Made by a program: the position numbers and the translations under genes
Part shown: piece by piece, positions 1 to 64,000 of the stretch
How the letters are laid out: each line of letters begins with the position of its first letter
Numbering within the stretch: position 1 is the stretch's first letter
The notes under the pieces: model-generated
Seen by the model: only the letters and a program-made list of their open reading frames with translations
Told to the model about the DNA's origin: nothing
Database searches by the model: none
Assembly (NCBI GenBank): GCA_024699855.1
Contig: JAMPIQ010000003.1
Location: forward strand, 4,402,001-4,466,000
Reading direction: 5' to 3'
Source: Aphelenchoides besseyi
Taxonomy: Eukaryota > Nematoda > Chromadorea > Rhabditida > Aphelenchoididae
Length of the DNA: 64,000 bases

Positions 1-322
1 GAACTTTTTGGGGGAGAATCTTTTGTCACCAAACACACGAGTAGAGTTGGCGAGTTTCAACAGCAGGCGCTCGATTTTCTTTGCTTTCGAATCGACTGCT
101 CAGTTTTTAATACGTTGATTTGAAGGTCTTTTGCTCGTTCCGTCATTTATATATTTTTTTCCATTCACTCGCGCCATTCATACGAACAAACTGATAAGTA
201 CGAGAGAGAGCCGACGGTCGAATGCGCGCCGAATTCTTTCTGTTTACATTAAATTATTTTTTTCAGGGTTGTTAGACGATTGAAACGTTGGACTAAAACA
301 TACAAGTGGACTCCGTGTTGTG

Positions 323-1868
323 ATGCTCGATGAGGATCTGAAGTCGACTAAATACAAAAAGTCCAGGAAAAGCATTGCGATTGATGTGAGGGCACTTTTT
401 TCGAATTTATTTTCATTTTGATTTTCAGAAAATTGCACTACGAGAACCATCTAATGATTCCGAAGAAGACGAGATCGACGAGCCGGGACCGTCTACGTCG
501 TCAAATTACCGATCCAGCGATCACGTGAACGGCGCAGAAGACGACGAGCCCACGGAAACAGTCGATCCGACCAAATTTCGAGAGTTGCTCGATGAGATAC
601 GTCGTATGCTCGACCACGACTCCGTGTTCAATAGAATACGAAGCGAACTACTGGACGAGTTGGAGGATCTGATCCGTGAGCACAGCACAATAAATTCCAA
701 TAAAAAAGCGACTCATCGACAGCGTTTCGAATTTTTCGAGCAGTTGGACGATCTAATTTCCACATTCTCCGACCTTGACGAAACGCACATCGGCGTTCTG
801 CATCACAGCGCCTTGCAATTGGCCAAACATACACCGTTGGAAGTAAACGAAATGGACAAAGAACCGGAGTTTCTGATCGTTCCACCACAACAAGAAGACG
901 CGTTTACTGAAGGTAACAAGCTCGTTTTTATTGTTTTTATTGCTTTTCAGAAGTTGAAGTTGTGCCTACACGAAAACCGCGAAAATCGAAGGTCATCGAC
1001 GACTGGACCAACTCGACCGCTTCGATGGCCAAAGTCGAAATGATAGAAAACGGAATGAATGTCGAGGTCTCAACAAGCGAACGAAATCCGATCGCACCAC
1101 TTGCTGACCATTCGCAGGAACATATGAACGGTGAAGTGAAGATCGTGAAAACCAATGGAGTTCATTTGAATTACGACAAATCAGTTAAAGCGGACGTTGA
1201 TGACGATGAAGAGAAGATGCTAGATACGGAAAAAGAAGGGGCGTGGAATTCCGATTATCCGCAAGAAGACGCTCATATGGAAGACGAAAAGTTGTTATCA
1301 CCGTTGCACGAGACTGCAGATGCCGATGAGAACATGAGTTCAGATTCTGACACAGCTTCTCGTGCATCACCGGTGAAGCCTCGACGTGAAGTCAAGAAAC
1401 CTCAGAAGAAGTCGGCGAATTCCAAAACCAATGGCGTTTCGAAGAACGGTAATGAGAAGACAACGAATCGAAAATCTTCGGGACGTGCGAACAAAGTTAA
1501 ACACAATGCGGACAGCGAGTACAAAAAGAAACGACGAGCAGCGGCGGTTGTTGCAACGGCTTCGGTCAGCGAATCGATTGGTCGTCCGGCAAGTCAACGC
1601 CGCAACACCGCAAGAAACGTTAGCAAGATCGAAGACGAGACACCGGCCGAACCGACTTATTGTATTTGTGAGCAGGTATCTTACGGCAACATGATTGGAT
1701 GTGATAATGACGAGTGCCTAATTGAATGGTAAGTGAAAAACAAGTGTATTTGATTAATCTCCTTTAAGGTTTCATTTCGATTGTGTGAAGCTAAAAGTCA
1801 AACCTCCCAAAGGTAAAAAGTGGTATTGTCCATCTTGTCGAGAAGCAATGAGCAGAAAAGGGCGTTAA
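323..1868 (+). CDS. ING-family protein with C-terminal PHD finger
   Basis: Four exons (323-385, 429-912, 951-1728, 1769-1868) give a phase-consistent protein of 474 aa. The last ~50 residues form a C4HC3 PHD finger containing [25 protein letters not shown] and WYCPSC; the split tryptophan codon at 1727-1728/1769 confirms the last intron. In ING proteins this finger binds trimethylated H3K4 and tethers acetyltransferase or deacetylase complexes in the nucleus. The middle is Lys/Ser-rich and nuclear-localisation-like; residues ~50-190 are helical and acidic, where the ING leucine-zipper-like region would lie, but that part is divergent. A TTTTTTTCAG acceptor at about 266 lies upstream of the ATG and could be a trans-splice site or a 5'UTR intron. 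PHD call firm, ING1/2 versus ING3/4/5 class not resolved. Confidence 0.9.
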
Positions 1869-2360
1869 CAACTCATCAAAATAGTCCGAGATGCCTCGTC
1901 GGTCTACGCCTTTCATTTCGATCGCTAGTCAACACGCGTTTACGCTCCTCATCCGAATGTTGAGCTAATTGATTTACCTCCAAAACAGCCCTCAACTCAC
2001 TTATTTTCTGAATTCGCCTATTTCTAAAAATACCTTCGTTGTTAAATTCTTAAAACACTACAAACCTCTGTTTTGAATCCCAAATTGTAATCTTTTTTGT
2101 ACTGCCTTTATGTCCCAATATGGCCAATAGTTTGTCGCATTACTTTTGTTTTCTACGTCAGGCATTATTTCTTTTGCGATTATTGATATGTCTACGGGTA
2201 ACCGTTTTACGGTTAAATAAATTGTCAACCCACCTAATTTAGTCGATATCTATTGCGAACGTGGTTATTTCCAACAGTAAATATTTCAGTTGAAAGATAC
2301 AACATGGGCGGTTTCTAATCTCGGTCTTTCAGAAGTATGAATTTTGTTTGATTCTAACTC
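1869..2360. other. Intergenic, no gene seen
   Basis: AT-rich spacer between the PHD gene and the SMG9 gene. It should hold the 3'UTR of the first (AATAAA-type signal GGTTAAATAAATTG near 2212-2225) and the promoter or trans-splice region of the second. No open frame or RNA gene was recognised. Confidence 0.5.
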
Positions 2361-4809
2361 ATGGCAAACAACGAGCAACAATCGCCGTTGGGTCCGGTTC
2401 ATTGTATAGCGCGCAGAGTAAGGTTTCTATCTCTCGTTTTGATAGATTGAACTTTAGGGCCAAACCAAACTGTCGAACTTGATGTCACCGAATTTCGATG
2501 GCAACAATCGCGCGGGAAACGACTTCTTAGGTGGTCGTTTTCAATCGGCACTTGCAAGTAGTTCGTCGAAAACAGCAATGCAGTCATCAGTTGTTTTTGT
2601 GAATGAAGATTTCGAATTAACAGATTTTATTGCGGTTAGTTTTCAAGTGAGGTTGTGCGTTAATTTGAACTGCTTAAGTGTTATTTACGCGACTCCAACG
2701 ACTACACGGTTGTTGGTGGAATCGGTTTGTGTTCTTCGGGAAAATCAACTTTGATGAGCATGTTGGCCGGGAATTCGCCTCGTGACAAATATCGTCAATA
2801 TATTTTTCGACCATCTGCTTCACGTGAAACCATTGAATCGGGGTTCTTTCAAACAAACGGACTTCACGTCTATGTTTCCTCAGAAACTCGAGCAATTTAC
2901 ATCGACTCAAAGGTAAACTCGTCGTATAGCTAGCATATTGTGTTGGTTTAGCCATTTAACTGTGGAGCAGTATTTGCGAACGAACACGTGCGAAAAGCCA
3001 AATCTGACGCTAACAAATCGATTTACAAGGAAGTTCAGACGGAGGTTTGCGAATTGAAACATGAAATCATTTTGTTTGTTCTTTAGGATCTCATACTCTT
3101 GAGTTTGTTGTTTGAGTTGTGCGATACGGTTGTCTTTTGTATTGATTGGTTTATTGATATCAATGCAATACACGAGGTTCTTCGAGCGTCCGTCTTCTCC
3201 GAATTCAACTTTCGAAAATACACGACTCGTCCCAAGGAAACTAATCTAGGTTGGTTAAAATATTTCATGTTTTTTATTGAATAAGTTTCTAGCTTTTGTA
3301 CATCAACGAGCCTCCAATTATGACTATGAGATGCGTGAAGTGAAACAACGCGTTCGAATGCTGCGGACAATGTTTTCCAATTCGCGTTGGAATGTCACTG
3401 GAGGATTGTCGATGAAGAACTTGGGATTCACGGAATACGAGGACTGTGATCCAGAGGTCAACTACGTACTCATGGACGAGTTACCGCAATGGAATAAAGA
3501 CGGTCAGTTCAATTTGTTTTTAGTACTCAACGACAGAAACTACAGGATTGGAGATAAGCAAACCGTTGGCCCATTTTTATGGCTACGTTTTGGATCGTTT
3601 AAGACCGGCAATTTTGTCGCTGCCAAAACAGCAATTTCGGTTTGCTTTACTCACGATTATTTCTATGATAGTTTCTAGAACATTGAATAAAATGCGACCA
3701 TTACGTCGAGATCGAAAACGCGACAAAACTCTTTCGTTGCCACCGACTTTGGATCCGAAAACTGCGGCCAAGTACCGAGCTGAGCATTTGGCCGATAAGA
3801 AGAAAGCGATCAGCAAAAACGAGAACAAAGACGAGATCGAAACCGAGTGCAGTGGATTCAATCCCGACTTCATGCCGAACATCACACAACTGCAAGAGAC
3901 GACACAAAACCGCGAAACGTGGAACGAACAGCTCGCTCTTTCGTCTATGACTTTGCCCGACAATGAAAGTGCGCTGAATTCGTTGAACTTACTTCTCACA
4001 ACACATACGGGCGATGACGATTATATTGATTCGCTGTTGCCAGTCGCCGAATCTCCACGTCACAGCGAGCGTCAGTGGTGAGTTTCGGAACAATTTTTGC
4101 GTGGAACTGCGAGTTTTTAAATGAAGTTTTTCGACTTCGAATTGATGGACGTTTTCGGGTCAATTTATAAGAGGGAAACGAAAGAATCTTATCTTTTTGG
4201 AGGAAACATTTTTGAGACATTTGACCTTCCGTTTTATCTTCCATATGTTTTAGGTTTGAATACGCGCAAAAGGTGTTTGATATAACACGAAAAGCGTACA
4301 CCACCAAGTACTTCGTCAGCAATAATGGCCGCCTCACTCCACGTCTTGTACGTCGACTTCATTCATCCACCAAACTTCTTTACAACACGACGGTCAAATC
4401 GTCGAAGCGAAAGGAAACACGCACACGCAGCAGCGAAATGTCGACAAAAATGAGTGGGTCAGCAGAACAGTTGGTTGCGGAAACCAACGATTTGCATGTC
4501 GACGATGCAAGTCACGAAACTTCGATTCGAGATGGCGAAGAAGGTGATCGACAAGCACGTTCGGAAACCATCGTAACTGATGAGGAGGAGGAGGAAGAGG
4601 AAGAAGCCGAATCCGAAGAGCCGACTTCTGAGGACAGCGATTTTGTTCTTTCCACTTCAAACGAAAGTAGTGACGATGAAGGAATTAAACTACGGTCCAA
4701 TCAATCGGAAGTCGACAGTTCCGACTCTTCAGATGGAGAAAAGAAACATGAAACGAAGAAACGGGAACCTTTCCAACGACGAAGACAAATTGCTTCTGAT
4801 GAAGATTAA
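2361..4809 (+). CDS. smg-9: SMG9-like nonsense-mediated decay factor
   Basis: Nine exons (2361-2417, 2458-2634, 2679-2912, 2952-3044, 3087-3249, 3293-3502, 3546-3639, 3679-4077, 4254-4809) keep frame throughout, giving 660 aa against about 520 in human. A P-loop (SSGKST, near residue 99) opens a G-like fold, followed by the SMG9-typical stretch FELCDTVVFCIDWF, then NLAFVHQRA, then LRPAILSLPKQ and the C-terminal ERQWFEYAQKVFD motif. SMG9 pairs with SMG8 to regulate SMG1 kinase, which phosphorylates UPF1. Oddities are a ~130-aa basic/acidic insertion (exon 8) before ERQWFEYAQ and a ~140-aa Ser/Asp/Glu-rich tail. The stop is 187 bp before the next start codon on the same strand, a spacing compatible with an operon. 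Confidence 0.9.
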
Positions 4810-4996
4810 ATTCGATTGTTGTTGTTATCGCGTTTGTTGTTCTTATTCATCCGATGTATATAAATTAAGTTATTGATCGTGTAAAGCGATTTGAACGTTC
4901 GTGTAATCCCGAAAATTTGTTTAAGATTTCAATTTATTTTCAAGTTTCAATACCAATCGAATATCATGATCTGCGTTTCATGAGTCGAACGGCACA

Positions 4997-6600
4997 ATGG
5001 GAATGACGAACAGCAATCCGGATACCGTTTGGTTCACATTTCAGATTGTTGCAATCTGTGGTGTGTGGTACTTTTCGTCGTCTGGTCAAAATATCGTCAA
5101 CAAATTGGCGTTGGAGGTAACAGATGACAAACACGAACTGATTTTACTGTTCAGTCTTTTCCTTATCCACTAACAATCGCTCTATCCAGTCTATTGAACA
5201 ATGTGCTCTACGCGATTCCACTCCTTAAATTGTTGCGTATTAAGTCAGTACAGATTAGTTCGAACTACATGATGAAGACCATCTTTCCCATTTCTTTTGG
5301 TCGAGCTCTAGCCGTTTCGTCCGCTTATGTCGGTTTGTCAAAGGTAAGCACAGGAACGAATATAACAGTCAGAAAGTGTAATTGAAGGTGCCGGTATCGT
5401 ACGCACAAACAATCAAAGGTACTGGGGAAAAGTTCTTTTGACATAGAAATCGGATTCTTTTGTCATAGGAAAAAAGATCTTATAAAGGTTTTTCGGTATA
5501 TCTTTAGATCTCAGCTATTTCACGCTAGAATCCTATGCTTCAAAAACCGAATACAGCTTAATCAGTGCTAAGAAAATTTTCTAACAACAGATTTACGATT
5601 CTTAAATTATTTTGGTCACAATCCTGCTTCAAAAAGTGATTCTATGACAAAAGAAGTCCAATTTCTACGACGAAAAAACCGCATGTACTATTAAAGGCAC
5701 AATGCCATTGTTTACCGTACTGCTGTCACGATTGATGCTTAATGAACGTTACTCGACTCGCATTTACGTTTCGCTTCTTCCAATTGTTGCTGGAGTTTTT
5801 GTTGCTTCATTTACAGAACTGCAGTTTGATGCCCTTGGTTTGGCTTCTTCGCTTTTTTCTACGTGCACATTTGCGTTTCTGAACATTTTGGCCAAAAAGG
5901 TAAGAACGAATGTTAAAAGAAATCTAATAAGGAATCGAATTTTAGGTGTTTGAAGATAGTGGAATGCATCCGTATGTTCACATTCTTAAGTATAATCATT
6001 TCACTGGTTGATATTTAGTATTCATCTTTTGAGTCTTAATTCTCAATTGGCGACCGTCATACTATTTCCTCTTTGGCTACTTACTGATGGCTATTCAATG
6101 TATCAAACGGAAAAACAAACGGTTAGGTTTCAATATTTTTGGTTTTATTATTCTGAGTCTTATAGAATCCACCATCTTTACACTTTTTGATGTTGTTGTT
6201 TTTGTCCGGATTGCTTTCGTTTATTCAAAACTTCTGTGCGTTTGCTCTTATTCATCAACTTTCTGCTCTTTCTTATGGTAAGATCGATTATTTAAAAGTA
6301 TTTTGAGTTATGATTTCAGCAATTTCAAACGCTGCAAAACGAATTGCCGTGATTATCGTTTCATTAATTGTACTACAGAACCCAGTAACTCCGCTGAATA
6401 TGTTTGGAACCTTGGTTTCAGTCATTGGTGTTTTTATCTACAATCGAGTAAAACACAGCGAAGAAGTTAAGAGATCAACTTCACCCACTTGTAAGCCTTT
6501 AGACGAGGAACGTTTTCTGCGTTCACGGAAACGAACGTTCTCATTGAACGAACTGCGTTCAAGTGATTCAGATGTTCGACTGATGTTATCGGCTAATTAG
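4997..6600 (+). CDS. SLC35E1-like nucleotide-sugar/triose-phosphate-type transporter
   Basis: Eight exons (4997-5116, 5155-5343, 5388-5418, 5697-5899, 5947-5972, 6019-6121, 6166-6277, 6320-6600) give 354 aa with about ten hydrophobic segments. Family landmarks of the drug/metabolite-transporter TPT domain are visible: KVPVSYAQTIKGTMPL, VLLSRLMLNE, LLPIVAGV, FALIHQLSALSYAISN, AAKRIAVIIVSLIVLQNPVTP. Such proteins sit in Golgi/ER membranes; the exact substrate of SLC35E1 relatives is not established. The tail is polar and Ser/Arg-rich. The 278-bp intron after exon 3 is much longer than the others and carries an inverted-repeat element (separate entry). The acceptor of that intron is TTAAAG, not TTTCAG. 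Confidence 0.9.
5430..5680. repeat. MITE-like inverted-repeat element inside an intron
   Basis: The intron 5419-5696 carries a left arm near 5439-5470 (TGACATAGAAATCGG then TTCTTTTGTCATAG) and a right arm near 5640-5675 (CTATGACAAAAGAAGTCC then AATTTCTACG) that are imperfect reverse complements over about 33 bp. The core is AT-rich and non-coding. Size (~250 bp) and terminal inverted repeats suit a non-autonomous DNA transposon remnant. Exact ends and target-site duplication were not resolved. Confidence 0.6.
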
Positions 6601-6919
6601 TTAGTTAGTTCTATGACTCTTGTATTGTCGTACACCTTCTACATACCCGCGTTATAGTAATGGCAAAACGGGTTGCTATTCTTTTCTGGTCACACTTGTC
6701 GACTTTCTATTCATATCATGTTCAAATATTACATACGTGTTCATAAAATATTTATTGATCTGTTTATTGTCAAGAGATTCAGACACAACAATACATTTTT
6801 TGAGCTTATGACTAGTGGATTCGAAAGCAAAAAGCAATCTTTAATATGCGAAATACGAAGCCATCTATAAACCGAAACAAAATGACCAGTAGAGTTGATA
6901 ACAAGACAACTAAAGCTAT
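6601..6919. other. 3' flank of the transporter gene, AT-rich
   Basis: No convincing coding frame. It lies between two convergent genes (transporter on +, small secreted candidate on -), so it probably holds both 3'UTRs. Confidence 0.5.
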
Positions 6920-7147
6920 TTATTGAATATACAAGCAATGAGTAGACTTGGCAAATGAAGATAATTGTGACCGATCGGACGGAGGAGTAGCACACTGAAA
7001 GTTACCGAAACGGCACGCACCGGTTGTTGTTAGCAAGAAAGAAGACATTTTAACGTTGGACAAGTTGTAATGGACGATCTGATCGAATGTCGAATTCAAA
7101 TCGAAAATGTTCACACAAATCAAGTGGATCAGCGTCAGCCAAATCAT
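6920..7147 (-). CDS. Candidate small secreted or membrane protein (75 aa)
   Basis: Intronless 75-codon frame starting MIWLTLIHLICVNIF, a strong hydrophobic N-terminus, followed by N-glycosylation sequons (NST, NLS) and three further Cys. A GTATTTCAG acceptor lies 12 bp before the ATG, and the AATAAA polyadenylation hexamer overlaps the TAA stop. The start is only 54 bp downstream of the stop of the WH2 gene on the same strand, so it may be the second gene of an operon or an alternative 3' exon. No family recognised. Confidence 0.45.
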   Translation of the reverse strand: MIWLTLIHLICVNIFDLNSTFDQIVHYNLSNVKMSSFLLTTTGACRFGNFQCATPPSDRSQLSSFAKSTHCLYIQ

Positions 7148-7201
7148 TAGTTCGGTAGCTGAAATACACACCACTCACACCGATTAAAAACACACATCAC
7201 T

Positions 7202-9228
7202 CTACTTGGCTAAACGAATCGAAACGGGAGTTCGTTTTTTGGGAACTGCTGGTGGCACTTTTGTTGATGCACTTGATGTGGTTGTTACAGTGGGAGTAAT
7301 GGATGTTTTCGGCTTCCATGGCATTTTTATTTCAACCGATTGACCGTTGGATTTTGAGTCCTAAAACAACAGTATCTTTGTTATTTTAGCTAACAAACTA
7401 ACCGCTCCATTCGATTTTACTGCACTCTTCCAGAAACGAGCTCCCGATTCGGATTCTGCAGCAGCGACTCGTTCATCTAACGATTTGCGCAGTTCGCGGA
7501 AACGTTCTGCAGATTCAGTCGATTTTCGAATCGGCGGACTAACGGACGAAGCCGATGAAACGCCAGAGCTCTTGGATTTCGGTGAGAGTGAACTGATGGA
7601 TGTTGGAGAGGAAGCTGCTGATGCGTAGGCGGAGGATCGAGGTGTTGAGTTGGGACTGATTGCCGAATCCTGAGCATTCGATGGACTTAATGTTGATTTC
7701 GTTGTTGTTGTCTTCTTCTTTTCGCCCGTTTTACTCATCTTCCGTTTGACCGTTGATTTCTCGGTTGCACTTGAGGGCTCGTCGTCGGTTTTAACGGTGA
7801 TTGGTACGTTGAACTTCTTCGGTGTTGCTGTTCTTAGTTTTCCATTCTCCGTTGAAGCTGCCGGTTTGCTCGATATTTCACCATCGTGAATCTTGAGTCG
7901 ACTATCCAATCGTGGGGCATCAGGCGGTGTTGTTTCGATGATTTTCAGTCGACCAGGCAAATGTGAAGCTTTTGGCATTGGAACAACACCGTTGGAATTC
8001 TGTTCCATTTGTTTCACTAAATTCCATTATTTTAAGGCTAATAAAATGATTAACCTACACATTTGTATTCTTGCCGCAGCACTACCCTTTGGAATTTCGG
8101 ATTGTAATTTCTCACGTGTGACGTAAAGATCTTTATCATCGAATACAGCATCACTTTTCTTGGGTGCTTCTGGTTCTCGTGATGGTGCAGGTCGATAGGT
8201 CGGTTTGGTTTGTTGCGATGGTTGCCGTGATGCTGATTGAACTGCCTTGACGTTCTGCGAACTCATTGGTGGCATAGGCGGTGGAGGTGGAGGCGGAGGT
8301 GCAATTCCATTTGTTTTTACGTCCTGCGGTTTAGAAACTGAAGCAGCAGCTTTCGATCCAAAACTACTGAACATCGGCGGTGGTGGAGGAGGTGGAGGTG
8401 GAATTCCATTTGTTATCTTAACGGGAGCAATAACCTTTGCAGGAACAAGTGCAGGTCGAGCTTGTACTTTTTCTTTGGGTTTGGGTGACGATGATCTAAT
8501 CGGAGAAGGTGATTTGGCTTTTGATTTTGGCGAATCTGATTGAGTAGTGGCACTAAATGAGTAAAAATAAGCATTACCCAACACAAATTACTTACCCATT
8601 GACCTTTGCGCCATTTTCCATACCGTTTGTATTTCGCTCATCAAAAGTCTGTTTTCCAATTTCTGCCAAATACTCGTCATCCAAAATCAAGCCCGACTTG
8701 TCGTCTAAAACAACACATAAGCAATGCATAGACAAGTGTATAAACTCACTTGTTATTGTCTTCTTAAGCTTAAATCCGCCCTTGATTGAATTTAAAAGCG
8801 CCGAACGATCAACGTTGCCCGAAGCTTTTCCCAATTTCAATAATGCAGGATTCGTAATCGGTTTGCTGGAAGCTCTAAATGGTGGTGGAGCACCTGAAGG
8901 CGGCGGTGGTGGAGCTCCGACGGTGTGAGCGGCATTTCGTGATCGTATATTCAACGCATCAGTCGGAACCCGACATGTTGAAGTAACTTTCGGTCGTTCG
9001 GTTTTTGGACCGCAAAGAAGAGCCAAATCGATTGGAGGTTTGTTCTTTGGTTCCTCGAACTTCACCGTCGGAACATCTTCATCTTCAGCCTGAATAATCG
9101 GCTTTGATTTGTCTACAGTGACCGTTGGTCTTAGTTTAAATCCAGCACGAATATCCTAAATTCAATTTTCTGTTAATTACACTGATATGAATTACCGCTA
9201 AGATTGGATGTCCTTGTATCCACGACAT
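7202..9228 (-). CDS. Proline-rich WH2-domain actin-binding protein (espin/WIP-like)
   Basis: Six exons (9196-9228, 8750-9155, 8596-8704, 8059-8552, 7403-8016, 7202-7360) give a phase-consistent 604 aa. Two WH2-like actin-monomer motifs are seen: LADIRAGFKLRPT near the N-terminus and RSALLNSIKGGFKLKKT near residue 130. Three proline runs (GAPPPPPSGAPPP, two of 8-9 Pro) suit profilin or SH3 binding. A conserved-looking stretch LQSEIPKGSAAARIQ precedes a long Ser/Thr/Lys-rich tail. It probably nucleates, bundles or recruits actin. The 5' end is uncertain: the frame stays open upstream of 9228 to an acceptor at about 9281, so a first exon further right may exist. Exact family membership not decided. 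Confidence 0.8.
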
Positions 9229-9299
9229 CTGATCGTCCGTTCGAAGCCGCTGAGCGCGGCGTTTTGTCGAATAACGTGAACTGAAATAGAGAAAATGAT

Positions 9300-12200
9300 C
9301 TCATTATCAAATTAACGTCTATCGCAACAGCTCATTTAAGACGCGACAATCGTATGTGTAAGAAGATCAAATAGAAAATCGCATAAGATCATTTGATTTT
9401 ACGAGCTCATTGGCATTTTATCGTTTGCGATCGACCGTCGTATGAGAAGAGCCATTAATGGAAATGGGTTAAGTGAGTGAAGAGACTGCAATCAAGTAAT
9501 CACTCGATTTAGACCCAAAAATGTTGGTCGATTGTGAAGAGGTTTGATCCAGTTCCGCGGACACTTCAAAACAACACATCGTTTCCGCTTATTGCGGAAC
9601 CTTTCCAAACAGTCGGAGTGGAAGAATGCGCGTATTGCAAAAGCGCTATACATGCGGGAAACGTCAATTTCTGATGCGTCTTCGAACTGACCACTCAGTC
9701 GGGGCCATACACATTACTTTCATAGCTGATTCTGTGCGTTTTGATCGGCGGCCCAAGTGGTCACGATCGGGAGAGAAATTGCTCACTTTGTGGATTTCAG
9801 CGCAGTTAAACAACGAAGAAAAAGGTCAAGCAAAATCTTGTCATCCACTCGACTGATCTCTTCGTCGGTTTTGATTGTTCGCTTCTTCTTTGGTTGGCAA
9901 CGATTCCCATCATGGATTCACCGGTGACTAAGCGTTTGTGTTCCTTTTAGAATATCGCGAAGGCGCAGCTGCCTGGAGGCAACGAAGTAGCGAACTGATT
10001 AATCGAAGCAAAAAGATAAGACTTGTGAAGAACAAGAAGAACCGTTTGGTGGTTCGTGAAGCATCAAAAAGGATTCCTTCAAACTTTCACACTCGTTGGG
10101 CCAAATCGATTTGCAGTCAGATGAAATGACAGGCGGAAGAGTTACGCAACAAGACGCGAGATTTGATTAGGGCGATTTCTACGCAGATGTCAAAATGGAT
10201 TTTCGATCCATTAAACGGAATGAAGAGCGAACAAAAACATGTGCAGAACAGACAAATTGAATAGACGCAACTTTTGAGCTAAAAGCGAACGATTGACTCC
10301 CGCATTCGCTCGTCACCACCCTCGAAATACGTAAAAACCGGAAACATCAATCGTGTCAAACTTCTGGGATTATCATAAACAGAACGAGGTCAAAGGAAAT
10401 CGAAAGCCAAGACGTCAATTCGCGTCCAAATGACGAGCCTTCCGAAGGATCAGAAACGCGGCTGCTGATTCCGCCGGAAATATGTTGGGGACGTTGCGAT
10501 TTGTCGCGAATTTCCATGAAAAACACACGACAACTGACGGATTTTCCAAGCAACGGCCGCGACGGTTTCAACTCCCGATCACAAGAGGTTTAGACGGCGA
10601 AGTGAAAGGTGGTGAAGCGGGGGAACGTGAAAATTAGCGCGATAAAGACGCAAAAGAAAAGCCGAACGGGAATGTTTGTTGGGAATCGAGCCAAGAAAGC
10701 GAAAGGAACATAAAACTCTCGACGATCGTTGCGCGTTGGCCAAAAGCTTATAAACGTGAAACTTGATAGTCGGCGACGACGAGAAACCGCGGTTCGAGTC
10801 AGCAACAGTAAAAGTAATCGGGGAAAAACAGAAGATCAACGCACAAAACTGAAGTGTACGTTGAGAATCTCGGCTTCTTTCGCAAAAAACAATTCGAGAC
10901 AAAGGCCAAGGACGTTTTGCGAGTGAGTCGAGAGCAGTGGGATCTGGACAAAACGGCTTCGATCGGACGTTTTTACGAGCGTTTCAAGGACGAGATCCGT
11001 AAAATGATCAAGTAGTTTTGATTGAAACGACAAATAGAAAGCGTATGGTCGACTGCGACGGTAACTGGCCGCGTAACAGATCTCGAAATTCGATCGACAA
11101 CAAATTTCGGTGTCGAAACGAACGCACGTCTTTTCCGTGGATTCTCGAATTTAATTTGCATCCGCGTCCATGCGAATTTACGACCGAGAAAACGGGGAAA
11201 TAGATCGACCTGCGTATTGAACGTTTCGAGAAATTTGCGCAGTGGAATTCGACGATCGAAAGAAGACGGGCGGTTTCGTGAGTCATACGCAAAACTTATT
11301 CAGAAACGTCAAGTTCATCGCCTTCGCGCATTCCCTCTTTGCGCTTTCCGATGGCCATCGAAAATATTGTTGACCCACGAAGATCAACAAACATACCGAT
11401 GACCGTTGTGAGTACGAAGGCGGTGTTAAGATTTATCATACCAACGGAAGTCAACACCCGCTGAGTCAAACAAAAACAACGATCGTCATTCCTGACCGAA
11501 TTCTTCGCATTTTGGGTCATTCGCGAAAGTGACTCCAAGAACCGAAGAAACTTGGAAACGAACTGAAGATAGTTTTTAGCAACGAAAAGGAATTGTTTGA
11601 TCAGTCCGCTTGTTTTGCAATCGATCGCGACCGACGGCAGAAGACGTTGAGTATCCGCAACTCACCCACTTCTGCGTCTTGAAGCGCTTCACTCGTGCGG
11701 TTACTCACTCACTTGATGTAAATGCGGAGATGACCGTAAGTGTGTGCAGCAATTTCCAACCAAATTAGTGCAACGATCCGAACAGAGAGTAAAAGATATC
11801 GGCAATTTACGCGAAATGCTCGAATGGCTATGACCGATTTTACAAAGGTCAGAAATAATTGAGTAAAGTTCGTCCAAAAAACACTGAAGTTGTCGTCAGT
11901 AATTGGGAATCTCGATGTTTTGTTTCGGACATCGACCATCAACACACCACGACTTCGGCCGGTCACTTGACCTTGAGAGTAAAGTGACCGAGAGGCTCGA
12001 TAAGATCGCAAAAGAAATTTCGAAGTTTTTCGTTGAGCGTGCCGAAGAATGGATCTGTTTGTTCACCACCACCACGTATGTTTTCTAATTGCTCAGACAG
12101 TATAACGAAAGAACGACGAACAGCTGCGTAGAGATCTCGAGACTAAAAATAAGTCAAAACGAGTTCGAGTGCCGTTCCGACTTCTGATCAACTCACAACC

Positions 12201-12487
12201 ACCAATAAAATGGAGGACAGTCAATCAAAGTGATCTGTTCGTTAGAAGATCATTCAACAACTGAAACAAACTGATTTGTTTTCGACAAAAACCAAATGAG
12301 AAAACAGCAATTGAACGTATCGGTCGTCTATCGTGTTTGATCGGAAACTCGGAGATTAACTCACCACTGAAAATATGCACTCGACCGAAAACTCACGGCG
12401 CATATAAGCGATCAAAGTTGAGTTTTGTTTTTTGCGATAGGAATTGATTTTCAAGTTCAAACGATTTATTCTTATAAGATCGAAGAC
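9300..12487. other. 3.2-kb stretch without a resolved gene
   Basis: Probable upstream region of the WH2 gene and downstream region of the first KCNE-like gene. Several + strand patches look protein-like but are interrupted by stops and have no splice-consistent model, for example around 10138-10264 and 10815-11015. The latter contains NLGFFRKKQFETKAKD and REQWDLDKTAS. They may be decayed coding sequence; no family was recognised. Confidence 0.4.
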
Positions 12488-13307
12488 TCAAACGTTCATG
12501 AATGGATCTAACGCATAAGAGTCGTTGCTAACTTCATCCAAACTCTCGGCAGAAGAAGCTCGTGAACTGAAAACAATAATCAGCGTGTTACTAACACCAC
12601 GACTACCTGCTCATCGGACGGCTTGAAATCGACGAGTCTGCATCTTCAGTCTGTGGCTCATCGAATTTGGCGGTCGACGTGACGATAATTTCCGGTAGAA
12701 ACTGATAGCTCGCAGCGCGTTGACAAATTAAATTTTGTGGAGTGCTAACTCGTTGTATGAGTTGGCTTTTAATCGAAAGACTATCAGTTCGAGTTGAGTT
12801 GACTCCTGAAAACCAATCCTGTTGAACTCGTTGGGATATTTAAGTTACCTGCAGATTCACTGGTGGAACGACTTCGTCGGTTCGAGAGTTTACGAACTTG
12901 CGATACACTTTTCAGTTTTGCTTCATTCAGCCATCTCTGCGCTCGTCGTTTTGCCTCAGCAAGCTTCGCCTTGTGACGTACGTTGTTTTCTAGTTCGCAT
13001 TTTGCATGCAAAGATGCAAAAATGTTGGTCACCTGAAAGTGAAGTTGTTAGCTAGTTTGACTTAACGTCGAATAACCTGATCGTCGAGATTCTCTTTGGA
13101 TGGACTAATTACTCGAAACATTAGAAGCAAAATGATCGAAGCCCCGAAGAACAAAATGAAACAAGAATACAAATCGGCGTGTATTAGATTCTCCGGTTGT
13201 TTTCGAAATTCATTAGCTATTTGGTTGTTTAAGCGAGTTAGCATCTGACTTAGTTGAATTTGACATTCTCGCGTATCAAGACTACAGTTACAAATCGACA
13301 AACTCAT
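12488..13307 (-). CDS. KCNE/MPS-like single-pass membrane protein, copy 1
   Basis: Four exons (13077-13307, 12849-13032, 12607-12805, 12488-12566) encode 230 aa. There is a ~45-residue extracellular N-terminus with sequon NCS, one transmembrane helix (CFILFFGASIILLLMF) and a long cytoplasmic tail. The juxtamembrane helix (VTNIFASLHAKCELEN...RRAQRWLNEAK) aligns by eye with that of copy 2, and both tails share a (Y)xxLPEI(I/V)V motif followed by Ser/Asp-rich sequence, so the two genes are tandem paralogues. Topology and the position next to KCNQ suggest a potassium-channel beta subunit of the KCNE/MPS type, but sequence similarity to vertebrate KCNE is weak. Confidence 0.65.
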
Positions 13308-14026
13308 TGGAAGTTTGAGAGCAGATTAAAACAACCAACAATCATTGTTTAGTTCTACCATCTTTTGTGGGCGTCTTGTGATTCAACTAAAAGGAAACCT
13401 TTAATACGGAAACTACGCGCATATTCTCTTAATCGTATGATCGTTTTTAAGTCACGCAATTCGAGGGTGTTTGGTTTCTTTGAGAAATGGGCTTTTGATG
13501 TCAACTAGTCGGATAATTTAGGACTTAGAGACCACAAACGAAGACCTTAGAAGGGGTGTTGAATGTCAAGCGAATGAGAACACGTCGTTGTCATGGGGCC
13601 GAGAAATTTGTTCACAAATCTGTTTTTTCGTGTTAGACGCGGAAATTTGAGTGCGAAGTTTCTTTTTCAATTAATTAGTTTTATGAACAAACGTCATTTA
13701 ACCGGAGGATTAGGGCATGAAAAAAGTTTAATCGTACATGCGCTTAACAAAGTCACGGTAGTTTGTCCTAATGAAACTGCTTTAATACACGGAAATAAAC
13801 AGCGAAAGAAGTTGAAATTGAACAAATAGATGATTTCATCTGTATTACACGGTAACACCGTTTTCATTGTTCGTTTCTCCTTAGCATTTGCTAGAGAGAA
13901 CTAAGAGTCTTGCGACTTCCTGAACTCACTAATCCACCCACAAAATCTGGACATGTTTTCGGTCTCCCTTCACTTGGGATAAACGTCACGATTTTATTAA
14001 CTTCAATAGAAATTCATTCACAAAAA
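13308..14026. other. Spacer between the two KCNE-like genes
   Basis: About 720 bp with no supported coding or RNA gene. It should contain the promoter of copy 1 and the 3'UTR of copy 2. Short open frames on the + strand have no splice or motif support. Confidence 0.5.
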
Positions 14027-15037
14027 TCAAATGGAGGATGTGCCAAGCGATCCAGCTACCGCATTCAAACTCATTTGACTACCCATCGGTTGAGGAGAAC
14101 CAGCGAAATTGTGCGGATCAAGGAAGTGGTCGGGATAACTTATGTCGGACATTTGACTCAAATCGATGGTATCGGAAGTCTCACTAAGATACGAGTTTTT
14201 TCGTGAACGAGCATCGAAATCGTAAAGTAATGAGAGCGACGGTGTGTACGAGTTCTTAATAGATCGAATTAATCTTCAATCGTTTGACAGTAAGATTACA
14301 TTTCTTTTGTGCAGAAAAACGTCGTCACTTTTTGAAATCACTATCTCGGGTAAATAAGTCATCCCGGAGTTTGATGATCTAAACTCGTTAATGGAGTAAA
14401 AGTTGTCAAAACGATCACACTCACTGCATGGAATCATTTCGAATTCCCTTGCCAAGGCGTTGAGGTTTTACGTTGTTCGTACTGTTGGTGGTGTTTGGTA
14501 AAATGATTTGTGGTGATGATTGCCACATTTTTCCGTTTGTTCGTGTTAGCCACGCGGTAACCTAAGCAAACCTATGACTTTAGTTTTGCCAATAACTCAC
14601 TTTGTTTTTAGCTTTTTGTAGCCGTCGTCTTTGTCGGTGTTGTATGTCGAGTTCGGCTCTAAATCTCATGCTTTCCAATAACGTTTCCACCTGAAATCGA
14701 TGATTCAAATTTGAGAGTTTGCAACTACCTCAATAGTTGCGTTAGATCGTTTAATTGAACGGATCATCAGAAGTAAAATGACAAGTGCAAACAAACTCAA
14801 AATTGCAACCGTATAGAGCATACGACCCATCTCGGAATTGTACTGCAAATTAGAGACAGGAGCCGGTTCTCGAAGTCTAACACAAAGATGCTGAAGAGTA
14901 CCCAAACATTCACAAAACGCATCAGTCAGTCCGTCGCTTAGATTCTGAGAACTTTGAATGGTATGATTGGTTTCAGGCAGAGCAGAATGATTGTTTGTGG
15001 ACCAACGAGAGTACGGAAAAGACGAATGTTGTTTCAT
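14027..15037 (-). CDS. KCNE/MPS-like single-pass membrane protein, copy 2
   Basis: Five exons (14729-15037, 14601-14690, 14425-14561, 14321-14378, 14027-14254) give 273 aa. The ATG lies 2 bp after a CGTTTTAG acceptor, typical of trans-splicing. The extracellular N-terminus carries sequons NHS, NHT and NLS, then one helix (LYTVAILSLFALVILLLM) followed by IRSIKRSN, reminiscent of the IRSKK juxtamembrane motif of KCNE proteins. The cytoplasmic part continues with VETLLESMRFRAELD, LPEIVISKSDD and a Ser/Asp-rich tail. An in-frame stop just after ATGCAG is avoided by the strong donor CA|GTGAGT; using it recovers the tail shared with copy 1. Beta-subunit role inferred. Confidence 0.68.
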
Positions 15038-15956
15038 TGCTAAAACGAGCAAATCAAAACGTTCAGTTAATTGGTTTGTAAAAGCAATAAAGCATCTAAC
15101 GGAATGAACAACTCGTTCAAGATATTGTGGATTTTTGGGCCACCGTTTGAACAAAAAAGAGACCCAAAGAGCTGTGCGGACAGATTAAGATTGTGACGTT
15201 CGAATCGTTCAATGCCCGTAAGTCTTCTTTAACAATACCGACGAAATGTTTTTGCGTAGCTACACGTCTACACCATTTGTATTCGAAGAATATGGCACTT
15301 CGTATAAGGCAATACTATCAAAGAGCATAAGAATCGGAGCCTTGGGGTTAGATAATTTGGTTTACACGACATCGTGGATTCAAAATCAATTTAATTTTTG
15401 GACTTTAAAGTACAAAACATAAACATTTTAATCCTAGAGAAAGATGAGATTGGACCGGTGGTGTTGTATTAACCTCGACGGCAAAAAGAAACGAGCGCAG
15501 ATGGAAAACCGAATGTGTGCAATTAACTAACGGAATTTTCCAGTTCACGGCCACAAATCTCTTCGATGAGAATTTCTGTCGGAGAACTAAGTCCAATGGT
15601 CTGTCGTTTCACCGGTTGGTTTGGACGGCACGCAACTCGTGGTAATTATCTCGCTAACTACTATTTACACGGACCAAATGAAGACCTTATGAAAAGAAAT
15701 TGAAAGAACACAACGCTTGAACACTTCGAACTCATTCAGTTTTTCAGCCGCTACAGACCGAGAGTCCAACGGTATGACCAAAGGTTGCACACCGAATCGT
15801 CTATTTTCATCTGACTATCAAATTGCTTTTTTGAAATACCAACTCTTGCTGATTAAAGGACTTAAACCATTTCGCTTATTCGAATTTGTGGTTTATTCAT
15901 AAGCCAAGAAATATACAACCATTGGATATTTGGGGTAAATTGCGATAAGTCGAAGT
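15038..15956. other. Spacer between KCNE-like copy 2 and the metallothionein gene
   Basis: About 920 bp without a supported gene on either strand; presumably the promoter of copy 2 and the 3'UTR of the metallothionein gene. Confidence 0.5.
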
Positions 15957-16254
15957 TTAATGGGCGGTTTGTTCGCTTGTTTGATGTTCCGTTTCGCAGT
16001 GACAATTACATTTGCCGTCGCCTTTACATCCATCTAAAACAAAGGATTAGCTGTGGATAACTAACTCTGCACCTTTGCAACATTCCGGCTTGTCCGCACA
16101 ACATCTGAAATAAGAAGTTGGTTTTGTAGATTGCAAGTTACAACTACTTTTTGTCGCTACAACATTGTTTTTCTCCCGAACACTTGCAATTCGGACGTCC
16201 TGAAAACCTAAATAACTTCGGAAAATCCATTAACTCACCACAATCACAAGTCAT
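15957..16254 (-). CDS. Metallothionein
   Basis: Four very small exons (16239-16254, 16148-16199, 16073-16104, 15957-16033) join in phase to a 58-aa protein starting MTCDCGRPNCKC and ending EQTAH. It has 14 cysteines in CxC and CC arrangements (CDC, CKC, CC, CC, CC, CNCHC), no aromatic residues and many Lys/Asp. This composition is diagnostic of metallothioneins, which bind Zn, Cd and Cu in thiolate clusters; nematode MTs likewise end in Ala-His. Exons are too short to be seen as an open frame. The donor after AAAG (GTGCAG) was chosen because the alternative breaks frame. Same strand as its KCNQ and KCNE-like neighbours. No metal-response element identified. Confidence 0.85.
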
Positions 16255-17053
16255 TTTGGTCAGACGATTGTTAGCGTTGAAGAGAGATGCTAAATACTCA
16301 AACCAATTAGAGTGCTGAAAGCAACAAATGAACAGTTCTCGTTTTATAGCGTTCAACTGATCGATCACATCGCAAAAACAAATGTGACTTGTTGGACTAT
16401 GCAGTAAACATCGTTGATAAGCGTTGTGATGCTTGTTCTTTTTTGGCTTATCATTAACTTCATATCATACTTCATCGTGCCAAACAAATGAATGCAGGAA
16501 TTATAATCTCATTTCCCAATTGTGAACCACTTTTGTTGACAAAAAAACCACGGGTTCCTCAAAAACAAGTTTTTGATGCTTATTTCAAAAATGAGAACAC
16601 AACTTGTGACCTATCGACATCCAAAATACTGAGTCGATTGGAAAGAGTTGTTTGTTCGAATTACCGTAACAACCTCAACTTCTACGTTCTCATTTTCTGT
16701 GCATTGATCAAAAAGTATTTTAATTAGATGACCTGAAAACTATAAACTCGTCTATTCGTTAGATGGATAATCTGAAAGCCTATAAAGTTTACTAGTTAAA
16801 CTGCACTGGTCATGTCTATCGATATTTTTCTTCTTTTAAAGTCCAGATCACAAACTGCATTTGAGTCTTATTCACACAAATTGTATTGATAACAAAAACT
16901 ACTTTATAATTCAAAAATGAGTACCTGCAAAACAAACAAAAACGAAATACCGGAAAGAATGAAACGGGTAAATGGTCGTACCCGTAAGTTATGATCTAGA
17001 AAAAAGAACTGAAAGAGATCATACGTGACGAGAATATCAACATTAGAAGTTCA
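16255..17053. other. Spacer between metallothionein and KCNQ
   Basis: About 800 bp, AT-rich, probably metallothionein promoter and KCNQ 3'UTR. No TATA element or metal-response motif could be assigned with confidence. Confidence 0.4.
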
Positions 17054-22467
<5,414 letters not shown>

Positions 22468-23199
22468 TTCCGTGTGGAACGTCTCGACAATGATAAGCTA
22501 TCGGTCGGAAATGAAGTTGTTTGAGCAAAAGAGACTAAACACATTCATTCCACTTTTGGTCACCACCTTCACATGAATTTCTTTTATGCGATTAATAAAA
22601 GACAAACCATTCTATTTAGAAGTGTTTATTAGAGCAGATGGTACAAACTTAACGGATAACACCACGTTTAAACAAGAGCAACAGGAAGGTTTTGACGTGT
22701 AGAACAATTCAAAGCCGCTAAGCGGCCAATTAACAAAAATTAAAAAGATAACAAAAATTGGAATTTCAATAAGAGAAAACGATTGAATGGTCAGAAGAAC
22801 GGCGTTCAATTGCGTCTCACGTCAACAAATAAAATTAAAAACAACGGAAACAGCTTAGTTAGAAGTTTAAATTGAATGAATAGAATTGTGGAAAGCACTC
22901 TAGATCGAAGGAGACCGACTAACGAGTAACAAATTTGTCGGTGAGCAACGATTTAATGACCTTCGATTTCGTTGAATTGGAGGAATCGTGGTGAGGAACA
23001 GAAATTAAGTTAACAACGAAGTGGAACGTTTTCTGGTGAGTGGATTTTGAAAGAATTGCAACAGAGCTGAGTAACAAGTTTGAACTTTCGGCAGTCGGAC
23101 GTAATTGATCAAAGCCAAAAAGTTGAGAAGACAACAATCGAAAACAAGGAAAAAACACAACAAGCAAAGGAAATAAAACTAATTATCACGAGGAAAAGT
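22468..23199. other. Spacer between KCNQ and the SUMO protease gene
   Basis: About 730 bp, AT-rich, no supported gene; KCNQ promoter plus protease 3'UTR. Confidence 0.5.
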
Positions 23200-24870
23200 T
23201 TAGTCAATACGATGACCAAGAAGTTTTTCAACGTTTTCCCGATCTTCGGACATTGACAGAATCTGAAAGAATTGGACCTGTTGATTATACTAGTTTGTTT
23301 TCGCAATCACCTCGTTTCCAAGATTTGTTCTTGACTTCGTGACCGAAAAAGTTGGATATTCGGCCAAAAAGTCGAATTTCCCGTCGATCACCTTGCGGAT
23401 ACTCGGCGGATTAATGAAGAAGTTTCGAACATACTCGAGCATAAACACCCCGCACTCGTAGGTTGCTGTTTGTTGCGGCAATTTGTTGGGAATTACCACC
23501 GGCAGATTTTGCTCCGAAAACCGATCGTCCAAGTCATCAGTCAGTCCGTATCGGTAGATGAAAGCGAATTGCAAGAACTCGCGAACATGTCCACCAAACT
23601 TCATGAGCGATGTTCGGCGTTGTGATAGTTGTGAATCGAAGAGCAAAATGCACGGTCGTGGTTCCACAACATTCGATTCCTCGACCGGCGCTGCATCATC
23701 GATGTTGAGCAGTCGGTTCGGACAACAAACAATACAAAGAGACCAGTGATTGACATCGTTCAGTGGAATGACCATGAAGTCATTTTCGAACAAGTTCACA
23801 TCTTCGACAAAACACGAAAGACGAGAATATCGACGTAGAAGCTAGAAGATCATTAGTTTGTGTTGCCAGTCATTTACAAACCTTTTCGCCAAGTGAATTC
23901 GTCTTATTGCCAACATTCTCCAGAAGTTGTGTTTGCATCATATAAAAGAAGATGGACGGGAATGCATGTATCCGATAAACATCTTCGGGTAAAACATTAA
24001 AAATAAAGTGATTCAAACAAAAATCAACAATCGTGTCATTCACAAATTCCTCATCCATAAGACACTTAAAATCTTCGAGGAAAATACGCATCGACAGATA
24101 CGGAAACCGATGTCTAACAATTTCTTTTCCATCACTTAGAACGTTAGCTAGTTTCTAAATCGACCGTTCCTTTTGCTATTTACTTGTTTTTTTTTCTTAC
24201 AGAAATTGGCGTTGTTACGTCCTCATCAGAATCGGATTCCAATATGTCGTCTTCAAAATCCGTTGTGTTAAAACCGTCTTCTTCGCGTTCCGTATCGGTG
24301 GTCTCCGAGCCGAAATCACTCATCTCACTGTCACTCAAATCACTTTCATCCATATCATTCATTGCTTCCAAACAAGCGACCATCTGAACATTCGTCACAT
24401 CGTCAATAATTTCGTTTATTTGCGCTTTGTTGGCACTCAAATCAACGCTTACAACTTCTTCCAATGCCGCTTCGACGGTATTCATCTCATCATCAGTGGA
24501 GCTGAAATCTGCTGACGACGCGTAGGCGAGCGGACGAGTTCGTTGATGATCTGCGTATTGTTGCCGAGCACGCTTTCGCTTCTGTCGGATCTGTTCCTGC
24601 CGATAGAATCGCTCTCCTGTCGCTTCTGTTGTGTTTCGTCGTTGATATCGTCCAAAGACTGTTCTTCCGTCCGCATAACTCTCCGAGTATTCGTCCGTCA
24701 TGTTATTATGCAATGCTCGAACTCCGCATTTCCACTAAAAAACATCAACGATTAACGAACGCCCATTTTAAGGGAACGGTCACCTTTTGTGAACCCAAAC
24801 GAGTGGATGAGGAGCTTGTGGATGAGTAGTCGCCCGACGTACCGAGCCAATAATCAATGTCCATAGCCAT
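23200..24870 (-). CDS. SENP6/7-like SUMO protease (Ulp1, C48 family)
   Basis: The ATG at 24870 lies 8 bp after an ATTTTACAG acceptor. The N-terminal half is acidic and disordered (MDIDYWLGTSGDYS..., long Asp/Glu/Ser tract). The catalytic half begins LEDFKCLMDEEFVNDTIVDFCLNHFIF, carries the active-site His in NHWSLC, the Asp in LLFDSQLS and the Cys in YECGVFMLEYVRNF, with a 60-70 residue insertion between His- and Asp-containing blocks and Cys as in SENP6/7. Such enzymes trim poly-SUMO chains in the nucleus. The C-terminus ends RENVEKLLGHRID. Introns are short and in phase. Confidence 0.9.
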
Positions 24871-26060
24871 AAAACTCCTGTAAAATACGAAAATAAGTTT
24901 TTTGGCATCCGTGAGTATGAGCCACGAGATTTGGCAAATGGCCGAAAGTAAAAAACAAACAGCCGAGTTTCTTTTAGTGGGCAATGGGCGCGGGAATTCG
25001 TGGCAAAAGGGCTGTCAAACCATTGGAAATGTGTGTACGCTTAAGAGTCTGTCCAACAGAAGCAGAAAGGCAGCGAGGCGAAATAGAAAACGTGGCCGAC
25101 CAAATGGCGTGTGTCTGCAGAACGAGTGAATTTGGCAGCCGCTTGTTCGTCTTCGAGGATAAAAGAACGAGTCAGAGAACGAAAAAACTCGTCTTTCCAG
25201 ACACAACTAGACGGCAAATTCCTCGCCCCTGGATACTTCCAAACTGATCGATTGGCAGTCGAGTGTGGACGAGAAAATTTTTGCTCGGTCGGCTTTACGT
25301 TTCCTCGTCGTGGCAGCGAAAGTGATGGGAAAGTGCGGGGCGAAAACGCACCATTAATGGCATTCGACGACGGTGCGCAATCTGTTCGTTTTTCTTTTCT
25401 TTGACCTGCTCCGATCAGCGGCGTTCATCATCCGTCTGGCTTCAAGGTCGTCAGTTAAAAAAAACGCGCGTTTTTTCACTCTTTGAATTTGGCCTCCCAA
25501 AACAGACATTACAAAAAAGAGTGCGATCAGACAAAGAAAAGAACGCTGTCGGGAAACACCGAGACCGAACTGCAACACTTTTTGGTCGCAATAGAAAGCG
25601 GCAACAGACCGAATGAATCGTCATTGCTCCCTCATCATACCGCACTGACGTGGCTCTTCTCTTTCCCACCTGTCCGTCAATCGCTCCAAACGATAAGCGA
25701 CATTAAAAAATGGCGACGCAAATCGCTAGATGGGAATTCCAGTGAGCGGTAGGAAATCCGCCAAAATTGGCGCGCGAAACAGTTTGATTGACTGGAATCT
25801 CAATTTCACGGCTCTTCTTTCGCTGCTCATCGGGTTCAGAAACCGGCAGACAAAACCAAAAATCCCCTCACTAATAGGAGAAAGTTTGTCAGTTTGTCAT
25901 CATGTCCCATTTGGCCCAGTATCTCAAGAACGAATAAAGCTTATCACGTAAAAAAAAATCAGTGAATGCGCACCATGAGAAATAGCTGATTTGATAAATA
26001 TTTGTTGTAAATTTAATTAAAATTTATAAAGTTATTGAAATTTTACTAAAACCTAGAAAA
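24871..26060. other. Intergenic region upstream of the SUMO protease
   Basis: 1.2 kb with short overlapping open frames on both strands but no splice-consistent or motif-bearing gene. It probably includes the protease promoter. Becomes very AT-rich after 25960. Confidence 0.5.
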
Positions 26061-26068
26061 TATGTCCA

Positions 26069-26141
26069 AGCGCCCGTGGTGTAGAGGCAAAACGGTAGCA
26101 TTGGATCAGGGGGACGCAGGTTCGATCCCGAGTCGCGTCAT
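26069..26141 (+). pseudogene. tRNA-like sequence, probably degenerate
   Basis: Contains an A-box-like TGGTGTAGAGG and a good B-box GGTTCGATCCC at suitable spacing, and a GACGC...GCGTC stem encloses the B-box. The acceptor and T stems of a normal cloverleaf do not pair, so it is a tRNA pseudogene, a tRNA-derived SINE head, or chance. A covariance-model scan would settle it. Confidence 0.35.
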
Positions 26142-26857
26142 ACAATTCTTTCTGTTGTTGGACGATAAACATTGACATCTGTAATGGCTACAATTAATCG
26201 ATTTTTAATTTAACCTAATTTCTGCAATTTATTTTTCTATTCGTTCAAAATTTTGTTTAAATTTTGTCCAAAGGTCTTCTATTTGAATGTTTCTTAACAT
26301 CGATGTTATTTTTGCGCAATTTCTCTGACGTCTTTTCCGCCCGACAGTTGAACTGCTCACACAACAACCAGTTTCTACCAGTCCGTTTCGTCGGATCGGC
26401 TGACTAGCCAAACGGTTCAGTTTCTTTCAATCGAATGCCATCACTTCAGTTTGAAATGCAAATTACATACGATTATATAATTGAAACTGCTGTTAGAAGC
26501 AAACATAGTAATGAAAATATAATACGATATATGATGAAATCAATTGCTATGAATGCGAAGAGTTTGATAATTCAAGAATGTTCAGTGATTACAAGCAAAA
26601 CGTGACTGATCGACGCTAATACCAAATAACGAAATTAAACGTTGAATAACAACCCTAATATTTTACTTGCGTTCGTGTAACTTGCGTGTCGTCTATATTT
26701 CGTTCGTGGGCGCGAAAACACTCAATTCATGTACTAATCTATATGCTTTCAGTACAACCAATTGAAAAACGAAGAATGATACGTTTTTGCGACGATCATC
26801 AAGGATAGAAGAAAGGTAAGTTTTAGCGCTTCCGAGCGCAAGATACTTCTTCCCATT

Positions 26858-28711
26858 TTGAAATGTGACAGTGCTGAGTTCTACTCCACTGTAAGACATA
26901 AATTTGGAGAGAAGAACTCTTGCGGGCTTCAACAGCCGATCGGTCTTAGTCAACCCCAAGAGTTGCACCTCGAAAACTGTAAGAACTTCTGTTTTCAACA
27001 GTCATCGGTACCCCCCCGCCCGGTACATCAGAGTTGCGTTGAGCCTCACAAAGGTTCCGCTTCTCAATACGATGGATCCGAGGCAAATGGTTTCAGGTTC
27101 GATTTGAACATTTATCGTCGATTACAAGGTGGAGGTAGAAAGAAACAAACTAAACGAGGTCGACCTCGCAATACTAACTCAAATACCGAAACCAATAAAG
27201 GTAACCAAAGGAATGATGAAACTTTGAAAGAAGTAAGTAATCATAACAAACGAAAACTAATCGACGAAATCTCAAATGAATTTGAAACCAACAGTTCGGG
27301 CCGAACAGAAACCGAACAAACGAATCAAAACGCAAACACTGTATTGTTGATGGAAGTTGATGAACTAAATAACGAAACTAACGAATTCGAACAAATTTTT
27401 GAAGCAATGGAAATTGAGAAAAACGTTGAGTTGATGAACGACAATCACAACAATCATCACGCTCCATTGGTTCGACTACCATTAACTCCGAGAATTGTTA
27501 TGGACACGCGATTTGAGACACACTGTCCAATTAGTAATTTTTCGTCAATTCTTAACCAATACCTTACTATCTTTCCGAACTATTTGAAGATATGAAAGAC
27601 GAACACAACAAAATTGACGTTGAAATACTAACTTTGGCGCTGATGCGTCTGATTTCCACAGACAACAGACTGATTTCGTTAATTTCACCTATTTACTTCG
27701 ATACCGAGATTAACCAAATAGCTCGAAATGAAATCATGAAATACATGGTTGTTCTGCCGCCAGTTATTCCGCAACAACAAAATGAAATGTTTCATATTGT
27801 AATTCCCATTTATCATGAAGTACATTTTACCGTTGCAATTGCGCACGGTTATTACAATTCGAAGATAATTGACGTAGAATACATTGACTCATATCACAAA
27901 GCGCAGTGTAAATATTTCACTGAAGAAATCAAAACGAATTGTTGAGACGGTCTACAAACGAACAAACTTTATCTCTGAACGCGTTAAGCCAATTATCAAG
28001 TTTAGTAGCATGAGCACACAAACTGACCAGCAGCAATACGATGATTCATCAAACTGTGCGGCCTTTGTGTTTTCTAACGTTAAGATGTGGCTTACACGTT
28101 CGACGACTAATGCATCAAATACGTTCATCAAACTTTCCGAATCGGGTTTGCAAAAAAGAAAACAACTCATTGAATTTCTTGACCCACTATTTACATACGG
28201 TCCGGAAACTGCAATCAATGAAGAAAACCAATTGGTCACAAATAACGATTTTGAATTGTTTAATGAATACCAACCAATCACGACTAATCAAACTGTATCG
28301 TCTGTCGTTTCTAATGAAATCGAAAACAAAAAACGATGTAATGCTGAACGTAAACGTGAAAGCCGAGTTGCCGAATCGCAATACAAACGTAGAAAACGAT
28401 TGGCACAAGTAAGACAACATGCTATTAGCAAAAGAGGAAAGGAAACTGCAGCCGAACGAAATGCACGTCAAATTCGAAACTCATTAAGTCAGATTGTTGT
28501 TCGTTTAAATGAAACTGATGATAAACGTAATACACGTCGAGCAAAAATTCGTCAGTCACAATCACAACGACGCACAAACGAAAAACACCACGTACAAGCG
28601 CTCGTCGACGTATACAAAATTCGGTATCACAAACTCGCTTACGTAAATGTGAAAGGAATGAAAGTCGTAACAAACGAATTAGTCAACAAAAAAAAAAAAA
28701 ACGACAATTGA
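26858..28711 (+). pseudogene. Helitron N-terminal ORF with AT-hook, Ulp1-like cysteine protease and basic repeats
   Basis: Three overlapping frames. The first has an AT-hook (KRGRPRNTN) and acidic stretches. The second and third together show a C48-like protease: MKYMVVLPP..., His in HEVHFTVAIAHG, Asp in VEYIDSYHK, and after a frameshift near 27920 a Gln and Cys in QQYDDSSNCAAFVF. Then follow Arg/Lys-rich repeats of the type AERKRESRVAESQ...KRRKRLAQ and GKETAAERNARQIRN, resembling the STPR repeats that accompany some Helitron proteins. Protease function in the element is unknown; it may process the polyprotein or remove SUMO. Confidence 0.65.
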
Positions 28712-28790
28712 AAACTCGGCAACAAAAAAAACTGAAACGTTGTGAGCATTTGCTGATTGAAAAAATACTGAGTTAATCGAAGAAGATTAC

Positions 28791-30578
28791 TTGGGCCCGA
28801 TGAGTATAGAATGCACCAATTGTAAAGCCAAACACTTTGCTGATGAAACCCGGTCAAAAGATGGAACTTTTGCAAATTGTTGTTCAAACGGTGCTTTTCT
28901 AATTAGTAATGATGTTTACCCAACAGAATTGCGTGAACTAATTACGGATAAGTACAAAGAATCAAAAACATTTTAAAGAAAATATTCGTTCTTATAATAA
29001 CGCTTTTCGCTTTGCATCTACGGTCACTGAAGAAGTTCGTCCGAGAGGATTGGGCCCTCAAGTGTATCGACAACACGGGGATTTATATCATTTAATCAAT
29101 TTGTCAGCTTTACCACAGCAATCGAGTATGGAAACTTACGGTTAACGTTACATGATCGAAACGGACGCAGCCACAGGCATTCGCGTTGTTGAAACACCTA
29201 ATTTGAACTCCGATCTTTTAACAAAAATTGACCTTATCTTACGAGCAAACAATCACTTTTGTCAAGCTTATCAAATGTTAAAAGATCAAATGGAAGAAGA
29301 AAAAAGAGATTCGCTCAACAAAACAACACTGAAATCCGGACGTTAAAATTGTTATTTTCGATCAAAAGAAACACCGATCAACGTCGATTTAACATGCCAC
29401 GAACTAACGAAGTAGCTGCAGTCTATGTAGAAGGGCCAAACGGTGAAATACCGCCAGCGTACATTGTACTTAATCAAAAAGATGGAAGATTAAAGCAGTT
29501 AAGTCCCATCGACGAATCAACAGAAGCTTTGTTATTTCCCTTATTTTTCCCAATGGGTATTTCCAAATGGAATTCCGAAATGAAAGATAAAAACAATAAA
29601 ACGGTTACACTGAGCAAATATGCAATGTACCAACTCTCGATTCGCGATGACACACCAAACAACTTCTCTGCGTTGAAATATGGTGGAAAATTGTTCCAAG
29701 AGTACATCGTGGGTACTTACATTCGTGTAGATTACTCGCGACTTCTGTACATAAATTACCATGTAAACAAAAAAATCGCCATAAACTACGAAGACTTGAA
29801 CGACTATTTGAGAGAAAAGGCTATTGAGAAAGGCGCAGAAGTTGGAAAAGTAATTGTTTTACCATCAAGTTACACTGGCAGCCCACGATACATGTCTGAA
29901 GCATATAACGATGCAATGAGTTTAGTCGCTCGTTTTGGCAAGCCAGATCTATTCATCACATCAACGTGTAATCCAAAATGGCGCGAAATCACAGAGAATC
30001 TGTTGCCGGGTCAATTACCGTCTGATCGTCCAGAGTTAGTGGCACGTGTTTTCCGTTTGAAATACCGACGCATAATTGATGACATTAAAAATTCGCAACT
30101 TTTTGGCAAAGTCGATTGCTACGTCGGTACTATCGAATTTCAAAAACGCGGATTGCCGCATGTACATCTTCTTTTCACACTCAATAAAATCACCAAATTA
30201 GACGATTGGAAAAAAATTGATAAGGTTATTCGTGCAGAAATACCCCTTCCAATTACAGAACCCAAACTTTACAAAACCGTAACAACCAATAACCTTCACT
30301 CCTGTTTTAAGCAAGTTAAAAGTACGAATAGAAAAATCTTCATGCCCTGTTGTTCTGAAGAAAATCAACGGTGTAATAAGAATTTTCCTTTTGCTTTTCA
30401 AGATCAAACCGAACACGGTAACGGAGGTAAAACAAAATACAGAAGACGAGACAATGGTAACCAATTCCACACATTAGATGGTCAAATTTTAACGAATCAA
30501 CACGTTTGTTCCTTACTCACCACAACTTTCAATGCGTTACAACTGTCACATAAACGTCGAGCATGTCGCCGATATTGA
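28791..30578 (+). pseudogene. Helitron zinc finger and Rep (HUH) endonuclease region
   Basis: MSIECTNCKAKHFADE with a later CC forms the Helitron-like N-terminal zinc finger, followed by NIRSYNNAFRFAS (from 28980). A stop at about 29143 and a shift near 29345 interrupt it. The Rep domain follows: EGPNGEIPPAYI, FPLFFPMGI, YHVNKKIAINYEDL, RFGKPDLFITSTCNPKW and the HUH motif in FQKRGLPHVHLLFTL. The tyrosine motif KYLHKYVFKG lies in the next frame after a shift near 30505. Rep nicks and joins single strands during rolling-circle transposition. Confidence 0.85.
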
Positions 30579-32977
30579 GGCCGTTAAATATTTACACAAG
30601 TACGTCTTTAAAGGACCGGACGTTGCTATGATTGAGAAAGAGTTTATAACGGAAACTAACCAAAACAAAAAAGTTTTGCATTACGACGAAGTTGACACCT
30701 TTAAGAAATGCAGATACTTAAGCGCACCAGAATCCGTATGGCGTCTTTTCGGTTATGAAATCGTGATCAAGTCCTTAGCGGTTGAAAGACTCGATATCCA
30801 CGAATTCAATCAACAAAAAGTGTATTTGGGAAGAGAAGCAACTGCCGAACAAATGACAAAAGCAAAAGATAAGAAAATATCAAAACTTATGGCTTTCTTT
30901 GAGCTGAACAAAGAAAATGCAAAATTAAACTTGCCATCAAAAGACTTTCGGTATAACCTGCTGTATAGCGATGTTCCTGAACATTACGTTTGGCAAGCAA
31001 AAAACATGAAATGGTCGCCACGAGTAAATTCAACGTTAAGAACAACAGGCAGAATTTACACAATTTCTCCGAAAAACTCAGAGCTCTTCCACTTACGTTT
31101 ACTACTTTTAAACATCGGTTCACCAAAAAGTTTCGAAGATTTACGAAGATTGAGTGATGGCACAATCTGCCCAACTTTCAAATTAGCATGTTTAGGACTT
31201 GGATTAATCGAGGACGACAAGGAGTACTTTAACGCGATGCAAGAAGCCGTTTTGTTCAAAATGCCGTCAGCACTTCGATTCCTATTTGCTATGCTGCTAA
31301 TTCACTGCCAACCAACAAATCCATTAGCAATTTACGACGAATTCAAAGAAGCTTTAGCTCAAGATTATATTTATCAGTATAAGAATGAGTCATTGGCGAT
31401 AAAATTATCGTATAGAGAACTCTCCGATCTTTTACAAAGAAATGGCGTAGACTTTTCGAAATTTGATATGCCTGACGCTGAAGATGTTGATCCTACAACC
31501 TTACCAACAAATCCAAGTATACTTCTTCAACCTCAAGCAAATCAAAGTTTTGAATTAACACCCGTTGAATGTGAAAAGAAAGGAGAAGAAATGTATCAGC
31601 AACTAAACACTGAAAAACTTAAAATTTTTGACGCAATTTACCAAGCAGTAATAACAAATCAACCTGATACATTTCCTAAAACTAATTGCTACTTCGTGGA
31701 TGGGCCAGGTGGCACCGGTAAAACATTTCTGTACCGAGCATTGTATTATGCATTGAAAGGTCAAAACAAAAAAATCAAGGCAATGGCATTTACAGGAATA
31801 GCAGCAAGTTTTGCTTCCAAAAGGTCGAACGATTCATGACACTTTTAAATTTGGATTGAATATTGACGACGACACCACATCAAACATTGAAAAGAAAACA
31901 AAACTGGCTAACGAACTTAAAGAGACTGATGTTTTCATTGGTGATGAAGCTTCGATGATATCCAAATACATGTTACAGGCGATCGATCGAACTCTGCGCG
32001 ACTTAACTAATTTGCCAACGATTCCATTTGGCGGTAAAGTAATTTTGCTGGGTGGAGATTTTCGGCAAACACTACCAATAAAAGAAGAAGTTACGGCCGA
32101 TCAAATGATTAGTCTTTGTTTGAAAGCAAGTCCTTTATGGTTGAAATTTCAAAAATTCGCTTTGACCGAAAATCTCCGTGCCGGAGTTAATCAACACCAA
32201 TTTGCCCAAGAAATTCTCGCAATAGGCGACGGCAGAAGCAATGATGTTAAAAGCACAATTGAAATCCCAGCTCAATGTCTTTTTAACGATGATCTGTTAA
32301 CAGAGACATTTGAAAAGAACATTAACGATAACAATTTTAACATCATTATGAACCGCGCAATTCTTGCTACGACAAACATCGAAGTTGACCGTTTGAATGA
32401 AAAGGCTTTAAGCATGATCGAAGGGATTGAATCTCACTACAGATCCGCCGATACGATTAGAGAAGCACACAACAATGCCAAACATAAATACATGACAGAG
32501 TTACTTCATAAAATTGATCCAAAAGGAGCACCGAAACATCTTTTACGTCTCAAACGTAATTCAATCGTCATGCTATTAAGAAATCTCGATGTAAGCAATG
32601 GTTTGTGTAACGGAACGCGTTTACGTATATTGGAATGTAAAAGTTTCGTACTTAAATGTGCAGTTCTCAGTGGTGACGCTAAAGGTACTGAAATACTCCT
32701 TCCCCGAATAACAATTGAATGTACAAAACCACTGGCCATTCCTTTCTATCGTAAACAATTCCCGATACGGTTAGCTTTTGCAATTACTGTCAACAAATCA
32801 CAGGGTCAAACGTTTGATAGAATTGGATTAGACTTAACAAACAAAGAATGTTTTAGCCATGGACAGATGTACGTTGCTCTTTCAAGAGTTTCATGTTGGA
32901 GCAATGTTAAAGTGAAACTATCTGATGCAAAACAAACACGAACCACAAACATTGTGTATCAGAAAGTTCTTGACTGA
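30505..32977 (+). pseudogene. Helitron PIF1-like helicase region
   Basis: Continues Rep (YNCHINVEHVADIEAVKYLHKY), then a 5'-3' SF1 helicase: Walker A GPGGTGKT, IFIG-like Walker B (VFIGDEASM), GGDFRQTLP, NGTRL, FAITVNKSQGQTF and VALSRV. A frameshift near 31815 splits motif I from the rest (AASF/ASKR versus LPKGRTIHDTF). The helicase would unwind DNA for rolling-circle transposition. Confidence 0.9.
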
Positions 32978-33018
32978 CCTCAATTAACACAAACTTATCG
33001 TCTTTACTCGCAGTTTCT

Positions 33019-33340
33019 CCTATTTTTGATCAAATAAAAGATTGTTTGAACATTTAAGAAAGATCAAAAAATAGGGTTGAATTTACGCTTTAGGGTTTTT
33101 TACGCGGTTCTTCCCTTAAAAAAAAGAACCACCCATTCAAAGTTGGTCGCCTTGGCGTTGGCGAATGGGCTTTTCACTAAGAACCAACTAAATTGAGTAA
33201 TGTTGCAGTAATTCTAATTACTCAATAAACTGCCAAGTCATCAACACAACTCTAACAACATTTTATTCTCGAACATCACTACAGAAAACCACACACACAC
33301 AATACCCGGGAGCCGCGGTAGCGGCGACCAGCCTCTGGTC
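33019..33340. repeat. Hairpin-rich 3' terminus of the Helitron
   Basis: Six inverted repeats in a row: CCTATTTTTGATC (33019-33031) with GATCAAAAAATAGG (33062-33075); GGTTCTT/AAGAACC (33106-33112, 33124-33130); CCCATTC/GAATGGG (33132-33138, 33163-33169); ATTGAGTAAT/ATTACTCAAT (33192-33201, 33217-33226); GCCGC-GGTA-GCGGC (33312-33325); GACCAG-CCT-CTGGTC (33326-33340). A CA microsatellite lies at about 33291-33301. Subterminal hairpins act as Helitron 3' termination signals; no clear CTRR end was found. Confidence 0.65.
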
Positions 33341-33783
33341 ATGTTAATTAGACCACGCCCATCGTCTGGAACAATCATCGATGTGATCGCAAGTGCTTTT
33401 TAATGGTCTTTGCTAGGGTGTCAATCGAAAAAAAGCGAAGTTCGCAGTGAATTTCAACGTTCTTTTTTTACTGCTCATCCGATCGCCGGAACAAAAAACC
33501 GACGAGCTCACAGAAAACGAAAACTCACGGTCTTGCGCGCAAACCAACAAAACAACGTCAAAGAGCGTACCTTGTACGAATCGCCGCGAAATTTTCGAAG
33601 GTCGCCAGCGGCAGTTTAAGTCGTCCAGCGCGCGAAGATCTGCGCAGATTCTCGCAAGAATCGTCATTGAACATCTCAAGTACAATAGAGAGCAAGTGGT
33701 TGTTGACAAAACAAGTAAAAACACACCCCCGACTAACCGTAAAGTTTAATCGAACGGATTTCAAAAACAAAAAGAAGCGGAAA
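33341..33783. other. Spacer, no gene seen
   Basis: Open frames on both strands overlap but none has motif or splice support. It lies between the Helitron end and the stop of the Bax-inhibitor-like gene. Confidence 0.4.
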
Positions 33784-34819
33784 TCACGACGAAGAGGATT
33801 CCGCAACACTCGAACCACCGAACGGAATTGCAACGATCAGCTGAGCAACGAGAATTCCAATTACGTACAACAATTGAGCCTCGCTGGCACCGTAAGTCTT
33901 ATTCTTAATGGCCGCAATCACAAGCTAGAACAAAGACAAGCGATTACGATCACTTAAAGGTTGGTACCTGAAAGTGAACAAACAAAATTCCAGACTGAGC
34001 CAAAGCCATCAAGATCATTCCAAAACTGATACTTCCAATCGGAATCGAAGAAAAGATCAACGAAATTCCGCCGCTCAATGTCATCGTAGTGCCTAACAAA
34101 CGTTGACGATCCGAGTAAACGGACGCCGGCGACAACTCATAATCCGTCTGAATGACAATAAACTAGCAATTGAGCTGTGTAAACATGCCAAAAGTGCAAA
34201 AATGAGCGGTTGTAAGAAGAAGACAGCCGGAACAACGCGAACCATCCGATCACCAACCAAATGTCCAACTAACGCGCCTTCGAACATCGCCAATCCAAAC
34301 AACCAAACACGACGTTCGGTATCGTCCAAACCTTAGAACGAGTTATTTCAATTTTGAAATCTTCAACTGACCGGTTAGCTTGCGGAAACTCAACATCACG
34401 TAAACGGGCAACAAAACGATCAACGCAACTTCTAGCCATGGATTGAAGACACGACTTAAAAGTTGACCAATGAGTGAAATTCCACTTAATTGGCCCGAAC
34501 TGAATCCAACCATGAGAACCGAAATTCCTGAAAACAAAAACCGTTACTTTCGCATTTAAAGATTACCGAGATAGAGCTCGATAAGTGAATTGCGAGTTTC
34601 ACGGTCATCTGGGTCCAATGCTCCCTGTTCGTTACACGCTTGAAGAACATGATCACGAAGATCGTAAGCTGCGGGCTCTACAATCTCTCGAGCACGTTCT
34701 GCCAATTTCACCGAACGTTGTCCCGCTTTCATGCCAACGTCGTAAATTGCCACACAACGACGACGCATGGTTTCTACGGTCGTCTGAAGTTGCTCCACAT
34801 AACGTTTTCCGATCTCCAT
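33784..34819 (-). CDS. Multi-pass membrane protein, probable Bax inhibitor-1 family
   Basis: Exon 1 (34567-34819) encodes a soluble helical N-terminus from MEIGKRYVEQLQ. The following exons encode six or seven hydrophobic segments: ISVLMVGFSSG, LEVALIVLLPVYVML, LDDTERRVWLFGLAMFEGALVGHLV, VVPAVFFLQPLIFALL, SVYSDRQRLLGTTMTLSGG and ILFVHFQLVIAAIKNKTYGAS. The TERR...GLAMFEG...G block and the following ALYxxR-like block resemble BI-1/TMBIM6, an ER Ca2+-leak and cell-death suppressor. The intron after IFALL only keeps frame with a GC donor (TTG|GCATGT). The N-terminal extension is longer than in TMBIM6. Family call moderate; membrane protein call firm. Confidence 0.6.
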
Positions 34820-35161
34820 TGTAGAATCCAAATTCACTTGTCGTCTGTTCGCACAACCTCTCAAAACCAATGTCACCCAATCGTATGATCAGAGACGGCA
34901 AAGCTTTCTTAAGAGAAATTTACATAAAATGTTTTGTGAATATGCAAAATTCCTATTGATTACGTTTTTTTCTTATATATTTTTGTATCGTAACTCCGGT
35001 CATAGCTTACTTGGTAGCCTTTTTGTTAACAGAAGTACGACCAATGGAAAATCAATGATACGAAAATTTCGTTTTTGCACGCTGAAGCTGTTGGTCTCGC
35101 ACACTTCTCAGGAATTCGCAGCCATCAGTTCGATTGTTTTGGCTGAGAAGCCATTGGAAAT

Positions 35162-35902
35162 ATGGCGAATTTGAGCACGTTGGCAGGTGGATCGTTGGCA
35201 TTGTCTTGTGCTTCGATTTGCAAGTTACCGTCCACTCGACTTCCAGGTGAGTTTTTGTCGATCAAATATTAGACGAAGTTCTTTCAGTTGTTTTAATTCG
35301 CAATTCTCATGCACATGTTTTTCGTAAACGTCCGGGTCAGTTGATCGTGAATCGTATGAAGGATGTGGGTCATTTCTATCTCATCGGAATCGGTTTGATA
35401 CCCATGAGTATTATTATGATTGTCAGTCATATTATTTACGGTTTGTTGTATCTTTACTTCAAGTTATGTGTGACATTCGCTTTCAGGTCCCAACTGTGAG
35501 CTGAAAGACTATCCAACTGATGGAACGATTCCACACTACTGGCAATTTGAACGTACGCCCTTGAAGCAATGGTGGGCCAAACATTTTGGTCCTTCCGATA
35601 TCGAACGACACGAATGCAACTTGGCGTATCACGAACGTATGATGGTCATTAGTCGTTGGCGGTGATTTCTAATTGCAATGTTTTTGTTTAATCGAATATT
35701 TTTAGTCGATTCGAAGAGCGTGTCAAACATTTGCAGGGTGAACGTTGGGACTACAAAGGATGGTATGACCGTGTTTTTTAGTGTTTTTCATTTTGTGTTT
35801 AGGTACTATCAACCAGTTTCGGCCTCGTGGGTCGATTATGCGCGTCATCAAGCTCTTCGATACCGAGATCAGTACGAAGCTCATGGACATTACGTCCGTT
35901 AG
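35162..35902 (+). CDS. NDUFB5: NADH dehydrogenase 1 beta subcomplex subunit 5 (complex I SGDH)
   Basis: Five short exons give about 190 aa. After a basic mitochondrial-type presequence comes a single membrane helix (FYLIGIGLIPMSIIMIV), then PHYWQFERTPLKQWWAKHF, the run HERMMVISRWRRFEERVKHLQ and a C-terminal WYYQPVSASWVDYARHQ, the order of landmarks in NDUFB5. It is an accessory subunit of the membrane arm of respiratory complex I in the inner mitochondrial membrane. AATAAA follows at about 35947. The next gene on the strand starts 162 bp downstream. Confidence 0.88.
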
Positions 35903-36064
35903 GAAATTCAAATTGGGATTTAGATTCGACGTTGTTTTTAATTGTGAATAAAAGCTCAAACTCAGTTAGCAGTGAGTAACAGAAATGGATTGTATTGCCT
36001 TATGAAAATACCTTCTAATTACAAACAAATAAGTTGTTAAGCTGAACGTTCAGGATGCCAAATC

Positions 36065-38051
36065 ATGCGATTTCACTTTAAATCGGCCCTTGTTTTGTTT
36101 GTAATTGTGTTCGTTTTCTATGTTCTTTACTCGCAGTTTGTTGGATCAAATGCAGATGTTTGTAGTGGAGTGTTCACAGCCAAACCAATCAACTGCACGA
36201 TTGACGAGCGTCGGAACGTTCGTTGTTGGCGTGATCAACGGGACGTTTATTTGCCCTTTTCTTTCGTTCGTAAACAACTGAGCTACGATGTTGATGGTCG
36301 AGTTGTTGGAGGTCAGTTCTTCTGAACAGATCGAACAGAAAACATGTTTCAGAGAACACAAGTCGATTGCATTTTGACTATCGCACTCCGGGCATTAAAT
36401 CAAAGAAACCGCAAATTCAATCGTACAATTCGTTCGGTTCGTTTGCGAATTTTGGAACATTTTTTGTGGAACGTCGAACAAAAGTCGGATGTGTCAGTGG
36501 GATTCACGAGCTGCCAATGAGTGTTCAATGGCACGTCGTTCCCTATCTGTATCCAATTCAGATCGGACAATTCGGATTACAACATTACTCTCAGATGTTA
36601 AATGGTACTTATCATACAACAACGTTTACATTCAAGTTAATTTCAGAAACAGCAGAGAAAATAGTTCTTTTGTCAGATGATCGTATCATAAACAACATTA
36701 AAGGACCATTCCCATCTGTTCAATCGAATATTTTGCATGTTGACGGTAAACTCTATGCAAAGAAAGAAACTAATTTTCATTTTTACAGACGACAACGCTG
36801 TTACTAGAATCCGATTGAGCTCTGATGTCAATTTGTCGATTCTGATATTTGAATGGATTCCGCAAGCAACATCCACTTCGTTTTCTATTGTCGTTTTTGA
36901 TCAGTCTGAAAATCAAAATATCACATTGACATATTCGTTTTCCGAAGATAATCGTTGCGTGTGGAAGGCGGGTGTCGAAAAGGTACAAAGTCTTTTTGTT
37001 CGTTCGAGTCCAATCCTCAATGTTCAGAAGTTCGTTTATTCATTGGGTTTATTTACTAGACCCTCGTCTTTTCGACATGTACTACGCGACTATAAAGTCG
37101 ACGTTTTCAAAGCTTTACTCGTTGAGAACGAATACGTGCAGAACAAAGGTATTTCGATTGCATTCAAAAACATTTCATTCATTTTTTTAGAACAATATCA
37201 AGCACTGGAATTGGTTTTTCACGGCTCGATGATATTGAAATTTCCGTTAAAACAACAAACTCACGCTCACAAAGAACAGTTTATGACTTCGGCCGATTGG
37301 TTTGTTGAAAATCAAAATCAGAACGGTGGTTGGAGTGTTCCCGTCGTTAGAAAATGGTCTGAAAAAGTACAATTGAAAGCTGGATGGATATCAGCGATGG
37401 GTCAAGGACACGCGATAAGTGTTTTGGTTCGTGCATTCAACATAACGAATGACCGAAGATATTTGAATGCGGCAATGAACGCACTAACACCTTTCGAAAC
37501 GGTAAACAACCTATTACTCATAAATAACTGGTTTTTGGTTTTAGGAATCAATTGATGGAGGTGTTCGAACTCACTTGTTTGGTTATGCTTGGTATGAAGA
37601 GTATGCTGCGAATGCTCATTTAAACTGTATGCTTATTTGTTGCTTTAGATATCCTACGAGTCCATCCAGTTTAGTGCTGAACGGTTTCATGTATTCCTTG
37701 ATTGGTCTTTACGATTTGTCTCAAGTGCATTTAAAAGAGTCAGAAAAAGCGAAACATCTTTTCAATACGGGAATTGAATCCTTAAAAGTAAGTAGCAAAA
37801 CTCTTCTTTTTGTCTAATCTTCTATTTTCTTAAAGGTCTTGTTGCCGCTGTATGATACGGGTAGTGGTTCGATTTATGATCTCAAACATGTGACCATGAA
37901 ATCACCTCCAAATTTGGCTCGTGGAGATTATCACGATACACACATTTATTTGCTTCGATTGTTCCACGTAATTACGGGTCACAAAATGTTCAAAGACTTC
38001 TCAGATCGATGGTTTGCCTACACGATAGGTCAACGTGCCAAACACAATTAA
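36065..38051 (+). CDS. hse-5: D-glucuronyl C5-epimerase (heparan sulfate)
   Basis: A type II membrane protein: short cytoplasmic tail, signal-anchor [19 protein letters not shown], then the lumenal enzyme. Family blocks in order: [121 protein letters not shown], ending RAKHN. The Tyr/Glu residues in the C-terminal alpha-barrel needed for catalysis are retained. It converts glucuronic to iduronic acid in heparan sulfate in the Golgi. About nine short introns. Spacing from NDUFB5 suggests an operon or shared transcription. Confidence 0.93.
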
Positions 38052-38266
38052 TGCGGTTCAATCTTCTCTTTTTCAAACAGATTTCTCACCTTCATTAAAA
38101 TGCCATCTAACAAAAACGACTACGGTTTTACGAACAAAAAAGCTTTTCACTATTCTCATTATTCACTTATACTAATTTTTCCTTAGATCCTTATAATAAA
38201 CATAACGATAATTGTGGTTAGTTTATTTCAATTGACATAAGAGAATACGGTATAGTTGTGTGGGTG

Positions 38267-38398
38267 ATGGCATTACTCGGGATCGGCACGTTGATGTTTG
38301 TGTTTGGCTTAACGGCGGCGGTAGTTAGCAGTTGGACGAAGCGGACAAACGGCGTGTTATTCGATGATTTAGAGCAACCACATAAAACGATCGGGTAA
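38267..38398 (+). CDS. Candidate 43-aa single-pass membrane microprotein
   Basis: MALLGIGTLMFVFGLTAAVV followed by a basic WTKR and an acidic tail. One hydrophobic helix with positive residues behind it, like mitochondrial or ER microproteins. No family recognised; the GTAA overlapping the stop could instead be a donor to a further exon. Confidence 0.4.
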   Translation: MALLGIGTLMFVFGLTAAVVSSWTKRTNGVLFDDLEQPHKTIG

Positions 38399-38512
38399 AT
38401 ACAAATTCGGATATTCTAATCCATTGGATTCGAGTGGCGAATTCGACGAAACGGAAGAACGTTTTCCAAATCTATAGAACCACAAGAGGTTAAATTAAGT
38501 GGTGTATTTGAA

Positions 38513-38680
38513 CTACCGCATTCGACTTCCTTTTGATTTCAATTCGCTCAACAAACTATCAAAGTCACCACCATCCCTACGGTCGAGGGCAATGCGATGG
38601 GGTAGAGCTTCGGTTGTTGGACTTAACAAGCAGAGACCCACAGTCATGACGAGAAGTGTAGCAATCATCAACTTCCACAT
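38513..38680 (-). CDS. Candidate secreted peptide precursor (55 aa)
   Basis: MWKLMIATLLVMTVGLCLL is a classical signal peptide with predicted cleavage after ...TTEA. The mature part (LPHRIALDRRDGGDFDSLL..., ~30 aa) has one Arg-Arg that could be a processing site and no cysteine. A TTTTTCAG acceptor lies 33 bp before the ATG and a TATAAAAG box about 115 bp upstream. It could be a neuropeptide-like, immune or effector peptide; no motif identifies it. Confidence 0.55.
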   Translation of the reverse strand: MWKLMIATLLVMTVGLCLLSPTTEALPHRIALDRRDGGDFDSLLSELKSKGSRMR

Positions 38681-38793
38681 TTTCGGTCCTCGACTCTTGA
38701 TTACCGTACACAGCTGAAAAATAAAATTGAATTAGAAGTATAACCGAGTCTCCTACTTCTCAAGATTTGGTTTTCGGTTCTTTCAACTCTCGG

Positions 38794-38801
38794 CTTTTAT
38801 A
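38794..38801 (-). promoter_or_regulatory. TATA box of the secreted-peptide gene
   Basis: GGGTATAAAAGCC on the minus strand. About 85 bp separate it from the acceptor of the coding exon, leaving room for a 5'UTR exon and a ~35-bp intron with donor GG|GTTATA. Confidence 0.5.
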
Positions 38802-39394
38802 CCCGACTCATGGCATGACACGATACAACAGAGTCTATTCGTGCTGAATTACTTTTCGTATTTTAATAAGCCAAATGGATGTTATTTCAGTTCGTACAAA
38901 AACCGCCTACATTACGAGTGATGTTCAATTTTGAGAAACTTGTTGAAACTCACTAAAGAAGTATAATTGGGAAGTCAAATGACATCAAAAATTTTGCTAT
39001 CCATTGCTCCTTGAATGACATCATAAACCGGAGGTATTGGAATTGCAAACGTTTCTTTAGCACGACAAAGTCTGATTAATGTCTTGCTTGTTATCATTAG
39101 CAAGTGGGCGTCGAATAAATAGTCTTAAGCAGGTTCCGGAACATTGCAAATACGGAACGCCCGTTGACCAAAATCGTTGAGAAATGGAAAGGAAATTTTT
39201 TGAATTCTCGCTCATCACGTTTCTTTCGACTTATCAGCGAGTGGATCGAGTGTCGACGTCAGTTCGCATCCTGATTGACTTTCAATCACGTACCGTTGTT
39301 CCATTCGCTCGAAGGCTTGTACTAATAAACAAAGTCGTGCGTGTTTTCACGAGTCAAAAACGTTCATTTCGATTTTCTCTGTTTGTGTGAAACG

Positions 39395-39897
39395 ATGAGT
39401 AATAATCGGCTTCTCATTTGCTTTGTCGCACTTCTATTGTTATCTGAGGTGGAAGGTCGTCGCGAATACAAGAAACAGTACTATTATTCCGGACGACGTG
39501 TGGGTTTAATTGAACATCGAAGTTTCATTAATTCACACTTTTCAGCACGCAAAACAAGTTCATCGTTATGTTCGAACGCCCTTAGACTGCGAAGCTCACG
39601 AACACTTTCAACGGTAAGCTTCGTAATTAGGTCCTCTGACAAGTTTTGGGTTTTTAGTTGTGGTAATGAAGCCCATTGCGATTTGCGTTGCGATAACCTT
39701 TTCACGTGAGCTCCCGGTAACTACAGACTCTTAGACATTCATTTAGACCACCCAGTTGTCAAACTAATTACGATAACCCCAAGTGCTACTTTCCGAGGTG
39801 TATTTGTGAGCCGGGATTTGTGCGTCATCACGAGAAATGCATTCGAATCCAAGCTTGCAAAAAACACTATCTGAGAAACTACGATGAGCAATTTTAA
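39395..39897 (+). CDS. Secreted TIL-domain (trypsin inhibitor-like) protein
   Basis: Four exons (39395-39499, 39546-39613, 39658-39705, 39747-39897), 88 aa. A signal peptide (LLICFVALLLLSEVEG) precedes a TIL domain: LDCEAHEHFQRCG, AHCDLRCDN, PSCQTN, KCYFPRCICEPGFVRHHEKCI, plus one more Cys. The spacing matches the ten-Cys serine-protease inhibitor fold (Ascaris inhibitor type). Nematodes secrete such proteins for protection against host or own proteases. The P1 position lies in the TNYDNPKC loop but could not be assigned. Confidence 0.85.
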
Positions 39898-40136
39898 CTG
39901 CTCCCACTCACTCGCTTTCGCTTGAATGCATTTACTCACTGATATCAAAAACAACTAATAAGTTATTTCGTTTTTTAAATTCTATTCAAATAAACTTTCC
40001 ATTCAGTTTCGTAAACAAATAGCTCGTTGTAAAACGAAACTGTTGTTCATCAGATAAAGTTGAGGTCGTCGGAGGAATGTCGAGAGCCACATCATGTATA
40101 GTTCGTCTGACAAACCCTTTCGTTTCAGTTACAACA

Positions 40137-40580
40137 ATGAGGAAACTAGCTGTTTGTATTCTATTCTTCCTTGTCAGATTTCCAGTGGTCACGAGCTCCG
40201 TGAATTATGAAATTACACTCAACGAAGTTTCCAGAATACGGTTGTCGAACAATTTCAAAATGAGTTGATTTAGAAAACGGAGCTTTTGAACACGTGTATT
40301 GGAAAGACGGGATATGTGAGTTTGTATCCAAGCTACTTGGTTTTTTTCATCGATGTGAAAGAGCGTCGATGTTTGGAGATTCTCCGCAACAGCGCGATCA
40401 ACACTATTTACGATGAATCACCAACACGGTTCGATATATATGTGCCACAGGAGAACGAGGTGAATAATCGTATATGAATGATCAATAAGCAAAATTTAGA
40501 AACCATTGAGCTGTTCGTCCACTTTCACACTAACTGAAATTGCGTCCGATAAAACGCGACTTTCTGCTCGATGTTTGTAA
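40137..40580 (+). CDS. Secreted four-cysteine protein, unknown family
   Basis: Three exons (40137-40226, 40274-40459, 40500-40580), 118 aa. The ATG follows a CGTTTCAG acceptor by 8 bp. The signal peptide MRKLAVCILFFLVRFPVVTSS is followed by a mature domain with four Cys (NTC, RRC, LSC, ARC), enough for two disulfides. It lies just downstream of the TIL inhibitor on the same strand. The GAA|GTTTCC donor was chosen since the nearer CG|GTTGTC breaks frame. Function unknown. Confidence 0.55.
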
Positions 40581-40752
40581 GGAAATGATTGCAAATAATC
40601 ACAAATAAACGTTTTATTGGACCTCATAGTCATCATTCTCGTTCTTAACACAGTATTTCGTGTATCCTGTAAAATTGACTTTGAGAAATACGACGATTGA
40701 AACCAACCAACAAAATATTCTGCGTCAGGTTCTTCGTCTTTGATGTCGGCAA

Positions 40753-41896
40753 CTACAATTCATAAATGAGCTTAATAGCTTGAAGTGTACTCTTACACCA
40801 ATATTCAACCCAATCAACATCCTGTTTGTCATCCAGTGGATCAAAATACCTAGTTATAAGTAGTTGCGAAACCAACTCTTCACTTACATTTGCCAACCGC
40901 AAGTTATACCTAAAACTGCATTACTACTTTCTTGACCAGTTACTCTCACCCAAATTTGGAAATCCGAAACCAAACGCAAGTCGTGGTTTTCCATTTTTAT
41001 ATCCGGGCAACTCGAGAAGTTCAGTTGCAGTCAAATTAACAACTGGTGTTCCTTCGTACAACTCCACTAGTTCGTATTTGCCATTCAATCTGACCATATC
41101 TTTGTCGGATTTCGTCAATCCCACTACTCCGAACAATCGAATGAAATCTTCGTATCCAATTGGACTGCAAAGTAGAAAATGCATTTCGAATACTATTAGC
41201 GTTAGCTTCATACTTGAAATCACACATCTAAACATCCTTGTTAACCACCACTAAACAATATCTTACTTGTCCAGGTTTCACGATCAACGTATGATTTTCG
41301 AAAACATAATAACTGATCAACAACTTCTTTGTCTCCCGATCAGATTTACTGAAAACCAATCGCTGATGAGTTTCGTCTTGAATCCATTGGATATCGTATT
41401 TGTCGTACTAGAAAGAACCGGTGAACAGGATTCTGACGACTAGAACAAACTTCTCGAACTCCAACTGTCGCATTATGTTCAACGGTCAGTACTCCTTCCA
41501 ATGCTATTTGGTTGTGGAATATGTTGAATTCGTCAAGTGGAACGTTATGCGTTCCTTCGTCCTGATGCTCTTTGGCTAAAAACAAGGCTTATGAGCATCA
41601 GGATTGTTGCAGCCTACATGCGTTAATCGAATAAACCACAGCAACAACTCCACATCCCAGAAATACCACCGCAAAAAACACTCGAGTCAGAATTAAAACC
41701 GACTGAAATTCATTTTGGATTCTAACTGCAAAAGAAACTCACTCTTCTGTATCGTGGTCCTGGATTGACTGTGCTGACGCCCGGTTCAAGTATCTCAACT
41801 GTTCGCTTACTCTTTGGCAGATCACTAAACCTTCAATTCGTAATCCGATTTTCGCAAATTAACTCACGACAACGTAGCTTCAGAATTGACGCTCAT
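40753..41896 (-). CDS. Type II single-pass membrane protein, unknown family
   Basis: N-terminus MSVNSEATLS, cytoplasmic ~40 aa ending PGPRYRR, one transmembrane helix (SVLILTRVFFAVVFLGCGVVAVVY), then a mostly beta-looking ectodomain with sequons (HNATVG, ENHTL, VNLTAT) and paired Cys. The C-terminal exons give FGFGFPNLGITCGWQMYFDPLDDKQDVDWVEYW... and end LIYEL. Introns are short and phase-consistent where followed; the central exon boundaries (41300-41640) are less sure. Topology resembles BRICHOS or Na/K-ATPase-beta type proteins, but no diagnostic motif was found. Confidence 0.6.
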
Positions 41897-42102
41897 TGTT
41901 GGTGAGTCAATTAAAGAAAGAGAAACCACGTCTCTTCAGCTACTGATAACAACACGACGATCGAAGAGGAATGTTCGCAGTTTGCCAACAAAAACGTTTA
42001 TTCGAGATCAACTCGTACAAGAATAAAAAATTAAAGTGAAGCAAAAATGGCAAGATCATGTGTAATCATAAAGTGGTATTGTAATACGAATCACGGTCTG
42101 GC

Positions 42103-43146
42103 TCACAAATCCAATTTTTCATCCATGAAAGAAGCCAGAACGATTGAATCGACTTCGAATTTAATCATACGATCGTCATTCATACTGATCAGGCAATGAC
42201 TACGTAGTTCCTTCACGTGACCTTCGAGTACGGGTTCGGTGTTGACGGCCAAATTTTTCCTAAAACTAGTGTTCACGTAATGTAATTGAACTTTTTTACC
42301 TTAATTCTCGATACAATTCCGAGAATGAAACCGTGAAGTCGTCGGAAGTTTGAATCAACATGTACAACTGCTTGAAAACACGACGCGCATTTTCGGGCAG
42401 CGAATCCCAAATCTGCTTCAACGAATCCTCGGTGTGCAAGCCCTTCGATTTCTTGTTCTTTCCGGCTATCAGTTTCTTGTTGAAGTGAAAGAACTCCTCT
42501 TTGTCGATCTGTTTAGTGTTGATGGTATAGTTGTACAGATTCAAGCTGTTCCTCAGCTCCTAAAACATTCTCTCTATAACAATTCTACTTTTAACAACTA
42601 CCGGATCCCAAAACAAGTCGCCATCGGATCCATATAGCGTAAGAACCATCGAAACTCGAAACTTTCCGTTTGATTCCGCAAGAGTAGCTAGAAACTCCAA
42701 AGTCAATGGGTCTCTAAATCTGCATCGTAGAAACATTCGGATCTTTGAACGTACCGCAGATAGTCGGAATTAACGTTGTAGACAACCAAACAAAGATTTT
42801 TCTTCAGCGTTCGAGCAATGTGCTTGGCATCTTCTAAAAGAGTCGCTTTCTTGATGGTAATTTCTCGTTTCAGTTTCTCCGTTATTTCCTTCAAAATCGT
42901 CGTAAGTTTTACTCCTTCTACGTGTCCTTTGATGAACACAGTGTCCACGTTGTCTTTTTTCATCAATGGTTTTAAGCCGGAAAGTAGCTTCAATTTCGAA
43001 CCTTTTCCTCTGATCTAAAGATCTCATGTCTAATGATACTCGCATTGATGACCAACCAAAATATTGAAACCGTGTCCTAATCGGGCATGAATATGCTCGA
43101 GCAGCTCCATTCTATCCATGTTTTCGTTTTGTTCGTCGGCTTCCAT
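42103..43146 (-). CDS. ORC2: Origin recognition complex subunit 2, short form
   Basis: Starts MEADEQNEN; the ATG directly abuts a CACTTAG acceptor. Visible blocks: ELLEHIHARLGHGFNIL, the degenerate P-loop-like RGKGSKLKLLSGL, then NLCLVVYNVNSDYLRDPLTLEFLATLAES, FRVSMVLTLYGS...LFWDP, LNLYNYTINT and the winged-helix DSLKQIWDSLPENARRVFKQL...VSFSELYREL, ending FMDEKLDL. ORC2 binds ORC3 in the core of the replication origin complex. At roughly 280 aa it lacks the long disordered N-terminus of other ORC2 proteins. Lies 175 bp downstream of COPZ on the same strand, consistent with an operon. Confidence 0.85.
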
Positions 43147-43321
43147 CTAAGTGATGTTGTTAATGTTCATACGACAAGACAGAATAGAAGTTAGCAAGAA
43201 ACTTAACGTCTTTAAAGTTCAAAAGTTACCAATAAAACCGATTTATTCTCAGAATTAAACAAAACTTTGTATTCAAATCATAAGTTAATTCGTTTTCGTT
43301 ACAAGAACAGAATTCGCTTGC

Positions 43322-44039
43322 TTATTTTAACAACGACCACTTGAGTTGATCCTTAGCTGAACCCAACAACTGAAAGCAGATTATACGTGATGAAAATCGG
43401 ACTCATTTGCTTACCGACATTCCAACTTGAGAGATCGACTGATCGCTGAAGGCGAGTTCGTCCGCTTTCAACGCACAGCGACCGACAATCGCCGAAGACT
43501 CGGTTTCGAGAATTATTCCATCGTCGCAAATCTCATCAACGATCAACATCGCAACGTCCATGTTATCCAACAGAGCTTTCTTCTCAACGTTACGCCGCAA
43601 AACGGTTGAAAAGGAATCGTAGAGCGCATTCAAGACGGAGACCAAAATCAACTCATTTTCTTGATGATTTCCGATCACGTAAAAGAACAAATCGACATTC
43701 GAACGGTAAACACAAATCAGACCGTCGAGCAAAATAATCTCCGCTAAGCCACAGATCAATTAGACAATCGAACAACGAAACTTACAGTTCGCTTTGTAGG
43801 TCTTCTGGAAGAGATTCTTTTCGAACTTCACTTCATCTTTTTCTGTTGGAAATGTGGTCTTGTCGTAATACTAAACCGAAACCTCGTTACTTCTGAGCTC
43901 ATATACGCAAACCTTTGCGAGAATTCGATTTCCATCTTGGTCCACGATTGCAATTCCTTTAATCGAATACAACGAAGAAAGATCCTGAAATACGGGATTA
44001 TCGTTGTCTTTTGCTGACACTTGCCAAGTTAAGAGTCAT
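43322..44039 (-). CDS. COPZ: Coatomer subunit zeta
   Basis: [31 protein letters not shown], then [75 protein letters not shown] and the end [12 protein letters not shown]. This is full-length zeta-COP, a longin-fold subunit of the COPI coat that binds gamma-COP on Golgi membranes. The first intron (43985-44024, 40 bp) uses a GC donor, TTG|GCAAGT; the adjacent GT (CAA|GTGTC) shifts the frame. Other introns are normal GT-AG. Confidence 0.93.
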
Positions 44040-44511
44040 TTTATGCGACGAAAGGAAACACGTTGATAGTCGTTAGTTGGGCGTCGAATACAAAGCTGCG
44101 CAGATGACAACAAAGCCACGCATCCAATGAACACAAAGAATTTGAAAATCGATTTCAACTTCCAGCAATTCAATCAACTAAATTTCCAGGATTTACAATG
44201 AACTTGTACGCGAAATCGTACGGTTAAGCGCACAATACAAATTAAATAGGGAATGGAAACTTTACGGATTAAATAAACACTACGAAACTATCAGATTCTC
44301 GACGGCTGCAGTCAACCGGACAGCTGATAGGAATTGAAGAGATTGAATGAATGCATTAGGCGCACACGGAACTTGTATCTGCGACTTCGGTCCATTAGGA
44401 CCGGAAATCGCGGACAAAGTCAAAATGCTTGTAAATTGGCTCAGCTTATTGAGGAGCAAATGAGTTCGTTTATTACTGTAAGCACGATGAGATCATAATC
44501 CCGAGTTTGAA
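44040..44511. other. Intergenic, divergent promoter region
   Basis: Separates COPZ (-) from the small membrane gene (+); should hold both promoters. No motif assigned. Confidence 0.4.
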
Positions 44512-44811
44512 ATGTCTTTACCGAGCCATGAGGAAATCAATGTAAGATCATGGAAGGTATGTAGATACTTCTAACTAATTTATCGTTTTTGTGAATAATT
44601 GCAGCACTTTGCATTTGCGTTTTTCGTACTCTTTTTTGTTTTTGGCGCCGTTTCTGTGAGTATCCCAGAATCTTCAAGTGGTTGCCGGATACGACGCCAA
44701 AGTCGTCCAACAACGCAAAAACAGCATCGCAAATTGGAGATGAGTGATGGAGGAGATCATGCCAAAAGAATGCGTGAGCGTGAGCGTCTTAAACGAATCG
44801 ATGTTGCATAG
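44512..44811 (+). CDS. Small single-pass membrane protein (83 aa), unknown
   Basis: Two exons (44512-44556, 44605-44811) in phase: MSLPSHEEINVRSWK | HFAFAFFVLFFVFGAVSV. One strongly hydrophobic helix, then a basic, Arg/Lys/Glu-rich tail ending KRMRERERLKRIDVA. Intron GTATGT...TTGCAG. Looks like a tail with a long charged helix facing the cytosol; no family recognised. Confidence 0.55.
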
Positions 44812-45418
44812 TATTGCCCAAGATTAAAGTCTTTTAAAGTTGATCGTTGCGTAAAATTTCGGCTGATATTAGTATCTCTTTTCAGATTCAATAATTGAAT
44901 TTTCGCAAGAAGCAACTGCAAAAATGATCAACACTTTTTGAATTTCCGTTCAGTTCATTGATGGAATGTTCTTTGATCCCACTCACTGTTCGCATTCTTT
45001 TGCCAGGAAAAATGACGCCAACATGCTCAACTACTGGTCCGCTATCAATTAACAAAGGCCAAGCGTTTGGTGAGAAATGAAACGGCGCGCTTTGTGGGCA
45101 GAGATGTGATCACTAATGGAATGTAGCCGAGATGCTCTCACGGATTGTAGATAAAGGTTGACGGCCACTTGCTCTTTTTATCAGATCCCCCTTTTGTGCT
45201 TTCAGTTGCTTGCATTCATGGTCGCGAACATTTCAATTATTGTCGGCCATTATTTTGTCTTAGTTGTTTCTGGATATTCGTGGTTTTTGAAACGCCAAAA
45301 CTTAATTTTAAACACATCAAGTTGTTAGTATTTATACATTTTGATAAGGAACGATGTCGTGCGCGTGCTTGCATATTGATCTGCCATTTCATTGATTAGA
45401 TGTTATTGTTTAGGTGAC

Positions 45419-45787
45419 ATGTCGGCAAGAGGCGTTCTTGAAAAATCGAGAACAAAGAAGGCTGTGTGTCAGAGCAAATCATGTCCGTTTGTAAAGAATC
45501 AAATTAATCAAGTAAGCTAATCAAAGTAAACTTCTGAATCAAACTGTTTTAGTTGATTCGTGTTCGATCAGGGACGTTACTTATCCCGATTTTTTGGTAA
45601 GTATGCCCGAATTTGCACGTTAATGTTGGACTATTTTAGGCATGTTGGCTGCTGGGAATCCACGCACAATGCCATCACTGTTCCTCCAGAATTACAACAA
45701 CTCTACGATGATTTGAAAGGTTTGCATCAATCAAATCAGCACATTGATTTGAAATCTTTTAGCTTCCGAGAAGCCAATTATCACTAA
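45419..45787 (+). CDS. Small soluble protein (~95 aa), unknown
   Basis: Three exons join in phase: MSARGVLEKSRTKKAVCQSK...KNQINQ | LIRVRSGTLLIPIF | WHVGCWESTHNAITVPPELQQLYDDLK..., ending FREANYH. A TTGTTTAG acceptor lies 5 bp before the ATG. Introns are 40-45 bp. No signal peptide. Lies directly upstream of a reverse-transcriptase fragment. Confidence 0.5.
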
Positions 45788-45847
45788 ATCCGGACAGAAT
45801 TCTGAGGTTTGTGCTTTTAAGAATTTTGCTTACCAAATTTGCACGCA

Positions 45848-46810
45848 GTAGCCTGCTTTTAATGCCAACATCGGCAAACTAATTTGATTACCAGTGGACT
45901 AAAACTTTTCCCGATCTGTTGTGCGCACTCTGATTCCATTTTCCAACCAGTTAGCAAAACGCTCATTAACTGGAACCTGATTCCCTGCGCGAAAAGAGTC
46001 GCTTTCTTCATTGTGGCGTTTTGTGTGGCGATTTTTGGCGAGTGGACGCGAGTTGATCGAGACTGTTCAACCGCTTTGAACGTGACCAATTCTTTTTTAT
46101 TTTCCGCGCGTGACGCTCTTGATCGGCCTTGTGGTCTCTTTTCCCATCGGGTGTCCATTGAACCAATTTTGTGCTCCAACGGTTTTCGTTCTCGCGACTC
46201 ATGATCTTTTGAACGTAATTTCATTTGCGAGTTCGAAACGCAACCACGACGTCGTTGAGTTGTGTCTGTTGCCCGATCCACGTGCTTGGCCGTTTTTCTT
46301 TGAGGCGGATGTTGAGAAAACGCCGCTCCATTGCCCGTCGACAGCGAAGTAGACGAATTTCGGTTGTTTTGGTAAGCGCCCAAATTTCGCAGCCATAAAG
46401 CAGAGTCGGGACCACAACTTGTTGAAAGTATCGTCGTTTGATTGCCATCGGTGTTCGCTTGTTCGTGAGCAGCAATCTTGAGCGGTTGAACGCTGACCAC
46501 GCGGCTCCAATTCTTCTACCAATTTCGTGCTTGTGATCTTGCGGAAGCGTAATTTCGTGGCCCAAGTAGACGAATTGATCGACTCGTTCGATTGGTTCAC
46601 CAGCGTATTCCAGCGAAGCGTTTGGATTAACCAGTCGTTTCTTTTCATCCAGTTTTCTCGGGACATCCATTTTGTTTTGCCAACATTGATCTCGAGTCCA
46701 ACTTGTTCGCATTCCACCGCCATTCCATCGAGCATTGTTTGAAGTTCGGTCGGCGTTGAGTCAAAAAGACCCCAATCGTTATTTCGTTTGATACAGCACA
46801 TGAATTCGAA
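45848..46810 (-). mobile_element. Non-LTR retrotransposon fragment (RTE-like reverse transcriptase, 3' part)
   Basis: Minus-strand frames read LDGMAVECEQVGLEINVGKTK, then after a frameshift IERVDQFVYLGHEI, RRIGAAWSAFNRSR, VVPTLLYGCEIWALT and RRAMERRFLNIRLKEK, the conserved downstream part of endonuclease/reverse-transcriptase ORFs. The polymerase core and 5' end are missing. The low-coordinate boundary (GTAG(C/G)CTGCTTTTAATGCC) is shared with the copy at 62.26 kb. Confidence 0.8.
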
Positions 46811-46864
46811 TGTTCTTACTGACCATTTTTATTCATTGATTTGATCAAATTTCAGAGTCCAAGA

Positions 46865-48590
46865 ATGGAAATATTCGTTCATCTGCACGACCACGAAGAC
46901 AAAGAACACAAAAAAGTCTTCATTAAATTTGCAAATGACCAGGTAATATTTTGATGGATTAATTGATTGACTGAACCTTAATTAGGCCACGTTACGCGAA
47001 CTTCGACTCCAAATCTCGAAAAAATTCAACATTGATCAAGAAGATCAGATGTTGTTCTTGGAAAATGGAACGAAGATTTTCGGGTTCACTCCAGATGACA
47101 CGCTTCAAGCAATTGGTCTTCAGCACAAATCAAAGTTGATCGTCGTAAGTTCTTTTTAAACATACAGGGTATCTCAGTGAAAATTGACGTTTTGAAATCG
47201 AAATATCTCTTGTCAGAGTTGACGAATTTTTTCCGCTTTTTTGTATCAGTAGCTCGGGATTGAAATGTTTGATAGAAGTCACCTTCACTTCTCCAATTTA
47301 CTGCGAAGATCACGAAAATGGCAACCTTCCGAAATTTCTCATTTTCCGCTTTGAATAATTCGTTTCGAGGTTTTTGGAACTCAATTTCGACGCTTAGGAA
47401 AACAAACAAGCTTTTGGGTACCATTATTAAATCTTTATGCTCAATTTCATAGCATATTTTGATCTTGTTTTATCGTTCAGAAACACTCTGAGCTTCCAAT
47501 GTGGAAAGCATTTTTGGCCAACTATGATTTGGCATTAAACCGAAAAGGCGATGTTGAGGCAGTTGATGTGGCTCTGGACTATTTGAGACCGTTAGTGAAG
47601 GCAAAATTCCTGGTCACCTATCCTGCTTATGATGAAACATATCGACAGTTCAAAGCTCACTTTTCACACCGCATGGACCAGACGTTCAAATACATTGAAA
47701 TCGCCGTGCGGGATTATCTTTCCAAGGTGTTAAATGACAATGCGGAGTGCCCAACTCTCCAATTCAAATGTGAAAAGAAGGCGCCTGAGGAGAGTGGAAT
47801 TCAGGCGAGTTTTTATATTGTGTGTGATTTCTATGTTATATTTTCTTTAGGGCGGTCTGATTTGTAATGTTCTGAGAGGTGAAGTTTTGCTTGGGACGTA
47901 CTACGTAAAAGTGCACATGGACCTTCAGCATTGCCAAAAGGTTGATCTTCGTGAATTATTTCTTTATAAGTTGTTCGAGCTGATACGCGTAGGACCAAAA
48001 GTGCACTTCATACCAAACGCTCACTATTCTGGCTTAACACTTTACATTGGAACTGAACAAGGTAGCTTTGCCAAAATCTTTTAGTTTTGTATGATGCATT
48101 TACGTTTCAGTTCCCGGTTTTCGCCGAGCAGACGCTGAAGGTGTTGAGATAAGTAAAGAAATGTGGGCTCAGCGAGATTTTCTTCGTCGTGTATTGTTTG
48201 TAAAGGACCTTCATTCGAAGAATTACGGAATCGATTGTGATGGGAAACTCAGTATTGTCGACTTTCAGGTAACTGGATTTAATATCAGAATCTTTCTAAT
48301 TACTTACCTATGTTTAGATTAACAACAATTTCAACCATACAACGCTACAGAAATATTTGCATGGGTACAAAGGCTGGAAAGGAAGCAAAGAACTGCGCAT
48401 CCGAGTGGCAAAGGATTGCATCAACTCATGGAAATTTCCGGATGTGTTCGACGAAGCTGATGCAGGAATCGCCAACCAAAAAGAACTATTTCAAAAGCAT
48501 TCCATCAGCTACCTGCCAAGTCGAAGTCTGGTTGAGTATCTTATTCGAATTAAGAATAATGTTACATCGCTTTCTACGCTTTTACAATAA
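46865..48590 (+). CDS. UbL/kinase-like family protein, copy A
   Basis: Exons 46865-46942 and 46986-47144 encode a ubiquitin-like fold (MEIFVHLHDHEDK..., FNIDQEDQMLFLENGTKIFG...DTLQAIGL). Exon 3 starts at 47481 (KHSELPMWKAF) after a 336-bp intron that contains a transposon remnant. The C-terminal half is kinase-like: YYVKVHMD (possible ATP-binding Lys), DLRELFLYKLFELIRVGPKVHFIP (alpha-C-like), VKDLHSKNYGID (catalytic-loop-like D...N) and LSIVDFQI (DFG-like), ending SLSTLLQ. The intron after SGIQ either uses a GC donor (CAG|GCGAGT) or the later GTGTGT; both stay in frame. An AAATTTCAG acceptor precedes the ATG. The substrate is unknown. Plant PI4K-gamma proteins also combine UbL and kinase domains, but homology is not shown. 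Confidence 0.65.
47165..47420 (+). mobile_element. Transposon remnant in intron 2 of copy A
   Basis: Begins CAGGGTATCTCAGTGAAAAT, one terminal inverted repeat of the element seen complete at 54677-55401, and continues with the same subterminal sequence. The matching right end is missing, so it is a truncated insertion, which explains this intron's length. Confidence 0.7.
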
Positions 48591-48755
48591 AGTTTATCCT
48601 GTTCTCAAAAGTGGCGAAAGCTTTAAAATGTTGAGTGTATGCTTTTTCTCAGGTCTGGAGGGTAGTGGTGGGCGGGGGATTTTGGGTTGTCCCAGGTTTT
48701 TTGAAAAATGTCTTGTACGATAATTTGCTTAATTTTGGCGTTATTTGGCAATTAG

Positions 48756-49624
48756 AACACGGTCTACGAATGTATGCAGAGGAAGATTGTACATCGTGAT
48801 ATCAAAAACGAAAACATTGTGATTGATCTCATCAGCGGGAATACGAAGCGAATCGACTTCGGAGCCGCAACTTTTACGTCATCGAGACGTCGTCGCAATT
48901 TCCAAGGTACTCGTTTGTATACGGCACCTGAGTACTTCCATAGTGCCTTGTACTTGGATATGGAAGCTACCGTGTGGTCTGTTGGCGTGGTCTTGTACAG
49001 TGCTCTCAACGGTCAACTTCCGTTTCTAACTCAGAAAGACGTAATGACCAAACATTTGCTTGGTCCGCTTCCAAAGTTTCCCGTATACTCAACAGGTAAT
49101 AAATACTATATCGTATTGAATTCAACTAACGTTTTTTAGAAGCTGAAGAATTAATACGCTCGTGTTTGGCATACGAACCAAGTGACAGAATCTCGCTGAA
49201 AGCACTGCGCTCACATCGCTGGTTATCTAGATTGGAGAATTCAGATTGGGAATCATTGACGAAAGATTTGAAGATCATGAAAAATGACTTGAAATCTCTT
49301 TCTTCCTCGTCTTTTGAATCGGGAGTCGGAAGTTCGAATGAGCAATCGAATGCCATTGTGTTGGATGAGACGAGTTTGCGAAATGAAAAAACAAACGAGA
49401 ACGTAGATCACCAATACAACGACACGTCATCAACTAGAAGAACAAAACATCAGGATGTAAAACTTTCTGCAATTGATTGTCCAGAAACTCATGAGAGGAA
49501 ATCAAGGCGGTATGTTTCTAATCCTTCTTGGTTATTATGATGTTGTTTCAGAATTCTACCGAAAATGTCGCAGAACTCGGGCATTTCATCGCCGTTAGCA
49601 AGTCCATTGATTCTGAAGCACTAA
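48756..49624 (+). pseudogene. PIM-like Ser/Thr kinase, C-lobe only
   Basis: From an exon beginning NTVYECMQRK: catalytic loop VHRDIKNEN, DFG as IDFGAA, GTRLYTAPEYF, ATVWSVGVVLYSAL (the PIM-type AxVWS variant), FPVYSTEAEELIRSCLAYEPSDRISLKALRSHRWL, then a Ser/Asn-rich tail ending SPLILKH. The glycine-rich loop and VAIK lysine are absent: only ~165 bp separate it from copy A and they contain no N-lobe. So it is a 5'-truncated copy, or a C-terminal exon set once joined elsewhere. Confidence 0.7.
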
Positions 49625-49639
49625 ACATGATCTGAATTT

Positions 49640-50814
49640 TACATTGGTATCAATACGCGTATGTTTATGTGAATAAACCTTAAATTCAAGTTGATGTCTT
49701 TACTCTTATTTGATTGCAATTGAACCTTTCCGTAAGTGGAGATGATGGTTAGAAGTGGACCAGCAGCCCGATAGTGTATGTCGTAAAGATTGCGATGACG
49801 AGTACGTCCCTATTTGCTATTAGGTAATTGAATAAGTTCCTTTCAATAAGAACGAAAACAATGAGAACTTTAATCGTCGAATAGAAATTCACAGGATCGG
49901 TTGGCCTTCCTCATTGTCTAAGGTTGTCCTGTCGTTGATGATGTTCTGTGCTTGCCGTGTTAAAGCTGTGGAGAAATGAAGGTAACATTGCTACTTTCCT
50001 TCACTCACGAGCATCAATAATTGCCATGTGCATATTTAATGTCTTGTGAATTTATTGTTAAACGCAACTAGACTTTTGATCGCGTAAGCATTAACAAAAT
50101 CGAAATCATCTGCATAAGATCTGGCGGTAGAACAAGAGCTTTTTGAGCAGGTGATTGAAATAAAGCGATTGGTTCATTATGAACTACGTATTCAATCTTA
50201 TTCTACGCGGCTCCAGTATTACATTCCTGAAACTCTTGCAATTCGTCGGTCTAGTGCTCGAATCTCTCGAGTAACTGACGCTCATGAAGTGAACTTCTTC
50301 TAAAACTTATAAGTTGAGGAGCAGAAAGCGTTCGTCACTTGAGATTCCAAGGACGTCTCCGATCCATGTACTAATCAAGCTCATCGCTGCTTAACTTGCC
50401 AGATCGGACGGGATGGCGTGCATTCAACGAGATATGGACGAACACATTCGATTGGTGGAAGAGAAGACCTAAGAAGTGAGTTGCTGGCAGTCGGTAGTGA
50501 AATCAAATCGATTAGGTTGAAGCTGAAGACATCGATCAGATGAAGCTCCAGAACAAATAGCTTCGGTTCTCCACTAAAGAAACTAACTGCAACAAAAAAA
50601 GCTCAACTTAACAAACAGATCAGTAAAGTAAACTAATTGATTTCTAATGGATCCTAGTAATGTACTCGATATCTAAAGCTACCAAAACACGTGATTCACA
50701 CAATACTTTGCAATTTGCATGTTTTGTGTAAACCTCTTCAGCGTCTTTAAATTCAACAAATTTGTTTTGAGATTCAAAAGCCGCCAATCATTCTGATCGT
50801 CCGTCTTTTCAGTT
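49640..50814. other. Spacer without a supported gene
   Basis: 1.2 kb between the kinase fragment and a transposon fragment. Where the UbL exons of copy B would be expected, no UbL-like frame was found. Confidence 0.4.
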
Positions 50815-50982
50815 GAAGTCCATTTGCCATTTTTGTGATCTTCGCAGTAAATTGCAGAAGTGAGAGTTGCCTCTATCAAACATTTCAATGCCGAGCTACC
50901 TGATACAAAAAAGCGGAAAAAAATCGTCATCTCTAAAAAGAGATTTCGATTTCAAAACGTCAATTTTCACTGAAACACCCTG
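50815..50982 (-). mobile_element. Transposon end fragment, inverted
   Basis: Reverse-complement match to the first ~170 bp of the element at 54677, ending in the TIR TTTTCACTGAAACACCCTG at 50982. Only one end is present. It lies just upstream of the first kept exon of copy B, in the same relative place as the insertions of copies A and C. Confidence 0.7.
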
Positions 50983-51082
50983 CAATTTTATGACTGGATA
51001 CATTTGCTAAATTGCTTTGAGAGTTAGGGCGAAAATAAGAAATACTGCTTTACTAGTCAATGATTAATCTTTTGTGTTTCAG

Positions 51083-52267
51083 AAGCACTTAGGTATCGAT
51101 TTGTGGACAAACGTCATCAGTTGTCCGGCCAAAATTCTTCACGCGGACGTTGACGATCAACCCCGCGTTGCTCAACTCACGCTAGACTTGATGAATACTC
51201 TTGAGAAGAACAAGTTTTTCCTCTGCTACTACCATCTAATCGACGACATGCAGCGTATACGCGCTGAATTGCGCGAATATTTTAGTGGCGACAAATCTTT
51301 ATTGGAGGCGGCTACAAGAGAGTACTACCTCAAGTCGCTGAAAAAACGCAATTTGTTGAAAACCCCGTCGACATTTGACGTTTCATTTGGACCAAAACCT
51401 GGTGGAATTCACGTTGGATTTGTCGCGACTATTTGCCATGATGGAAGAAAAGATGTCTACTTCGTTAAAACTCATCATATGAGACCGACAAAATCCTCAT
51501 CAAGAGCAGCTTCCTCCCGGTACGTATCTATCAAACAATTAATTTATTTAACCGATGGTTCAGATTTGCGCGAAGTTTTCGCGTACATGTTGTTGAAAGT
51601 GATCGGCCTTGGGGCCGGAGTTTCACTTCTACGGGCGTCTCCAGGGAAAAGCTGAACTACACATTATGTTGCTACAAAGAACGTCCCGAACTTGACGCTC
51701 ATAGAGGTAACTTAATAGCTGTTAAACTGGTTTCAACTTTTTGCGTTTAGAAAGCAACAATGAATTCCCCAAACATCCAATCTATTATTCTCCAAATTCA
51801 TGTTGCAAGCTCAATTCTTTCCATCGGCGACGTTCATGAACGCAATTGCGACTTTTACAGCGAAGGTAGTGCAAGCATTTTTGACTTCAACGTGCCACCA
51901 ATTGGTAAGTTTTTTCTGTGAAATTTCAAAAATGATCACTTTGCTTTAAGACAGCCGCAAAAAGGACTACAAAATGAATCTTGACGACTTTAAAACTGAA
52001 AAGCCTCAATGTGTTGACACGTTGATCAATGATCGACAAGTTGGACAATTGAGTTCTTTCGCGCAAACTATTACGGCAGATGAGCGAATGGAATTCGGCC
52101 GAAAGCTGGTGCAAGAATGGAAGCTTTTGGAACACGTTGATATCGCAGTGGAAGAGATTATGTTGGTGAAGGAACGAATTCGCTCCAAAGGAGGTATCAT
52201 CGAAGACACCAGTGAATTCAAGAAGTATATCGAGGACGTCAAGCACAATATTTCTTTATTTACCTAG
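51083..52267 (+). pseudogene. UbL/kinase-like family, copy B (5'-truncated, frameshifted)
   Basis: The first exon starts KHLGIDLWTNV after a TTTGTGTTTCAG acceptor, as in exon 3 of copies A and C; no UbL exons were found upstream. Kinase-like landmarks: VYFVKTHHMRP, DLREVFAYMLLKVIGLG, and SIGDVHERNCDFY...ASIFDFN in a later exon. The frame breaks near 51610: the run GGGG would restore homology to GPKVHF of copy A if one G were removed. It breaks again near 51665. The last exon (MNLDDFKTEK... ISLFT) is open. Probably a pseudogene unless the breaks are assembly errors. Confidence 0.6.
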
Positions 52268-52661
52268 TAGTTTTTGTCTTTGGCTGATTTGAGTGTATCC
52301 ATTATTACTAATTTGAAAGACATGTGATCGAATAAGTGAGAAATGTATGCACTAAATAAAATCACAAATTTTCAACTCGCTCACACATCACTCCCCGAAT
52401 CCAATCAAAAGTTCAAACTGATTCCGTTTTACGGGTTGCTTTTGCTCATCCTTTGCACCAACTTGTTATGAATTCAAATTGTAATTGTGTTAAAATAAAC
52501 ATTTTTTGTTTACTATTCGCTTATTGATAAGCAATCAGGGTTTCAAAGATGTTGTAATTGAAGCAAAAAAACAATGCGAAGCAACGACCGGTCACTTGCT
52601 TCGCAAAGTGAAGTTTCTAACAGAGACTTGCGTTTTTTATTGTATGTGCGACATCAAAATA

Positions 52662-54332
52662 CAGGGTGTCCCAGCGAATTTCGAACATTTGAAGGGCTTA
52701 TAACTTTCTTCATAGCCAACCGATTTTGATGCGCTTTTTTGTGCCCGATCGCAAATTTTATGCCATTTTGTTTCATGTCAACAAATCTTTGAATTTCATT
52801 TTGGAAGGTGCCGTAAATTTGATTTTGGCGAAATGAACGCTTTTTCCTTTCTTTTTGTTTTGTCAAAATGGAGTGGTCGGCTCAAGAAAAAGCGTTTTGC
52901 GCAATCGTTTACGCTCAAACCAAAAGTCCGACTACAGTTCAACGACGATTTCGGCAACATTTTTAATAAACTCGTCATGCTGTTGTACCATCGAAAAGCA
53001 TGTTTAATCTGTGGATGAAGCAATTGCTTGAACGTGGACATTTGTTGCGAAAAAAGAAAGAAGTGCGAGGGGTTGTTTCATGAAACGTTTCTTAAATTGC
53101 TGTTCAGTTCATCAGGGTTTGACGACATCTTTTTGAACGTTCTGTGCGCTGTTCAAGAAGACCCCAATCGATCAGTTCGTGAAATCGCAAATCTTTTCGA
53201 CAACGTCTCAAAGAATACGGTACACAGAATCCTACAGGTACCCCAATTTTCGCTTCTTTTAAAATTCTTCTTTGTCCAGGCTCAAAAATTCCATCCATAG
53301 AAAATGCGTCTTCTGCATGAAATTCCGCCCGAAACTCCTTAAATTCCTATAGAGCATGCGATTCATTGTCTTGGACTCATCGACGAAAACTAAGACTTCT
53401 TGAAAAATCTCATATTCAGCGATGAAGCTCAGTTTGAAATGCATGGCCAAGTAAACAACCAAAATTTTCGATACTGGAGTGATCGAAACTCCAGCTGGTA
53501 AGAAGTTCGGTTGAACTGCAATAACAGAAAGAATCACAGGTTTCGAGAAAAACCACTCCATTCCCCTCGCCTGACGGTCTGGGCAGCCATAAGCAGAAGC
53601 GGAGTTGTCGGTCCATTCTTTTCTCGCGAAAATGTCACTGGGAATTCTTACTTGACATTGTTGCGTGATCAGTTCCTTCCGGCAGTTGAGCATTGGCCCA
53701 ACTTCTCCAAAATTGTTTTGATGCACGACGGTGCACCGCCACATTGGGCGGTTGCGGTTCGTCAATGGTTAGAGCAAACTCTGCCATTACGTTGGATGGG
53801 TCGTGGAAGCCCAAACGAACCACCACGAATTCGCTGGCGATCGTACAGCCCTGATCTGAATCCTTGTGATTTCTTTTTATGGGGGTACGTCAAAAGTCAA
53901 GTGTACCGGTCTCAACCAAACGATCTGAACGAACTTCAAGAGCGCATTAAGAACGTTTTCGCACACTTGCCCCAAGAAATGGTGCATCGTGCTATTGACG
54001 ATTACAAACGTCGACTTGAAAAGTTGATCGACAATAACAGTTTGAGTGTTGAAATTTGAATAAAAATTCCACATTTTTGTCTTGACCAAGTCGTGAAAAA
54101 AGCGGACGGAAAAAGAGTGAGAAGGAAAAGTGAGCAGAAAAAGCGTTCATTTCGCCAAAATCAAATTTACGGCACCTTCCAAAATGAAATTCAAAGATTT
54201 GTTGACATGAAACAAAATGGCATAAAATTTGCGATCGAGTACAAAAAAGCGCATCAAAATCGGTTGGCTATGAAGAAAGTTATAAGCCCTTCAAATGTTC
54301 GTTGGAGCTACGAAATTCGCTGGCCATAATAT
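52662..54332 (+). mobile_element. IS630/Tc1-mariner-type transposon with 163-bp near-identical TIRs
   Basis: Left repeat 52684-52846 and right repeat 54137-54299 are reverse complements with about two mismatches over 163 bp. The outer ends share CAGCGAATTTCG; the right one has ~10 extra bases. The interior carries a defective transposase. The element ends immediately before the first in-frame ATG of copy C. Confidence 0.85.
52868..54059 (+). pseudogene. Defective DDD transposase (DD41D-like)
   Basis: Starts MEWSAQEKAFCAIVYAQ with an HTH-like SPTTVQRRFRQHF, then a TAA stop, further stops near 53300-53400 and 53505, and a second helix-turn-helix part (DPNRSVREIANLFDNVSKNTVHRIL). Catalytic blocks: FSDEAQFEMHG, MHDGAPPHWAVAV and YSPDLNPCDFFLWGYVKSQVYR. 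Forty-one residues lie between the second and third Asp as read. At least four stops make it non-functional. Confidence 0.85.
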
Positions 54333-56272
54333 GGAACCGCTAAATCCACGCACAATGCCGTCAACAAAACCGCTGGTGCATCGAGAAGAGCCATTTAGTT
54401 TCGATGAAAAGGTCTATTGGATTATTTAGCTACATTAGGAATTTCTAGTTTTTAGACTATTTTCAAACAACTGCAGAGCTACATTGATTCTACTTTCCAA
54501 ATTGACAGCGCACATCAGCACATATTTCACAACGACAAACGAATGGGATTGAGAATTTCCGTCGACGATACTTTGGTTGCGATTGGATTCGGAAATGCTG
54601 ATATTGTCATCGTAAGTAGTTTTGATGTCCTTTACGCTATTCGGGCACAATTTCCAACATCACATTGTTAAACTTACAGGGTGTTTCATTGAAAATTGGC
54701 GTTTTGAAATCGAAATCTCTTTTTAGAGATGACGATTTTTTTCCGCTTTTTTGTATCAGGTAGCTCGGCATTGAAATGTTTGATAGAAGTCACCTTCACT
54801 TCTCCAATTTACTGCGAAGATCACGAAAATGGCAATCTTCTGAAATTTCTCATTTTCCGCTTTGAATAATTCGTTTCGAGGTTTTTGGAACTCAGTTTCG
54901 ACGCTTAGGAAAACAAACAAGCTTTTTATTGGGTTTCAAGGTGCTAACCGCTGTTTTCAACAACTTTTTCAAGACGATTTTTGTACTCATCAATTGCTCG
55001 ATCGATCATCGCTTGATCCAAGTTCCAAAACTCATTTTCTATTCTTTCTTGCAATTGATCCAAACTTGCGGGCTTCGTTCGATAAATCCGGTCCTTCACA
55101 TAACCTTATAGCCAAAAATCACAAGGTGTGAGATCAGGACTATACGGCGGCCAAGAAAGTGGGGCAGGAATTTGAACCGAACCACGGCCCATCCATCTGT
55201 CTTCGAAGTGCTCATCAAGCCACCTTCGAACATCAAGTGCCCAAAATGACGTCGAAATTGCCGTTGAACAGTCGTTGGACTATGGGTTTCAGCAAAACGA
55301 AGAATGCTTTATGTTCATTAGACCATTTCATTTCGAACTAACCGCACACAAAAAATGAGAGATTTCGATTTCAAAACGTCAATTTTCACTGAAACACCCT
55401 GCGCTTTTATGACTGGATGAATTTGCTAAATTGTTTTGGGAGTTAGGGCGAAAATTAAAACAGTTCTTTGTCAGTCAATAACGATATCTTTGCGTGTTCC
55501 AGAAACATTCTGATCTTGATTTGTGGAAATCGTACTGTGAATGTGCGAAAGAATTCCGCAACGCATATGGGGAGAATAAGAAAACAGTTGCTAATGACGC
55601 GCTCGTGTACAGCACTAAACTTCGCAAAACATCATTCTTTATCGTTTATCCAAAATTTGGAATTGAAGTATTGGGCTATCATCGACCAATTGGAAATTTT
55701 TTGGACAAGTCTATCGACTCTATCAAAGATGCCGCGACGAATTTATTCAATTGGGTAACATTCAAAGGACAAAGCCCAAACATTGCATTCGAGCCCGTAG
55801 ATGACAACGGCACAAGACCAGCAGTTCGCTGTACAGTCACCGTCAACGCTATAATTCACGAATACCGAATCAAATGCAATCACGATGCCGGAGGTACTAA
55901 TTCAGGTAACAAGTTTATACTTTTAACGATCCAGAACAGGCTTACCTATTCGTGTTTAGTCATGCGCTTTAAACCTGACATGATCNNNNNNNNNNNNNNN
56001 NNNNNNNNNNNNNNNNNNNNNNNNNNNNNNNNNNNNNNNNNNNNNNNNNNNNNNNNNNNNNNNNNNNNNNNNNNNNNNNNNNNNNGAGCAACGCAAATAT
56101 TGGGACTGAATACGGACGGCAGCCCCGTGATTGTGGACTTCATGATGGTCAAACTACGACCCGATAGAGAAATTCTTGAACAACACCGACACCCTCCAAG
56201 GCGAAAGAGTGCAAAAAGATCCTGGAGGATTGCAACGTCAGCAAAAGACTCGAGATAGCCAAAGAATCTATT
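54331..56272 (+). CDS. UbL/kinase-like family, copy C (interrupted by assembly gap)
   Basis: Exon 1 from ATG 54331 or 54355 (MPSTKPLVHREEPFSFDEK), exon 2 54456-54611 (TIFKQLQSYIDSTFQIDS...LVAIGFGNADIVI) form a UbL fold; a transposon fills intron 2. Exon 3 from 55503 (KHSDLDLWKSYCECAKEF...) is the divergent middle domain. After the N run comes GLNTDGSPVIVDFMMVKLRP, the DFG-like segment. The alpha-C-like and catalytic-loop parts fall in or near the gap. The 3' end is uncertain; an open frame stops at 56258. Confidence 0.5.
54677..55401. mobile_element. 725-bp deletion-derivative transposon in intron 2 of copy C
   Basis: TIRs CAGGGTGTTTCA...GAAAAT (54677-) and ATTTTCACTGAAACACCCTG (-55401) enclose ~725 bp. 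The minus strand holds a transposase piece in which a paired-like VQRQFRRHFG is joined directly to DVRRWLDEHFEDRWMGRG, SPDLTPCDFWL, a stop, GYVKDRIYRTKP and QERIENEF. The middle, including the first two catalytic Asp, is deleted. It is related to, but distinct from, the element at 52.66 kb. Confidence 0.8.
55986..56085. other. Assembly gap (100 N)
   Basis: A run of exactly 100 N, the usual placeholder for a gap of unknown size. Any frame drawn across it is meaningless. Confidence 0.98.
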
Positions 56273-56793
56273 GTTAAGTGGAGTTTTGTCCAGAAAGCTA
56301 GATGAGGCTGAGAAAAAACTCGACGAAGAGAAGGACGTAAATTTTTGGACGTGCGGAAAGCGATTGATTCTAGAGTACACAGACGGTAAAATAGAAAAAA
56401 AAAAACTGACTGTTACCTTAAACTGTGGTTTTTCATTTCGACTAATCAAACAGTAAACTCCGAAGAACTCGTTTTGAACAGTGGCATTTTTCTTCAACGG
56501 CTTTGAAACCAACTAAAAACCCTAACATTCACATTGTTCCATTACATTAACAGTCACTTATTGGATCACAATAATCGGCGATGTTGATGCGACGCACGTT
56601 GTTGCTCGTTGACTGAACAGATGTTTCTGTCATCTCAGAATACACTTTTTACCTTCATCATTTGTTCATTGTGTTAATAAAAGGTCGATAACCCTGGAAT
56701 CAATGTCAGCAACATTCTTTACTTCCACCAATTTTACTGAAATTCACAACAACAACGAAAATATGAATCAAAAGATGCAATACATAAACAGAG

Positions 56794-59700
56794 TTAATTG
56801 AGCGTTCGATTTGACATCCGCATGAGCGTAAACAACTTTTTCATCAACCTTCTTGACTCTTCAGCGGCCTGAAAAAACAGTTGAATTTCGATTGTCGTTT
56901 GAAATCATACCGTCGAAAACTCGCTATGATTCGGCTCCATCTCAGCGGCAAATGAAAGAAGTGCGTTGGCCTGAACAAGTGGAATCGAGTAGAGATCCTT
57001 AGACGTCAACTTCTGTTTAACCAATTTCTCCAGATGGCTATTCAGAACGGTGAATGCGTAGCTCAGTTCGTCGAACTCAATCGACTGATGCAAAAGGTAA
57101 CGAGCGTTGACTTTCTGAAGTTATTTTCGAATTAGAACATTTCGTGTTTGTGCTTACCGAGTATCGTTTCTCCAGCCATTTTGGTATCGGCAACGATCGT
57201 TCCAACAACAGACTCAAAATTGGATGCAAAACACGAACATCGGCAGAATTGTGTTTGAGGCTCAAGTCGACGAGTGCCACCAACAGTTTCCAATGCGGTT
57301 GAAGCGGCTCCTCGTTGCTGTAAAATTGAATTGAAAGAAATCACACAAGAAAACATACTTCGACACAAAATCAACGAAACGACAATTAGCGTAGAGCCAA
57401 TTTGGAACGTCGGTCAGAAGTTCATCACCAATTCCGATACAATCCAAAGTCAACGATTTGATCAATGGTGTGATATCCAAATTGAAATGTCTATAGAGAA
57501 AAATAAGTTTCATAGATAAGCAACATTCACTTTTGCAGAATGAACGCCAAATCGTAGAGTTTGTGTTGGACGGCTGCTGCGTAAACTTCGCTTGTTTCGA
57601 GCTTTGGACCTTCCGGAAATCCGCCGGTATCGACCAACGCCATTCGAGCTTCCAAGAGTAGATATTCGTTGTAGAGATCGTCTTTGCAAACATTCTGTAA
57701 ATGCAGTTAAAGTGCTTGGCTGTCATCTGAAAGCGAAATCAATTGTGTGAAAGTCGAATAACATTCATACCCATTTGACTTGTGTTTTCTTGATTGTTTT
57801 CATTCGGAGTTTCACCCTTTGAACTCAATCCTCGCAAGTCGAATTCGATGGAATGATTCGGCGGTAACATTTGAATTGTTTGACAAACACAAGAAAGAAC
57901 TCGTAGACGTTTTTCCAACACCTCTCTCGATTGTGCTTCCCAACGTAAACGCCAACAAAGATTGTACATGACGCGTGCCGCTGAATTTAATCACTAATGT
58001 TGTTCGCATTCATTTTTTCACATACCTGCTTCGTAGTTGTAACGATGAATGTAAAACGCGTAAACTGTTTCGAAAAATCCCGAATCATTCATTGGAGGCA
58101 TCGCTTGCATTTGGTTTCCAACAACTCGGCCACTTGATCAGTCAATTTACCACAATGAAGTGTAACCAACAACTTGGTTTTTCCCTTGTCGCAAAGAATG
58201 GCAATCAAGTTGCGAAGACAGTTTTCTTGTGAAGTCATGCTCGGATTCAAACGCAGGACTCGAATTGCTTCAAAATACTGTTCGGTGGCCACGTATTGAC
58301 TGAACAACGAAATGTAGATGGTCGGCTAAACAAATGCAGTTTTCTTCGTTAAAATACAAACTAACCCGAAGTGGATCGTCTTCAGCGGCAAAACTGAACG
58401 CAAAGATTCCCGTTCGAATCACGTATTCGGTTTGAGTTTGTTGCGTTTTGTAAATGTTCATTACAACACAAAAGAAATCGGTTAACGTGTGTTCGTACGG
58501 TGGTTCCTGTTTTGTGTAATGATCGAGAACTCGATTCAACGGTTCGTCTTTGGAGACTATTCCTTGACTTGCTTCTTCGAAAAACGATGCTGCTGCTGCT
58601 GCTGAAGGTTCTCCAAGACCAACAAGTGCAATTCCACGGAAGAAGTGAAATGCGGCTGATAGTTCAGTCAAAAACGGTTCATTGTGTTTGCAATAATCCT
58701 AAAAACGACATCTGTGTATTGACTACTCTCAAGGGCTTACATTCGATGCATCGTAGTGTTTGCTTTCTGCCAAAAATCGCGGGATTACCAGGGATTTTGA
58801 CTCGGGCCACAAAGCAACCATCGCACTCTCCAATGAATTGCTAACAAAACTGCTGAATTCCGACTCTCCAAAGTTGTCATTTCGTTATTTCACGGTTTTC
58901 GTCGTCCATGTCTTCATCGATGAATTCGCCGGTTTTGTTAATCGAAATCAAACCGCTTTTGAAAAACGCTTGAGCAATTGTATTCAGTCTCGATGTACGA
59001 CCAGCGTTCGAATCCGACTAGAAAACTCTGTGATTCCATTCGACAATTTGAATCTTACCTTAAGTATGTTGATGATAATGTCAACCAGAAAGTGTTGTAA
59101 TGTTTGATCGTTGACAAAATCCCGGCCAAATGTGAATTCACTACCGCATTGAAACGCTGATCAAGACTTCGTTCCTAAACAATCATTTCAATTCGTAAAT
59201 AGCAAGTTAACTAACCGCTTTGCCAACAGCAGCCGGAACTAATTTGGTTAACAGCGGAACTATTTTCGCGAAACACAAACGACCAAGTACACGATATCGC
59301 AGAGCGGTTGCCAACATTGCAGTCGAGAACGCAGAGTTCAAATACGACGACTTCAACCGATCAACTAAAAGCAATTGAAAGAGAAGAAGACAACTTGGAA
59401 TCATACGTTTGATATCCGATTGGTCTGCGTGACTGTCGGCAAACTTCTCGATAATCTTGCAAACAACATCCATGTCCGTTTTGATCAACGATTGATTGTT
59501 ACTCATGTCAACTTTCTAAAGCTCGTTGAGTTCATTTTGCAGCCTTCAAACTCACAAAATCACAAACAACATAATCTCGAGCCGCGTCAAAAAGCGTGTC
59601 AGCAACTTGACTGCTCGTCGAAAGCATCGATCGCATTTCGTAGTCCGGCGGAACATAAACGGTAAATCGACACTGAATCGAAAGATTATTGCTCTCCAAT

Positions 59701-61687
59701 AGCTTGTATATATTGCTTGTTGAATCGTTCCGATTAGTCCGAGTGCTGATGACTGCCGAATAGCTACGGGATTCAACGACGTTTCTTGAAACTGATCGCA
59801 ACATTCTTGAACATCCCACCAAAAGCGATCGTAAGCGGCACATAGTAGTGCTTGATCCATGTGCTTGACAGAAGCAAACCTCGATCTTGGTCTGACAAAT
59901 ACATTTGTTTGAACTAAAAACGATCTTCATCCTAACACAGGTTCATTTAGTTTACCTGTCCGGTTTGAACAAAAGACTCAGTGTGAACGGCTAATGCCGA
60001 CCAATCACGATAGGGTAAAGTAATGGTTGGACACTTGCAGACCGTTTGAACTGCTCGCAAAACGACCTCAAACGAATAAGTGTCGCCGTCGAAGACTCGT
60101 TGTTTGATCGATTTCGTTGTTGTTTCGGCAAATAGCAGCTTGTCAAAAATTGGATCTGGCATTCCAGGATCAATTGCGTCCCATGTGGAACTGTTCAATC
60201 CATTCCTGAATTGCCGAATTGATACGTTGAACAAGCAATAAACGACTCACAGTCAACGATACAACGGTGCATCAATACGGTTGGAACATCGCATCAGTAT
60301 GTTCGTTATCTTCGTACGACTCTCGAGTTATTGCCCATAACAAAATTTGGTTTGAAGCAACTGTCCATGCAACGCATTCAAAATCGACTACACTCGTCTA
60401 AACGAAACAGTTGAAGAGATTAGATAGATATAAAAATACCGAGTAAAGATCACAACTAGTCAGTTTGACAAAATCTTCTGCACGAACCGAAAAAAAACAA
60501 AAATCGAACTTTTTCCATCAACTGAATTTTGACGGCCACAACGTTCGTATCGTTCGTCGTAAATGTTTTCAACTGCACATCTTCGACATCAAACGCTGCA
60601 TCAGTTCGCAACGCATCAACCAAAGCATAATGCTCTTTGAAGAGTCCATCCTACATACCAATCAAATTAGCTTTCTTTTTGGTTGAATAGTAACCTGAGC
60701 ACTCCAAAATCTTAGTTTTCCATCCGATTGAACGCTAAACGCGTAGAGTTGACCATTGAATGTGCTCATTGCCACAGCCAACGCCGGTTCCGTGCTTTTT
60801 ACAAAAAACGACTGATCACCGATCCTTCGCGTGAAACATTTCAGTTGGATCGACTACAAAAGATGTCGAATTTCGTTGTTGTCGGTAAACATACCACAAG
60901 CTGAAGAATAGAAGAACGGCATTCGAACAACCGACAATTGTGCTTTGTTGTTGGCCACAAGTGCGAGTGTATCGTCTCGATAGTCGGCGCTGATGGCCAC
61001 ACGTGAGATCGTTATTCCATTCGGCATGTAGTAATGATCGTAGTAATTGGCAAATTCATCATCGCGTGGAAAATACGACAAAACTGAGCGATTACTCGAA
61101 TTTCGTTCTCCATCACCACCAATGCGAATCGACAGTCGATGCAAAGCGAAATGTGTCGGAATTATAATCACAAGTATACCGCGATGAAAGAACATGCTCG
61201 AACCGGGTATGATCATCGACGGACGCAAATCAATGCAAAGAGATGGAGCGTTGACGTCGCGAGTTGCAGAGATTTCGTTGAAGTGGATACGTGAACCTTC
61301 GGTTCGCCTAAAACCGTAGAATAGAAAACTGCAATTGAAATTGTGAACCCAACCAAAACAATACACGATTGTAGAAACCGAATCCATCGTCCGGAAAACT
61401 GAATGATCCGCCGGTCTCCGGAAGTTCGACCAATGCGAACGAGCGAACTGGTGAATCTGAAGAAACTGATCATAGACAAATACATCTTACTCACCGGTTT
61501 TCAATACGACGGTTCGATCCGGTTTACCGGGAAAGTTCGTGTAACTGAACGAAATTTCGGCGCCGTTAAACGATCTCATCGTGCCGTTCAATCTGCAAAA
61601 CAAATCTGATATCACAGAACAACACGTAAGAAAGAAACTCGAGTATACAAACGTTAAATGAGTCCAAACTCTCATCTTAATTGCCAT
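56794..61687 (-). CDS. NUP160: Nuclear pore protein NUP160
   Basis: A large multi-exon gene. The N-terminal beta-propeller starts MAIKMRVWTHLT, then FNGAEISFSYTNFPG, SLALVELPETGGSFSFPDDGFGFYNRVLFW (the NUP160 GG-F...NRxxxW block) and long beta-rich exons (ALHRLSIRIGGDGE..., DDTLALVANNKAQLSVVRMP). The helical C-terminal half includes AFHFFRGIALVGLGEPSAAAA, SLFSQYVATEQYFEAIRVLRLNPSMTSQENCLRNLIAILCD, VLHPILSLLLERSLPIPKWLE, and ends AAEESRRLMKKLFTLMRMSNRTLN. NUP160 is a scaffold of the Y-shaped NUP107 complex in the nuclear pore and at kinetochores. Central exon borders were not all resolved. Confidence 0.85.
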
Positions 61688-62255
61688 TTTCAGAAATGAA
61701 AGCCAAAAGATTTACGCGCGAATTTGAGAAACAGTCGCAATAAGACGCGGAAACTGCGCTCCGAAGAGCGAGTGGACGTCGATGAAACTCGCTCAGTTGA
61801 ACGGAAATCAATGATTCACTTCTGTGGACATAAGATCTTCAACTTCACGGTTGATTCCGATTGCTTTCAACTTGGCCGTTAGCTGTCGTCTTTCAAAAGC
61901 AAATGACGAGTTGCTAATGAATAAAGAAATGAGAAGAAATGACTCGCTGGGAGTCCACTTCTCTTGTGAGCAGATTGCCAACAATGATTGTTGCTATTCC
62001 TGGGAAACCTGTTGAGGGTACAAACGTGATTACCTTTTTCACCTTTTTGGTTTTGCAGTGTTTGTCGAGTTGTAGATCGTGTTCGTGGTTTCGCGTTCTT
62101 GATTGCCATGTTCTCTGCCCCCGACCTCGTCGTTGTCTCGCACTACACACATTTCAGAATGTACACGTGCCCGTGCGATTTCACAACCAATTGGAAGTCG
62201 AGCATGGCGACCCACAAGCGCATGAAACTTTGCAAGTATTGGCACGTTGTGTGGT
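61688..62255. other. Spacer between NUP160 and the second reverse-transcriptase fragment
   Basis: No supported gene. Likely the NUP160 promoter on the low side. Confidence 0.4.
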
Positions 62256-62650
62256 AGTAGGCTGCTTTTAATGCCAACATCGGCAAACTAGTTTGATTAC
62301 CAGTGGACTAAAACTTTTTCCGATCTCTCGTGCGCACTCTGATTCCATTTTCCAACCAGTTAGCAAAACGCTCATTAACTGGAACCTGATGCGAAGCGTT
62401 TGGATTAACCAGTCGTTTCTTTTCATCCAGTTTTCTCGGGACATCCATTTTGTTTTCCCAACATTGATCTCGAGTCCAACTTGTTCGCATTCCACCGCCA
62501 TTCCATCGAGCATTGTTTGAACTTTGGTCGGCGTTGAGGAAAAAAGAATCAAATCGTTGGCGTATGCGAGATAACGCAACTTTTCGGCTCCAATTTCTAT
62601 CCCGCGCGTTTCTCCCTCCTCCAAATACTCAAAATTAAAAAACAATCACT
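62256..62650 (-). mobile_element. Non-LTR retrotransposon fragment, internally deleted copy
   Basis: Near-identical to the fragment at 45.85 kb at both ends but lacking the ~630 bp corresponding to 45984-46613. It extends further 5' and shows the polymerase box as LRYLAYANDLILF, where the usual YADD is YAND, so the active site is changed. Shares the boundary sequence GCTGCTTTTAATGCC. Confidence 0.8.
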
Positions 62651-62825
62651 TTGATCCGCGCTTCATTAACCAAGATCTTAGGTCTGCGGCCGCTCATCTC
62701 TCAATTATATCTATTTAGGTGTCTAAGTTTTGTCGACTTCTTCAATTTCTTTCGCTTAATTATTCACAATTGCGTGTTTAAACTTTTGTGAATAACTTTG
62801 TCATTTTTAGGCATTGACCAACACG

Positions 62826-64000
62826 ATGGATTTGATCATTGACTTACAAGATCACACCGGCAAGTCTCATCGAAATAGAAAATTGAAGTTCGGAGATAAG
62901 GTTTGTTTTTTAATTCTTTTGGATGCTGTAAAACTACTGTTTTAGGCGACCGTTGAACAACTACAAGATCAAATTCAGTCTACGTTCCAACTCCCAGTAG
63001 ACTATCAAGAAATCTTTTGTGGTGAAGAGCGTATCGACTTGCTTGATTCGAATTCTCTTCTATCTCAACTCAACTTGAAGCGCGTGAAAGGGTTGATTGT
63101 GGTAAGTCGTTTTAACGGGCTTTATCTCTTTTTGGGCGTTTTGAATAATTCGTTTCGAGGTTTTTGGAACTCAGTTTCGACGCTTAGGAAAACAAACAAG
63201 CTTTTGGGTACCATTATTAAATCTTTATGCTCAATTTCATAGCATATTTTGATCTTGTTTTATCGTTCAGAAACACTCTGGGCTTCCAAGTTGGAAAGCA
63301 TTTTTGGCCAACTATGATTTGGCATTAAACCGAAAAGGCGATGTTGAGGCAGTTGATGTGGCTCTGGACTATTTGAGACCGTTAGTGAAGGCAAAATTCC
63401 TGGTCACCTATCCTGCTTATGATGAAACATATCGACAGTTCAAAGCTCACTTTTCACACCGCATGGACCAGACGTTCAAATACATTGAAATCGCCGTGCG
63501 GGATTATCTTTCCAAGGTGTTAAATGACAATGCGGAGTGCCCAACTCTCCAATTCAAATGTGAAAAGAAGGCGCCTGAGGAGAGTGGAATTCAGGCGAGT
63601 TTTTATATTGTGTGTGATTTCTATGTTATATTTTCTTTAGGGCGGTCTGATTTGTAATGTTCTGAGAGGTGAAGTTTTGCTTGGGACGTACTACGTAAAA
63701 GTGCACATGGACCTTCAGCATTGCCAAAAGGTTGATCTTCGTGAATTATTTCTTTATAAGTTGTTCGAGCTGATACGCGTAGGACCAAAAGTGCACTTCA
63801 TACCAAACGCTCACACTATTCTGGCTTAACACTTTACATTGGAACTGAACAAGGTAGCTTTGCCAAAATCTTTTAGTTTTGTATGATGCATTTACGTTTC
63901 AGTTCCCGGTTTTCGCCGAGCAGACGCTGAAGGTGTTGAGATAAGTAAAGAAATGTGGGCTCAGCGAGATTTTCTTCGTCGTGTATTGTTTGTAAAGGAC
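62826..64000 (+). pseudogene. UbL/kinase-like family, copy D (cut by window end)
   Basis: Exons 62826-62900 and 62946-63101 encode a distinct UbL fold (MDLIIDLQDHTGKSHRN, QSTFQLPVDYQEIFCGEERIDLLD, LNLKRVKGLIV). From about 63140 to the window end it is almost identical to copy A (47346-48208). A 2-bp insertion (GCTCACACTATT near 63813 versus GCTCACTATT) shifts the frame to a stop seven codons later, removing the catalytic-loop and DFG-like parts. Either a pseudogene or a sequencing/assembly error in a duplicated segment. Confidence 0.65.

What the first reader, a model, noticed from the sequence alone, without database searches (positions are those of the whole stretch)
46865..64000. Four-copy family fusing a ubiquitin-like domain to a degenerate kinase-like domain
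Copies A, C and D each begin with two exons coding a ~75-aa UbL fold, differing strongly between copies, followed by a large exon starting KH(S/L)(E/D/G)L. Copies A and B then show Lys in Y(Y/F)VK, DLRE(L/V)F...(V/L)G, D(L/V)H..N and (V/F)DF(Q/N) motifs, which read as a kinase-like ATP site; copy C shows only the last (VDFM). I know of no described metazoan family with this layout; plant PI4K-gamma proteins are a precedent for UbL plus lipid-kinase fold. Divergent UbL parts with a shared core suggest exon shuffling or rapid selection.
Basis: partly seen in the sequence, partly recalled or inferred. Interest (0 to 1): 0.8.

Follow-up and report, generated by a model that had tools for sequence, protein, structure and literature searches.

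The report
Nematode kinase family swapping ubiquitin-like domains
A plant-parasitic nematode carries a family of kinase genes, some of them riding in virus-like transposons, whose front end, a ubiquitin-like module, has been exchanged between copies while the kinase part stayed the same, which suggests that the module is an interchangeable targeting device.

Summary

The family has about 26 loci here (a few weak) plus four found later, and members in other nematode genera and one insect record. One subfamily sits in repeated elements with a chromodomain integrase (3 of 6 loci), once also PolB: Maverick-like cargo. It is probably the 'krma kinases' reported as Maverick cargo; that paper was not readable here.

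UbL and core behave as exchangeable modules. Between copies A and E silent divergence is 0.76 in UbL exons but 0.069 in the core. Two UbL types and two core types occur in all four combinations in this genome, switching within a mariner-like insertion in intron 2. UbL and core trees conflict (AU p below 1e-9). Best mechanism: the UbL docks on a target, the kinase phosphorylates it, and swapping the UbL retargets it.

The parts
46865..46942 (+). Copy A exon 1, first part of UbL-alpha (26 aa)
   Evidence: Open model, GT donor; 89.7-97.7% DNA identity over 44-78 of 78 bases at five other loci
46986..47144 (+). Copy A exon 2, rest of UbL-alpha (53 aa)
   Evidence: 92.5% identical over 159/159 bases at L020/L031, where it precedes a different core
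47153..47415 (+). Remnant of a mariner-like (DDE transposon) insertion in intron 2 of copy A; switch points between copies at 47337 (A/D) and 47415 (A/L020), deletion joint at 47319 (A/L004)
   Evidence: repeated in copy C 54665-54926 (93.6%), copy B 50824-50990 (inverted match), L003, L004, L020
47481..47804 (+). Copy A exon 3, start of core (KHSEL...), followed by a GC-AG intron
   Evidence: 99.1% DNA identity to D exon 3
47851..48061 (+). Copy A exon 4: GGLIC, YYVK (catalytic Lys), DLRELF (helix C Glu)
48111..48268 (+). Copy A exon 5: KDLHSKN (catalytic Asp, Asn) and VDF (metal Asp)
48318..48590 (+). Copy A exon 6, C-terminal helices and stop codon
48756..49540 (+). Downstream protein-kinase C-lobe fragment that travels with core-A copies; fused to copy A by the public annotation (P0013)
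   Evidence: Pkinase positions 112-263 of 263; close copies at 5 places in the genome
51083..51519 (+). Copy B core exon (KHLGI...); no UbL exon found upstream, only a remnant of the intron-2 insertion
   Evidence: exon end read by eye
51565..52267 (+). Rest of copy B core (approximate limits, introns included) with a change of frame; keeps GDVHERN and FDF
54456..54614 (+). Copy C second leading exon, UbL-like (called UbL-gamma here)
   Evidence: same length (159 nt) as exon 2 of A and D
54677..55401 (+). Fuller mariner-like insertion in copy C intron 2: inverted ends and an antisense transposase relic; its left part (54665-54926) is homologous to A 47153-47415
   Evidence: relic 53% identical over 103 aa (E 1e-40) to the transposase frame at 53502-54056, which matches DDE_3 at 7.9e-6
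55503..56258 (+). Copy C core (core-C type), interrupted by 100 N and a frame change
   Evidence: 96.5% DNA identity over 403 bases to L031
62826..62900 (+). Copy D exon 1, UbL-delta
62946..63104 (+). Copy D exon 2, UbL-delta
   Evidence: 94.3% DNA identity over 159/159 bases to L062, where it precedes core-C
63125..63205 (+). Part of the mariner-like insertion in copy D intron 2; homology with A begins here
63271..64000 (+). Copy D core-A, frame-broken in exon 4; continues past the window
45419..45806 (+). Leader exons joined to copy A in the public annotation (P0013); membership uncertain

Best explanation
Copy A is an intact member of a nematode family of UbL-plus-atypical-kinase proteins, most likely the krma kinases carried as cargo by Maverick (Polinton) virus-like transposons, resident and expanded in Aphelenchoides besseyi. 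The core is a HipA/PI4KII/actin-fragmin-kinase-type fold with its catalytic residues in place, probably an active kinase acting on proteins (inferred). The UbL is not a conjugated modifier, since it runs straight into the core without Gly-Gly; it is most likely a docking domain that brings the kinase to a ubiquitin-system or other UbL-binding partner (inferred). UbL exons 1-2 behave as a cassette: recombination or gene conversion, in the traceable cases within a mariner-like insertion in intron 2, joins one core to different UbLs and one UbL to different cores (shown by sequence). This would change the target while keeping the enzyme (inferred).
Confidence: 0.62

Rival explanations
1. Ordinary gene family with fixed architecture in which the UbL part diverged fast under positive selection; no exon exchange.
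For: UbL protein sequences differ far more than cores in A versus D; UbL dN is higher than core dN in A versus E (0.19 versus 0.05).
Against: Silent sites show the same imbalance (dS 0.76 versus 0.069) and UbL dN/dS is 0.25. The converse also occurs: P0021 and P0025 share 69/73 UbL residues but 88/299 core residues. All four UbL-by-core combinations exist.
Confidence: 0.04
2. UbL exons and core exons are separate neighbouring genes that annotation or chance has joined.
For: No transcript evidence for this genome; public models of A and D contain doubtful joins, such as fusion to a kinase fragment (P0010, P0013).
Against: The splice phase keeps one open frame across exon 2 and exon 3 in A. Proteins with UbL plus core occur in several nematode genera. 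Uninterrupted UbL-plus-core frames of 404 and 402 aa lie on contigs of only 1502 and 1512 bases (P0003, P0004), as expected of spliced transcripts or intronless genes.
Confidence: 0.05
3. Relics of Maverick cargo: all copies in the window are decaying passengers without function in the host, and the recombined UbLs are by-products of transposon-rich DNA.
For: B, C and D are broken; core dN/dS 0.76 for A versus E; transposon pieces abound nearby (DDE transposase and reverse transcriptase in the window; a Helitron at L056).
Against: Catalytic residues are kept in nearly all members; A and the public model of E (P0002) are open; UbL dN/dS 0.25 for A versus E, and core-C dN/dS 0.37 over 161 codons for window C versus L031.
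Confidence: 0.25
4. A UbL-bearing kinase of the plant PI4K-gamma (UbDK) type, a lipid or protein kinase of the normal ubiquitin pathway inherited vertically.
Against: No PI3_PI4_kinase Pfam match for A, nor among the 25 of 28 families shown for the alignment members; patchy list of species; core 298/309 identical between C. bovis P0025 and C. japonica P0037 with unlike UbLs; Maverick-like carriage.
Confidence: 0.04

Closest known systems
krma kinases of nematode Mavericks (work of Widen and colleagues, 2023; seen here only as one passage in PMC10680173)
   Same: Nematode, multi-copy, kinase-like, a subfamily carried by Maverick-like elements, present in scattered genera
   Different: Sequence identity with published krma could not be tested; UbL cassette exchange is described here from the data and I do not know whether that paper reports it
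Plant PI4K-gamma / UbDK proteins (recalled)
   Same: N-terminal UbL plus PI4KII-like kinase fold
   Different: No PF00454 match found; the nematode family is mobile and modular; homology by sequence not shown
HipA / PI4KII-alpha / actin-fragmin kinase fold group (4pu3, 3dnv, 4hnd, 1cja)
   Different: 9-14% identity; extra N-terminal helices and UbL
msft-1 toxin element of C. briggsae, whose toxin derives from Maverick-associated proteases (passage seen in PMC12941216)
   Same: Another Maverick-associated nematode gene family, which gave rise to a selfish toxin
   Different: Protease family, not kinase; no toxin or antidote role tested here

Membership tests
krma kinases (Maverick cargo) | Nematode multi-copy kinase-fold family | tested here: met
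krma kinases (Maverick cargo) | Carried within Mavericks (PolB and integrase) | tested here: met
   Met for the related subfamily M only: integrase at 3 of 6 loci, same-strand PolB at 1 of 6; not for window copies A-D (nearest PolB 1.3 Mb). Capsid genes not tested
krma kinases (Maverick cargo) | Sequence match to published krma genes | not testable with these tools
   Paper not held; no sequence so named was seen
krma kinases (Maverick cargo) | Horizontal spread between nematode species | tested here: inconclusive
   Core 298/309 identical between C. bovis and C. japonica, but no genome-wide baseline was available
Ubiquitin-like domain | Beta-grasp fold | tested here: met
Ubiquitin-like modifier (conjugated) | Mature C-terminal Gly-Gly | tested here: not met
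   UbL of A runs into the core as ...KLIVKHS
HipA/PI4KII/AFK atypical kinase fold | Fold and catalytic Lys, Asp, Asn, Asp | tested here: met
   Top 8 rows (model of P0008); residue counts; weak Pfam matches only, APH 3 of 27 members best 4.1e-4 and ABC1 3 of 27 best 5.7e-4
Plant PI4K-gamma (UbDK) | PI3_PI4_kinase (PF00454) sequence signature | tested here: not met
   No match for copy A at E<=10; not among the 25 of 28 families shown for 27 members
Canonical protein kinase (PF00069) | Pkinase profile match in the UbL-plus-core protein | tested here: not met
   None for copy A; matches in fused models P0012 and P0013 fall in the downstream C-lobe fragment

The most novel reading that the evidence does not exclude
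A transposon-hinged combinatorial system: a mobile family of kinases, spread between nematodes by virus-like Mavericks, diversifies its targeting by exchanging UbL docking cassettes through a repeat in intron 2. Each kinase core can be re-aimed at a new component of the host's or a rival element's ubiquitin machinery, as in an arms race or a selfish toxin-antidote cycle.
Probability: 0.3. Interest if true: 0.85.

Novelty: new variant of a known kind. Interest (0 to 1): 0.62.

Why it matters
Recurrent exchange of a protein-binding module on a fixed enzyme, shown by silent-site divergence, a complete two-by-two set of combinations and conflicting trees, is a clean case of exon shuffling in animals recent enough to trace at the DNA level. 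It occurs in a family of which part rides on virus-like elements. It suggests how Maverick cargo could change targets quickly, and it gives a direct test: swap the UbL and ask whether the binding partner changes while kinase activity does not.

Tried and rejected
Copy A against Pfam gave 0 families; against PDB sequences 4 matches, best E 0.04. Viral contigs: no match to any pattern of P0005; with A1, 55 stretches matched a pattern and none was a relative. The full-length model filled the VIA list with ubiquitin folds, so the core was modelled through the core-only protein P0008. dN/dS through an alignment-mapped copy E failed because of misregistered exons and was redone exon by exon. The exon 5 and exon 6 difference counts of A versus D are out of register because of an indel and are not used. 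Proximity to PolB alone (3 of 18 clusters within 20 kb, 0.28 expected, p 0.0025) could reflect transposon-rich regions; its loci were hand-grouped plus window copies B and C, and L061-L064, found later, were not included. The locus at C2:17.30 Mb has PolB on the other strand and a Helitron in between and is not counted as an intact arrangement. VIA lists are limited to Foldseek's candidates, so kinase folds not listed are not excluded. The intron-2 insertion was first called mariner-like by eye and then checked. Paper searches: krma, Maverick cargo, Aphelenchoides genomes, Polinton integrases, plant UbDK, Mavericks plus fusogen (two further reviews listed, not opened) and UbL exon shuffling in nematodes (0 papers). 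None gave the primary krma paper; that the UbL swap is absent from print is therefore not claimed. Passages of PMC11071296 and PMC11071308 were seen and not used.
Full report
WHAT IS THERE. The window is G000:C3:4402001-4466000 of a 47.39-Mb, 31-contig assembly. Public Aphelenchoides besseyi M3Y96 proteins lie on contigs of exactly the lengths of its C2 and C3 (P0002, P0010). Copy A gives an open 400-aa protein from six exons with GT-AG introns and one GC-AG intron. Copies B, C and D are related but damaged. A search of the genome with the A protein gave 54 exon matches, which I grouped by hand, adding window copies B and C, into 26 loci in 18 clusters; two of these are weak (E 0.007 and 0.09).

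FAMILY. Protein searches gave 11 hits at E<=10 of 2414 candidates with A alone, 34 at E<=1 of 5522 with profile A1, and 30 at E<=0.1 of 5316 with profile A2. Named sources are Aphelenchoides besseyi, eight Caenorhabditis (briggsae, bovis, tropicalis, angaria, remanei, japonica, auriculariae, sp. 36), Mesorhabditis, Auanema, Halicephalobus and one insect record (Sitodiplosis mosellana, 18.6-kb contig). Uninterrupted UbL-plus-core frames of 404 and 402 aa on contigs of 1502 and 1512 bases (P0003, P0004) look like spliced transcripts or intronless genes (inference).

UbL AND CORE ARE SEPARATE MODULES. In A. besseyi, UbL-alpha (copy A type) precedes core-A (A, E), core-C (L020/L031) and core-B-like cores (L026, L034). 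UbL-delta precedes core-A (D), core-C (L062) and another core (L061, L063, L064). DNA identities: UbL-alpha exon 2 of A versus L031 92.5% (159 bases) while the cores share 23% of residues; UbL-delta exon 2 of D versus L062 94.3% (159 bases); core-A exon 3 of A versus D 99.1% (324 bases); core-C of L031 versus L062 100% (308 bases). All four combinations of alpha/delta with A/C therefore exist, which requires recombination. Homology between copies switches at 47337 (A/D) and 47415 (A/L020), and a deletion in L004 starts at 47319, all inside the 263-base remnant of a transposon insertion in intron 2. In copy C this insertion is fuller, with inverted ends and an antisense relic 53% identical over 103 aa to a DDE transposase frame nearby. 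A versus E: UbL dS 0.76 and dN 0.19 (78 codons); core dS 0.069 and dN 0.052 (311 codons). Selection on protein cannot produce that silent-site contrast. Within the core, dS falls from 0.13 in exon 3 to 0.020 in exon 6, so gene conversion tracts are likelier than one clean switch in that pair.

THE SAME IN OTHER GENERA. Over 120 pairs of 16 full-length proteins, UbL and core identity are uncorrelated (Spearman 0.12, p 0.18; pairs are not independent, and P0025 and P0032 look like variants of one gene). C. bovis P0021 and P0025 share UbL 69/73, core 88/299. C. bovis P0025 and P0036, on a contig of the same length, share UbL 17/72, core 316/322. C. bovis P0025 and C. japonica P0037 share core 298/309 but align over only 21 UbL residues (4 identical). 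On 20 proteins the core data reject the holders of one UbL type as a clade (AU p 4.4e-10), and the UbL data reject the holders of core-A as a clade (p 1.3e-11) (LG+G4 without mixture model, some long branches; groups were chosen after seeing the alignment). The pairwise identities are the more robust evidence.

MAVERICK CARRIAGE. A subfamily of six loci (L019, L021, L022, L023, L025, L030) lies in repeated elements: L021, L022, L025 and L030 are 93.6-99.2% identical to L023 over 2.8-3.5 kb, L019 89.5% over 1.7 kb. A retroviral-type integrase lies downstream on the same strand at 3 of the 6 (4.3 kb at L023 and L030, 5.8 kb at L021; the L030 one is below the Pfam cut-off). At L023 it scores rve 3.5e-8, and an overlapping next frame scores Chromo 2.4e-5, just below the Pfam cut-off. 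PolB (PF03175) lies about 6 kb upstream on the same strand at L030. Capsid genes were not tested. The window copies are not near any PolB found (1.3 Mb). [quoted passage not shown] I judge this family to be krma, or a close sister, with probability about 0.75.

MECHANISM. Shown: architecture of A, folds of models of relatives, conserved catalytic residues, module exchange, Maverick-like carriage of a subfamily. Inferred: active protein kinase; UbL as docking domain, having no Gly-Gly end; retargeting by exchange. That plant PI4K-gamma proteins act as protein kinases on ubiquitin-pathway proteins is recalled, not looked up. The rival that the window copies are decaying passengers is kept at 0.25, since three of four are broken and core dN/dS between A and E is 0.76.

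Noticed in passing
window 48756-49540: Protein-kinase C-lobe fragment downstream of core-A copies, fused to them in public annotation; close copies at five places, one (C2:12.73 Mb) with no core match from this family beside it.
   Followed up: partly
window 45419-45806: Leader exons (with a CxxxxC...HVGCW pattern) joined to copy A in P0013; matches at about ten loci, some without a core match; no Pfam match.
   Followed up: partly
window 45859-46828 and 62268-62645 (minus strand): Retroelement fragments upstream of A, D and other UbL copies, 82-96% alike in DNA; the D one matches RVT_1 at 4.7e-7, the A frame tested matches nothing above 0.15.
   Followed up: partly
window 52662-54330 (approximate): Mariner-like element with 165-base inverted ends (98.8%) and a DDE_3 transposase frame (7.9e-6) between copies B and C.
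   Followed up: partly
window 56.7-61.7 kb (minus strand): Apparent multi-exon gene; one of four frames tested matches HEAT_Nup120 weakly (1.4e-5, under the cut-off), so perhaps a Nup160-like nucleoporin.
   Followed up: partly
L056 (C2:17299001-17307500): Helitron with Helitron_like_N (2.2e-59) and PIF1 (7.8e-53) between a PolB and a kinase-family gene.
   Followed up: no
P0019: Insect (Sitodiplosis mosellana) record of the family on an 18.6-kb contig: horizontal transfer or contamination.
   Followed up: no
P0011: Mesorhabditis belari model joining UbL and partial core to a Tc1/mariner-type transposase (PF01359).
   Followed up: no
C3:6131068-6138716 (L062, L020, L031): Adjacent copies with 100% identical core-C start (308 bases) but different UbLs (delta, alpha).
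   Followed up: yes
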